The notes below the pieces were generated by a model, which ran no database searches, was not told where the DNA came from, and was given only the letters and a program-made list of their open reading frames with translations. Shown piece by piece: positions 1-64,000 of a stretch of 64,000 nt of DNA (the first letter of the stretch is position 1; each line of letters opens with the position of its first letter). The position numbers and the translations under genes are program-made. The stretch comes from Cyrtodaria siliqua (lineage: Eukaryota; Mollusca; Bivalvia; Adapedonta; Hiatellidae): NCBI GenBank assembly GCA_037043455.1, contig JAWPHD010000003.1:1054001-1118000 (forward strand), read 5' to 3'.

Positions 1-650
1 TTTTAATTATCCATTAATAAACCTATACTTTCAATCAGCACATATGCATTACTACATGACCTGAACGAACACCTGGAAAGAGTTTTGATAAAAGGTTTTG
101 TAGTGTAATTTTGCCGTTATTGACGGGTTAGTTTCTGTAAGGGATCATCAGAAGTTTAATAGGTTAAGGAAATGAGGTATGTCTTCCGAAGATACTCGAG
201 CCAATTCAATGGTGACCTATAACAAATCCTCACTCTTTCTTCACACAGGACCCTTGAGCAAAAACTTTTTACAAACAAAACAACCCCACCCACCTCTTAG
301 AGCCCGGCTCTGGAAGTGGTGGAGCCAGAATAATGATGCTTTTGTTTGCCGGTATCATGTGGAGAGGTCATACAATCTATTTGGTTGATTCTGCTCAGTG
401 ATATAGAAGATATGCAGGGTCTTCCATAGAAATTATTTAAGGGATAGGAGAAATTAAATTTGAATGTCATGGGGTGGGTGTGAGAGGGAGGTTACCCTTC
501 TGGTGACCAATATTTTTAGGGATTATAATTTGTTTAAATGCAATTTGAAGTATATTTCAACTGGAAATAAAAGGATTTTAAAAAAGTATATATATAGCCT
601 ACAAGGAGCTATTTATAGACAGACATAATGCATTTTGGATTTTATTGTTT
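1..650. other. No gene recognised
   Basis: AT-rich DNA. A 50-bp stretch near 90-145 (TTTTGTAGTGTAATTTTGCC and following) recurs in diverged form at 24872-24920, so it is part of a dispersed repeat. The 69-codon open frame at 179-388 has no recognisable motif and no splice support. Confidence 0.4.
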
Positions 651-654
651 TTTT

Positions 655-1560
655 AGCTCGAGCAGAGATCAGTAGAGCTTATGCCGTGGTGCGTCGTCCA
701 TCCTTTTTTTACCTTTTTTGTGGTGACTACTCCTCTGAAACTACTGTTCGGATTTTCATGAAACTTCACAGGAATGTGGCTTTGATGTCTAGTTGTTCCT
801 AGCAAAAATTCAGGTCAGCCAAAAATTCAGGATGGCTGCCACGGCTAAAAATAGATTTAAAAAATGCGATTTTGTGGCGACTACTTCTCAAAAACCGTAA
901 GTGATAGTGATTTGGAACCTTTACCAAAATGACTGGCACGACCTGTAGTTGATCCTTACCATGGCGCCAGTGGCCATCTTTGTTGACGTAGAGTTTTATA
1001 GGAAAAGTTTGTGGCGACTACTCCTGAAATTACTTGTTGGAATTTCATGGAACTTGACAGGAATGTTGCTCTTGATGTCTAGTTGATCCTAGCAAAATTT
1101 CAGATCGGTAGAAAATTCAAGATGGCCGCCACTGCTAAAAATAGATTTGAAAAATGCGACTGTGGCGACTACTTCTCAATAAGCGTAAGTGATATTGAAT
1201 TGGAACCTTTACCTAAATGACTGGACTGCGACATGTACTTGTCCTAACCAAGATTCATTTTGTTTCGATGTCAAAAATGGCCGCCAGCGGCCATCTTTGT
1301 TTACATAGAGTTATATAGGAAAAATTGTGTCGACTACTCCTGAAACTGCTTGACGGATTTTCATGAAACTTCACAGGAAGGTTGCTCTTGATGTTTAGTT
1401 GATCCTAGCAAAAAGTCAGGTGGGCGGGAAATTTAAGATGGTCGCAACAGCTAAAGATAGATTTTAAAAATGCGATTTTGTACTTCTCAAAAAACAGAAG
1501 TGATATTGATGGTCGCCATGGCTAAAAATAGATTTTTAAAAAATAAACTTATAGAAACTA
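655..1560. repeat. Hairpin-headed dispersed repeat, family A
   Basis: Starts with an imperfect hairpin (AGCTCGAGCAGAGATCAG and GTAGAGCTTATGC), then GTCGTCC, then about three diverged ~300-bp units with GTGGCGACTACTCCT, CATGAAACTTCACAGGAA, CAAGATGGCCGCCA and GGCCATCTTTGTTTACAT. Same family as 15642, 38793 and 40801. Confidence 0.85.
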
Positions 1561-1564
1561 CTTT

Positions 1565-2505
1565 TTGAAAACTCTTAAATGATGTTGATATGGGAAATGG
1601 TTGCCGCTTAGTAACTGTGTTATAAGGCATATTTATTTGAAAACTTCCTCAAAGGTGTAGAAAAGTTGGGATTTTTCTTTCAATGTCTCTGGGTCAAAGG
1701 TCACAGCAGCCAGGACCAAACTTAATCAGAGGATTGAAATCTAATAAGCTTAAAATCAAAATACTGTCTAATTGCTGGGCTTGGGGTTTCCAATAAGTTT
1801 ATGTGTTACTTTATCCTAATTACAATGTTGGTGTGATCTGTAGTCATTGAATCTGTGTTTTGCATTGTTAACTGACGTCTCCCTTCTCATGCAATGATTG
1901 TTGAAATACTAAAAAATGCGGTTATCAAGAAATCCTGCTTGAATCAGCTAGTTCAAAAGCACTTTGACAAAAAGTGTATGGCCACTGTTAACAGATAAAG
2001 TAATCAGATAATGTTGATTCACATTTGCCGCTCTTGGAGGTGTGCCAGGCTAAGCCAATCATATTTGGAGGTGTGTGTATCTAAGCCAATCAGTTTAAAC
2101 TTGGCATTCTGTCAATTGTACGTACAATAATGAATTGTAAAGCTGTATACACATTAATGCAAGTCATGTTGCACAAATTTAATTTTGGATTTGTTTCAAT
2201 GGTTAATATACAGTAATAAACTTAAGAGAAATTAATTACATTTTTATTTTCTAATTTTTCGACATTTCACTTTATGTCAATTCAAGTTTTCTTACTTTAT
2301 GCAGAATACCATAATGGGTTAAACACCTTAACTGTGATGAGGCATATAAACATCTCTTATTAATTACAATGTGAAACTTGACCCGGAAGGCGATATTTCT
2401 TGTTTAGAAAATAAACATTCCCAATTTGACGTTCATACATTTATTATTAAAAGAGAAGAAAAACAGAGCTGTAGATAATTTTTGACAGCAGTGAGTATTT
2501 ACTCA
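1565..2505. other. No gene recognised
   Basis: AT-rich intergenic DNA. Only a short local duplication is visible near 2035-2095 (two copies of GGAGGTGTG followed by CTAAGCCAATCA). Confidence 0.4.
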
Positions 2506-2507
2506 TC

Positions 2508-2960
2508 CAGGGTTCTCAATAACTTTTGGTTGAACAGGCCTTTTTGAAAAAGTAACAGGCCTAGGGTCCTCCCCCGGAAAATTTTGAAATTGAGCGCGGC
2601 ATTTCCTGCATTTTGGGCTATTTTGAATGCCTTTTAAATCACACTTTAAAGTGCAATTTTATAAGCAATATTCCCCTATATGCAGATACAAGTACTGCAG
2701 TGCAGTAGTTGTATCTGTATTTAGAGGTAGTGCAGTATGTTGACAATTATATTTATTTACCAAACTTCAACAACACATATTGTATTCTGAACACCACATA
2801 TCCACATAACTACAAAATTCAACAACAAATACTTTCCATTATCTCTACAAAGTTCAATAACACATACTATCCATGTCACTGTCCTCATCTTTTCTTTTTT
2901 TTTGAACGATTTTGAACCGGCCCAAATGCCATTTGAAGCGGTCATTTATTGAGAACCCTG
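2508..2960. mobile_element. MITE, CAGGGTTCTCAATAA terminal inverted repeats (copy 1)
   Basis: Ends are exact inverted copies: CAGGGTTCTCAATAA at the left and TTATTGAGAACCCTG at the right. Flanks CTCATC and CGCATC agree at five of six bases, consistent with a 6-bp target duplication. A second copy of about the same length lies at 58966-59456. No transposase frame, so non-autonomous. Confidence 0.9.
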
Positions 2961-3479
2961 CGCATCAGATTCAAAATGAATGAGTAACAATGCACTCGTT
3001 CAGAGTAAAATATTTCTTTAAATAGTTCATGTTTTCAAAATGGATGTGAGTTAATGGATGTTAAAAGAACAGCTATATAGCTATATATATGCTGATTAAA
3101 TGGAAATTAAGTAAAATCATAAGAAACACTGTATGACCGTAATATAATATTAGACACCCAAATTCCCTTTGTTTTATTAGCTCCCTTTTTATTTAAAAAG
3201 TTGACTGAAGACTGCATACTGCCTGATTTAGAATCAATACTGTGTATGCCATGTTTACTAAGTTATACCCAGGATCGATGTGTCATTAGTTAAAGCTACA
3301 GAGTCCCTATACCAATCGATTTCTTCTTTGTAGGCGTGTCTAGTTCGCCAGCTCATGTTGAAATCGGGTATAAAAATTTAAGCGAACAAATATAGCGCAG
3401 AAAACCATTTACTGTATATACATCGACCAATGCACATCGTACCTATATACAGGTAACAGTAATTTTTACAGAAAAAAAA

Positions 3480-3565
3480 AGCTAGCTGCTTCTTTCGGGG
3501 CTCGAACACACAACCTTCTGATTTCAAGTCCTGTGCTCTATCCACTGAACTATAACGCTACTTGA
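3480..3565 (-). repeat. tRNA-like sequence (pseudo-tRNA)
   Basis: On the - strand, A-box-like TAGTTCAGTGGATAGAGCA and B-box-like TGTTCGAGCC with a CTTGAAATC anticodon-loop region between them. The acceptor and T stems do not pair, so I call it a tRNA-derived remnant rather than a gene. Confidence 0.6.
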
Positions 3566-3847
3566 GAAAATAGTATACTAACTACCATATATTATGTGGC
3601 AAAATAACTTTACATAATTATTTGAACGCAACCAAATATGGATCAATAAATATGTACTTGTAGTCCATATTGTCGCACGTGTAAATTAACATTGCCTGGT
3701 GTAATACTGTATGTTATCAATATGAAACTAATACTTCGCCTCAAATCAACCAAATCTCGACTTGTTATTTAGCATTTGATGAGTTTGTGTGCGCGCTTAT
3801 TTTTACGTAATGCCTATTTAGTGTTAAAAATGCTACAACATATATCA

Positions 3848-3935
3848 ATAAATAGCAGTGGTCTAGTGGTTCAGCGTACATCTTTCAAAACTTACAAGTG
3901 CAAGGCTGTGTTTCAAATCCCGTTCCGGGCAACTA
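3848..3935 (+). repeat. tRNA-like sequence (pseudo-tRNA)
   Basis: A-box-like TGGTCTAGTGGTTCAGCG and B-box-like TTTCAAATCCC at tRNA spacing, but no convincing acceptor stem. It faces away from the similar sequence at 3480-3565. Confidence 0.55.
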
Positions 3936-4130
3936 TTTTTTGATATATATTCTGGAGCCTTATATTTATCAATGTTACCTGTACGGAGGCCAAGTAAAAA
4001 TCTTAAATTTTACGCATCGATTTCTGCTTATGTACCGACTTTTGGGGTGTTCGTCGATTTGAAACTACTTCACACGTGATTGCGTATTCATGAGTTATTA
4101 CCAGTTAAAATAGGGACTGTGCAGCTTTAA

Positions 4131-5655
4131 GGTCAGTCCTCTGTGGTATTATTGGTAAAGGTCATGATGTTATCATATAGTTTTCAACTGCCAAGTGTTT
4201 GTCCTTGAATATGTTCAGGTACATGTTAGTCACATGTGTACAAAACTCAATCCTGGTGTTCAGGTCATATAATCATGTATATTTGGGATTGAAAGTAAAT
4301 TTTATTTAACTGGTTCTAAAAATATCCGTGATTGAATATACGTAAACTGAATAATTAGTCGATAACTCTTAATTCGACGCTCCAATTTCGGGGTTTTACC
4401 TGGCTGGGGTTTAATGGGTTCTCAAAATATGTAAGTTATATAAGTACCTCGTCGTAAGTGGGTTTAAAAGTGGTGTCCAATATGATGTAAAATGTACCTG
4501 TTGTTGGCAGGATTGCTACTTTAAAAGAATTACTTGCACCAAATATCCACATGTACGATAACTCAACCTACCCTAAGTTATAGCCCGTAGCCTAATGTTT
4601 TTAATGGTAAAAAATAGCAAGTACATAAAAGTCAGGATGCCTATATCTTGTAAACCTTCCTATCAACTTACCTGTCCTATATTAAAATAGGTCATGCTCA
4701 CCTGCTGGCATGAGTGAGTGTAGTCATATCTGTAATATGGTAATAGTAATTAGTACATACTATTAATAAAGGGTCATGGTTTGGATTCAAGTGTTTTTAA
4801 AGACAGTATGATAGCAACACGTTTTTTCTTCAAATTCTTCTTTTCCAGATTATAGAAATTTACTTTCAAAAGTATTTCAGAATCACTGTTTTAAATTTAT
4901 GTTTCTTATAACAAAAGAAAGGCACACTTAATGGTTCATTGCTATCATAAAATAAGCGAAGGTATATACGGCTGGTTTCACTGGCTGTCTTTGAATAAAG
5001 GCCTAGGTGCAAATAATCTTGTAACAAATCGCAATCCATGTTTACTATTGTAGTTGTTCCTCCAAGATAAGATTTTAAGAATCTATTTGATAGAAAGAGT
5101 AGGGCACTAAGCATATTTTCCCCTTTTTTCTTGGGCAGCTTGAAATAACCTAAACAGTGTTCAACAATTCAGTTTTTAATCATGTTGAAATTCAACTGTC
5201 CCTATACTATAATCTATAGTCATTTGTATTAAACCTTGTTTATGACCCATTTGTATTAGACCTTGTTGATGACCCTAAACTATTTTGGTCAGCTTGCTTA
5301 TGACCTTGAAGTCACATGTATTTTGAGATACTTTTGATGTTCATGAGTATGAATATCACACATGTCAGCAAATCAGATATCTACAACCTTGAACATGGCA
5401 TTTACATCAGTTTAGTGTAGCAGCTGAACTGTAAACAAGGGACTTATTTATAGAGTGGTAGAGTGGTAAGATAAAAATCGGTCAGAAAGGGGAATTTGAT
5501 TATTATATCTGAAGAGGTGAGTAGTTTATTTTTGCATTCACTGTTTTGATTCAATTTATAATTCATCAAAGATTTGGATATGTTTTACAGGTTGGATATT
5601 ATACAGTTTATATATAGGTTAGCTTGTTTGCAAATTCTGTGTTATAAAGGTATGG
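4131..5655. other. No gene recognised
   Basis: AT-rich DNA without a supported exon or clear repeat. The 82-codon - strand frame at 4866-5114 shows no family motif. Two diverged copies of a CATTTGTATTA..ACCTTGTT sequence occur near 5220-5270. Confidence 0.35.
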
Positions 5656-5659
5656 TAAG

Positions 5660-5906
5660 GTCAATTATTTAACGTGGGTAGTCGATAAAAGTCCCCACCT
5701 GGAATGGATGGAACAACTGCCCACGAGCAGGTGTCTTTTTACCTCCCCGGCATCCCGTCCAGGATAGTTCTGCTGGAAACAGTACCCAATTACATGTAGG
5801 TAATCACTCAGCACTGAACACCAGTAGGGAAATCAGCTGCGGCCGAGAATCGGACCACTGGCGTGAAAGTCCAACCTGCTAACCATTACACCACTGACTC
5901 CCCTTA
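5660..5906 (-). mobile_element. tRNA-headed SINE
   Basis: Read on the - strand it starts with a tRNA-like head: A box TGGTGTAATGGTTAGCA, anticodon-loop region GACTTTCAC and B box GGTCCGATTCTC, most like tRNA-Glu. A non-tRNA body follows (ACGGGATGCCGGGGAGGT). Likely a pol III retroposon. Confidence 0.75.
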
Positions 5907-6000
5907 TAGGCTATTGTTGTCCCACTTTTTCGACAGCTGGAGTGATAGCCCCGACAACACTAGGTTTAATTATATTTTTTTTAGCACCTACACCATTTCT

Positions 6001-6306
6001 TTAAAGGGACACATGGCAATCTTTTTTTTTTTAAATTTTTTTTTGCATAACTTACATTGTTCAATTATTTAATACTAATTATAAGAATTGTTTAAAGCAA
6101 ATTGTTTTTGCATATTACTAACTGTTGATAATATTGCCCTAATATTATATTTAAATCTATGTTGGGATAAGAAGAAAAAATGAAAACTCAAAATTTTAAT
6201 TATATATGCAAGCAGGTTTAAAGTCAAGACGATACTGGACTAATAAATCCAGATGCATATTTTAATGCATGATAAAAACTTCAAGATTGCCATGTTTCTC
6301 TTTGAA
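6001..6306. mobile_element. Short MITE, TTAAAGGGAC-type ends
   Basis: Left end TTAAAGGGACACATGGCAAT is mirrored by GATTGCCATGTTTCTCTTTG at the right (imperfect, about 20 bp). The interior is T-rich and non-coding. Similar TTAAAGGGA ends occur at 45142 and 37194. Confidence 0.7.
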
Positions 6307-6460
6307 ACTTGGTATGTACAATAACTGGGATAAGGCCTACTGACCAAGCCCTACCCCACCAGTGACCTTGACTTTAAAGACAAAATAACTTAAAGGCAAT
6401 TTTTTTCGGGTTAAACATTTGGTTAATGTTTATTTGAAGCTTTATATAACTGTAATAAAT

Positions 6461-6747
6461 GGAGCGTCTGTGGCCGAGTGGTTAACGTCTCTGACTTGAA
6501 ATCACTTGCCACTCACCGCTGTAGGTTTGATCCCTTACGGGACTAGGAATCTTTATGTGAGGAAGCTATCTAGCTGGCTTGCGGAACATCGGTGGTTCAA
6601 CCCAGGTGCCCGCTTGTGCACGAAAATTGCCCGGAGGGGCACCTGGGGTCTTCCTCCACCAATGGAAGCTGGAAAGTCGCCATATGACCTTAGCTGTTGG
6701 TGCGACTATAAAATCCAATTCAATCAATCAATAACTGTAATAATGAA
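6461..6747 (+). mobile_element. tRNA-Ser-headed SINE (copy 1)
   Basis: Head GTCTGTGGCCGAGTGGTTAA, then GACTTGAAATC (TGA anticodon as in tRNA-Ser) and B box GGTTTGATCCC. The body has GGAACATCGGTGGTTCAACC and GTCTTCCTCCACCAATGGAA; the tail is CAATTCAATCAATCAAT. A second copy lies inverted at 8742-9000. The 91-codon frame across it is not a gene. Confidence 0.88.
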
Positions 6748-7320
6748 TAGTAATTGCTTTGAAACTTGGTTAGTACAATAACGGGGGTAAGAATCTCTTA
6801 CTAAATCCCACCTCAACGTGACCTGTACTTTAAAGACAAAATAACTTCGGCAGGTTTTGTTTAATATTTCATTTTAGTTTATTTGAAGCTTAATATTTCC
6901 AACGTCATCAGCAGTGTTTCTTTGTGACTGAGTGAGGAAGTGTCAGTTGTTATGGATAGGGAATAGAAAGAAAAGGGACACTGCAGATCCCACAAAATAA
7001 TGTTCATTTTCTTTTCATGCTCATTAACGGTCTTCATCATGACCCCTGCATTGTTTTAGGTGCCATCGCTCAGATCACTAGAGCAGTGGCAGAAAAACAA
7101 TAAATGTGGCTCCAGCATAAATGGGGTGTCTGCAATAGAATTTGCAGCAACTATGCAGTGTTCTAGGCCGAGCCTGGAATGTTCATTCCTCTTAGGCGCC
7201 ATGATAAACTTTCATGTGTTGGTGTGCCTTAAAACCCAATTCATTTCTTACGGATAGCGGGAGGTGTACAGTACTGGTTCTACCTAGGAAAAGTGGGTGG
7301 TCTTCCACCACAAAACCGTC

Positions 7321-7693
7321 CAGTGTTTTTTTTATGCCTAATTTGGGGCCGAATTCGGCCCCATTCACAATTCCAAAAAGTATAATTTTTTCACAGTTAT
7401 ATCCAAAAAATTCACAATATGAAAAAAAAAATTGTTTTTTTTGTTTTTTTGGGGTAAATACAGACCCGTAAGGAAACTAGTCTTAATACAAGCTGGTGTC
7501 AAAACTAGTCTGTATTTACCAAAAACAAAACTTAAAACCAAGGGATGATAATCTGTGAAAATAAAAGTGAAAAAAGTTTATTTCTCTTTTGTTATAATAT
7601 TTCACAATTTTCACAATTTCTAGAAAAATGCTGCTATTTTTCACAATGGCATGGGCACACGCTGCATTCACAAAACGCATAAAAAAAACACTG
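7321..7693. mobile_element. MITE, CAGTGTTTTTTTTATGC ends, CCGTC duplication
   Basis: Left end CAGTGTTTTTTTTATGC is exactly inverted at the right (GCATAAAAAAAACACTG). CCGTC directly precedes and follows the element, a 5-bp target duplication. Inside are an 18-bp perfect palindrome centred on GGGGCCGAATTCGGCCCC and inverted GGTAAATACAGAC arms at 7453-7465 and 7508-7520. The ends resemble hAT termini, but a 5-bp duplication is shorter than the usual 8. Confidence 0.88.
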
Positions 7694-7990
7694 CCGTCAT
7701 ATAATCTTACGTGTTGAAAATGACCTAAAACACTATACAAATAAAATTCTTGGTTACTCAGCATGTACATTAACTGGGGTAAGTCCTAGTCCCCTGACTA
7801 AGCCCAACCCCACCTGTGACCTTGACCTTCACTTTAAAGACAAAATGACTTATGTAATTTGTTTCATGGTTGAAGTTTAGTTAAGTCTTTTTGAAGTTTG
7901 ATATAGATCTCCAAAGGCATTACTTTGTTGGTCTAGATATTCACCTGGGTAGGCCCTACCATACCACTGATCTTGACCTTATATAGGAAA

Positions 7991-8590
7991 ATGAAAACTT
8001 AGTATTAAAATAATTGTGCTTCACAAAGTTTCTGGTTTTGATAGAAAGGTGATGCAGAAAGATAAGATGAAAATAAATGCATTTCATACTTATTGCAGTT
8101 ATTAAATGGCAAAAACACCCCGAAATGGTTGTAACTTAAAACCAGATGTTTTAAATCGTAACTTAAAACCAGTTGTTTTTAATTGTTGAACTGATAACCA
8201 GTTGTTTTAAAGACATATTTCGAGCCTTTTGTATTTGGGGGGTGGGGAGAGAATTTCTATAGGTAACTGTAAATCGCTGTTAGAAATACATTTGCACAAG
8301 GAAATTGAGATTATTAGTTTTTTGTCAAAGGATGAGGCCCGTCCCATAAAGAGTGAATACTAATGTAGTAAAAATGATAACCGTTTTGCATTTTATCTGC
8401 ACTTGTTTATATGTTAAAACAATTATGTATAGATGGATTTTCTTAAAAGACCCTTGTTAACAATTAATAGTTTTTTTGTATTTTTAGCACAATATACTCT
8501 ATTATCAGTTACTTCTCTGCCATGTTTTAGTAAATCTCAAATGCAAGAAACTCATCGGGACTTCAAAATTCAAAAATCGTCATCTGTCAA
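7991..8590. other. No gene recognised
   Basis: AT-rich DNA with a short local repeat of AACTTAAAACCAG..GTTTTAA near 8128-8200. No supported exon. Confidence 0.35.
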
Positions 8591-8595
8591 GTGTT

Positions 8596-8745
8596 TTTGA
8601 TCACCTGAGCCGAAGGCTCAGTGTGATGTTTTGGAATCACTCTTCGTCTGTTGTCCGTCGTCGTCGTCGTTATATTTTGCTTCTGACGACCTTTTCTCAG
8701 AAACCGCTTGTCGGAATTCAACCAAATCTTATATGAATTCATTAA
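8596..8745. repeat. Hairpin-headed dispersed repeat, truncated (family H)
   Basis: Begins with the hairpin CACCTGAGCCGAAGGCTCAG followed by TGTG, then TGTTGTCCGTCGTCGTCG and CTTTTCTCAGAAACCGCTTG. It is cut at 8745 by a SINE, and diverged continuation may lie after 9000. Confidence 0.65.
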
Positions 8746-9000
8746 ACTGGATTTATAGTTGCACCAACAGCTAAGGTCATTTGGCGACATTCCAGCTTTT
8801 TATTGGTGGAGGAAGACCCCAGGTGCAAACCCGGGCATTTTTTCGTGCACGGGCACGCACCTGAGTAGAACCACCGACGTTCCGCAAGCAAGCTGGATAG
8901 CTTGATACTCACATACTAAACAGTCCTGGCCCCATGGGGAATCGAACCCACAGCGGTGAGGGACATGTGATTTCAAGTCTGAGACCACTCGACCACACGT
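8742..9000 (-). mobile_element. tRNA-Ser-headed SINE (copy 2)
   Basis: Reverse-strand copy of the 6461 SINE: head GTGGTCGAGTGGTCTCAGAC, TTGAAATC, B box GGGTTCGATTCCCC, then GTGGTTCTACTCAGGTGCG and GTCTTCCTCCACCAATAAAA. It sits inside a hairpin-headed repeat, so it inserted later. Confidence 0.88.
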
Positions 9001-9194
9001 TTATGTGAAGCATCATTATATGTTTGTTTGAATGGTGCACCTGAAGTCATAAATGCAACCGCAATGGGGCTTATCAGTTTCATTGAACAAATCTTAAAAA
9101 ATCTTCTGCAAAAATACAAGATATAGAGCTGTGATATTTGCATGTAACATCGTCTTATGGTCCTCTAACTAGTTTGTTCTAATGGTGACTGAGA

Positions 9195-9415
9195 TCAAAT
9201 TTGGACCCGCCCCAGTGTCCTACTCATTCATACGAACTTTAATCAAGCATACTTTTTGAGTTATGCTCCGGACAAAAAGAGTGATGCACGGATGCACACA
9301 CGGACGGACGGAAAAAGCGGCGGATATATGCTCCCCCATAATAAACAATCTAGTGTTTTTAGTTACAATATATTTTATATCAAAAACTAAAAAAAAAGAC
9401 TGATGGGGCCTCAAT
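9195..9415 (-). repeat. CCGTCCGTCCG-type dispersed repeat fragment
   Basis: On the - strand ATGGGGGAGCATATATCCGC, then TTTTCCGTCCGTCCGTGTG and GAGTTATGC-like text; a headed fragment of the same architecture as the 51281 repeat. Confidence 0.55.
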
Positions 9416-9800
9416 ATAATGCCTCTGTGGTAATCAGTCAGCGAGAAGTAAGCAGTTAAAAAGCATGCTATCCATGATTTTTCAACGACTTCATTCAGTT
9501 GGGAAATGTGTCTTTAAATGACTTTATCAAGTTTCACCTCGGACTGTTATTAAACACTACAGAGCCCTCCTGTGCAGACCTGCAGGTTATATATGCTATG
9601 TTTAACTAATATGGGTCGGGCATAGCTAGAGCATTTTCAAAGGGTGGGCAAAAGACACATTAATGATTATGCTAGGGGTACGGAGGGCAATCCCAACCAG
9701 AATGTTTTAATTGGTAGATACTCCGTGCTATATTTTGGGAGTATTTTCCAAAATTTTGAATAGCTATTTTCATGCTGACATTTGTTGATTTAAAGTTCTC

Positions 9801-10175
9801 CGGCCATGTTTTGTTTCATGAACATGTTTATGTTTTTTTAAATCGAAATCAATACACAACAATACATATTTACAATTCACACATTGCAATTTCTGTAAAA
9901 AGCAAGAATAAGATTTTATTTGATGATGTAGAAAACTTTGAACAGGTAAATTAATCCACAGGTAAATGTATTTATCAATTATCTGGCAATAGGTTTGCAG
10001 CTATACAATTCAGATTTACTGCATTTCCCTGTGCAGTCATGCGGTGGTAAAAGTACTATCTACTTCATGCAAATAAAAATACTTTTTTTACATACAACTT
10101 AGTAGCTGTTTTAAATATGATGTTTAAGAGTTAAATGTGTTAATTGATAATACTACAAAAAGGGTGGCCATGCAT
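9801..10175. repeat. Dispersed repeat, copy also at 44190-44450
   Basis: AATCAATACACAACAATA, CAGGTAAATTAATCCACAGG and TTAATTGATAATACTACAAA occur in the same order in both places, with the second copy shorter by internal deletions. Family unknown. Confidence 0.75.
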
Positions 10176-10399
10176 CTTTAAGCCTGAATTTTCATGGAAA
10201 TGGGAATAAGATAACTCTTATACCCACTCCTCCCTCATTTTATTGCACTACTGCACTTTTTAATTCTCCTGTTTTTTCAGACGATGTGTAGGTAGCTTTG
10301 TTCCTGTGGGTTATTGTGTAAGGGTCTGTGTTGTCCAGCACACTAGAATATTGCATGCTTTCAATGCCACATTTCATTACGCGTCTGATTTTCTTTCAG

Positions 10400-10538
10400 T
10401 CTCTGAGCAGAATGAAGATTGCCGTGATTGGACAGAGTTTGTTTGGGGCTGACGTGTACAAGCTGTTACAGAAGGACGGACACAAAATAGTCGGTGTGTT
10501 TACCGTACCAGATGTCAACGGAAAACCAGACCCTCTAG
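10400..10538 (+). CDS. ALDH1L: ALDH1L exon 1 (first coding exon; ATG at 10412)
   Basis: A pyrimidine tract ending TTCTTTCAG precedes base 10400, so this is an internal exon and a 5' exon lies upstream. The ATG at 10412 opens [12 protein letters not shown], the usual start of the family and its Rossmann-like beta strand, so I chose it. Four codons (S-L-S-R) are open between the acceptor and the ATG, so a longer N-terminus from an upstream exon is possible. Encodes residues 1-42; the donor GTACGT follows the first base of codon 43. Confidence 0.95.
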
Positions 10539-13500
10539 GTACGTGACAGTTACTTACTGAATGAAGATTCTATCAACTCTTATTGATGGAGGCTGTCAGA
10601 GGCAGATGCGAAATTTTTTGATAATGAGTGTGGGGCACAACAGTTACTGTTGAAGAATGAAACGGGGGGGTTTTAAAGTCCTGTTAACACGTCATATAAG
10701 ATTAAATTGAGGCAGTAACCTTAGAGGGAAATATGAAGAAGGAATTAGTTTCCCATTAGAAATGCCTCCGCCGCATATGGGGCAAAGCTCTGAAGTGCAA
10801 GGTCTTGCCCACTGAAGCTCTGAAATGCAAGGTCTTGCCCACTGAAGCTCTGAAATGCAAGCCTCTTGCCCACTGAGGTACCGAGGTCACTGTTGAAGAA
10901 TGATAACAAGCCACAAAAGGAGAGGGAGGGTAGTGGGGTGACTTTTTCATAGAATTTAATTCTTAAACTAAAATTTTCATAATTGCTAAAATAGAAGTAT
11001 TCTCTTATTTCCTTATTTTGTTACTGTCGTCTTCAATTGGTAATTCTTTGTTCAGTATAGGACAGCGTAAAAAATGTGCCTAAGTCATATAAATTTATCC
11101 TCTATTTTACTTTGATTTTAATATCTTCTCACATTGCAGACAGTTCCTTTATTCAACCTTGTACTGGTCAGGGGACACTTTCTGTCATTTATGTTAACAT
11201 AGACTATTTTTCAGACAAATCGATGTATTCTGAGTGACAGTTTTACTCTACTTTCAGTTTGCTTATTTATCTTTTATATATAAAGTATCGAAGTGTCGTG
11301 ATGAATTTATAAATATCGTAGACTAAAACTGAGAAATAATTTCATTTACAACCCCAGTTACAAGCCCAGTTACAACCCCAGTTTCCGTCACGTTTACAAC
11401 CCCAGTTACAACCCCAGTTACATCCCCAGTTACAACCCCAGTTACATCCCCAGTTACATCCCCAGTTACAACCCCAGTTACATCCCCAGTTTCCGTCACG
11501 TTTACAACCCCAGTTACAACCCCAGTTACATCCCCAGTTACAACCCCAGTTACATCCCCAGTTACATCCCCAGTTTCCGTCACGTTTACAACCCCAGTTA
11601 CAACCCCAGTTTCCGTCATGTTTTTAAACGAGCAATAGATTCAACACGGTATAATAAAGTAAAATTTTATAAATTAAAACCATTTATACAAGTATATTGA
11701 ACAGTTTCATTGTAAACCATTGTGTGTTTTCATTGTTCCATTATTCACCGGAACAGTGTGCCTGGTGAGATCCATGTAATAATTCCCTCCGATGTCATTT
11801 TTCTCTATAAAAACGGGTAACTCTGTGTAAATCAAACAGATACTTGTTGTGCGAGTTGCCTCTCTTTGGTTAAAATACATAATCACGGTAATAGTGTGAT
11901 AAAATATGATGTCATTATAATGTTATTGTTTCTAGTCATTGATTATGCAGCAGTAATATGCACACACATCCCCAACGCTGTAGGAAGTAAACACAATTTT
12001 CGTAGAAAAGCCCTTTGTCTTTGTACCACTTACCGGTATTTACATTTTGAGTTTGTTTTTTCTGTTTTCAACCTTCAGTGGTCAACATTTGTTAATTACT
12101 AAATGGTGGAAGTGATTTGCAATGTGAAAACAGTTTTCAAGTGAGAATGACGGAAAATGGACCTGACGGATTTAGTGGCTCGGGACCAGTACAGAGCATG
12201 AAAAAAACCCTGATATAATAATTTTATTTGTTAATTTGCAGAGCAAACCTATTTCATTTAATTCATTTTTATTGAAGTCCAAGACAAAGTGTTTTGTTGC
12301 CTGTTACCCAATCGACCTGATGTTTTTACTCCCGCCTTTTTCTGTTTTAGTGTTCTGTGGGTGTGGTAGTGAATTAATAGTGAGTGGTCTTGATATCTTT
12401 GGAAAAATTGTGTTCATGATTTAGGATAAGTATGGAATATGAGAATTAAATAAACTTGCCTCCCAACCTACCCAATACATATTCAGCCTGTTACAGGAAA
12501 CACTTTTTTTCATGCCTAACGTGATATTTCTCGACAACTTTTCATGCCTTGGTTTTCCAACATCTATTAATTGCCTTGCAGCTGTGGCGGCAGAGGCTGA
12601 TGGAATTCCCGTCTTTAAGTACCAGCGATGGCAGCTAAAGAAACAGGCCATCCCAGAGATTGTGGCCGAGTACAAGGCCTGTGGCGCCGAGCTCAACGTG
12701 ATGCCCTTTTGTTCGCAGTTCATCCCCATGGACGTTGTAACATTCCCCAAGCACGAGTCCATCATATATCATCCGTCCATCTTGCCATTGCATAGAGGAG
12801 CCTCCGCTATCAACTGGTATTATGATTATTTTGTTAGTCTTATTTGATTAAACTGCAATTTATGGCTCTACACTACATGTACATGCTTCCGGCCATCAAG
12901 AACCATTCCACCATCCCATGCAATTCCACCATCCCATGCAATTCCATCATCTCGTGCCATTACACAATCCCATTCCAGCATCCAGTGCCATTACACTATC
13001 CCATGCCATTCCATCATCCAGTGCCATTACAACATACCATGCCATTCCACCATCCATTACCATTACACCAACCGTGTCATTCCACTATCCCATGCCATTC
13101 CACCATCCAGTGCCATTACACCATCCCGTGCCATTACTCCATCCGTGTCATTCCACTATCACGTGCCATTCCACCATCCAGTGCAATTCCACATGTTTAC
13201 TGCTAACACACTAAATAAAAAAGATCATTTGGTCAAATATGTTTAAAAGCAGTTATTAATAAATAATTAAATAAATAAATGCACTGAATTCATAAAGGCT
13301 TATTATCATCAAGTATTGATCTGTGGACCTGTCAGAGTATAAGTAATATTGATGACAAATCTAAACTGGTATATTTTTTTTAAAAACACAATGACATTCA
13401 TGTCTTATTCCTTTGCTTTCTTTTTTGAAAAATACACAAAAAAAGTTCAGATCTGTTTAATTATAAATTATGTCACAGAAATACTTTTTTATAGGGGTTC

Positions 13501-16500
13501 TTGCACTATTCTGGAACTAGCTTCATTTAAAAGGGCTTTGAAAACCATGGACAAAGCTGAAAGAATTATCAAAATGTCGTAAAATATACAGGAGATGTGA
13601 TCTTTTAATTTCAAATGGAGCCAGCCATCTTGGATTGAGGACCTCATTGCACTTTTTTACCATTTATTGCATTGATTAATATAATTTAAAACAAAGAATA
13701 TCGCTGCAAATACATGTAAATCGTAAAAAGAGCGTATACAGTATAAATATTTTACTTTGCATTTATAATTTAATACATTTATTTGCTTTAAACACTATTA
13801 TCTATTTTCCATATATGGAAAAAGATGGCTGCCTCCATTGGAGTCATCTTGCACATTTGTAAAAGGTCATATCTCTTATATTTTTTTAAGGTATTTTGAT
13901 AATTTTTTCAGCCCTAAAGGGCTAAATTTCTGCAGTATCTGCTGTTAGTATGGAGTTATACCCGAGTGGTCAAAGCCTGGTGATAATGGTAGGGAGAATA
14001 CTGTTTGTTTATAGATTTATCTTGACACTGTAGCCATAAATAGCATTGGGCAAGGATTGTTTTTCATGGCTCAAAGTGGTCTGTTGTTTCAGATTAAATG
14101 TATTATGTAACTGATCCTTCAATAAACATTGGCCTGGGGAGGGGAAATTAATGGCTACTGATTAAAATGACAGTTACCAGTATACAGTTATTGAATGGCT
14201 TGCCGGTTAATAGTAAAACCATGGAAGGATCGTGAACTATAGCCCATTTCACCGGTACTTCGGAAATCTCCGTACAAAGTTCGGAATTTCAGTCACATGG
14301 CGCAAAGTCACATGACTTCAAGAACTAATCAGATGCTGGTAGTCATAACAGTATCAACACTCACAAATTAACTAGTTTCAGTCTTTATATATGCGTATTT
14401 GTTCGCTAAAACACCGCAGTCGTTAGTGCTATTCTACACAGAAGCCATCTTGACTCATTCCTTGGAAACTAGATCGGATTTCAAGGCTATACGAACACGC
14501 GTTGAATTGTTTACATTGGAGCATGTGCGCGTAAGTTGGAACCGGTGTGACGATAGAAATATTCATTGTTTTCTGACAATCCCGTTTTTTAATTGTATCA
14601 ACAAACACGCTTTACTTTTTGTTTTTCTACAGTGCCAAACACATTAATAACATATATTTGTCATGCGTTCAAGTTATAGTCTGACATTTAATAACATTTT
14701 TACATTGTTTTTAATTCACATTGGCACCGTTACAATGAATATTTAATGTGCCTACCAGCGTTTGATTGGTCGACCTAATTGGCTGCTCGGAGATAGCTCG
14801 TTATTATCCGTGATCTTTCGGCAAGTGTCGGGGTGAAATGGGCTATTGCCTAAGGCCGAAGGCAATAGTTTACATGATCCTTACATGCACTGAGGATAAA
14901 TAGTTCTACTATTGACTGCATGGCAAGTCATTCAATAACTGCTTTATTACATGATCACCTACATATACGCTGCAGTATATGCACCTGACTAAATTAGTAT
15001 ATTAATACCTGAAATAATGTATACTCAATGCAGTTGTAATGACCTGTGGTATTGATACCTGTCATTGTTCCAAGAAAGACGCACCACTCCATCCACCATG
15101 CATGCTTAATTAACATGCATTTATTCTAGCTGGTATGAAGTGAAGAAAGTGGCCTTGAAAAATGTAAAAGTCCTTGAATTTTTTCTTGGAATTTCTGTGT
15201 GAACCATGGGCAAGGTGGGAACATAGTCAAAAATATTAACTGATCATCTCTATAACAGATCTCAGCATTTTGAAATGGAAGTATTGCAATTGTGCCTCAG
15301 CATATTTTATGTTTTAGTTTCTTTAAATTTACATACTTGTACACGACATGGACTATACATCAAGCACAATATATATACATTTATTAATGCATAATGAGCT
15401 GTGGTAAATCAGATGAAGTTGTGGGTTCGATCCTCGCCGTGGCCTTGTAATTTATCCTTGAGCAAAATAATTAATCCACATTGCTTAGTACTGGTTCTAT
15501 TCAGGGGACCTTGTTTCACACTCAGTGCAAATAAATTTGTTTAAACTAACATGTGTTTCTATTAAAGGTTATGTTATTAATATTTGTTGTCATATTGTGA
15601 CAGACTGGAAAACACAAACTAAAAGGGTCTATTAGTTTTTAGCTCGACTGATCAGAGATCAGCAGAGCTTATGCCGTTGTGCGTCGTCCGTCCGTCTGTC
15701 TGTCCGTAAACTTTTATTTGTAGCGACTACTCCTCTGAAACTACTGGATGGATATTCATGAAACTTTACAGAAATGTTGCCCATGAAGTCTAGTTGATCC
15801 TAGCAAAAATTCATGTTGATGTGAAATCCAAGATGGTCACCAAAGCTAAAAATAGATTTTTAAAATACAAGTTTGTAGCGACTACTTCTTGAAAACTCTA
15901 TGTGATATTGATATGGGACTTTTTCTAAAATGATCAGCATGACACGATGTTGGTCCTTGTCGAAAATCGTTTTGATTCGGTGTAAACATGGCTGCCAGCG
16001 GCCATCTTTGTTTACATAGAGTTATATAATGAAAACTTGTAGCGACTACTCCTCTGAAACTACTTCACGGATTTTCATAAAACTTCACAGGAATATTGCT
16101 CTTGATGTCTAATTGATCCTAGCAAAATTTCAGGTCGGCCGGAAATTCAAGATGGCCGCCATGGCTAAAAATAGATTTTCAAAATACAAGTTTGTAGCAA
16201 CTACTTCTTGAAAACTATAAGGGTTATTGATATGGGACTTTTTCCAAAATGATCGGCATGACATGATGTTGGTCCTCGTCAAAAATCGTTTTGATTCGAT
16301 GTTAAACATGGCTGTCAGCGGCCATCTTTGTTTACATAGAGTTATATAATGAAAACTTGTAACGACTACTTCTCTGAAATTAATTGAAGGATTTTCATGA
16401 AACTTCACAGGAATGTTGCTCTTGATGTCTAATTGATCCTAGCAAAATTTCAGGTCGGCCAGAAATACAAGATGGCCGTCACGGCTAAATATAAATTTTC

Positions 16501-19500
16501 AAAAAACAAGTTTGTAGCGACTACTTCCTGAAATCAAAATCAATCAGTAGAGCTTAAAGGTCATTGACCTCTTGTTTCTATTCAAGGTTACATTATTAAT
16601 ATTTGTTTGTCGTATTGTAACAGACTAAAAAAACACAAACTAACCTATTATTTTGACTAAATAGCTGACGTGGATCACCCTTATGTTTGGGATTTAAGTG
16701 TATTGACAATTATTAAACAGTTTAAAATCATCTGTACCTCTATTGACGTCAAGTCTCTCCGAATAACCTTTTAACTAAAGTATACTCTTAAGGTTTATTC
16801 CACGAAAACATACATGGGACCCGAGGACGCACTCCTGTGATTGAACACCCATAGATGCAAAATTGAGTTTAGAGAAAAAAAATCAGTAAATAGAGTTCAT
16901 CCATAGATGTCTATTAAATTGCCTTCCTGGGTTCCCGAGTGTGTTTTTATGGAATAGCCGTTTCGTAATACATTTAAACAGTTTTACAAATTAATTGTTT
17001 TCTACAGGACCTTGATACAGGGAGACAAGATAGGAGGTTTCACAGTTTTCTGGGCTGATGACGGTCTGGACAAGGGCCCCATCTTGCTGCAAAAGAAAAC
17101 ATTTGTTGATCCCCAAGACACAGTGGATAGCATATACAACAGATTCCTCTACCCTGAGGGCGTCAAAGCTATGGTAAGGAATGAATTTAAAGCAGTCTTT
17201 AGCTAGACTGTTCAAAGAATAAGAGAACTTGTACTGTACCCTCAGCTTCTGTCATTTAAATTTACATCCTAGCTGACCTGAAATGACTTCTGCGTGATAT
17301 AAAATAGCACTTTGTTGGTGGGCTTCCTTTGAGGTTGCTCAGATACCTATTAATTTTCAGGTGTATCCTTCTCCTCTCTCTTGGGGGTCTCAAAATCAGC
17401 AAAATAATACGTGGATGAGCCAATCAGTTGCAACACTTCAATAGTGTTGTAAATGGGCAGCAGCGGACTGAAGTTTTCTTAAAACTACATTTGATTTGGA
17501 CCTTGTATGTTGATGGTTGTTTGAATGGTGTTTACATCATTTTTAGCACATGTTAGGTCATATATGACAGTCGATTTCTTTTTGTGGTAAAGGCAGACCA
17601 CCCCATTTTTCCTGGGTATAACAGTACTGTATGAATACCTCCAGCCATCCGTAAGAATCGACACTTTGTCACTTGGCAAGTTAAGCTTCTAGTGGGTTCA
17701 ATCCAGCAGTAGTGAGAGGCGAGAACATTTTAGATGCACGTTGAGACCTCCGAATGTGTTTGTGGTATTATGTTGCTAACATGAGCTTCTTCTTGAATCA
17801 CTTAAAGTTCAAACTTTCCATATGATTATCATATTATGAATGAAACTACATCTTAAGACACACTGGAGCTACTGCCATCTGACATAGGGCATACAGAAAT
17901 ATGTTTAGGTCAGACTTTTTTTTATTGTTTACCGATTTTTGAAGCAAAAATATAGGGTAGGAGGAGGTGGGGGCTGGGCGGTGTGGAAGAATGGTTGTGT
18001 TTTTTTGTTCGGAAAAATTCTATGAAATAATCGTCAAAGTAATATTGATTTGGGTGGTATAAAGTTATGTTGGAAAGCCTTTTTTTTTCTTCATTTTTGC
18101 CATATTTTCAGTCTAATAGAGTAGGAGGGTTGATAAGCCTAAAAATAAATAAATACTGGCCATTTGAATATTGATTATTTATATAAATATGCAAACAAAT
18201 GAATACACATTTTTGTTTTCAGGGTGAAGCAGTCCGGTTGATAGACCAGGGCATGGCACCTAAAATTATACAGCCAACAGAGGGCGCCACTTATGATGCA
18301 ATGTTGAAGAAAAGCAATGTGGTGGTGAGCACATTTTGCCTATCTGAGCTAGCAACCAGTAACTGGTCAAATGTGTGATCTGTTCAGATTAAGTTTTACA
18401 ACATTGGCCCATCTTCTGGCTATATTGTTACATCTGTATCTGTTTGTAAGGGAATTGATGGTGGGATCCTTCAGAAGGGGAAAAAATCGCATTGAAAACC
18501 TAAAATAAGGTGAACAAATTTATTGTTTATTTACCAAAAAAAACACAAAAACTGCATTGTGTTGCTAAGCAATCAGATGTGATGTTTTCCATGTTGTCAG
18601 AACAGGTAATATGTTTCAGGGATATATTATTCGTGATTATTTTATGACTTACTCACACTTTAAATGCTGCTGGAAAGGTATTAAAATATCAAGTTTAACT
18701 TAAACCTTCCGGAGAATAATTTTCCAACATTAAAGCAGAACTTGGTCTTAAATCAACAAATCCGCTTTTGATATGTTTTTAAGTATTAAATATCATTATA
18801 AATACGATTTTTACTATGCCATTGATGTATGTTCAGTGAAAATATGTTTTTAAAGATAAAAATCGAACAGACGAACAGGCATTGCTAAAATATCAAAAAA
18901 AATCTAAGGGGAAAAACTCTTGCGCGAATTACCGGAAGTGACGTCATTGGGAACAAACTATTTTTTGTTTACATTGGGACTGAACGTAAAACAGTATACC
19001 TTGTGTGAAAATGTGAGAATTAAGCGATCATGATACTGAGTCAGAGGAAAATTTAATGCCCGTGATAAGATGGCTACACAATGTGCAACCTTACGATTTT
19101 GAGCCAGAATACGTGTCTGAGGACGAAAATACATCGGATTCATCAACTGATGATGAAGTCGAACGCGGTGCAGGTGCAAATGGAGAGCTTGTAAAGACTA
19201 TCATGTCATGTCATTCGTTACATTCAGCGGTTCATTACACTATTCACTAATCTAACAAAATAGTGTATTTATACACTTACAGCAACAACAAACAAAAAAC
19301 AACGTAAACATTGTTTTCATCGAAATCTACAGTAAGTCACCCGCAACACTGCAATATCTTGGTACATACACAATAACCGCGAAATGTAGTATATTCCGAA
19401 TGAATGGACCTAGTCTAAATACGTGCGTCAGATTTTTTTGCCGATAAGTAGACATTGAACAAATATATTTATTAGATATTATCCATAATTGATAAAAAAT

Positions 19501-22500
19501 GAATAAAAACAATAATAAATGAAACAGCATATAATTTCGGCACCATAATTTGTATAGTATTATATATGTGCCATAAGTCGCCATCAACACCAAACACTCT
19601 AGGAGCGGTGTTTGCAATATGACACGCTCTCTAGTCTCCACTGCCCCCAAATATCAATACAGACTAATCAAATATTGCGGTGCACTATTGAAGTACAGCT
19701 AATTAGGGTACATAAGTCGGTATATCACAAAAGCACGCACCATTTAGTGAAACCTAGTTTTATGATATATTTCCTGTTTATTGCAATTACTTGAGCGGTG
19801 TAATACCGCCGGCGGTGTAATACCGCCGGCGGTGTAATACCGCCGAGGGCAGACGCGTATTGCACAAGACGGATATATCACATGATATGCGAGCTCTAAT
19901 TTGTCGCGCACAAAGAGAGAAAAATACTATGATTTAAATAATATAGCCAAATATATTATGAGCACGATATAGACAGTTAGTAAGTATACTTACTCATGTA
20001 TACTTACTCCTGATATACAGATCGAAAACAGACCAAACATATCAAATTACCATAATATAAAGTATATTATTCTATTATACTTGTTTTACTTATTGCACGA
20101 GCTAAGAGGCGTTATTGTTGTTGCTTTGCCATAAAACATTACTGAATTAATATAAAAGCTAGTAATATTATTAATTTTCTGCCTTGTAATAGATATTCAT
20201 GAAACATTTTGTATTTTTTTTCAAATCCATAGACCTATATATGTTGATAATATATATTTATAACACTATTGGCAGAAGAGGGTGTATAATTTAAAATTAT
20301 TAAAATTAAAATTTGGAAACAAAGACACAGTGTTTATTTCACCGGATTCATTTAAATTTATATGCTGAACGTTCTTGGCAATATTTAAAAAAAAGACGGC
20401 TACATATTATTAGCGCCGTCAACTCTTCATTGATTCACGTAAAGACGCATGCTTCTAATTCAACAGCTAAACATTCACGGTGTATATAAAGATCTAAGAC
20501 TATACACCTTTCTTCAATTTATCATACGTATACCCGATGAGGTGCTAAGATAATTGAACATAAATGTCAATCTTACTTCATGTATGAATTTCCTCCTCAA
20601 CGCCGGTCGAATAGGCGAATACAACTTGCTTGGAGACGGCGTGGTTATGCACTTCTCATTTTTATAGTCAAATATCGTTGGTACCGCTGTTGATTTTAAT
20701 ATGCATGGCCTTTTGTTCTCCAAATTCAAAGATAATGAAACCAAAGGATGGACTTTCCACGAAGTCAACTGAAAATGTTTGCTACAAACTCGCGCGTCTT
20801 TCGTAGGTTCCCACTTCCTCGACGAGTCGGGCAATTTTCTTCGGTAACGGTCTACCCACACTTCAAATCATAATATATCATTATCTCGATTAGGGAAACG
20901 AAAGAAACTTAGGTTATTATCTTGTCTTTCTTTATGCAAACTTTTTCACCCAGGAACAGCACACGGCATTTTTAACAAGTACCATAAAACGTAATCCTAC
21001 ATAGACAATACTATACAACTCAATGCGACACCGCTAATCGTTTGGTACCAATGACGTCACAGGATCACTTGACACTTACCAGGGCGAAACTCGAAGCGTG
21101 TGCGCTATGAGATAAAATTGGCTACTGTGAGAAAACGGGACAACAAATAAGTGTAAGATTTGAACAGATTGTATATAATATATATATATTTCCGAATATA
21201 TACTCAAAAGACACGCCCTATTTCACCTTTAAGAGTGACTTGTTAGCTTAAAGTCGTGATAGTACATATTTGCTAGTTTTGTCTAGAGGTAAAACACAGA
21301 AAGAAGAGTTACTTTGAGGTGTATATTGTATGATTGGGAGTTTGTCCATGCTTTAAATTACAACAAAGATTTGGGCTAGGTTTATTAGACAGTTTAATAA
21401 AACCAAAATCTTGTTTATAATAAAAAGTTATTGTGGTGTCGATTTAAATCGTAAGAACTTTTTCTGAACACCGTTATTGAACTGAATCTTTCAAAAATAG
21501 TCCAAAAGTTAAGAATCACTATGACTAGGGGTAATCTGGCCTTATGCTGTTGCTGATATCACTCCTGAAATAGAGAATATCATGTTAGTGCCTGATCACA
21601 TCCAGTTTATCAGGTGAGGCTGAGAAACGAAGTCCGAGGCTGAGATGAGGGCTTCATTTTTTTCGTTCCGAACCTGATAAACTGGATACGATCAGGCACT
21701 AACAGGATATTCTATTTATCATGTTGATTGTTTAAAATCATTTAATTTACCTTTTTTTCCATTTTCTTCCCATTTTCTTCCTTTCAAAAATACCCAGACG
21801 TCATCAGATATACCCTGACGTCATCAAAAGAGGTGCACCTGACGGGATAGGACCGTAACTGCCGAGATAAGGTTTTATCTCAGGCACCCTGTTTCACGGC
21901 AGAATTATGCAGATTGACATGATAATAGATATTATCCAGAATTCATCTGAATTGCTTTTCCGTGTATGTACAAACTTGGTAGATCACCTTTCCTATTACA
22001 GGGAAGTGTTGCAGACATTAATCTTCAGTGCCCAAGTTACCTGTGCCAATGATTGTAACAGTAGAAGCTGTTTGTACCTACATCATATGGTCGGTAAAAC
22101 CCATAAGCGGCATATTCTGGAGTATTATTACTATTGAACTGATGTGTTACCGCTAGTCGTAAAATTCAGATGGTATTCATGCTTCATTTTAAAACATCCA
22201 AAATCAGCTTTTTGTTTTATCTATCTTTCCACAGCTAAACATGAACCAGACGGCGGAGCAGATCCACAACTTCATACGAGGATGTGACAAGGTACCTGGT
22301 GCCTGGGGAACGATTAATGGAGAGGTATGTTGCATGTTATATGCTGTAGACCCGAACTTCATTTAGAATATCAATTGGTTCTTATATGGTGTTTTAGTTG
22401 CCACCTCTTCTACTTCTTCGCTTTTAATCGGAGCATCTCTGTCACAGCGTTTTTTGTCTCGCCTTTTTGAAGAAAACAAGTGACATAGGTGTTGCTTTTC

Positions 22501-25500
22501 CGGCAGCGGCGGCGGGGGCGTCAACATTCAAGTTTTGCATTTAGGTCATTTTCTCACAAACTGTATACACTAGACCTTTCAAACTTTGCTTAAAGTTGTA
22601 TCTTGAGTGGTACATTGCAACGTGACAAAGCAAATATGGATGTGACCTTCACCATCAAGCATAGGGCAGATAACTTTAAATGTTACATTTACATCACTTT
22701 CTCATGAACTATGATTATGCACCAGATGTTTTAAACCTAATTTATAGCTAAATATTTGGAAGACAAAATATTTTATTTTGACATAGTTGTGTCTTGGGTA
22801 GTGCATCTTTTTGGATGCATGGATTTCATCTATGACCTTGACCTACTTTTTTTGAGCTGATGATTTTTAGCTCTACTGGCCAATAGCCTTCATTTTTCAT
22901 CCGATCTTTGCCAAACTTTAACAGATTGTTAATATTAAATAAAGCTCGTACAAGTTCAAAACCAGCCAGATCGGACCAGTAACAGCGGAGTTATGGCCCT
23001 TGATTTAGTTAAAAATACTATATTTTGCCTCTTGAATACTATAGGGCTTTCGTTTTTCATCTGATCTTGACTTTTTTTTTTGTGTTAACACCGTGTTTGC
23101 TATGATTTCTAGTTGTGCCTATTGCATTTTTTTCCGGTTCGTTGATTTTTGACAGAGTTATGGCCCTTTGCCATTTTTACTTTAAATTACTCCTCCTAAA
23201 CGGCTTGTTGGATTTCTGCAAAATTAGGCAGAAAGCCTCAGTATGATGTCTAGTTGTGCAAAGCGCAGTATATCAATGAAATCTTGGACAAGTTCGAAAA
23301 CCAGCTAGATCTTGTTAGTAACGACAAGAGTTGCCCTTGATTTGTTGAAATAAGCTATATTGTATTTTCATTTGTTAAATCTGTAGTTACTTCATTTTTT
23401 ATCTGATCTTTACCATATGCCATGCCATACTAGACACAGCAGACTTGTTGCCCATGATTACCAGGAGAGCGATCTAAAGCCATCCTTTCCCTGTTTTTGC
23501 AATGTTTTAAAGAAGTACTGATGGGAATTTTATGTTGACAACCCTTGATATAAGAGCCGTTTTAGCCAGTAGAGCGTCCACAGGACAATAGAATGGCATT
23601 TTGTTTTTAAACAAATGCACTTCAGTGTAATCTCAGCAAACTGCAAAGTGAAACTCCATTGTTTTTCGTTTATAAAATGTTTACAAACTTTCATTTAAGC
23701 ATCATTGACCTTTTTATTTTTAATTCCAGCCCCCGTTTGGCGAGACATGTGAATCCACGGATTTCTTGTTAAATCTGAGCACAGCAGTTTTTTAGTCTGA
23801 GCATTTCTGTCACAGCAGTTTTTAAGTCTGAGCGTTTTTGTCACAGCAGTTTTTAAGTGTGAGCATTTCTGTCACAGCAGTTTTTAAGTCTGAACATTTC
23901 TGTCACAGCAGTTTTTAAGTCGGAGCATTTCTGTCTCAGCAGTTTTTAAGTCTGCATTTCTGTCACAGCAGTTTTTAAGTCTGAGCATTTCTGTCAAAGC
24001 AGTTTTTAAATCTGAGCATTTCTGTCACAGCAGTTTTTAAATCTGAGCTTTTCTGTCTCAGCAGTTTTAAAGTCTGCATTTCTGTCACAGCAGTTTTTAA
24101 GTCTGAGCATTTCTGTCACAGCAGTTTTTAAATCTGAGCTTTTCTGTCTCAGCAGTTTTTAAGTCTGCATTTCTGTCACAGCAGTTTTGAAGTCTGAGTA
24201 TTTCTGTCACAGCAGTTTTTAAATCTGAGCATTTCTGTCACAGCAGTTTTTAAATCTGAGCTTTTCTGTCTCAGCAGTTTTTAAGTCTGCAGTTTTTAAG
24301 TCTGAGCATTTCTGTCACAGCAGTTTTTAAATCTGAGCTTTTCTGTCTCAGCAGTTTTTAAGTCTACATTTCTGTCACAGCAGTTTTTAAGTCTGAGCAT
24401 TTCTGTCACAGCAGTTTTTAAATCTGAGCATTTCTGTCACAGCAGTTTGTAGTTTTATATTTCTTCAGTAAACTTTTCATTTATTTGATGTATGACCTTA
24501 CCAATATATAAAAGTCATGTACTTGTCAAGGTCAAGAGTTTTAGATACATACGTTTCTTTTCCTATTTCTTAGTATAAAGTTCATGACCTTAAAGTCTCT
24601 ATCCCACCATCAACAGGTCAATTTTTTCTAGACCTACTGACGATGGTGATATAATTATATAACTTACATATTTTGAGAAATCAAACTTTATAGACACAAT
24701 ATAAACACAAACCAGCCAGGTCAAATCCCAAAACTAGAGCGCCGATTTAAGAGTTACCAACTCATAATTCATTTTACTTTAATATATTCAATTATAGATA
24801 TTTTTATGAACCCATGAGTAAACATATTCTTTTAATCGTCACATACATTATTATGTGACTTTTATAGCGGATAGAGTTTTGTAGTATAATTTGCCATTAT
24901 TTGGCGGGTTAGTTTCTTTAACAATATATAAAAGTCGCTGTGAAAGTTAAATGCGAAAAACATCATTTTTAGCCGGATTGCTTGGCAAATCCAGGCTATA
25001 GTTTGGCGATTTTCATCTGTCCGTCCAGCTGTCGGTCTGTCTGTCTGTCTGTCCGTTCTCAAAAAACGAATTGTCGAAACATTTTGAAACTTGGCACACA
25101 TGTTAATTATCATTACTCAATGTTATATGACAAGAACCATAACTGTTGTCATGTATTTTACTTAAATTATTCTCCCTTTTTACTTAGATGTTTCAGTTTG
25201 CACCGCTATTGGTGCTTCACTTGTTGGTCATTAGGTGTAATAACTTTATTATTTCTTTATATTTCTAAATCACACTTTCAGTGTATACACCTAATAATGG
25301 CAATAATGGTGTTCATCAGTTTTTGAACAATGCCTGGGAAGGCGACACGCTTGCTCCAGAGAGTACCCATCAGACACTCGATAGTTGATAGTCATAATCT
25401 TTTTGTCAGCATAATTATTTTATTTTACCAAACCAACTGACTTCTGGTTTAAAATTGATTATTAGTACACTTTTCCCTATATTTATCTCATAGAAACGGT

Positions 25501-28500
25501 TTTCAATGCATAATGCTTTTTTCATTATTGTATCTTGCAGAAATTGACGTTTTACGGATCTCGACTTTGGAACAGAATGGAACCGAGAGGTAAATCTTTT
25601 GCTGTAGAGGGAGCCACTAAACCAGCAATTGTTCACAAAAACGGCATGATCTTATTTGGAAACGATGATAAAATGGTGAGTTTTGCAATTGTTTTCCTGG
25701 GGTTTGAAGTTGTTTCTGTATTTGTGCAACTGTTACCTACTTCATTGAAGTTGTGTATGGAATTGGAATTTATATAAATATTGAATCAGTTTATTTATCA
25801 TCCTGTTATCTTCACGGGTTTTTTCTCACATTTTTTGTGGTTAGATTATAATGTCATACAAATGTAACATGCTGTCAGATGGGAATTAAATTCTTCTCTA
25901 CCGCCATAGGAAATTATATAACAATCATTTGCATAATCAAAATGTGTTTCTTTTTACATCTGAATATAAGTCAGCTTCAGCATGTATTTCATTATAGCCA
26001 GGAATGTGTCGATAAATGCCTGGCATTGTACTTTTTCTTCCCTGATGATGGAAACTCAAATACGTCATGTAGCCCGTGACTAGATGATTAGATTTGGCTG
26101 TGACGACAGATAGAAAAATCCCAACTCCTTCGGGAAAAATGCCTCTCCTTATAGACCCTGTCAGTAGACAACATTTCAGTGTTTATCTGTATCAGGTGAA
26201 TGTGACACAAGTACAGCTTGCCAGTGGTAAGATGATAAGTGCCAGCAAGTATGGCCGTGGTGACGGGGCAGAGAGCAAGTTGGAGCTCACGCCGGAGGAG
26301 GACAAGATGATCAGCAGTCTGAAGGTAGTCTGGAACGGAATTCTCAATATTGATATTGACATTACGACAGACTTCTTCAAGGCTGGAGCAGGGTCTATGG
26401 ATGTTGTAAGGTATGAATGTTGTCTTCTCTCTGTCAGGATGGTCTCAGTGGGCAGGGTGAAAAAGAAATAGCCAACTATTGTTCACAACATGAATTCCCC
26501 CATTGTTGCCTGGAAACTATACTGTGGAATAATTTTGTTCCGTGGGCATTAAATTTCGCTGTTCTTTCGAAAAAGAGAATTTCGAGGGGATGTAAATTCA
26601 CGCGTTTCTGATTTTTGAAAAAAAAAAAGAAAGATCCTTAAATTTGTCTATGTTAGCCTAATGGAAAAAACAGACCTGTCTGGTGATTACCTCACTCATT
26701 TCCCGTCTCAGGTCAGATTGCCCAATAACCATGGGTCATTAAACATTAAACACATCCAGTTAACGGAGATTATGTCTGTCACACCATTGCTCTTAACTTT
26801 ACGAATTATTTCCTGTGTATTCTAGTAACCGGTCTTGCGTACGACGCACGTTTTATTGATTTATTTCTCACATTTTATCTCGGCCAATACCTCTTGAGTC
26901 ATTGAAAAGATACAAAATTCGACAGCTAATTTTTTCTTGTTTTCAAAATTCGATCTTTTTTATTCGTGTTCTGTCCATTTCAAGTATGTTCTTGTTGATA
27001 AAATATAACAAATAATGTCAGTGTTCAATTCATTGAGAACTCACCCAGTTGCCGAACAAATAATAATAAGTACTTGGTAATTGATGACAACGATAACAAA
27101 TGTTAATACCATTCGTGAACGATTTACTAGTACACAAAATTAATGCGAACATAAACATTGAAAAGTTTAAAACAAACTCTCAAGTTTCTGTTTTTTATTT
27201 CAAAAATAAAAGTTTAATAAATAAATAAACCTATATTTCTGACAACATACAACCTGATTCAATAGTTATTGGCTAAATGATGAGTCCAGAATTGCTATGC
27301 GCTACTGTACATTATGGATTCCGAATCACGGCCGTTTTCATACACATTATTCAAACTTCTGGGCATTAAACATTCGTGGGGATTTGATTTCGTGGTTTGG
27401 GTCAATCGAAATCCACGAAATTAAATCCCCCAGGAATATTAACGATTTCACAGTATATCATGGTTTTGAATTAGATGGGGATTGAGAAAATGATACTCAT
27501 GTCCAGCAATCATCTTCATCTCCATCATTGTCATGTTTTGCTCATCACCGTTCCCCATTCCAACCCGATACCACCTAGGCTGTTAAAGGGTTGTAAAACA
27601 CCACTTTTTGTTCGGAGAGGACAATCAATCATGGGAAGCAACAGTATGGTTATAGCAGAGTGACTGATTGGGAAAGACAGATAGTCTGCCATGAAAGAGT
27701 TGGTGAGATGGTAGGGACTTGGCACCAAAGTGAGGAGACTAAAGGAAGCGTGGGTTAAGATTTGGAAGAGTGGGTAAAGACGTGTGGCAAGTGCTATTGG
27801 AGCGGTATACTCCCTTCCTTCAACTACCATTCTCTTTGGTCATCATGATTACATTTGATGTCAATTTCTTGCTATTTCAGGCCATAGTAAACGTTTTAGT
27901 GATAGTGAATGAAATGCCATGTTATGACATTTATTGTATGTAGACTGTCATGAAGAAAAGCTACAGTGGCGGCCATTTCAAGCATTACATTTATGTGTTT
28001 AAATAATAGAACGAGTAAGCCATACAGAAAATGTGGATAATCTCCATGATACTAAGCTCAGAAACATAGAAAAGCAGTGCCTCACCATTCTTTGTTTTCT
28101 AAGCCTTGCCATATAAACTTGATAGAAAAATACGCTGACATAGTATTTTTCAGGCTGCATCTCTTTTGATATTCTATGGTTTACTTTACCGGTAAAGATT
28201 TGGTGATAAATAAAAACTTACATTAAGAAATATTTTTTAAAATGAAATTTTCTTTCATAAATATTCTATACAAAAATTTCATGGATATCTCTTCCCTTTT
28301 AATACAGACTGGTTGAGGAGGTGAAGGAGAAATGTAATGGAGTCAGTCTGGAGAATGATGATGTGTACATGAACACCGTGTTTGACGACTTCTGTACATG
28401 TGTCATCAAGAGAGGGCGTGGCATAGAGGACAAGGAACCTTTTGTATTCGATGCCGTACGTATTGTATTGTTATCTACCAATCAAAATTGCTATGTGTAC

Positions 28501-30964
28501 CAGTCAGTGACAATTAGCATGCACTGTTAAGACAGGGACTATCACAACCTGACTTCTATGGTGACGTGATTTACAAACTTCGTAAGATCCTTGGTCATGA
28601 TCACTTTCATGCTATCTTTGTTAAACTTGTTAAAAGGTTTATCAAAAGAGGTTATGACCCTATCATTTTGCAACTCACTGCTTGCTTGGTGATGGACCCC
28701 TTTACACTTTGCCACTATGCTTTCCTCTTTAATTGTGCGATGACCGGACAGGCTGTGGACTCTATGATGTCATCTACCTAAAGCCCAAAAGGACGGTGAC
28801 GTTTGATGTTTGTTGCAGTCTTGTCTTGTCGTGCCCTCAATGGTTTATTCTCTTGTTGCTTTGGCTTCTGCCAAGTCATTGAGTACCTTCTTTGTGGCTT
28901 TCTAGGATATTGTTATTTTGTATTTATTCAATATACGCGAGCATCTTTGTGTTTTACTTATATTGCCTATTAATGCTGCCTTGTTGGTTAGAGAATAGTT
29001 AGAGAATAGTTCATGGCGGGCATTTCTGTATTTACACTGTCCCGTTTTATTGGGATGGGAAGTGTGACGTTTGGTGCACACTAGAACCTTTAAACCCCAG
29101 TGGCCTTTTTTGCCACTGATCGCTCCAAGGTGGTAGCCATATTGTCAACCCTTTTGTGTTTGTGATGTCTTATTTGACCTTTTATTCATCTTTGCATCTG
29201 TGTTTGTTTATGGTTAACTGTCGTCCTTGAATGCTGCTTTTCCTGTTCGACTTCTATATTATCTTGTCTAAAGTAGGTGTCATACTGACCTTTTCTATCT
29301 AAAATCATGTTTATACTTCAAAAATGTATTAAATCATTACATATTATGAGTCTAATAACTAATAGTCTTATATGACTTGATTTGAGTTGCGTATATCTTG
29401 ACTATTGAGGTGAAATCCATTTCTACCAGTAAGGGATACCTACACACACACACAGAATACATACAAACAAGATAAACCTACAAACAAGAAATACCTACAA
29501 ACAAGGAATACATACAAACAACTAAAACTAAACTATTTTGTTCCAGGTTAAGATGAACAAGAACAACATGGATCTGACTATTCCATACCAGGCTTTCATT
29601 GACAACGAGTTTGTGGATGCCTCAAATGGAGCAACGTTTAAAACAATTAATCCAGCAAATGAAGAGGTAGGACTTGTTTTATTTATTTATAGGAACACAA
29701 TGAATGGTAAATGCTGACTTACTGTAATTGTATACAATTTAAATCATGACAGAATTATATTCTTTTATTTTACTGAAGAGTCGGGCACGGTTCCCGGATT
29801 CCTATGTCCCCTTCCCCTCTCTCTGGGGCGGCTCTAAATAACCTATACTGTGTTGATGAGCCATTAAACAACATTCAATTCAATTCAGTTAGTTTACTGC
29901 CACTAATGCTTTATAATAGTGTTTGAGATGGAATGTGAATTTTTTAAGAAAATATGTTTTGTAAGCATTATGATGTGACATTTTGTTTTAGGTGATTTGT
30001 GAGGTTGCCAAGGCCACAGTAGAAGATGTTAACCGTGCAGTGGAGGCAGCCAAGGTCTGTATTGTAGCAGGGTGATTACTTGTGTTCATATGAGCATGAT
30101 AAGCAGTATTGTTTTGTATGCATATGTCAGTGTTTTATAGTGGTATCCTGGAATGTCTTGTTACCCAAAATATCTATTTTCAGAAAATTCACATGAGTTG
30201 TACTGACTGTATGAATGAACAAACTGCAGAATGTTGAATATATTTTGCTTTAAAGTATAAAGAGTAACACATTTCAAACTGAAGTTTTTCCAGATTTTGA
30301 TAGACTTATAACAAAATACACAATTTTAAATATTATTTAAAGGGAAACAATTCAAACAGAATGTGTTGATTCAGTACGGCCATAGAAACCAATCATTTTC
30401 ATAGACAGCATTAAAACTCAAACTTGATATAACTGGGTTTTAAAAATTTGGAGATTGTGTAAGAAAATATGGGATGAACATGAAGATACAATTGTACATA
30501 TCTTTTACAGGGCAACATATTTGAGAATATTGTTAAAATGTGTACTATGTTTGTTTTTCATAGGCAGCATTTGAAGAAGGGCCCTGGGGAAAGATGAACG
30601 CAAGAGACAGAGGAAAACTGATGTACAGGTGTGTACTTATGTTAAACCATTTATGATTGATTTCTGAACAGGGCTGACACATAGGTTTGGTCTTGTAATG
30701 AAGCTTATGTATGTCATATTACCTGTTTGTTACTATTTTGAATAATGCAATAAATATATTAAGTTGCAGAAATTTAAGAAATGATACATCTAAACCTCTT
30801 TCTGAGGTACATACAAGTCTCAAACTTAATTCAGTTATATCCTACCATGTGGTATTTAAACAGAACAGTCAACATATTGAAGAAAAAACAGTCTGAAATG
30901 AGTTTAAATTTAACGTCATAATTCTCATACTTCTTTTGGATCACCTGCTGACCATGGTCATTTC

Positions 30965-30999
<35 letters not shown>

Positions 31000-33900
31000 C
31001 ACACACACACTACCCCACCCCATCCCTGTCAAACACACACCTCCCACCTTAACCCTCTGACCTCACCAACATATGTGATTGGGCATGACAAAAATAAAAT
31101 TTATATATGCTGGGTTTTGAATAATTTTGAGATTTTGTAAGAAATGGTATACTAATTTTCAGGAGGACCCATGCTGATTGCACCTGTTGTTTAAAACAGA
31201 TCACATAACCTCCTGACATTCCTTGCCATTATTTTCCTGTACAGAATTGTGACATTGCCATTATATTATGTTCCTATACAGAATTGTGACATTCCTTGCC
31301 CTTATTTTCCTATACAGAATTGTGACATTCCTTGCCATTATTTTCCTATACAGAATTGTGACATTTATTGCCATTATTTTCCTATACAGAATTGTGACAT
31401 GCATTGCCATTATTTTCCTACACAGAATTGTGACATTCCTTGCCATGATTTTCCTATACAGAATTGTGACATTCATTGCCATCATTTTCCTATACAGAAT
31501 GGTGACATTCATTGCCATCATTTTCCTATACAGAATGGTGACATTCATTGCCATTATATTCCTATACAGAATTGTGACATTCATTGCCATCATTTTCCTA
31601 TACAGAATTGTGACATTCATTGCCATTATTTTCCTATACAGAATGGTGACATTCATTGCCATCATTTTCCTATACAGAATTGTGACATTCATTGCCATTA
31701 TTTTCCATACAGAATTGTGACATTCATTGCCATTATTTTCCTATACAGAATTGTGACATTTATTGCCATTATTTTCCTAAACAGAATTGTGACATTCATT
31801 GCCATTATTTTTCTATACAGAATTGTGACATGCATTGCCATTATTTTCCTATACAGAATGGTGACATTCATTGCCATTATTTTCCTATACAGAATGGTGA
31901 CATTCATTGCCATCATTTTCCTATACAGAATTGTGACGTACATTGCCATCATTTTCCTATACAGAATGGTGACATTCATTGCCATCATTTTCCTATACAG
32001 AATTGTGACATTCATTGCCATTATTTTCCTATACAGAATTGTGACATTCATTGCCATCATTTTCCTATACAGAATTGTGACATTCATTGCCATTATTTTC
32101 CTATACAGAATGGTGACATTCATTGCCATTGTTTTCCTATACAGAATGGTGACATTCATTGCCATCATTTTCCTATACAGAATTGTGACATTCATTGCCA
32201 TCATTTTCCTATACAGAATTGTGACATTCATTGCCATCATTTTCCTATACAGAATTGTGACATTCATTGCCATCATTTTCCTATACAGAATTGTGACATT
32301 CATTGCCATCATTTTCCTATACAGAATGGTGACATTCATTGCCATCATTTTCCTATACAGAATGGTGACATTCATTGCCATCATTTTCCTATACAGAATC
32401 GTGACATTCATTGCCATCATTTTCCTATACAGAATTGTGACATTCATTGCCATCATTTTCCTATACAGAATTGTGACATTCATTGCCATCATTTTCCTAT
32501 ACAGAATTGTGACATTCATTGCCATCATTTTCCTATACAGAATGGTGACATTCATTGCCATCATTTTCCTATACAGAATGGTGACATTCATTGCCATCAT
32601 TTTCCTATGCAGAATGGTGACATTCATTGCCATCATTTTCCTATACAGAATTGTGACATTCATTGCCATTATTTTCCTATACAGAATTGTGACATTCATT
32701 GCCATCATTTTCCTATACAGAATTGTGACATTCATTGCCATCATTTTCCTATACAGAATTGTGACATTCATTGCCATTATTTTCCTATACAGAATTGCTG
32801 ACTTGATGGAGGAGCACAAGGAGGAACTCGCCTCGCTTGAGAGCCTCGATTCAGGGGCTGTCTACACCCTCGCGCTGAAGACACATGTGGGCATGTCCAT
32901 CGACACATTCCGGTACTTCGCTGGATGGTGTGACAAAATACAGGTGAGGTGCCTGAGATTTTGTTAAAATGCAGCATTCATATTTCAAGTGAATAATATG
33001 ATACAGGTATATAAACATGTCCGTATTGTTTAAGAGATTACTCTGACCCTAGGTAAATGATTTTGATTTCAGGTTACATATGTAAAATAAATATGTTTCT
33101 ATGATATCTAAAATTAGCATTTTGAAGTAAGGGCTATTCCATTTAAACATACCCACGATCCTGGGAAGGCAATTTAATAAACAGCTATGGGTGAATCCGA
33201 TTTTTTCGATTTTGTTTTCATTAAACTCAGTTTTGCATCTACAGGTGGCTGTTCAATTTCAAAAGTGCCTTCCTGGGATCCCATGAATGTTTTAATGGAA
33301 TAGCCCTAATGAAATGCTCTGAAAGATACATTTATTTAGGGCACACATTTCTTACACATTATTTGTCCAAAACAAATCTGTTACATTTTATTAAATTAAA
33401 TTTCTAAATATGGTAGATATATATTTTTAACCCATGATAATTCATAACATAATACATTTAAAAAGTTAAGGAAGATTTTAATTGTATTTACGTTGCATAA
33501 TACAGGGTAAGACCATACCAATAAACCACGCCACACCGAACAGAAACCTCACATTTACAAAGAGAGAACCTATTGGGTAAGTTATGATGTTTCTTTTGTA
33601 ACTAATTAACAAAGAAATATAGCAGACATCCCGACTGACAGTATTATCATATAGCACAATAGTGGTCTTAATGTGTCTTCCAAGATGACCCCTGCCGGTC
33701 ACATGATTTTAAACATGGTTTAATATTTTGATGACAACATTTTAGAGGCTACTTAAAACACTTCAAAAACACTTCTAACACAACTAGAATAAAAATGCAT
33801 TTTGGTTAACGCCTCTTCTTTACTACCGTTAACAAGGGCTGGCGTGGCGCAGTCGGTAGCGCGGCGGATTTGTAACCGGAGGCCCCGGGTTCAATCCTCC

Positions 33901-36900
33901 GTGGTGCCACTGAGTTCCGTCGGTGTGTTCTTGGGCAAGACACTTTCCCTTAGCCCCGTTCGTCGGATGGGGACGTAAACCGGGCGGTCCCGTGTATCGG
34001 TCTATCCTCCGAGCACGTTAAAGAACCATAGGAATCTATTCGATAATAAGAGTAGGGCAGGTTCCCGGATTCCTACGTATCCTTCCCCTCTCTCTGGGGC
34101 GGCTCTAAATAACCTATACTGTGTTGATGAGCCGTTAAACAACATTCAATTCAATTCAGTTACTACCGTAAAACGCCAGATTTACCATTTGGAAACAGGA
34201 CATCACAAAAGGTTAAAATAAACGACATCATACTAGATAAACTAAACGGCAGCACCCATGAATTGGAATTGACAGTGACTCTTTTGTATGTGTGACTAAC
34301 CTATATTTCTAGCTTTTAAATTGATTTGGATTAGAATTGAGATAACCATTATAAGATTTTCAATCTGGTACAGAATGTGGTCTGTTTTACGATCTGAAAT
34401 TACGTTTTATGGCTTCCGCTATCCGGTCGCCTTATAAAAAAAATCATTTAGACCATAAAACCATTCACATACAGTCTCAATCTAAGCATGGTGATCTCTT
34501 AATTCTTCGTTGAAATGATCGGATGGCATGCAGCACTAAATAAGTGTGTCACTCTTTGATGAGTAGTGCATTTCAAGTTATCTATGTTTGTTTCAGTGTG
34601 TGTGGTATTGTAGTACCCTGGAACTATCCACTGATGATGTTGGCGTGGAAGATGGCCGCATGTCTGGCAGCTGGTAACACGGTGATTCTGAAACCGGCTC
34701 AGGTACGTTATACATTATAATATTCCACAGCCGTTTAATTAATTCTATACTTTCAACACTCATTTTCTTTCTCAGCCCTCTAATGTCCATGGATCAAGTT
34801 CCCGCAAGCATTGGCCATGTGGTCCATTGTATTTTGTGGGACAACATGTGATTTTATGACAAGTGTAAATACCTAAAAATGACTACTTCTAATTTTACTT
34901 CTGATTTTTTTGCACCGGTGTGTCACCCACTAAATTACGAGTTGTACAATTTGTGTCTGATATAGCCACATTTCACACAAGTTTGCTTGTTATAAAGGAA
35001 AATGTAAGACAACATTATAAAAGTACACACAGTTCTCCCAATAAAATTTGCATTTTATAACTTTCACATAGTGATTGTATCTTGACAGGTAACCCCGCTT
35101 ACAGCGCTGAAGTTTGCCGAGCTTACAGTGAAGGCTGGTTTCCCACCAGGTGTCATTAACATCTTGCCGGGCCCAGGCTCCTCCATTGGTCAAGCTATGA
35201 CAGAGCACCCAGACATCAGAAAGGTGGGCTTTACCGGGTCTACACCCATCGGTAAAACCCTTATGGAGAGGTAATTTGTTTTGTCCCCAAACCCTTCTAT
35301 ATTGCTATTTAACGTTCATACCTACAGTCGAACCTTGATAGCTCGAAGTCAGCAGGACCATAGGAATATGTTCGAGCTATCAGTGGCTTCGAGGCATCGA
35401 GGTAACTGTAAAAAACAAAATATCTATCCGAATTTGTGTACCACCCGAAATTGTGTTACTTGTGTATGTGATGTATCGTTCTCGGATGTTTGTTTAAACC
35501 TCATAACGGATATATAACATGTAATTCTTACACTGAAAATACAAGGAAAACTGCAATAATGTGTTTGTTTTACCATTTATTTAAAGAAATATCACACTAA
35601 ATAGATTTTAACATACATTCCGGAAGTCCGAATAATGAGAACAAGGTAAGACTGGTTTCCGTACATTATTTAATTAGAAAATCAACCGTGTTTAATTTAT
35701 TGAAATACAGTAAACGAAGTTCACTAAACATAAATTTTATCTGTCTATTATCGCTTTTCAATCAAAATGTTCGCACCTTTAACAACCAACTTTATCTGTT
35801 TTCGCGCTATGATCGAACTTGCTACAAACAAATACAAAGGCGTCGATTACAATTAACGGATCATCACCTTCGATTAAGCGAGGTTTAAATTCACTCAAAA
35901 ATGGATCTTCGGACCGTAAAAAGTATTCGAGCGAGCCGGAGTATTCGAGAAATAATATTCGAATAATCGAGGTTAAATTACATTGAATTATATAGGAGTT
36001 GTGTCGGGACCGGAAAATGTGTTTGAATTACCAATGGTATTCGAATCACCGGGGTTCGAGCTATCAAGGTTCGACTGTATTTATATCTTCACAATATACT
36101 GTTATATAACGTACCTGTTCAATGGTATTGGCCTTACAGTTCTGGTTTCTTTTGCTGTGTATGTGACTGCTTTTTTGACATTTACTCAGTATATTTAAAA
36201 AACGCAAGTTTTGATTTTCGATTATTTTTATGCCCCCGAAGGGCGACATATAGTAGTCGCACCGTCCGTCCTTCAGTCCGGTCATTAACTCTGGCATTCC
36301 TGGACGGATTTTCAAATAATTTGGCACATATGCTCACCACAGCAAGACGACATGTCGCGCATAAAATCCAGGTCCGTGGCCCCAAGGTCAAGGTCACACT
36401 TAGGTGTCAAAGGTAAAAAAGGAAGTGCTTTTGTATCCGGTTAATAACTCGGACATTCATGGACGGATTTTCAAATAACTTGGCACAAGTGCTCACCATA
36501 ACAAGCCAACATGTTGCGCACAAAATCCAGGTTCGTGACTCCAATGTCAAGGTCACACAAAGGTCAAAAAGAAGTGCTTTTGTGTCCGGTTAATAACTCT
36601 GACATTCATGGACGGATTTTCAAATAACTTGACACAACTGCTCATCACAACAAGACAATCCAGGTGAAGATCACAATCCAGGTCAAAGGTCAAAACCGCT
36701 TCAGGTTATTTGTCACTTACAGTGACATTTCTTGTTAGTCTGCTTTTAGTTTTTTGTTCAAATCAAGATTGTAATTTATGTTAGTAATCAAGTCTCTTTG
36801 TCCCAAAGGTTAACATATGGCGGTAAACAATTGCATCTGCTTCTTTAAGTTAAAACACATTTTGCACGAGGACTTCAATTCTACTCTAGAAATTAAAAAA

Positions 36901-39900
36901 ATACTAAGTGTTGCGTTTTTAAATGTACTGATCATGAGTGTACAATTAACTCATCCTGTTTTGTAGCAGTTTTCAGTTTGTTTTAAACAGGTCCTTTCTG
37001 CTAGGTGTCTATATATAAATCAAGTTGTTTAAGAGAAGTGCATAGTATTTCTTATACCTTTTATTTTAGCTGTGCCAAGGTGAATGTGAAGAAGGTGTCG
37101 CTAGAGCTTGGCGGCAAGTCTCCCCTCATCATCTTCCACGACTGTGACCTTGATAAAGCTGTCAGAATGGTTGGTATATACTCTTCTTTATTAAAGGGAC
37201 TACAGGCGATCTGGACGAGTGATTGCTAGAGGCGATCTGGACAAGTGATTGCTAGAGGTGATCCGGACGAGTGATTGCTAGAGGCGATCTGGACGAGTGA
37301 TTGCTAGAGGCGATCTGGACGAGTGATTGCTAGAGGCGATCCCGACGAGTGATTGCTAGAGGCGATCTGGACGAGTGATTGCTAGAGGCGATCCGGACGA
37401 GTGATTGCTAGAGGCGATCCAGACGAGTGATTGCTAGAGGCGATCCGGACGAGTGATTGCTAGAGTGATCTGGACGAGTGATTGCTAGAGGCGATCCGGA
37501 TGAGTGATTGCTAGAGGCGATCCGGACGAGTGATTGCTAGAGACGATCCGGACGAGTGATTGGTGACAATCCAAAATTAAGTCAAAACCATCATAATGTG
37601 CTTCTGTTTCGTAGACATTAAATGAAGCTGCATGTTATTTTCAGTTTAAATATGTTTGGCCTTGAAAACTTGAAGACTTGGCGTGTTTTTGGTTTTAAAT
37701 CATAAATATTAATTCATATGGGTATCACATTGCTAGCCATTGTACATATAATTCAATATAAAAAGTGTAGGTTGATCACAAAACAAGAATTTATTATAGT
37801 CTAGAAACGTGATGTTTATTAATACTATTGATTTGTACAACAAAAACTAGCTGGGTCAAGTTTTCCTGACCTATTTCATTTATAACAATACTTAAATCGG
37901 ATGAATTGTTGGGCCTGGTTTTATAGTGCATTAGATCATTGAATGTGCAACTTGCTGATGCACAATATCGCATCCAGTCCCTTTCACACTTGAGTATGTT
38001 TATATTCTTGTGAGCAAGACCGTCAAACTCAGTCTTAAAATTGGAATATCTCACTTCTCTATAAAATATATGCTAACACTGAGAAAATTGAAAGTTTGTA
38101 CAAGTATTTGATGAAAGATTGTCTGAGGTTTTCTGATTTCAGACTTCAAGTTTCATGTTTTGACTCATCATATTATTATGTACCGGTATCTCATAATTAT
38201 GATTACGTGGCTGGATAGCACGGTGGACATAAAACCGAAGTGCCACTGAGTTTCGTATGTGTGTTCTTGAGCAAGACACTTTCTCTTAGCCTCGTCTGTC
38301 GAACGGGGATCTAAACAGGGTGGTCCTGGAGCCACTTCTCGGAGCAAATTAAAGAACCATAGGAATCTATCGGTTAATAAGAGTTTGGCAAGTTCCCAGA
38401 TTCCTATGTATTCTTTTCATTTCCTTTGGGGCTACTCTAAATAACCTCTAATGTGTTGATGAGCTGTTAAACAATATTCAGTTCATTTCACTGTTTAACC
38501 ATATAAACGTTATCTTTCCTAGAATGTATAAAACAGGGTACTGTCCCATTTATTATTGTTAACCTTACATTGTAGGCCTGTGGTGCTGTATTCTTCAACA
38601 AGGGAGAGAACTGTATTGCTGCAGGACGATTGTTTGTAGAGGACTCCGTACATGATGAATTCCTCAGACGAGTGGTAAGGCCACAAAAAATTATTTACCT
38701 GGTTCTCAGGCCACTTTTTCTGAGAAGAGATGCGGGCGGGCGCATTTTTTTTTACAATTTTACAGTGGTCAACAGACACGCGGGCGATTTGTAGCTCTAC
38801 CGATCAGAGATCAGCAGAGCTTATGCTGTGGTGCGGCGTCCGTCGTCCGTCTGTCCGTCTGTCTGTCCGTAAACTTTTTTTTGTAGCGAATACTCCTCTG
38901 AAACTACTGAATGGATTTTCATGAAACTTTACAGAAATGTTGCCCATGAAGTCTAGTTGATCCTAGCAAAAATTCATGTTGATGTGAAATCCAAGATGGC
39001 CGCCAGATCTAAAAATAGGTTTTTAAAAAACAAGTTTGTAGCGACTACTTCTTGAAAACTATAAGTGATATTGATATGGGACTTTTTCTAAAATGATCAG
39101 CATGACATGATGTTGGTCCTTGTCGAAAATCGTTTTGATTCGACGTTAAACATGGCTGCCAGCGGCCATCTTTGTTTACATAGAATTATATAATGAAAAC
39201 TTGTAGCGACTACTTCTCTGAAACTACTTGACGGATTTTCATGAAACTTCACAGGAATGTTGCTCTTGATGTCTTATTGATCCTAGCAAAATTTCAGGTC
39301 GGCCGGAAATTCAAGATGGCCGCCACGGCTAAAAATAAATTTTCAAAATACAAGTTTGTAGCGACTACTTCTTGAAACTATAAGTGATATTGATATGGGA
39401 CTTTTTCTAAAATGATCAACATGACATGATGTTGGTCCTTGTCAAAAATTGTTTTGATTCAACGTTAAACATGGCTGCCAGCAGCCATCTTTGTTTACAT
39501 AAGAGTTATATAGTAAAAACTTGTAGCGACTACTCCTTTGAAACTACTTGGCGGATTTTCATGAAACTTTACAGGAATGTTGCTCTTAATGTCTAATTGA
39601 TCCAAGCAAAATTTCAGATTGGCCAGAAATTCAAGATGGCCGCCAAAATAGATTTTTAAAAAAAAAGTTTGTAGCGACTACGTCTTGAAAACTATAAGTG
39701 ATATTGATATGGGACTTTTTGTAAAATGATCAGCATGACATGATGGTTATCAGAGTCAAACATTATTTTGATTCGACGTTAAATATGGCTGCCAGTGGCC
39801 ATCTTCGTTTACATAGAGTTATATGATGAAAACTTGTAGCGACTACTCCTCTGAAACCACTTGACGGATTTTCATGAAACTTCACAGGAATGTTGCTCTT

Positions 39901-42900
39901 GATGTCTAATTGATCCTAGCAAAATTTCAGTTCGGCCGGAAATTCAAGATGGCTGCCATGGCTAAAAATAGATTTTCAAAATACAAGTTTGTAGCGACTA
40001 CTTCTTGAAAACTATAAGTGATATTGATATGGGACTTTTTCTAAAATGATCAGCATGACATGATGTTAGTCCTTGTCAAAAATCGTTTTGATGCGATGTT
40101 AAACATGGCTGTCAGTGGCCAACTTTGTTTACATAGAGTTATATAATGAAAACTTGTAGCGACTATTCCTCTGAAACTACTTAACGGATTTTCATGAAAC
40201 TTCACAGGAATGTTGCTCTTGATGTCTAATTGATCCTAGCAAAATTTCAGGTCGGCCGGAAATTCAAGATGGCCGCCACGGCTAAAAATAATTTTTCAAA
40301 AAACAAGTCTGTAGCGACTACTTCCTGAAATCAAAATCAATCAGTAGAGCTTCAAGGTCATTGACCTCTTGTTTTTTTATCCAAACTTAATTCCAATACA
40401 TGTATTGATGCAAAATATCTCGAAATACATGGGTCAGCTCATCTCTATTGTCGATCATTACCTTATCAATTCTTCCCGACTTATGCTTCTTTCAATCACA
40501 ATAAGTCTGTATATTTGTATTAGATCACACATGAACTATTGCATGTTGTTGTGAGACTTTATCGATTAGACGCTTGAGTAAATCGCCTGTTCTGTAGCAC
40601 CTACTAGTTCCAAGCGTCTCAAGCGTCTGTCTCCTAGATTGGAACCCGTACGAATGCAACACTCACAAGCTAGCGAGCAAGTCGGCCGCGCACCAGTCTA
40701 CCCACAAGGGGATTCCCCTGAGGTAGTTGCATGTAAAAACCAGAACGAACTTGGATGCGGAACTTTTTTTTCGAAATTTCGGTAGCGCATTTCCAATTTT
40801 TAGCTCTACTGATCAGAGATCAGCTTATGCCGTGGTGCGGCGTCCGTCGTCTGTCTGTCCGTCCGTCTGTCCGTCCGTTAACTTTTTTTTTGTAGCGACT
40901 ACTCCTCTGAAACTACTGAATAGATTTTCATGAAACTTTACAGAAATGTTGCCCATGAAGTCTAGTTGATCCTAGCAAAAATTCATGTAGATGTGAAATC
41001 CAAGATGGCCGCCAAATCTAAAAATAGGTTTTTAAAAAACAAGTTTGTAGCGACTACTTCTTGAAAACTCTAAGGGATATTGCTATGGGACTTTTTCTAA
41101 AATGATCAGCATGACATGATGTTGGTCCTTGTCGAAAATCGTTTTGATTCGACGTTAAACATGGCTGCCAGCGGCCATCTTTGTTTACATAGAGTTATAT
41201 AATGAAAACTTGTAGCGACTACTCCTCTGAAACTACTGACGGATTTTCATGAAACTTCACAGGAATGTTGCTCTTGATGTCTAATTAATCCTAGCAAAAT
41301 TTCAGGTCGGCCGGAAATTCAAGATGGCCGCCACGGCTAAAAATAGATTTTTAAAAAATAAGTTTGTAGCGACCACTTCTTGAAAACTATAAGAGATATT
41401 GATATGGGACTTTTTCTAAAATGATCAGCATGACATGATGTTGGTCCTTGTCGAAAATCGTTTTGATTCGACGTTAAACATGGCTGCCAGTGGCCATCTT
41501 TGTTTACATAGAGTTATATAATGAAAACTTGTAGCGACTACTCCTCTGAAACTACTTGACGGATTTTCATGAAACTTCACAGGAATGTTGCTCTTGATGT
41601 CTAATTGATCCTAGCAAAATTTCAGGTTGGCCGGTAATTCAAGATGGCCGCCACGGCTAAAAATAGATTTTTAAAAAATAAGTTTGTAGCGACTACTTCT
41701 TGAAAACTATAAGAGATATTGATTTGGGACTTTTTCTAAAATTATCAGCATGACATGATGGTTATCCGAGTCGAACATTATTTTGATTCGACGTTAAACA
41801 TGGCTGCCAGTGGCCATCTTTGTTTACATAGAGTTATATAATGATAACTTGTAGCGACTACTCCTCTGAAAATACCTGACGGATTTTCATGAAACTTCAC
41901 ACGAATGTTGCTCTTGATGTCTTATTGATCCTTGCAAAATTTCAGGTCGGCCGGAAATTCAAGATGGCCGCCATGGCTAAAAATAGATTTTCAAAATACA
42001 AGTTTGTAGCGACTACTTCTTGAAAACTATAAGTGATATTGATATGGGACTTTTTCTAAAATGATCAGCATGACATGATGGTTATTCAAGTCGAACATTA
42101 TTTTGATTCGACGTTAAACATGGCTGCCAGTGGCCATGTATGTTTACATAAGAGTTATATAATGATAACTTGTAGCGACTACTCCTCTGAAACTACTTGA
42201 CGGATTTTCATGAAACTTCACACGAATGTTGCTCTTGATGTCTAATTGATCTTAGCAAAATTTCAGGTCGGCCGGAAATTCAAGATGGCCGCCATGGCTA
42301 AAAATAGATTTTTAAAAAATAAGTTTGTAGCGACTACTTCTTGAAAACTATAAGAGATATTGATATGGGACTTTTTCTAAAATGATCAGCATGCGTGATG
42401 GTTATCCGAGTCGAACATTATTTTGATTCAATGTTAAACATGGCTGTCAGTGGCAATCTTTGTTTACATAGAGTTATATAATGAAAACTTGTAGCGACTA
42501 CTCCTCTGAAACTACTTGACGGATTTTCATGAAACTTCACAGGAATGTTGCTCTTGATGTCTAATTGATCCTAGCAAAATTTCAGGTCGGCCGGAAATTC
42601 AAGATGGCCACCAAGATGGCCAAACTGATTTTCAAAAAAACAGTTTGTAGCGACTACTTCCTGAAATCAAAATCAATCAGTAGAGCTTCAAGGTCATTGA
42701 CCTCTTGTTTAATTATTATTTTTTTGTTGGTTTTGTTTGGAGTTTTTTTTTTTTTAATTTTTTTTTTTTTTTTTGTAAATATTTTTTTTTTTTTTATTTT
42801 TTTTTTTTTTTTAAAAAAAAATAATTTTTTTTTATTTGATTGATTTGAATTATTATTTTTTTAAAAAAAAAATTCATTATCTTTTTAATTACTTGACACT

Positions 42901-45900
42901 TACTTTAAAATTTCTTGTCGGCGCTACTCATCCTAAATGCCTTGTGGAATTTCGACGAAACTTGGCAGGAAGCATCGGTAAAATGTCTAGTTGTGCATAT
43001 CACGCTTTTTTTCCAGTTTGCTGATTTTTGACGGAGTTATGGCCCTTTGACATTTTTATTTTAAATTTCTTGTCGGCGCTACTCCTCTTAAACGACTTGT
43101 TTGATTTCTACGAAATTTGGCAGGAAGCCTCAGTATTATGTCTAGTTGTGCAAAGTGCGGTATATCAATGAAATCTTGGACAATTTCGAAAACCAGCTAG
43201 ATCTTGTCAGTAATAACAGAGTTATGACCCTTGATTTGTTGAAAAATGCTATATTGTATTTTCCTTCGTTAAATCTAGAGGAGAAGAGAGCTATATCTAG
43301 CTATATCTATCTAAATCTATAAGAGCTGTTTTAGCCAGTAGAGCGTCCACAGGCCCTCTTGGGCCTCTTGTTATTTTATTACTTTTGAGATAAAATCGGC
43401 AATGCGGCACCAAAAAAAGACATGCGGGCGGGCCTGAAAACCAGGTAATTAATTTTTTATGGCCTAAGTATTAATGCACCCGGTCAGGATTAATGTAACA
43501 CAGTTGCTTCAGTGTATAGGCTTACTATAAGTGCTTTAGGCTCTTATTTCTGCCAATGGTTTTATTTACTTTTCAGACACAATTTAAATAGCTAAGTTGT
43601 ATATCACTGAAACAGACATTTTTAATGGTAAATAAAATACCTTTCTTTTCAAAATCCGTTGAGAAATAAATAATTCACATGCCAAAATATTTCCTGGTCG
43701 GGCAGTTTTAATGAAAAGTTCTGATGCGCATCAAAATTTAGATAAATATTATTGTTTAGAATTTATATCCAAAACTTGTTTTAATGAATTGGGTAAGTCT
43801 AAATTATCCCGATGTTATGGGTTTTCGATGGCCTAATCATTAATCTAATGATTACAAAAAAAAATGTGCTTCAAATTCGAAAACGTTTCGCTAGAACTAA
43901 AAAAATTATCGCAAAACTTCCATGAAATACAATTGAACGCATTTGATTTTATTTGTTCGTATTTGGAACATTATGGAGGGTACCCAGTGCATGTCATTGA
44001 ATGCCATATCTTTTCAACGGTGTTCCTAAATTGCATATAACTATATTTTTGACTAAAACATTATGCTATAAAATCTTGAAATTATAAACTTACTTTAGAC
44101 CAACGGTTTTAATATTTTCAGAGGTATGTAACGATACATTTTCCTTTATTTAAAGGAGTTTCGCAGAGAGACTGTCATGAATATATTTATGTTTATTTAA
44201 ATCAAAATCAATACACAACAATAGATATTTAAAATTCACACAATGCAATATCTTTGAAAAGCGAGTATAAGACTTTATTTGATGACTTGGAAAACAGGTA
44301 AATTAATCCACAGGTAAATGTATTCATCAATTATCTGGCAACTTAGTAGTGGTTTTAAAAATATGTTTCTCTCCGGAACTATCAAGTTCATATGATGTTT
44401 AAGAGTTTAATTTGTTAATTGATAATACTACAAAAGGGGTGGCCATTCATGTTCAATGTTCCTGAAAAATCGTACATGCACCCATTTGCAACATCTGTCG
44501 CATTGACCCCAGTTATAAATGGTCATATATGGCAGAAAATTATCAAGATCTCCAAACTGTTTGAATACAACACGCTTTTTAGGATTTTTCTTATAGTGTA
44601 CTCTAAAACTATGAAAACATGTTAGTAAAGATGGATGATGACTTATGTGGATCACTTTAGTTGGACAATAGACCATGAACATTTTGGTCGAGATTTTTGT
44701 TTTGACAATGATTCTGTCAGTACAGACTGACATTGTATTTTTAAATCGATTATGTGTTTCTCTTGCAATAGTAAGTTATTTGAAGGGAAGTTTTTGGATT
44801 AGTGTGAAAAGAGAAAATGGTTAGTGGGGTTTTCTTTTTTCTTGCAACTACGGTAATGTCTAAACTGTACATTGGCCTCAAAAACATTGATGAACTCTGA
44901 AATCATGCGCAATCTGAAATTATACGAGATAAACGGAGACCTTATGTCTCAACTATACATAGGCCTCAAAAACATTAGCGATGGTATTTCATTGCAATTG
45001 TCAACAAATATTCACATGGTGAACTCTGAAATCATGCGCAATCTGAAATTATACGAGATAAACGGAGACCGTTGAAAACATAACGGGAAAAGACTTCCTG
45101 AAAGCTAACTGAAGTTAGTTGAGATTTTATTTTCTGCTGCCTTAAAGGGAATGTAGCCCCACGGCCAAACAAGCTTTATTACTGAGAGTTCTGAAAAACT
45201 TGGAAAAAGGTGAAAGAATTATCAAAATCGGATGATAAACACAAAAGATATGACCATTTAAAGGTTGTTCTAAAACAAAAATTCGGGAGCCGCCATTTTT
45301 AGAACTATGACGTCATAGTTCCAAATTACCATATATGGAATATTTATCAAAATCATTTAAAGCAAAGGAAGTCGCTGCAAATGAATGCAAAATCCTTGAC
45401 TGGTAATATAAAGCATTATTGCCATTAAGTATACATATTTTTCATAAAGTAGCTGTCATTTTTTCCTATTAATCAGTAATTTTTCATATTTATAAATATT
45501 CCATATATGGTCATTAGAACTGTGATGTCATAGCTCTCAAAATGGCGGCTTCCATATCCGTTTCAACAGAACCTTCAAATAATCATAACTTCTTTGTTTA
45601 TCATCCGATTTTGGAAATTCTTTCACCTTTATTCATTTTTTTCAGAACTCTCAATAATTAAGATAGTGTGGCTGTGGCGCTACATTCCCTTTAATACTCA
45701 ACAATGGGTATTTGGCTGTAAAATATTTATTACTGAAACGATTTTCAAAACTTAGGTATTTTTATTTACCACTAAAAATTCTGTTTCCAATGTTACACAG
45801 TTTATGTAAGTAACTTCAGAAGTGTTCATATAAATGCTGAAAGCTTTTTGTCAGATACATATGCCTAAAACAGTAAGTGCTTCAGGCTCTTACTTAAATT

Positions 45901-48900
45901 ACTGAAACCTTTATAATTTGAATATGAGCATCTGTCAAGAATGTAAAAGGTTAGTTGTCAGGCATATGACTTCTGTCTGTCAGTGGAAGTATATTAAATG
46001 AGACGAGGTACTTAGGAATGTCTGTGAGTGTGCTTTATTGTAGGATGTATAGATTTTTGTTTTCGGACTCGACAGTTTGGGGAATATAGGAATAGCCACA
46101 TTGTCTATCTGTCTGTCTGTTTGTCTGTAAACTCTAGACAATTATATATCTCAACAAGACGATGTGTCCTAATTTTACATCAAAGCTAAAATGTTTGGGG
46201 AATATAGAAGTTGTCTGTCCGTCCATCTGCTTGTCTGTAAACTTTGGACAATTAAATTAAAACTTTATACCTGTAAAATTGCCATAATCAGCATCTGAGA
46301 GTAGCCAGTCAATTCTGTCGGCTGCCAGTGCTTATTGAAATCCCTACGATAGTATGAATCAATTTTAATACGAAATTGGTAAGGACATGGACTTATTGAA
46401 TGCATTTATATAATGCGGTAAAAAAGAGAATGCTTGCGAATGAATTCACAAACAATTATTGTTATTGTTTGTGAATTCATTTGCAAGTATTCTCTTTTTT
46501 ACCGCAATATTCAGTATTGAAAAAAACTTCCAAGAATCCAAGATTTTTACTGTCAACAATATGCTTTCTGAAATTTAATCTACATACATTTTTTAATTAT
46601 GATGCCTGAAAAACAAACCCAGCATGCATAAAATAGAATTTCCAGACTGTTACACCACATACAATAATTTGTTTATTTACCAAAGTCCTTCACAGGCATC
46701 AGAAAAATAATTGACTGTCACTGACGCCACCCCACCCCACCCCACCCCACCCCACCCCACCCATGGTTATTTCTTGAATCCCTTTAACTTTCAGCTGGAT
46801 TGAGATCATTCAATTATACTCTCAGAAGAAAAAAATGATGTTGATGAGCATTTTTTCACTGTTTTTGCCGTCTGTTTGGCACTTTATGTTAATTCTACAA
46901 TGTAACTTTTGGTAATAATTGACAGAATGGTTAGTGCCAATTTGATCATCCTGTCATCAAGGTCAGGGTCACATGGAGTGGGTGTCAGAGGGTGGGTTTG
47001 TTTTGTGTTTTCTTTTTTATCAAGGTTAAGTTCACCCCATATCTCATATAGAAAAAAAGTCTTGAAATGTTTTCTACGGAAAACCTTCAATGCTGTGGTC
47101 ATATACTGTCCAAAATGTTCGACTTCAAACAAATTTTCTATTTGGGTGAATTTTAACTATTTTAGGTGCAGGAGGTAAAGAAGATGAAGATCGGTGACCC
47201 GCTGGACAGATCTACTGACCACGGGCCCCAGAATCACCGTGCCCACCTGGAGAAGCTGCTGGAGTACTGTGAAATTGGTGTGAAGGAGGGTGCCACACTT
47301 GTCTACGGGGGGAAACAGGTCCAGAGACCAGGTATGGCAGCTGTATAAATTTTTCAAACGCACTGCCTCATTCCTATATTTAGGCAAGGTACTGAGAAGT
47401 GCGCCCTCCAATCGTGCGCAGAGGGTGTCTTACCCTGTGTATGTTTAAGATCTCACTGAACTGTGTTTATCATTCACACCTTCCTCAAGCCTTCCTCGGA
47501 AGCAAGATGCTAAGCAACAAAAGAGAAGGCGCCTAAGAAGCTTAAAGGCTTACATATGGTCAGGTAAATGATAGTATTCAGGGCAAGAAAATTCCACTAG
47601 TCCGCTCGCTATGACGAGTGCTCATTGATGCAGGACGAGTAGAAATTCAGATAAATTCTTTATCAATTTGGTCATTCAAATATTGCGTAGGACGAGTAAA
47701 TGAGAAACAAATTTTCTTGGTATTAGGAAGGGCCCTGGTATTATAACTTATATTAAATAAACGCTGGGCAGCCCACAAATTATTTTTTCATGGCACTAGG
47801 ATTATTAAAAGGAAAACTTCTGGATTGGGAAAATCCCGGAAACTAAATCTTCGAAGTACCTGGAGAAGTTAATATCTTAAAATGAGGCTTGCAGCATCTT
47901 TCTGTCCTTTCATGTGCCAGCCCTTTAATGATATTTGTAGTAATGATCAGCAGTTTTACAGTTATACCATTTAATAATAAATGATCAAAATGAAGTTTTC
48001 AAATAATATAGAGTGTTTTGATTTGTGCGTTTCAGGTTTATACATGGAGCCTACAGTATTTACAGATGTCCAAGATGGAACAATGATGGCAATAGAAGAA
48101 TCTTTTGGTCCCGTCATGATCATCTCCAAGTTTATGGATGGGTGAGTACCTCGTCCTTACCTGTATAATGCTCTAATTTAGTATTGACTCTACTGGTGAC
48201 ACACGTTTACCATGATGCCACCTTGGGCTATTCCATTAAAACATACATGGGACCCAAGGAAGGCAATTTTTTAAAATTGAACACCCACCCATAGATGCAA
48301 AATTGAGTTTAAAGAACCAAAATCCTGGGTATGTTTTGATGGAATAGCCCTTGTCTGTAAAATGATAAAGGTACAAACAATTGGTGCTTTTAAAATGTAA
48401 AGGATGGGCAATGAAAGTGGGTGTTCCTGGACAATGAAAGTGGGTGTTCCTGGACATTGAAAGTTGGTGTTCCTGAACAATGAAAGTTGGTGTTCCTGGA
48501 CAATGAAAGTTGGTGTTCCTGGGCACTGAAAGTTGGTGTTCCTGAACAATGAAAGTTGGTGGTCCTGGACAATGAAAGTTGTTGTTCCTGAACAATGAAA
48601 GTTGGTTTTCCTGGACAATGAAAGTTGGTGTTCCTGAACAATGAAAGTTGGTGTTCCTGAACAATGAGAGTTGGTGTCCTGGACAATGAAAGTTGGTTTT
48701 CCTGGACAATGAAAGTTGGTGTTCCTGAATAATGAAAGTTGGTGTTCCTGAACAATGAAAGTTGAACAATGAAAGTTGGTGTTCCTGAACAATGAAAGTT
48801 GGTGTTCCTGAACAATGAAAGTTGGTGTTCCTGGACAATGAAAGTTGGTTTTCCTGGACAATGAAAGTTGGTGTTTCTGAATAATGAAAGTTGGTGTTCC

Positions 48901-51900
48901 TGAACAATGAAAGTTGGTGTTCCTGAACAATGAAAGTTGGTGTTCCTGGACAATGAAAGTTGGTGGTCCTGGACAATGAAAGTTGGTGTTCCTGAACAAT
49001 GAAAGTTGGTGTTCCTGAACAATGAAAGTTGGTGTTCCTGGACAATGAAAGTTGGTGTTCCTGAACAATGAAGTTGATATGAAAGTTGGTGTTCCTGGAC
49101 AATGAAAGTTGGTGTTCCTGAACAATGGAAGTTGGTTTTCCTGGACAATGAAAGTTGGTGGTCCTGGACAATGAAAGTTGGTTTTCCTGGACAATGAAAG
49201 TTGGTGTTCCTGGACAATGAAAGTTGGTGTTCCTGAACAATGAATGTTGGTTTTCCTGGACAATGAAAGTTGGTGTTCCTGAACAATGAAAGTTGGTTTT
49301 CCTGAACAATGAAAGTTGGTGTTCCTGGACAATGAAAGTTGGTTTTCCTGGACAATGAAAGTTGGTGTTCCTGGACAATGAAAGTTGGTTTTCCTGGACA
49401 ATGAAAGTTGGTGTTCCTGAACAATGAAAGTTGGTGTTCCTGAACAATGAAAGTTGGTGTTCCTGAACAATGAAAGTTGGTGTTCCTGAACAATGAAAGT
49501 TGGTGTTCCTGGACAATGAATGTTGGTTTTCCTGGACAATGGAAGTTGGTGTTCCTGAACAATGAAAGTTGGTGGTCCTGGACAATGAAAGTTGGTGTTC
49601 CTGAACAATGAAAGTTGGTGGTCCTGGACAATGAAAGTTGGTGTTCCTGGTCAATGAAAGTTGGTGTTCCTGGACAATGAAAGTTGGTGTTCCTGAACAA
49701 TGAAAGTTGGTTTTCCTGAACAATGAAAGTTGGTGTTCCTGGACAATGAAAGTTGGTTTTCCTGGACAATGAAAGTTGGTGTTCCTGGACAATGAAAGTT
49801 GGTTTTCCTGGACAATGAAAGTTGGTGTTCCTGAACAATGAAAGTTGGTGTTCCTGAACAATGAAAGTTGGTGTTCCTGAACAATGAAAGTTGGTGTTCC
49901 TGAACAATGAAAGTTGGTGTTCCTGGACAATGAATGTTGGTTTTCCTGGACAATGGAAGTTGGTGTTCCTGAACAATGAAAGTTGGTGGTCCTGGACAAT
50001 GAAAGTTGGTGTTCCTGAACAATGAAAGTTGGTGGTCCTGGACAATGAAAGTTGGTGTTCCTGGTCAATGAAAGTTGGTGTTCCTGGACAATGAAAGTTG
50101 GTGTTCCTGAACAATGAAAGTTGGTGTTCCTGAACAATGAAAGTTGGTGTTCCTGGACAATGAAAGTTGGTGTTCCTGAACAATGAAAGTTGGTGTTCCT
50201 GGACAATGAAAGTTGGTTTTCTTGGACAATGAAAGTTGGTGTTCCTGAACAATGAAAGTTGGTGTTCCTGGACAATGAAAGTTGGTGTTCCTGGACAATG
50301 AAAGTTGGTTTTCCTGAACAACGAAAGTTGGTGTTCCTGAACAATGAAAGTTGGTGTTCCTGAACAATGAAAGTTGGTTTTCCTGGACAATGAAAGTTGG
50401 TGTTCCTGGACAATGAAAGTTGGTGTTCCTGGACAATGAATGTTGGTGTTCCTGGACAATGAAAGTTGGTGTTCCCTATATGTGTTCCCCAACGTTTGTT
50501 CTGCATAGGATAGTTGACCTACCATGTACCGACATAGAAAACTGATCTAGACCAACATTACGTGGTCCGAGTATTAATTTTCATACCCATCCAACCCCTT
50601 CTCCAAGAAGCGAAAATGGGGTTGGCATGGGTATGAAATAAAACCTTAATTTCAGCTTAAAAAGTTTGTACATTGTAAAATTAAAACATTTAATATGTAA
50701 TTTTAAACCGGTTATTAATTTTTTTCAGAGTTTTTTTTTTTAAAACATGCTTTATTGTCGAAATATCCGTTTTAAAATCCTGCTAATATAAGCTTTCCCA
50801 TCGCTTGTATGGAATTAAGGCCGGACCAGGTAATGAGTGGCCGCGGTAGCTCAGTGGATAAGGCCTTGTTCTTTAGAGCTGCAGACCTCTGACCAGTGTG
50901 GGTTGGCTCCCTAACAGACATGTTGGATGGGAATTGTCACCTTCTGAGGTTGCTGTTTCAAAAAAACAAAAAAGGTTCAATCCTCCGTGGTGCCACTGAG
51001 TTCCGTCGGTGTGTTCTTGGGCAAGACACTTTCCCTTAGCCTCGTCGGATGGGGACGTAAACCGGGCTGTCCCGTGTATCGGTCTATCCTCCGAGCACGT
51101 TAAAGAACCATAGGAATCTATTTGATAATAAGAGTAGGGCATGGTTCCCGGATTCCTATGTATCCTTCCCCTCTCTCTGGGGCGGCTCTAAATAACCTAT
51201 ACTGTGTTGATGAGCCGTAGCTTTAAAGAGGCATCATGGTAGCTTATGGTCTAAGGCAGTTTTTTTTTTCTTGAATTTATTATGCTCCCCGAAGTTTTCG
51301 GGGGAATTGTTGCTGTCATGTCCGTCCGTATGTATGTCCGTCTGTCTCGTTTTCTTGTCCGCTTAACTCCTCCTACATTTTATCATCCGATTTTCATGAA
51401 GCTTTATAGGAAGTATCAGTATGATATCTAGTAGCGCATATTGTCGGGAGGTTCCGGTTGAATGACTTTTGGCGGAGTTAAGCGACTTCGAAGTTTTTCG
51501 AATGTAAACCTTGTCCACTTAACTCCTCCTACATTTTTCATCCGATTTTCATGAAACTTCACAGGAAGTATCAGTATGATGCCTAGTGATGCATAAATGG
51601 TCAGGACGCTCTGGTTGAATGATTTTTGGCAGAGTTACGGGACTTTGAAGTTTTTCGATTCTGAAGCTGGTCCAGTCAACTCTTCCTATGTTTTTCATCC
51701 TATTTTCATGAAACTTCACAGGAAGTATCAGTATGATGCCTAGTGATGCATATATGTCAGGACGCTCTGGTTGAATGCTTTTTGGCAGAGTTACGGGACT
51801 TCAAAAAGTACCGGTATATACCGTTTCGTAAAGAATCGGTTCTGATCTCGTATTTCCATAAAAATGAATGCGAAATTCTTATAAAATTGCAGGTAATAAA

Positions 51901-53349
51901 ACAACACAACATAAGCGAACACGTCGGCAGTGCGAGTCTAAATTGAAGGTTGACATTTGATATAGACACCACCCGTTATGGCGAGCTACTCGCGCGATGT
52001 CAGGCTTAGTTTTGCTTTACTTTCTAAGTTGTTTAGCCTTCATTTTAGATAATGAAAATCAATAATATATCATAATAAACATTTATCGTTAATTTATCAG
52101 AATTAATAAAAAAATTATTAAAAATAAAAGTTACGAATCCACACAGTAAAGAATGTAAACAAGTCATCTATTTTCGCGAACTGAAATTGGTGTCTCAAAA
52201 ACTGTTGATTGTTTCTAGTTTTTCTTTCGAAAATTAAAGTTTACTTTAAAAAGCTTCTAGTCATTTTAGTCTGAGATTAATCACGAGTCTACTATGATTT
52301 ATTTGTAATCACTAATATGTGTTTATTAGTTCACTGTTACCTGTTAGAAAAAAAAGTTTGAATACAAAGTTCCATTTACTGGCTTTGAATGTTTATATAT
52401 TACAATGATTAACAAAGTTTTCCCATATAAATATATTTGATTAAGTGTATCTACAATGATAAAGAATGAGTATAAAACTTACCAAATCATTGCTGGTCAG
52501 ATGCACTAAAAGCATGATACATGGGAAGTGGTATCAGTATCGGTATCGTTAAAATACCGTATCGTTTCGTTGGTATCAGTATCGGTATCGGACCGGTTCG
52601 TGCTTAACTATATCCAACCCTACTTCACAGGAAGCATCAGTATGATGTCTAGTAGCACATATAATCAGGGCGTTCCTGTTGAATGATTTTTGTCAGAGTT
52701 TCGGGACTTTGAAGTTTTTCGATTCTAAAGCTTGTCTGCTCAACTCCTCCTATGTTTTTCATCCAATTTTCATGAAACTTCACAAGAAGTATCAGTGTGA
52801 TGTCTAGTAGCACAAATTGTCAGGACGTTCCGGTTGAATGATTTTTGGCAGTTACTGAACTTTGAAGCTTTTCGATTTTAAAGCTTGTCCACTCAACTCC
52901 TTAGTTTTTCATCTGATATCCATGAAACTTTATAGGAAGTATCAGTATTATTTCTAGTGTATTGTCAGGATGCTTTGGTTAAAAAAAATAGGCGGGACTT
53001 TGCAAATTTTAAAAAAATATAAAGCTTGTAAGCTCAACTCATCCTACATTTTCCATCCGATTGTATTTCATATGTGTACCTTTATTCGGGGAGTATCCAT
53101 TTCTTGTTTTTACAGGTAACATGATAATGACTTGCTTCCTTACTTTCAGTGATGTAGATGGTGTGATAGCACGTGCCAATGACACAGAGTACGGTCTGGC
53201 ATCTGGAGTTTTTACAAACGATGTGAACAAGGCCATGCACGTGGCTGATAGAATCAAGGCAGGGACAGTGTTCATCAACACGTACAACAAGACAGATGTG
53301 GCCTCACCATTTGGTGGAATGAAACAGTCTGGATTTGGCAAAGATCTCG
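10412..53349 (+). CDS. ALDH1L: 10-formyltetrahydrofolate dehydrogenase (ALDH1L family), 20 exons, 3' end missing
   Basis: Converts 10-formyl-THF plus NADP+ and water to THF, CO2 and NADPH in one-carbon metabolism. Twenty exons, all bounded by AG and GT, join in a consistent phase to 882 codons plus one base; vertebrate ALDH1L1 is about 902 residues. Domains seen: formyltransferase-like hydrolase (about 1-310) with FCSQFIP at 85-91, His106 and Asp142; carrier-protein domain (about 318-395) with [12 protein letters not shown] and Ser352 as phosphopantetheine site; ALDH (about 405 to end) with PWNYP at 570-574, GFTGST at 645-650, LELGG with Glu671, GENC with Cys705 and EESFGP at 801-806. These match rat Glu673/Cys707 with a two-residue offset. 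All key residues are present, so it looks functional. The final exon (about 17 residues) was not found before 64000. Cytosolic ALDH1L1 versus mitochondrial ALDH1L2 cannot be decided because the frame is open back to the acceptor at 10400. Confidence 0.96.
10776..10880. repeat. 33-bp tandem repeat, 3 copies
   Basis: Units share GAAGCTCTGAAATGCAAGG and TCTTGCCCACT. Lies in intron 1. Confidence 0.85.
11340..11622. repeat. 12-bp minisatellite with higher-order structure
   Basis: Units TTACAACCCCAG and TTACATCCCCAG alternate and are punctuated by TTTCCGTCACG at intervals of several units, a higher-order repeat. The - strand is open through it (VTGVVTGDV repeats) because 12 is divisible by 3; I do not regard this as coding. 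Intron 1. Confidence 0.9.
12582..12816 (+). CDS. ALDH1L: ALDH1L exon 2 (hydrolase core, catalytic His106)
   Basis: Residues 43-120 plus two bases of Trp121. Contains FCSQFIP (85-91) and IIYHPSILP (103-111) with His106, the conserved formyltransferase/hydrolase motif. Acceptor TTGCCTTGCAG, donor GTATTA. Position 112 is Leu where vertebrates have Arg in the LPRHRG motif. The + strand minisatellite at 12.9 kb starts less than 90 bp after the donor. Confidence 0.96.
12900..13195. repeat. ~20-bp minisatellite (CCATTCCACCATCC)
   Basis: Irregular units of CCATTCCACCATCCCATG and CCATTACACCATCCAGTG type, immediately after exon 2. Open frames through it are repeat translations. Strongly biased to C and A on the + strand. 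Confidence 0.88.
13500..13905. repeat. Diverged relative of the 45142 MITE
   Basis: Shares in order GAAAGAATTATCAAAAT, ATCGCTGCAAAT, CCATATATGGAA and AAGGTCATATCTC with the TTAA element at 45142-45694, but the ends are eroded. Confidence 0.55.
14239..14845. mobile_element. MITE, ATAGCCCATTTCACC ends
   Basis: ATAGCCCATTTCACC at the left is exactly inverted at the right (GGTGAAATGGGCTAT). About 607 bp, no transposase. The 82-codon frame inside has no recognisable motif. Intron 2. Confidence 0.85.
15405..15545 (+). repeat. Probable SINE remnant
   Basis: B-box-like GTGGGTTCGATCCTCGCC and a tail with CCTTGAGCAAAATAATTAAT resembling pol III retroposon copies. No clear A box. Confidence 0.4.
15642..16583. 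repeat. Hairpin-headed dispersed repeat, family A (3 units)
   Basis: Hairpin head CTGATCAGAGATCAGCAGAG, then TCCGTCCGTCTGTCTGTCCG, then three ~319-bp units each starting near TGTAGCGACTACTCCTCTG, and the terminal TCAAGG-like TTAAAGGTCATTGACCTCTT followed by GTTT. Intron 2. Confidence 0.9.
16791..16960. mobile_element. MITE copy, GGGCTATTCCAT family (diverged)
   Basis: Shares AAAACATACATGGGACCC, ACACCCATAGATGCAAAATT and GCCTTCCTGGG with copies at 33131 and 48225. The ends are partly mutated (GGTTTATTCC and GGAATAGCC). Intron 2. Confidence 0.8.
17008..17173 (+). CDS. ALDH1L: ALDH1L exon 3 (catalytic Asp142)
   Basis: Completes Trp121 and encodes 122-176, including [10 protein letters not shown] with Asp142 and [13 protein letters not shown]. 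Acceptor TTTTCTACAG, donor GTAAGG after a complete codon. Confidence 0.96.
17174..18222. other. Intron 3, no gene
   Basis: No supported exon. A fragment at about 17560-17650 (- strand: CCTGGGAAAA-like text with GTGGTCTGCC) resembles 7255-7315, a dispersed repeat tail. Confidence 0.4.
18223..18324 (+). CDS. ALDH1L: ALDH1L exon 4
   Basis: Residues 177-210 ([10 protein letters not shown] ... [11 protein letters not shown]), the start of the C-terminal subdomain of the hydrolase. Phase 0 at both ends. The donor follows two GTG codons; GTGAGC at 18325 is preferred over the earlier GTGGTG because it fits the donor consensus. Confidence 0.93.
18931..18950 (+). promoter_or_regulatory. Composite ETS/CRE/CCAAT promoter element
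   Basis: ACCGGAAGTGACGTCATTGG holds an ETS site (ACCGGAAGT) abutting a full palindromic CRE (TGACGTCA) and an inverted CCAAT core (ATTGG). Such composites mark TATA-less animal promoters. It lies about 60 bp upstream of the ATG at 19011. Confidence 0.65.
19011..19190 (+). pseudogene. P2X7-C-like first exon (possible), codon 2 is TGA
   Basis: Within the frame 19056-19190 the peptide contains [11 protein letters not shown] followed by an acidic, Ser-rich run ([14 protein letters not shown]). This VQPY.FEP plus acidic tract is how many fish and invertebrate proteins with a P2X7 C-terminal-like domain begin; the Cys-rich part expected from a later exon was not found. In the same frame ATG at 19011 is followed at once by TGA (19014), so either translation starts at 19056 or the copy is broken. 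A donor GTAAAG follows at 19191. The ETS/CRE element just upstream supports a true 5' end. It sits on the + strand inside intron 4 and points at the THAP exon at 20577-20969. Identification is by motif memory only. Confidence 0.4.
19795..19844. repeat. Triple tandem palindrome (GGCGGTGTAATACCGCC)
   Basis: Three abutting copies of the 17-bp unit; each unit is itself an inverted repeat with GGCGGT/ACCGCC arms and a 5-base centre. GC-rich island in AT-rich intronic DNA. Could form hairpins or be a protein-binding array. Confidence 0.9.
20577..20969 (-). pseudogene. THAP zinc-finger exon with two in-frame TGA stops
   Basis: Reading the - strand from ATG at 20969: M-P-C-A-V-P-G then TGA (20946-20948) where the second zinc Cys is expected, then SFFRFPN, then a second TGA (20868-20870), then [25 protein letters not shown] and, 30 residues on, AVPTIFD. 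This is the C2CH THAP DNA-binding domain (C..C...C..H plus the AVPTIF box); without the two stops it is collinear. The exon ends at a strong donor (GTAAGA, 20576 downward). A CRE/CCAAT element lies about 80 bp upstream. THAP domains are found in transcription factors and in P-element and Kolobok-like transposases; no transposase follows. Broken by the two stops, so a pseudogene unless an unseen splicing pattern avoids them. Confidence 0.78.
21048..21059 (-). promoter_or_regulatory. CRE/CCAAT promoter element of the THAP exon
   Basis: On the - strand TGACGTCATTGG, the same 12 bases as at 18939-18950 but inverted. It is about 80 bp upstream of the THAP ATG at 20969. Confidence 0.6.
21060..22234. 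other. Rest of intron 4
   Basis: No supported exon. Contains the foldback at 21569-21717. The 76-codon frame at 21907-22137 has no recognisable motif. Confidence 0.4.
21569..21717. mobile_element. Foldback element, ~41-bp arms
   Basis: GAATATCATGTTAGTGCCTG and TCCAGTTTATCAGGT on the left are inverted on the right (ACCTGATAAACTGGA and CAGGCACTAACAGGATATTC) around a ~55-base loop. A MITE or solo foldback. Confidence 0.85.
22235..22324 (+). CDS. ALDH1L: ALDH1L exon 5
   Basis: Residues 211-240 ([20 protein letters not shown] then [10 protein letters not shown]), the conserved IHNWIRG/DKVPGAW region of the formyltransferase C-terminal domain. Exactly 30 codons. Acceptor CTTTCCACAG, donor GTATGT. 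Confidence 0.95.
22868..23575. repeat. Hairpin-headed dispersed repeat, family B
   Basis: Starts TTTTAGCTCTACTGGCCAAT, then units with CATCCGATCTTTGCCAAACT, GACCAGTAACAGCGGAGTTA and TGGCCCTTGATTT. Ends near TTTTAGCCAGTAGAGCGTCC. Related copies at 42893 and 54413. Intron 5. Confidence 0.8.
23780..24447. repeat. 31-bp minisatellite (CATTTCTGTCACAGCAG)
   Basis: About 22 units of GAGCATTTCTGTCACAGCAG followed by TTTTTAAGTCT, some shortened by deletion. Each unit contains TTTCTGTCACAG, a sequence that also looks like a 3' splice site. Intron 5. Confidence 0.92.
24960..25115. repeat. Hairpin-headed dispersed repeat, truncated (family C)
   Basis: Head TAGCCGGATTGCTTGGCAAA then TCCAGGCTA (imperfect hairpin), then CTGTCCGTCCAGCTGTCGGT with repeated CTGT, then AACGAATTGTCGAAACATTT. 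The core is cut short. Confidence 0.7.
25541..25675 (+). CDS. ALDH1L: ALDH1L exon 6
   Basis: Residues 241-285, ending [11 protein letters not shown], the conserved end of the hydrolase C-terminal domain. Exactly 45 codons. Acceptor TATCTTGCAG, donor GTGAGT. Confidence 0.95.
26196..26410 (+). CDS. ALDH1L: ALDH1L exon 7 (carrier domain, Ser352)
   Basis: Residues 286-356 plus two bases of Arg357. VQLASGKMI closes the hydrolase region; then comes the acyl-carrier-like domain with [15 protein letters not shown], where Ser352 is the predicted 4'-phosphopantetheine attachment site (Ser354 in vertebrate enzyme). Acceptor CTGTATCAG is a short pyrimidine tract; donor GTATGA. Confidence 0.94.
26519..27457. 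mobile_element. MITE-like element, ATACTGTG(G/A)AAT ends
   Basis: TATACTGTGGAAT at the left is mirrored by GATTTCACAGTATA at the right, flanked by TA. A subterminal palindrome lies at 27377-27432 (GGGGATTTGATTTCGTGG and its inverse around a 9-base centre). Intron 7. Confidence 0.65.
27460..28307. other. Rest of intron 7
   Basis: No supported exon. The - strand 99-codon frame at 27531-27830 has no motif I recognise. Confidence 0.35.
28308..28455 (+). CDS. ALDH1L: ALDH1L exon 8
   Basis: Completes Arg357 and encodes 358-406 ([20 protein letters not shown] ...), the second half of the carrier domain and the linker to ALDH. Acceptor TTTTAATACAG, donor GTACGT. Confidence 0.94.
28456..29546. other. 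Intron 8, no gene
   Basis: No supported exon. Text at 28560-28800 (CTTGGTCATGATCACTTTCA and following) is open on the + strand for 71 codons but shows no motif. A short local repeat of TACAAACAAG units occurs at 29450-29520. Confidence 0.35.
29547..29666 (+). CDS. ALDH1L: ALDH1L exon 9 (start of ALDH domain)
   Basis: Residues 407-446, including the ALDH entry motif FIDNEFVDA and TINPANEE. Exactly 40 codons. Acceptor TTTGTTCCAG, donor GTAGGA. Confidence 0.95.
29779..29892 (+). mobile_element. SINE 3' fragment (family of 33836)
   Basis: Matches the 3' third of the 33836 SINE: GGTTCCCGGATTCCTATG, CTCTCTCTGGGGCGGCTC and TGTGTTGATGAGCC with an AATTCAATTCAGTT tail. 5'-truncated. Intron 9. Confidence 0.85.
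29992..30054 (+). CDS. ALDH1L: ALDH1L exon 10
   Basis: A 21-codon exon, residues 447-467 ([21 protein letters not shown]), matching the VI..V..AT..DV..AV.AAK helix of ALDHs. Acceptor TTTTGTTTTAG; donor GTCTGT is weak at +3. Confidence 0.94.
30564..30628 (+). CDS. ALDH1L: ALDH1L exon 11
   Basis: Residues 468-488 plus two bases of Arg489 ([20 protein letters not shown]), the ALDH W..M..R.RG..L motif. Donor GTGTGT is weak. The following intron 11 contains the splice-acceptor minisatellite. Confidence 0.95.
30966..30997. repeat. Poly(C) tract, 32 bases
   Basis: Uninterrupted run of C followed by a short (AC)n. Length in any assembly is error-prone. Intron 11. Confidence 0.85.
31213..32792 (+). 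repeat. 36-bp minisatellite of splice-acceptor units
   Basis: About 43 units, each containing TTTTCCTATACAG, the acceptor used by exon 12, followed by AATTGTGACATTCATTGCC. The exon starts AATTGCTGAC, so the unit spans the intron/exon border. Acceptor-like AGs fall 36 bp apart (one unit of 37, one of 35) from 31244 to 32756; the true one is at 32791-32792. Because 36 is a multiple of 3 and no stop occurs, the last 30 decoys (31712 onward) are in the exon 12 frame and would add a hydrophobic 12-residue repeat ([12 protein letters not shown]). The 13 earlier ones run into a stop near 31718-31720 because of the 1-bp deletion. Long frames on both strands here are repeat translations. Confidence 0.97.
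32793..32943 (+). CDS. ALDH1L: ALDH1L exon 12
   Basis: Completes Arg489 and encodes 490-539 ([20 protein letters not shown] then [20 protein letters not shown] and [10 protein letters not shown]). Its acceptor TTTTCCTATACAG is the last of 44 near-identical copies; the first ten exon bases also resemble the repeat unit, so the array grew across the intron/exon border. Donor GTGAGG. Confidence 0.96.
33131..33307. mobile_element. MITE, GGGCTATTCCAT ends (best-preserved copy)
   Basis: GGGCTATTCCATTTAAACAT at the left and ATGTTTTAATGGAATAGCCC at the right are near-exact inverses. Inner parts (ATCCTGGGAAGGCA and TGCCTTCCTGGGAT) are also inverted. Intron 12; other copies at 16791 and 48225. Confidence 0.88.
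33506..33576 (+). CDS. ALDH1L: ALDH1L exon 13
   Basis: Residues 540-562 plus two bases of Gly563 ([20 protein letters not shown] then EPI). Acceptor GCATAATACAG, donor GTAAGT. Confidence 0.94.
33836..34165 (+). mobile_element. tRNA-headed SINE (full length)
   Basis: Head GGCTGGCGTGGCGCAGTCGG, A box GTAGCG, anticodon loop GATTTGTAACC (TGT, tRNA-Thr-like) and B box GGGTTCAATCC. The body has GTTCTTGGGCAAGACACTTT and GGTCTATCCTCCGAGCACG; the tail is repeated TTCAA/AATTC. Partial copies at 29779, 38208 and 50975. Intron 13. Confidence 0.92.
34597..34702 (+). CDS. ALDH1L: ALDH1L exon 14 (coenzyme-binding PWN motif)
   Basis: Completes Gly563 and encodes 564-598. PWNYP at 570-574 carries Asn572, the oxyanion-hole Asn of ALDHs; KPAQ at 595-598 carries the Lys expected to contact the NADP ribose/phosphate. 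Acceptor TTTGTTTCAG, donor GTACGT. Confidence 0.96.
35089..35270 (+). CDS. ALDH1L: ALDH1L exon 15 (Rossmann GFTGST)
   Basis: Residues 599-658 plus two bases of Ser659. Contains [22 protein letters not shown] and the coenzyme-binding turn [10 protein letters not shown] at 645-654. Acceptor CTTGACAG, donor GTAATT. Confidence 0.96.
35325..36077. mobile_element. pogo/Tigger-like MITE, 23-bp ends, TA duplication
   Basis: CAGTCGAACCTTGATAGCTC (plus GAA) at the left is an exact inverse of the right end. TA flanks both sides, the Tc1/mariner target. Internal copies of TTCGAGC and ATCGAGGTTA are sub-terminal repeats. No intact transposase frame. Intron 15. Confidence 0.92.
36228..36738. repeat. Hairpin-headed dispersed repeat, family D
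   Basis: Head GCCCCCGAAGGGCG, then GTCCGTCCTTCAGTCCGG, then three ~125-bp units with CATGGACGGATTTTCAAATA and ACAAAATCCAGGTTCGTG. Ends ...GTGACATTTCTTGTT. Intron 15. Confidence 0.85.
37070..37169 (+). CDS. ALDH1L: ALDH1L exon 16 (catalytic Glu671)
   Basis: Completes Ser659 and encodes 660-692. [14 protein letters not shown] carries the general base Glu671. The donor is the poor GTTGGT at 37170; using it keeps phase 0 and gives a protein collinear with the family, whereas GTATAT four bases later would shift the frame. A 26-bp tandem array begins only about 30 bp downstream. Confidence 0.94.
37199..37562. repeat. 26-bp minisatellite (GCGATCTGGACGAGTG)
   Basis: About 14 units of GGCGATCTGGACGAGTGATT followed by GCTAGA, with CTGG, CCGG and CCAG variants. 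Starts 30 bp after the weak donor of exon 16, next to a TTAAAGGGACTACAGG sequence that resembles MITE ends. Confidence 0.94.
38208..38492 (+). mobile_element. SINE partial copy (family of 33836)
   Basis: Diverged: head eroded (GGCTGGATAGCACGG), then GTGCCACTGAGTTTCG, GTGTTCTTGAGCAAGACAC and AACCATAGGAATCTAT, ending TGTGTTGATGAGCTGTTAAA. Intron 16, 85 bp before exon 17. Confidence 0.82.
38576..38674 (+). CDS. ALDH1L: ALDH1L exon 17 (catalytic Cys705)
   Basis: Residues 693-725 ([20 protein letters not shown] then [13 protein letters not shown]). GENC holds the nucleophile Cys705. Exactly 33 codons. Acceptor TTACATTGTAG, donor GTAAGG. The next intron is 8.5 kb, the largest in the gene. Confidence 0.96.
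38793..40373. repeat. Hairpin-headed dispersed repeat, family A (5 units)
   Basis: Hairpin CTCTACCGATCAGAGATCAG then CAGAGC; CCGTCGTCCGTCTGTCCGTC; five ~318-bp units (unit starts near 38882, 39203, 39521, 39837 and 40155); end TCAAGGTCATTGACCTCTTG. Intron 17. Confidence 0.93.
40374..40800. other. Unassigned DNA between two family A repeats
   Basis: Not similar to the flanking arrays. Contains an imperfect repeat of CAAGCGTCT and no supported exon. Confidence 0.35.
40801..42712. repeat. Hairpin-headed dispersed repeat, family A (6 units)
   Basis: Same head and end as the copy at 38793, with six ~320-bp units (starts near 40891, 41211, 41529, 41850, 42173 and 42491). Neighbouring units differ mainly by point changes, indicating internal unit duplication. 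Confidence 0.93.
42713..42892. repeat. T-rich low-complexity tract
   Basis: Nearly all T with short A runs; assembly here may be unreliable. Two short frames across it are not genes. Confidence 0.85.
42893..43373. repeat. Hairpin-headed dispersed repeat, family B (3' part)
   Basis: Two units with TTCTTGTCGGCGCTACTC and GACGGAGTTATGGCCCTTTG, ending CCAGTAGAGCGTCCACAGGC then CCTCTTGGGCCTCTTGTT. The head is missing, replaced by the T-rich tract. Confidence 0.8.
43374..44189. other. Intron 17, no gene
   Basis: AT-rich; no supported exon or clear repeat. Confidence 0.4.
44190..44450. repeat. Dispersed repeat, copy of 9801-10175
   Basis: Shares AATCAATACACAACAATA, AGGTAAATTAATCCACAGG and TTGATAATACTACAAAA in order with the upstream copy. 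Confidence 0.75.
44886..45073. repeat. Direct duplication, ~54 bp, two copies
   Basis: TGAACTCTGAAATCATGCGC with the following 30+ bases (to AACGGAGACC) occurs at about 44888 and 45019. Explains the repeated [16 protein letters not shown] in a short frame, which I do not call a gene. Confidence 0.9.
45142..45694. mobile_element. TTAA-flanked MITE with long inverted arms
   Basis: Left TTAAAGGGAATGTAGCCCCA and right GCTACATTCCCTTTAA with GGCTGTGGC just inside. TTAA at both ends suggests piggyBac/Kolobok mobilisation. The arms stay inverted far inside (GAAAGAATTATCAAAATCGG against CCGATTTTGGAAATTCTTTC; ACTATGACGTCATAGTTCC palindrome near 45310). Intron 17. Confidence 0.9.
46028..46262. repeat. 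CTGTCTGTCTG-type dispersed repeat, two part-units
   Basis: TTTGGGGAATATAG, then CTGTCTGTCTGTTTGTCTGT and AAACTCTAGACAATTA, all occurring twice about 115 bp apart. Confidence 0.7.
46410..46510. repeat. Near-perfect hairpin, ~42-bp stem, 7-base loop
   Basis: Bases 46415-46456 pair with 46464-46505. The only two mismatches (46432/46488 and 46438/46482) are G opposite T, i.e. G-U pairs if transcribed on the + strand. A very young foldback MITE or a hairpin RNA source. Intron 17. Confidence 0.9.
46731..46762. repeat. (CACCC)n microsatellite
   Basis: Six to seven CCACC/CACCC units followed by CATGG. Intron 17. Confidence 0.85.
47166..47331 (+). CDS. ALDH1L: ALDH1L exon 18
   Basis: Residues 726-780 plus one base of Gly781: [19 protein letters not shown] and [15 protein letters not shown], standard ALDH family motifs. 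Acceptor TTTTAACTATTTTAG, donor GTATGG. Confidence 0.95.
47332..48035. other. Intron 18, no gene
   Basis: No supported exon. A GACGAGT sequence recurs at 47613, 47632 and 47690 but not as a regular array. Confidence 0.4.
48036..48141 (+). CDS. ALDH1L: ALDH1L exon 19 (EESFGP motif)
   Basis: Completes Gly781 and encodes 782-815. MEPTVFTDV and EESFGPV; Glu802 is the conserved Glu that contacts the nicotinamide ribose in ALDHs. Acceptor GTGCGTTTCAG, donor GTGAGT. Confidence 0.95.
48225..48350. mobile_element. MITE copy, GGGCTATTCCAT family (short)
   Basis: GGGCTATTCCATTAAAACAT and TGTTTTGATGGAATAGCCC ends, with ACCCATAGATGCAAAATTGA inside. Internal deletion relative to the 16791 copy. Starts 83 bp after the exon 19 donor. 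Confidence 0.86.
48405..50475. repeat. 23-bp minisatellite, ~90 units, 2.07 kb
   Basis: Unit TGGACAATGAAAGTTGGTGT plus TCC, with regular A/G, T/G and C/T variants (TGAACAATG, GTTTTCC, GTGGTCC). All three - strand frames stay open (a 23-residue period, longest 756 codons) because the unit lacks stops on that strand; there is no other sign of coding. A block of 18 units (414 bp) ending near 49608 is repeated almost exactly ending near 50022. Intron 19. Confidence 0.97.
50838..51226 (+). mobile_element. SINE copy with a replaced head (family of 33836)
   Basis: The 5' part is a different tRNA-like head (CGCGGTAGCTCAGTGGATAA ... GTGTGGGTTGGCTCCC), then poly(A)-like sequence, then from 50977 GTTCAATCCTCCGTGGTGCC onward the 33836 body to TGTGTTGATGAGCCG. 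Either two SINEs side by side or a chimaera. Intron 19. Confidence 0.8.
51281..53060. repeat. Hairpin-headed dispersed repeat, family E, interrupted
   Basis: Head GCTCCCCGAAGTTTTCGGGG (hairpin), then GTCCGTCCGTATGTATGTCC, then ~135-bp units with TTAACTCCTCCTACATTTT, CATGAAACTTCACAGGAAGT and TGAATGATTTTTGGCAGAGT. Between about 51805 and 52625 it is interrupted by unrelated AT-rich DNA containing GGTATCAGTATCGGTATCG repeats (52530-52590). Confidence 0.85.
53150..53349 (+). CDS. ALDH1L: ALDH1L exon 20 (last exon found)
   Basis: Completes Gly816 and encodes 817-882 plus the first base of the next codon: [36 protein letters not shown] and KQSGFGKDL. The donor GTGAGT shows that another exon follows. 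It should carry about 17 codons (vertebrate tail reads EAALNEY...); I found nothing matching on the + strand to 64000. Confidence 0.95.
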
Positions 53350-53770
53350 GTGAGTTATCATCCATTAGCTCTACTAGTCGGAAAATGCCTATATTTTGTT
53401 TTTTTGTCACTTCTCTGTACATTTCACATTTCCACTTGACGAATGGATAGTTCCAGCATTCAAGTTCTAGCTCCATCCATTGGTCAAATTCACACAAACA
53501 TTGGCCATGTGCTCCATTGTATTTTAGAGTTGTTTGTGGACTATATGAGCTTTTCTTAAAACATAGTTATTTTACTTCTTATCTTGTTGGCTCAACTCTC
53601 TGGTGGATATATATATAAGCTTGATTCACAGAATGGAGCTATGTTTTCTTACGAAACTTCACACGGATATTCCTCCCACAAGTCAAAGTAGGTTCATTTT
53701 GATCACACTTTCCAGAAAGCCACCAGCCATCTTTGTTTACAAAACTTGTCATTGTCAGTAGCTTTCTTAT
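53350..53770. other. Start of the last intron
   Basis: No exon. 53460-53600 is a diverged relative of 34775-34900 (shared CATTGGCCATGTG, TCCATTGTATTTT and TTTTACTTCT). 53727-53755 is one unit of the 26-bp CAGCCATCTTTGTTTACA array. Confidence 0.5.
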
Positions 53771-53771
53771 A

Positions 53772-54390
53772 GCTTCAACAAAATGAAGTGGGGCTATATA
53801 GGATTCACTTTGTCCGTAACGTCCCGTCGCGTCCCATAACACATTTTTTATACTTGCATATATCTCAAACACTTTTGAATGGGTTGTTCCCAAACTTAAT
53901 ATACTCACAACAACTGATGACCTTATGTCCGTCTAATCACCCATCATTGATTCCCCAATTTATTGCAGAGTTATGGCCGTTTGTTTCACTTAGAATTTTC
54001 CACTCTAATATGGTATACCTCTAACATATTCAAATTGATTGTTCCCAAACTTCATGTACACATAACAACTGATGACCTTATGTCCCTGTACATCACCCAT
54101 CATTGATTGTCTAATTTATTACAGAATTATGGCCCTTTAGTGAACTTCATGTAACACATTTTTGAATTGATTGTTCTCAATACAAATAACAACTGATTAC
54201 CTTATGTCCCTCTACATCACATATTGTTGATGCCTAATTTATTACAGAATTATGGCCCTTTATTTGACTTGGAATGTTTCACTCTATAATGAACTTCATG
54301 TGCTTTTCACTTTAAAACTTTTCATGGAATGTTATTACACTTGACATACAGTTCACACGTGATGAATTGTTGTGTCTCTGCATCAACGGT
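53772..54390. repeat. Hairpin-headed dispersed repeat, family F
   Basis: Head TAGCTTCAACAAAATGAAGT then GGGGCTATA, then CGTCCCGTCGCGTCCC, then ~150-bp units with AACTGATGACCTTATGTCC and TTTATTACAGAATTATGGCC. Confidence 0.75.
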
Positions 54391-54412
54391 TTTTCAATTC
54401 TGCAATTTTTGT

Positions 54413-55648
54413 TAGCTGTACTGGCCAAGGGCCAGCAGAGCTTATGCGATGGTGTGTTGTCCGTCGTCCGTCCGTTAACTTTTACCTCATTAAGACGATA
54501 GGGCCTTCATTTTTCATCTGATCTTTACCAAACTTTAACAGATTGTTAATATCAATGAAAGCTCGGACAAGTTTGAAAACCAGCCATATCGGACCTGTAA
54601 CAGCGGAGTTATGGTCCTTGATTTAGTTAAAAATGCTATATATTTTGCCTCGTTAAGGCAATACGGCCTTCATTTTTCATCAGATATTGCCAAACTTGAC
54701 CAGATTGTTAATATCAATGAAAGCTTGGACACGTTCGAAAACCAGCCAAATCGGACCAGCAACAGCAGAGTTATGGCCCTTGATTTAGTTAACCTTCATA
54801 AGTGCTCTACGAAAGTTGAATTTGAATGTTTTAGCAAGATTTTTGGTTTGTTTACCTTGTCAACATATCAAAGTTAAGAGATTCTGTGTAATAGCTCCGT
54901 ATTTACCATGGAACCTTTTCCCTGCCCACTGACTGGTTGGTAATTGGTGTAATCTGGTCTTGTCACCTATCTTTGTTCACAAGCCTTGTCAGCCATCTTT
55001 GTTTATAGGACTTGTCAGCCATCTTTGTTCACAAGCCTTGTCAGCCATCAAGCCTAGTTGTGCGTATCATCATCGCGTTCCGGTTTACAGATATTTGGCA
55101 AGAGTTATGGCCCTTTAAATGTTTTTGATTAACATTTTCCAGGCTAGTTCTCCTGAAACCCTGGCTGGATTTCAACGAAACTTGACAAGGATGATCAATA
55201 TCAAACCTAGTTGTGCTGCATATCATCGACGTATTCCAGTTGAATGATTTTTGGCAGAGTTATGGCCCTTTAAAGGTTTTAATAGACAAACTTTGTTTTG
55301 TTCAGATTAGTCTCTTCTGAACTCCTTTCCGGATTTCAACGAATCTTGGTGGGGATGATCAGTACCAAGCCTAATCGCACCTATCATTGCTGTGTTCTGG
55401 TTGAATGAATTTTGACAGAGTTATGACCCCATAAAAGTTTTAATACACTAACTTTGTACAGACTAGTTCTCTTGAACCTCTGGCTGGATTTCAACGAAAC
55501 TGGGCAGGGAAGATCAGTACCAAGCCTAGTTGTGTATGTCATCGGCATGTTCCGGTTGAATGGTTTTTAAAAGAGTTATGACCCCTTATACATAAACCTT
55601 TTCTTTAACCAGTAGAGTGTCCACATGCCCTCTTGGGCCTCTTATTTA
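54413..55648. repeat. Hairpin-headed dispersed repeat, family B (full length)
   Basis: Head GCTGTACTGGCCAAGGGCCA then GCAGAGC (hairpin), TCCGTCGTCCGTCCG, units with TCATTTTTCATCTGATC and GAGTTATGGCCCTT, ending CCAGTAGAGTGTCCACATGC then CCTCTTGGGCCTCTTATTT. Three units of the 26-bp CAGCCATCTTTGTT array sit inside at 54963-55050. Confidence 0.85.
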
Positions 55649-55792
55649 CATAATTATGGACCTTTGTTTTAAATAGAAATTTTGTTCACATTAAAAAATT
55701 AACTGATATTTCAGACATTAATTTTTCTTGATTTTGCCCATCGTCATCGGCTATAGCAAAAAAGCAGGGGCATTCATCACCTTCAGTGATAG

Positions 55793-56010
55793 TTCTAGTT
55801 TACAAGACTTGTCAGCCATCATTGTTTATAAAACTTGTCAGCCATCTTTATTTCCAAGACTTTTCAGCCATCTTTGTTTACAAAAGGTCAGCCATCTTTG
55901 TTTGCAAGACTTGTCAGCCATCTTTGTTTACAAGACTTGTCAGCCATCTTGTCAGCCATCTTTGTTTGCAAGACTTATCAACCATCTTTGTTTACAAGAC
56001 CTGCCAGTCA
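55793..56010. repeat. 26-bp array CAGCCATCTTTGTTTACA, part 1
   Basis: About eight units of TTGTCAGCCATCTTTGTTTA plus CAAGAC, with several 3-10-bp deletions. The + strand frames are repeat translations. Confidence 0.93.
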
Positions 56011-56017
56011 TTTGGTT

Positions 56018-56703
56018 TTGTCTCGCCCATGATAGTGGGTAGCGAGACATAGCAGTCACATTTCCAGCGGTGGCTGGCACATTTTAAATCAACTATATCT
56101 CAACAATCGCTGCTCAATTTTTTATGAAACTTTGTCAGTTGCTTTGTTGGGTCAAGGGACATCATGTAATACCAAAATTACAAAGGTCAAGGTCATATTT
56201 TGCTTTTTTTCTCCCCAAAACTTAACCTTGGTTAGGTACCTTAACCTCAGTTATCTGTATATGATTGCCTCATATTCTTTGTTTGATACTTGGTCATATA
56301 TGTATTGTTGGCATAGTTGGACATCACTTTACGACAAAAATTACCAAGGTCAAGGTCATATTTTGGTTATTTTCCCCAAACTTAACCTTGGTTAGGTAAC
56401 TTTACCTTGGTTAGGTAACTAAATCTCAGTTAACTTTATGTGATTGCCTCACTTTATGTCTTTGATACTTGGTCATATGTATTGTTGGCAATGGTTGACA
56501 TCGCTGAACGACAACAAATACCAAGGTCAAGGTCATATATTGCGATATTTTCCCAAAACTACACCCTGGTTAAACATATTAACGTTTGATACTTGGTCAT
56601 ATGAAGTGTTGTCTTTGGTGGACATCATTTAGCACAAATTTAATCAAATATTTTATATTCGATTTGCCGCGGTGGGCGAGACACCCTCAGACCGAGGTCT
56701 TGT
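56018..56703. repeat. Hairpin-headed dispersed repeat, family G, inside the 26-bp array
   Basis: Head GTCTCGCCCATGATAGTGGG then TAGCGAGAC (hairpin); the start GTCTCGCCCA is inverted near the end (TGGGCGAGAC at 56673-56682); the last bases are GACCGAGGTCTTGTTT. The core has three ~165-bp units with TACCAAGGTCAAGGTCATAT and GATACTTGGTCATAT. Confidence 0.85.
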
Positions 56704-57610
56704 TTACAAAAGGTCAGCCGTCTTTGTTTGTGTGACTTGTCAGCCATCTTTGTTTGTGTGACTTGTAAGCCATCTTTGTTTACAAAACTTGTCAGCCATG
56801 TCTGTTTACTAGATTTGTCAGCCATCTTTATTTACAAAGCTTTACACCGATCTGTGTGTGGCTTGTCAGTCATCTTTGTTTTGTGTGACTTGTCAGCCAT
56901 CTTTGTTTACAAGACTTGTCAGCCGTTTGTTTGTTTGTTTGTTTGTTTGTTTGTTTGTTTGTGTTCAGTGATCTTGTGGTTATCTTACAGGACTTGTGGT
57001 TATCCTACAGGACTTGTCAGCCATCTTTGTTCACAAGCCTTGTCAGCCATCTTTGTTCACAAGCCTTGTCAGCCATCTTTGTTCACAAGCCTTGTCAGCC
57101 ATGTTTGTTTACAGGACTTGTCAGCCATCTTTGTTTACAGGACTTGTCAGCCATTTTTGTTTACATGATGTGTGAGCCATCTTTGTTTGCAGGACGTGTG
57201 AACCATCTTTGTTTACAGGACATGTGAGCCATCTTTGTTTACAGGACGTGTGAGCCATCTTTGTTGACAATACTTGTTGGTTATTTTTGTTTACAAGACT
57301 TGTTTGCCATTTTTGTTTACGTGTGAGCCATCTTTGTTGACAATACTTGTTGGTTATCTTTGTTTACAAGACTTGTTTGCCAATTGTGTTTACAAGACTT
57401 GTTTGCCATTTGTGTTTACAAGACTTGTTTGCCATTTGTGTTTACAAGACCTCCAGCCATCTGTGTTTACAAAAGGTCAGCCATCTTTGTTTACAAGACT
57501 TGCCAGTCACCTTTGTTTACAAGACTTGTCAGCCATCTTTGTTTACAAGATTTTCAGCCATCTTTGTGTGACTTGTAAGCCATCTTTGTTTACAAGGCTT
57601 TCAGCCATAC
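56697..57610. repeat. 26-bp array CAGCCATCTTTGTTTACA, part 2
   Basis: About 30 units, including GTGTGAGCC, TTCACAAGCC and TTGTTTGCCA variant blocks and an internal (GTTT)n at 56929-56960. All + strand frames of 60-146 codons here are repeat translations. Confidence 0.93.
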
Positions 57611-57872
57611 TGTTATATACATGTAGGAAAAACTTGCCATCACAATTTACTTTTAACTACTGACTGGATGTTCATGAATTTCACAGTAACAGTATAGGTA
57701 ATATCTAGTTTGTCGAAACGAAATTTAACTACCAGTGAAATCCAAGATGACCACCAAGTCTGAAAAGACAAGAGAGATTGATACGAGACCTTTGCCAAAG
57801 TAGTCTGCATGGCATGTTCCAAAATGGCATACCGTTTGATCAGACCAGAGTATGGTTGGTGTCTATCCAAAT

Positions 57873-58965
57873 ACACATGTATTACACATGTACAGTACAC
57901 ATGTATTACACATGTACAGTACACATGTATTACACATGTACAGTACACATGTATTACACATGTATTACACATGTATTACACATGTATTACACATTTACAG
58001 TACACATTTATTACACATGTACAGTACACATGTATGGTACACATGCATAACACATGTATTACACATGTACAGTACACATTATTACACATGTACGGTACAC
58101 ATGTATTACACATGTATGGTACACATGTATTACACATGTATGGTACATATGTATTGCACATGTATAGTACACATGTATTACACATGTATAGTACACATGT
58201 ATTACACATGTATGGTACACATGTATTACACATGTACAGTACACATGTATTACACATGTACAGTACACCTGTATTATGCATGTACAGTACACATGTACAG
58301 TACATATGTATTATGCATGTACAGTACACATGTATTACACATGTACAGTACACATGTACAGTACACATGTATTATGCATGTACAGTACACATGTATTACA
58401 CATGTACAGAACACATGTATTACACATGTACAGTACACATGTATTACACATATACAGTACACATGTATTACACATTTATTACACATGAACAGTACACATG
58501 TATGGTACACATGTATTACACATGTACAGTACACATGTATGGTACACATGTATTACACATGTACGGTACACATGTATTACACATTTATTACACATGAACA
58601 GTACACATGTATGGTACACATGTATTACACATGTACAGTACACATGTATTACACATGTATGGTACACATGTATTACACATGTACGGTACACGTATAGTAC
58701 ACATGTATTACACATGTATGGTACATATATACAGTACACATGTATTACACATGTACAGTACACATGTATTACACATGTACAATACACATGTATTATGTAT
58801 GTACAGTACACATGTATTACACATGTACAGTACACATGTAGTACACATGTACAGTACATATGTATTATGCATGTACAGTACACATGTATTACACATGTAC
58901 AGTACACATGTATTACACATGTACAGTACACATGTAGTACACATGTACAGTACATGTGTATTACA
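57873..58965. repeat. ACATGT-rich satellite, part 1
   Basis: Composed of ACACATGTATT and ACACATGTACAGT modules with TATGGT and TACGGT variants. ACATGT, TGTACA and GTAC palindromes recur every 11-13 bp. Both strands stay open, so many 70-280-codon frames result; none is a gene. Confidence 0.95.
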
Positions 58966-59456
58966 CAGGGTTCTCAATAACTTTTGGTTGAACAGGCTTT
59001 TTGAAAAAGTAACAGGCCTATGCGCGGGGGGTGCGGGAGTCCTGCTCCGGAAAATTTTGAAATTGAGCGCGTCATTTCCTGCATTTTGGGCTATTTTGAA
59101 TGCCTTTTAAATCACACTTTAAAGTGCAATTTTATAAGCAATATTCCTCTATATGCAGATACAAGTACTGCAGTGCAGTAGTTGTATCTGTATTTATAGG
59201 TAGTGCAGTATGTTGACAATTATATTTATTTACCAAACTTCAACAACACATATCCATTCTAAAAATGTATTCTGAACACCACATATCCACATAACTACAA
59301 AATTCAACAACAAATACTTTCCATTATCTCTACAAAGTTCAATAACACATACTATGCGTGTCACTGTCCTCATATTTTTTTTATTATTTTTTTTGAACTG
59401 CCCAAATGCCATTTGAAGCGGTCATTTCGGCCGGCCGGTTCTTATTGAGAACCCTG
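58966..59456. mobile_element. MITE, CAGGGTTCTCAATAA ends (copy 2), inside the satellite
   Basis: Same ends and interior as 2508-2960. ATTACA directly precedes and follows it, a 6-bp target duplication of satellite sequence. It therefore jumped into an existing ACATGT array. Confidence 0.95.
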
Positions 59457-59935
59457 ATTACACATGTACAGTGCACATGTTCATTACACATGTATTACAC
59501 ATGTACAGTACACATGTATTACACATGTAAGTACAGATGTATTACACATGTACAGTACACATGTATGACACATGTACAGTAAACATGTATTAAACATGTA
59601 CAGTAAACATGTATTACACAACATTTACAGTACACATGTATTACACATTCACAGTACACATGTAGTACACATGTATAAATATGTACAGTACACATGTATT
59701 ACACATGTACAGTACACATGTATAAAATATGTAGAGTACACATGTATTACACATGTACAGTACACATGTAAGTACACATGTATTACACATGTACAGTACA
59801 CATGTATTACACATGTACAGTACACATGTATCAAATATGTACAGTACACATGTATTACACATGTAAAGTACACAGGTATTACTCATGTACAGTACACAGG
59901 TATTACTCATGTACAGTACACATGTATTAAATTCA
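59457..59935. repeat. ACATGT-rich satellite, part 2
   Basis: Continuation of the array after the MITE, with more degenerate modules (ATAAATATGTACAG, TAAGTACAC). Open frames are repeat translations. Confidence 0.93.
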
Positions 59936-60185
59936 GTCACAGTTTGATAATTGTTTATGAAATAGGTGTTTGGTCTGAGAAACTCCATTACTTTGTTATT
60001 TAAATAAATATTAATGCATATGGGTTTGATATTTCTAAATAATGTACATAATTATTATTCAATAACAACGTCTGTTACTATCCCAAAACAATAATTGATT
60101 AGAGCCTTAAAGCATCATGTGAATTAGTATTAATGATTTTTCTGACAAAAACTAATCAAGTTGTTGTCCAGACAAACTATTTCAT

Positions 60186-60659
60186 TAATAAGTATGATGG
60201 AACATGGAGCCTAGATAATTAATAAGTATGATGGAACATGGGGCCTAGATAATTAATAAGTATGATGGAACATGGGGCCTAGATAATTAATAAGTATGAT
60301 GGAACATGGGGCCTAGATAATTAATAAGTATGATGGAACATGGGGCCGAGATAATTAATAAGTATGATGGAACATGGGGCCTAGATAATTAATAAGTATG
60401 ATGGAACATGGGGCCGAGATAATTAATAAGTATGATGGAACATGGGGCCTAGATAATTAATAAGTATGATGGAACATGGGGCCTAGATAATTAATAAGTA
60501 TGATGGAACATGGGGCCGAGATAATTAATAAGTATGATGGAACATGGGGCCTAGATAATTAATAAGTATGATGGAACATGGGGCCTAGATAATTAATAAG
60601 TATGATGGAACATGGGGCCGAGATAATTAATAAGTATGATGGAACATGGGGCCTAGATA
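60186..60659. repeat. 34-bp minisatellite, 14 units
   Basis: Unit AATTAATAAGTATGATGGAA followed by CATGGGGCCTAGAT. One position alternates T or G (GCCTAG / GCCGAG); units 8-13 follow a T-T-G, T-T-G pattern, a three-unit higher-order repeat of 102 bp. Confidence 0.95.
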
Positions 60660-61400
60660 AGTGCACAAGCACGTTGAATATGAAGCTGAAATACATTATT
60701 ATGGTTGTATTTGGATCCAAACCCATAATTCTTCAAGATCACACCCAGTCCTTTTCTATTCGTCTATTCTTGCCAAATATTAACTTTAAATTTGCAAGTT
60801 GTCTGATCGTCTTACAATTATGCAAATTCTAGCCACCCTTGACAATATTTCAGTGTTAAATGATGTAAATTAACTTTTCCCAAACTCTCTGGTTTTGGTC
60901 ATTCGGGATAGATGAATCACATTTTCTTATTTGCCCTGTGTACCCAGAGTTAATGCAATTTTACCGTAACAGACAATTCTGTGGATCTCTCAATACCAAC
61001 TAATGGGATGATATTACGAGGGTTTGGCACAAAACTGTTGTATCTTGTTCTTTATTTATATATAGTTACATTGGTTTTGCATTCACCTGTCAAATGTTAT
61101 TATTGTCTAATATTTAATATTACTCAAAAAACAGTTCTACTTAGAAAGCAGTGGAATTCAATATATGATATTAAAACTCCTAATTTAATAGTTTGTTTAT
61201 AGATATTTGAAACCAGAATTTAGAAATTTAACCACGCTTGGCTATTGTGTTTCTAGTTGCCTCAGTTGCAATACATATTTCATGATGCTGTGACAAGTAC
61301 TGTGAATTATGGGACGCCATGGGACTTTCTACTGTTGCAGTGTTAGAGTAGTTCAAGGAAATGTTACATGAAAGCTGATTTTTGTGAACACTGATTTGTA
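60660..61400. other. No gene recognised
   Basis: AT-rich DNA. I looked for the missing ALDH1L terminal exon on the + strand and found no acceptor followed by a matching ~17-codon tail. Confidence 0.4.
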
Positions 61401-61557
61401 CTGAACGTGGGTAAAGTGTACTGAACGTGGGTAAAGTGTACTGAACTTGGGTAAAGTGTACTGAACTTGGGTAAAGTGTACTGAACGTGGGTAAAGTGTA
61501 CTGAACGTGGGTAAAGTGTACTGAACGTGGGTAAAGTGTACTGAACTTGGGTAAAGT
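61400..61557. repeat. 20-bp minisatellite, 8 units
   Basis: Unit GTACTGAACGTGGGTAAAGT, with a G/T variant (GAACTTGGG). Confidence 0.95.
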
Positions 61558-61984
61558 AAAATGTAGATTAAAGGGACTGGAGGCAATTTTGATTCAGTTT
61601 TATGACTAAGTCGTATTTATTTACCAATAACTTGAAATTTTTAAGATAGTGTGGAAATTTGCAGCAACTCTGCAGCTCTGTAGGTGAGAAGGTTCTAGGC
61701 CCATTCTGCATATTTTTATCTAAATGTAAATGTTCATTCCAGTTGGCGCCATAAAACCTTTTCGTGTTTGTGCGCCGTAAAACCGAAATTCAGTTCAACT
61801 GTGGTACCACCAGGACGCTGTTTTATAAAACATCCTAAGATCATAAATTTTGATTTTATTTCAAAATAAAATGCCTTCCACCATTTTCCCTAAAAGCATT
61901 TGAAGCACAAAAAAAAAGATAAAAAAAAAGATATATATAACAAATTAGGGTGTGTGGGTGGGGGTGTTGTGGAGTAGGGGAAGT

Positions 61985-62345
61985 GTGGATTGGACTCGTT
62001 CCAGTTCGATGATTTTTTACGGAGTTATGGCCCTTTGAATGTTTTCACAACAACACCTTGTCTGCCCTATTTCTCCATAACCACATGATTGGTTTTCACC
62101 AAACTTTGTAAGAAGCATCAGTGGAGCTGTGCATGTCATCATTTTGTTCCGGTTGAAGATTTTTGACAGAGTTATGGCCCTTTTAAATATTATCACACAA
62201 AAATCGTGTGTCTATGGCATGCTATTTCTCCATAATCCCATAATGGGTTTTAAACATGCTTTGTGAGAAGCAAACATGGTTTGTGAGAAGCATCAGTATG
62301 AAATGAAGTTGAGCATATCATCATCGGGTTCCGGTTCAAAGATGA
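61985..62345. repeat. Dispersed repeat units, family B-like
   Basis: Two units with TTTTACGGAGTTATGGCCCT, CCATAACCACATGATTGG and TTGTGAGAAGCATCAGTATG; no hairpin head visible. Confidence 0.65.
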
Positions 62346-62449
62346 AGGCAAATTAGGTAAAATACAGGGAGAGAAATAATAAAATTATTATGGATTCATA
62401 TTCATTTGCCTTTTTTCCTTTCTTTTTTCTTTTTGTAATGAAGCTGTGT

Positions 62450-62515
62450 CTTTTAGTGGTAGAGTGTTGACCTCACTTGTTGTAGGTCATTGGTTTGATC
62501 CCTAGTTGAACCAAA
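62450..62515 (+). repeat. tRNA-like SINE head remnant
   Basis: TTAGTGGTAGAGTGTTGACC (A-box-like) and CATTGGTTTGATCCCTAG (B-box-like) at tRNA spacing. No body recognised. Confidence 0.5.
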
Positions 62516-62536
62516 GACTTCATAATAATGGTGCTA

Positions 62537-62887
62537 CAGTCTAACCTGTATTAAGAGACCACTTAAGGGAAAATCAACATTGTTCCGACAGAGGTGGTCC
62601 TCTTAATTCAGGTATATTAACGCACTACATATATATAATGGACTGTTCTTTCTTTGAATTAAGACCATTCCATTTACGAGAAAAGGAGTGTTTTGGGGGA
62701 AATGGCTGATCAGCAGTCATACATTGTAAACCCTGATCAGTCTGCGAGTTACTCGCAGGCTGATCTCGGTTTACAGTGGACACAAAGGCTATTATAGTTG
62801 GGCTTAGCATGTTAAGGGTTAACTATACAATCGTGAACTAAAATGGTTGTCTCCTAAAACAGATGGTCTCTTAATAAAGGTGGTCTG
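62537..62887. mobile_element. pogo-like MITE, CAGTCTAACC ends, TA duplication
   Basis: CAGTCTAACCTGTATTAAGA at the left and TCTTAATAAAGGTGGTCTG at the right are imperfect inverses, each flanked by TA. Further AGGTGGTCCTCTTAATTCAG inside echoes the ends. Confidence 0.85.
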
Positions 62888-62939
62888 TAGTAGCTCGCTT
62901 GCTTGACATCAGCATAATTATATTACAGAGTGGTGCTAG

Positions 62940-64000
62940 TAGGACTGGTCAGTCAGGTGTCAAAATGTGACAGGTGGGGTATCATGTCATGTGTCTGACC
63001 AGTCAGCTGTCAGTATGTGACAGGTGGGATGTCCTGTCATGTGTCTCACCAGTCTGGTGTCAGTATGTGACAGCTGGAATTTCATGTCATGTGTCTGTCC
63101 AGTCTGGTGTCAGTATGTGACAGGTTGGGTATCATGTCATGTGTCTTACTAGTCTGGTGTCAGTATGTGACAGGTGGGATGTCATGCCATGTGTCAGTAT
63201 GTGACAGGTGGGATGTCATGTCAGGTGTCTGTCCAGTCTGGTGTCAGTATGTGACAGATGGGGTATCATGTCATGTGTCTGACCAGTCTGGTGTCAGTAT
63301 GTGACAGGTGGGATGTCATGTCATGTGACAGGTGGGATGTCATGTCATGTGTCTGTCCAGTCTGGTGTCAGTATGTGACAGGTGGGGTATCATGTCATGT
63401 GTCTGACCAGTCTGGTGTCAGTATGTGACAGGTGGGATGTCACATCATGTGTCTGTCCAGTCTGGTGTCAGTATGTGACAGGTGGGGTATCATGCCATGT
63501 GTCTGTCCAGTCTGGTGTCAGTATGTGACAGGTGGGGTATCATGTCATGTGTCTGACCAGTCTGGTGTCAGTATGTGACAGGTGGGATGTCATGTCATGT
63601 GTCTGACTAGTCTGGTGTCAGTATGTGACATGTGTGGTATCATGTCATGTGTCTGACCAGTCTGGTGTCATTATGTGACAGGTGGGATATCATGTCATGT
63701 GTCTGACCAGTCTGGTGTCAGTATGTGACAGGTGGGATGTCATGTCATGTGTCTGACCAGTCTGGTGTCAGTATGTGACAGGTGTGGTATCATGACGTGT
63801 CTTACCAGTCTGGTGTCAGTATGTGTCTGTCCAGTCTGGTATCAGTATGTGACAGGTGGGTATCATGTCATGTGTCTGTCCAGTCTGGTGTCAGTATGTG
63901 ACAGGTTGAATGTCATGTCATGTGTCTGACCAGTCTGGTGTCAGTATGTGACAGGTGGGATGTCATGTCATGTGTCTGACCAGTCTGGTGTCACTATGTG
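62940..64000. repeat. 50-bp minisatellite running off the window end
   Basis: About 21 units of GTCTGACCAGTCTGGTGTCA, GTATGTGACAGGTGGGATGT and CATGTCATGT, with GTCCAG/GACCAG and GGGATGT/GGGGTAT variants and several deletions. Continues past 64000. Confidence 0.95.

What the first reader, a model, noticed from the sequence alone, without database searches (positions are those of the whole stretch)
31213..32802. Minisatellite made of 43 copies of a gene's own splice acceptor, most of them in frame
Each 36-bp unit carries TTTTCCTATACAG, identical to the acceptor of ALDH1L exon 12, plus a near copy of the first exon bases (AATTGTGAC against AATTGCTGAC). The array abuts the exon. Decoy AGs lie 36 bp apart at 31244 to 32756. 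The unit has no stop on this strand and is 12 codons long, so any of the last 30 decoys would splice in frame and add n copies of a hydrophobic [12 protein letters not shown] repeat between residues 489 and 490; the 13 decoys before the 35-bp unit (acceptor at 31712) lead to a stop. The array could tune splicing efficiency, create a ladder of isoforms, or act as a splice-site sink, and its length is likely polymorphic.
Basis: partly seen in the sequence, partly recalled or inferred. Interest (0 to 1): 0.88.

Follow-up and report, generated by a model that had tools for sequence, protein, structure and literature searches.

The report
Tandem array of a gene's splice acceptor
In a clam-like animal, a folate enzyme gene carries 43 extra copies of one of its own splice sites in front of an exon; such arrays are known from a few other animals, and this one probably arose by chance duplication and is mostly ignored by splicing, but it makes a useful natural test of how cells choose a splice site.

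Summary
The array is real: 44.1 copies of a 36-bp unit at 31214-32802, running through the exon 12 acceptor of a bivalve ALDH1L gene, with 43 decoy acceptors plus the true one. Two details are corrected. One gap is 37 and one 35, so the first decoy (31244) is also in frame: 31 decoys read through and 12, not 13, reach a stop. Eight of 43 decoys differ from the exact acceptor word. Each unit carries a candidate branch site, pyrimidine tract and CAG; the true site ranks 25th of 44 on a small local matrix. A direct repeat, CTGAC, at both ends suggests a 37-bp seed duplication. The open frame is no evidence of coding: 8 of 18 other acceptors would pass the same test, and 240 of 240 listed homologues lack an insertion. 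The kind is known: amphioxus "mirage" minisatellites and, on the donor side, the human ABCA7 VNTR. Most likely exon definition selects the terminal acceptor, with minor +36n isoforms. No RNA could be examined.

The parts
31214..32802 (+). 36-bp minisatellite, 44.1 copies, consensus (acceptor-phased) AATTGTGACATTCATTGCCATCATTTTCCTATACAG
   Evidence: TRF; units and consensus of 41 units
31213..31217 (+). CTGAC at the 5' edge of the array: left copy of the direct repeat that probably bounded the seed duplication, and the only CTRAY-type branch-site match in the 44 units
32798..32802 (+). CTGAC inside exon 12 at the 3' edge of the array: right copy of the direct repeat
31243..31244 (+). decoy acceptor 1; in frame and open through the whole array (590-codon stop-free stretch 31195-32967)
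31280..31677 (+). decoy acceptors 2-13; out of frame, all reach the same stop just after the 35-bp unit
31711..32756 (+). decoy acceptors 14-43 (30 sites); in frame, each adds n x 12 residues of an [16 protein letters not shown] repeat
32791..32792 (+). true acceptor AG of exon 12, of the same kind as the decoys (rank 25 of 44, ten sites tied at its value, on a position weight matrix from 18 other acceptors of this gene)
32793..32943 (+). ALDH1L exon 12, 151 nt, 53.6% GC; donor GTGAGG at 32944
32808..32814 (+). purine run GGAGGAG, candidate exonic splicing enhancer (candidate by composition only)
32818..32826 (+). purine run AAGGAGGAA, candidate exonic splicing enhancer; no purine-only hexamer with two or more G in the array
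30564..30628 (+). ALDH1L exon 11; donor GTGTGT at 30629, phase such that AG|A makes Arg at the junction
31161..31162 (+). best-scoring AG between 30650 and 31213, i.e. before the array (TACTAATTTTCAG, score 6.84); in the phase of exon 11 it leads to a stop after 15 codons

Best explanation
A splice-site ('mirage'-type) minisatellite. A segment running from about -32 in intron 11 to about +5 in exon 12 was tandemly duplicated between two CTGAC words (inferred from the boundaries), became a 36-bp unit, and spread by unequal exchange or slippage to 44 units (inferred from block structure and the divergence gradient). Every unit is a complete candidate 3' splice site: TGAC about 29 nt upstream, a pyrimidine tract, CAG. 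Local signals hardly tell most of the 44 apart. The terminal acceptor is probably chosen because splicing of this exon is exon-defined: flanking introns of 2164 and 562 nt, a 151-nt GC-rich exon with purine-rich candidate enhancers 16-34 nt from the terminal site and a consensus-like donor. The nearest decoys should be used at a low level (+36, +72 nt) and the far ones hardly at all. The array is then largely neutral; its in-frame, 12-codon unit is a coincidence that may make rare mis-splicing less harmful.
For: Array and units. Shared signals; 36 of 44 sites score within 0.6 bit of the true one (rounded values; range 1.8 to 8.0). Direct repeat CTGAC at both edges, 37 bp apart in the empty-site model, such a repeat in 0 of 18 other acceptors. 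Turnover: left-hand units more diverged (r = -0.50, permutation p = 0.0007; 41 units, the edge unit 1 and the 37- and 35-bp units left out) and similarity at lag 7 (nominal p = 0.0015, one of 24 lags; 43 units). Exon-definition setting (intron and exon lengths, GC 53.6% against 33.6%, 6 purine-rich hexamers in exon 12 against 0 in the 1574 array hexamers). The last four units fold less well than shuffles (z +1.8), so no structure is seen that would hide decoys. Homologues join the two residues without insertion, 240 of 240 listed. [quoted passage not shown] the two frameshift isoforms of ABCA7 made 14 +/- 6 and 2 +/- 1% of transcripts, the second of which I take to be retention of one VNTR unit (PMC5954066, passages); exon-centric proximity rule (PMC9225289, abstract, passages and section 9).
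Against: No RNA evidence at all. In PMC9225289 equal-strength 3' sites flanked by two long introns show a significantly reduced upstream preference, not a stated reversal, so use of upstream decoys could be larger than supposed. In ABCA7 a different cryptic site (14%) and exon skipping (12-45% by tissue) were not rare. The seed model needs the loss of one C (37 to 36) and rests on one 5-bp match. The splice matrix comes from only 18 sites, which scored 0.7 to 14.4 when left out, and 4.4% of 1309 other intronic AGs score at least as high as the true exon 12 site. The homologue test says nothing about minor isoforms in this species, which does not appear among the listed proteins (best match 88%).
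Confidence: 0.74

Rival explanations
1. The array generates a functional ladder of ALDH1L isoforms with n x 12 hydrophobic residues between R489 and residue 490.
For: 30 decoys (14-43) are in frame with repeat-type inserts, and decoy 1 is also open; most decoys are as strong as the true site on a local matrix.
Against: Insertion would fall inside a predicted helix (residues 480-496 of the Ruditapes orthologue, ten-residue blocks at pLDDT 78 and 85; model overall mediocre, mean 73.9, pTM 0.55) of a strongly conserved domain; the unit has a mean Kyte-Doolittle value of about 2.2 (my arithmetic with recalled values, no call); no insertion in 240 of 240 listed homologues; no clear sign of coding constraint; open frame expected by chance about half the time.
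Confidence: 0.07
2. The array works as a splice-site sink: 44 pyrimidine tracts compete for U2AF/U2 and lower inclusion of exon 12 (151 nt, so skipping shifts the frame), with array length tuning gene output.
For: ABCA7 VNTR length correlates with skipping of the next exon and negatively with expression (PMC5954066, passages); exon 12 length is not a multiple of 3; the four units folded are unstructured.
Against: Amphioxus mirages are reported to leave regular splicing intact; no length variation or expression data here; nothing shows regulation rather than leak. In ABCA7 the VNTR is on the donor side and other explanations are offered there.
Confidence: 0.13
3. Assembly artefact: a short real duplication inflated to 44 copies.
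For: Tandem arrays are hard to assemble; the authors of PMC3087553 say that one B. floridae mirage appears aberrantly assembled in its draft genome (supplementary legend passage).
Against: 41 units differ by 16 kinds of single-base variant, with one 35- and one 37-bp unit besides, in a graded pattern, unlike a repeated assembly loop; such errors usually shorten arrays (general knowledge).
Confidence: 0.06

Closest known systems
'Mirage' minisatellites of amphioxus (Adh3, globins BflGb6/BflGb9, TnC, PGBD5)
   Same: Minisatellite-like tandem repeats spanning an intron-exon boundary, with splice signals in many copies; BflGb6 duplicates the 3' end of an intron plus the 5' part of the exon, as here
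   Different: Bivalve host; 44 units against 6 and 3 in the two BflGb6 haplotypes; every unit an acceptor; unit a multiple of 3 and open in the exon's frame. Length instability and regular splicing are reported there, not known here.
Human ABCA7 intron 18 VNTR
   Same: A 25-bp minisatellite that begins at and includes a genuine splice site; use of a repeat copy retains one unit
   Different: Donor side, out-of-frame unit, known polymorphism (about 12 to 427 units) and disease association.
Potato RdRp intron gain by tandem duplication across an intron-exon boundary
   Same: Duplicated segment spans the 3' end of an intron and the start of the next exon and carries branch site, pyrimidine tract and acceptor
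   Different: A single duplication that made a new intron; here no strong new donor (AGGT 0 times in the array) and no new intron is evident.

Membership tests
Mirage-type (splice-boundary) minisatellite | tandem minisatellite that spans an intron-exon boundary | tested here: met
   array 31214-32802 crosses the exon 12 acceptor at 32792/32793
Mirage-type (splice-boundary) minisatellite | copies carry the splice signal | tested here: met
   CAG in 44 of 44 units; 35 of 43 decoys identical over -13..+3
Mirage-type (splice-boundary) minisatellite | homogenised interior with deviant edge units (reported for BflGb6, not strictly defining) | tested here: inconclusive
   left-hand units are diverged and the last third homogeneous, p = 0.0007, but the right edge unit 44 differs from the consensus at only one, common, position
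Mirage-type (splice-boundary) minisatellite | length instability between alleles | not testable with these tools
   one sequence only; own-genome search did not complete
Mirage-type (splice-boundary) minisatellite | regular mRNA splicing kept | not testable with these tools
   no RNA; 240 of 240 listed homologous proteins lack an insertion, which is indirect
NAGNAG-type tandem acceptor | competing AGs within about 9 nt, sharing one branch site | tested here: not met
   spacing 35-37 nt, own branch-like motif per unit
Rogers-type intron gain by tandem duplication | AGGT or a donor in the duplicate giving a new intron | tested here: not met
   AGGT 0, GGTAAG 0, GGTGAG 0 in the array; 13 weak GGTGAC only
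Coding tandem repeat (alternative exon) | purifying selection on the reading frame | tested here: inconclusive
   5 silent and 6 changing variant types in units 15-44 against 31:75 possible; too few to decide

The most novel reading that the evidence does not exclude
A length-variable array of in-frame acceptors that the animal really uses: a ladder of ALDH1L isoforms or a copy-number-dependent dial on exon 12 inclusion, differing between individuals and tissues.
Probability: 0.12. Interest if true: 0.75.

Novelty: new member of a known kind. Interest (0 to 1): 0.45.

Why it matters
It is a natural experiment on 3' splice-site choice: 44 mostly near-equal acceptors, 36 nt apart, before one exon. 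The two proximity rules point to opposite ends of the array (exon-centric: 32793, or +36/+72; intron-centric: 31245 or 31282), so ordinary RNA reads can decide. Eight paper searches brought up the kind in amphioxus and, on the donor side, in human ABCA7. The one search that named bivalves returned 0 papers. They cover only an open-licence library and few word choices, so this does not show that no bivalve case is in print.

Tried and rejected
Coding meaning of the open frame: not supported after three controls. RNA structure hiding decoys: the last four units and a 110-nt stretch across the true acceptor fold less well than shuffles (z +1.8 and +1.6); the whole array was not folded. Copies of the unit elsewhere in the window: best other match is 13 bp, E 0.077, so the array is local, not a dispersed repeat of this window. 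Proteins with the repeat: of the 120 listed among 147 hits none covers more than 29% of the query (7998 candidates of limited length scored). A first regular-expression test of the junction in homologues missed 151 of 240 and was replaced by alignment of all 240. Whether the array occurs elsewhere in the genome could not be asked (tool did not complete). Further mirages in this gene: 1 of 19 acceptors lies in an array; the 17-bp repeat ends 26 nt before exon 9 and the 26-bp repeat begins about 30 nt after the exon 16 donor, so neither reaches a boundary; donors were not tested systematically. Lag-7 periodicity is weak after allowing for 24 lags. Papers opened but little used: PMC4039745 (abstract: a C. 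elegans minisatellite enriched near alternatively spliced regions) and PMC2812944 (passages: minisatellites altering human gene structure, sometimes by cryptic splice sites).

Full report
WHAT IS THERE. A single 36-bp minisatellite lies at 31214-32802 (44.1 copies, 95% matches). It runs through the 3' end of intron 11 and 10 bases into exon 12 of an ALDH1L (10-formyltetrahydrofolate dehydrogenase) gene on the + strand. Exon 12 matches ALDH1L structures (7yjj, E 8.6e-24). The protein read from the window is closest to bivalves: Ruditapes philippinarum 88%, Mactra antiquata 87%, Dreissena polymorpha 86%, Mya arenaria 84%. The species itself was not identified.

CHECK OF THE CLAIMS. The array holds 44 CAG acceptors, 43 decoys and the true one. 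Gaps are 36 except one 37 and one 35. So 31 of 43 decoys are open in frame, and 12 of 43 reach a stop. The word TTTTCCTATACAG followed by AAT is found at 35 of 43 decoys, and the whole -20..+3 window is the same at 9 of 43. The acceptor identity is not a coincidence to be explained: the true acceptor is the last unit of the array.

SPLICE SIGNALS. With a matrix from 18 other acceptors of this gene (leave-one-out scores 0.7 to 14.4, mean 7.06) the true exon 12 site scores 6.37 and is 25th of 44, with 10 sites, itself included, tied at that value. The 44 range from 1.8 to 8.0, and 36 lie within 0.6 of the true site (rounded values). The 19 AGs between 30650 and the array average -3.1, the best being 31162 at 6.84, which leads to a stop. 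The matrix is weak: 4.4% of 1309 AGs in other introns score at least as high as the true site. A TGAC word lies 28-30 nt before the exon start in 43 of 44 units by pattern and in the remaining one as CGTGAC (listing). A looser branch motif lies at -23 in 35 units. So a model using local sequence alone would call dozens of near-equal acceptors. The last four units are less structured than shuffles (z +1.8).

ORIGIN. The word CTGAC occurs at the left edge (31213-31217) and, in the exon, at the right edge (32798-32802). In the empty-site model the two are 37 bp apart; 0 of 18 other acceptors show a 5-bp direct repeat in such a place. I infer a duplication between them, with loss of one base to give 36. 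Left-hand units are the most diverged: mean differences from consensus 1.64 (units 3-13), 1.54 (15-27) and 0.53 (28-44), r = -0.50, permutation p = 0.0007; units 1, 2 and 14 were left out as edge or odd-length. Unit order, 43 units, shows similarity at lag 7 (nominal p = 0.0015) and lag 1 (p = 0.0055), weaker at lags 6 and 13, out of 24 lags tried. This fits tandem turnover with recent growth or homogenisation near the exon.

IS THE OPEN FRAME MEANINGFUL? There is no sign of it. A shuffled unit is open in a given frame 49% of the time. If the same -31..+5 segment were duplicated at the 18 other acceptors, 8 would be open in frame. Of 11 variant types in units 15-44, 5 are silent, 6 change a residue and none is a stop, against 31, 75 and 2 of 108 possible changes; the silent share is a little high but the events are few. 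All 240 homologues listed by two searches (the best 120 of 7983 and the best 120 of 1846) join the two residues with no insertion. In a predicted model of the Ruditapes orthologue the junction R489|L490 lies inside helix 480-496 (ten-residue blocks at pLDDT 78 and 85; overall 73.9, pTM 0.55), so an insert of 12n hydrophobic residues should disturb the fold (inference).

IS THE PLACE MEANINGFUL? Arrays cover 24.6% of the window. Random placement, overlaps allowed, of the 19 arrays within 1-54000 puts 3.7 of 19 acceptors in an array on average and at least one in 98% of trials; one is seen, and one or fewer occurs in 11%.

MECHANISM. The exon setting favours the terminal site: exon 12 is 151 nt and 53.6% GC, the array 33.6% GC, introns 2164 and 562 nt; exon 12 has six purine-rich hexamers, all in its first 34 nt, and the array none. 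Carranza and others (PMC9225289; abstract, passages and section 9 seen) report that sites closest across the exon are favoured when both introns exceed 250 nt. For 3' sites in that class they report that the upstream preference is significantly reduced, without stating a reversal; this weakens the prediction. With n extra units the exon would be 187, 223, 259 nt and so on, so only the nearest decoys give exons of ordinary size. I therefore expect mostly 32793, with a few percent at 32757 and 32721. The measured parallel is ABCA7, where the two frameshift isoforms made 14 +/- 6 and 2 +/- 1% of transcripts, the second of which I take to be retention of one VNTR unit; that retention did not change with VNTR length, while skipping of the next exon rose with it (PMC5954066, passages). 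Shown here: the anatomy, the near-equality of signals, the controls. Inferred: the seed event, site choice, neutrality.

KNOWN KIND. Amphioxus 'mirages' are tandem repeats across an exon-intron boundary; BflGb6 has the acceptor-side form with 6 and 3 units in two haplotypes, and Adh3 data and globin RT-PCR suggest that regular splicing is kept (PMC3087553, section 16 read). PGBD5, Adh and TnC cases are mentioned in PMC3902484 (one passage). The original Adh report (Canestro 2002) is not held and is cited through these. Potato RdRp shows how such a duplication can become an intron (PMC4974935, abstract and results section read). This locus meets the anatomical definition; polymorphism and splicing could not be tested.

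LIMITS. No RNA, no second genotype, no mollusc DNA to compare, and the own-genome search did not complete (nine tries). Exons were read by eye and the last coding one was not found.

VERDICT. A genuine and striking example, with many more acceptor copies than the one acceptor-side case whose copy number I read (6 and 3 units in BflGb6), but a new member of a known kind, with a mainly neutral reading favoured.

Noticed in passing
32793-32796: The first complete codon of exon 12 is ATT (Ile) where 236 of 240 listed homologues have Leu (2 Ile, 1 Met, 1 Val). It lies in the five exon bases that the repeat unit shares, so array-exon sequence exchange may have changed it; not testable without relatives' DNA.
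   Followed up: partly
31213-32792, 13 units with AATGGTGAC: A T-to-G variant in 13 units makes ATG|GTGACA, a weak donor-like word a few bases after an acceptor; a possible step to intron gain, nothing more.
   Followed up: no
37200-37562: A 26-bp minisatellite (14 copies) begins about 30 bp after the exon 16 donor; it does not include the splice site.
   Followed up: partly
15718-16533, 38881-40330, 40890-42666: The same 319-320-bp satellite unit (TTGTAGCGACTACTCC...) occurs as three separate arrays in introns of this gene.
   Followed up: no
57872-58967 and 59474-59929: Two arrays of a 24-bp unit containing the palindrome ACATGT.
   Followed up: no
30966-30997: Run of 32 C bases in intron 11, about 220 bp before the array.
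   Followed up: no
31150-31162: TACTAATTTTCAG just before the array is the best-scoring AG between 30650 and the array, with a branch-like TACTAAT; it leads to a stop after 15 codons, a possible poison acceptor.
   Followed up: partly
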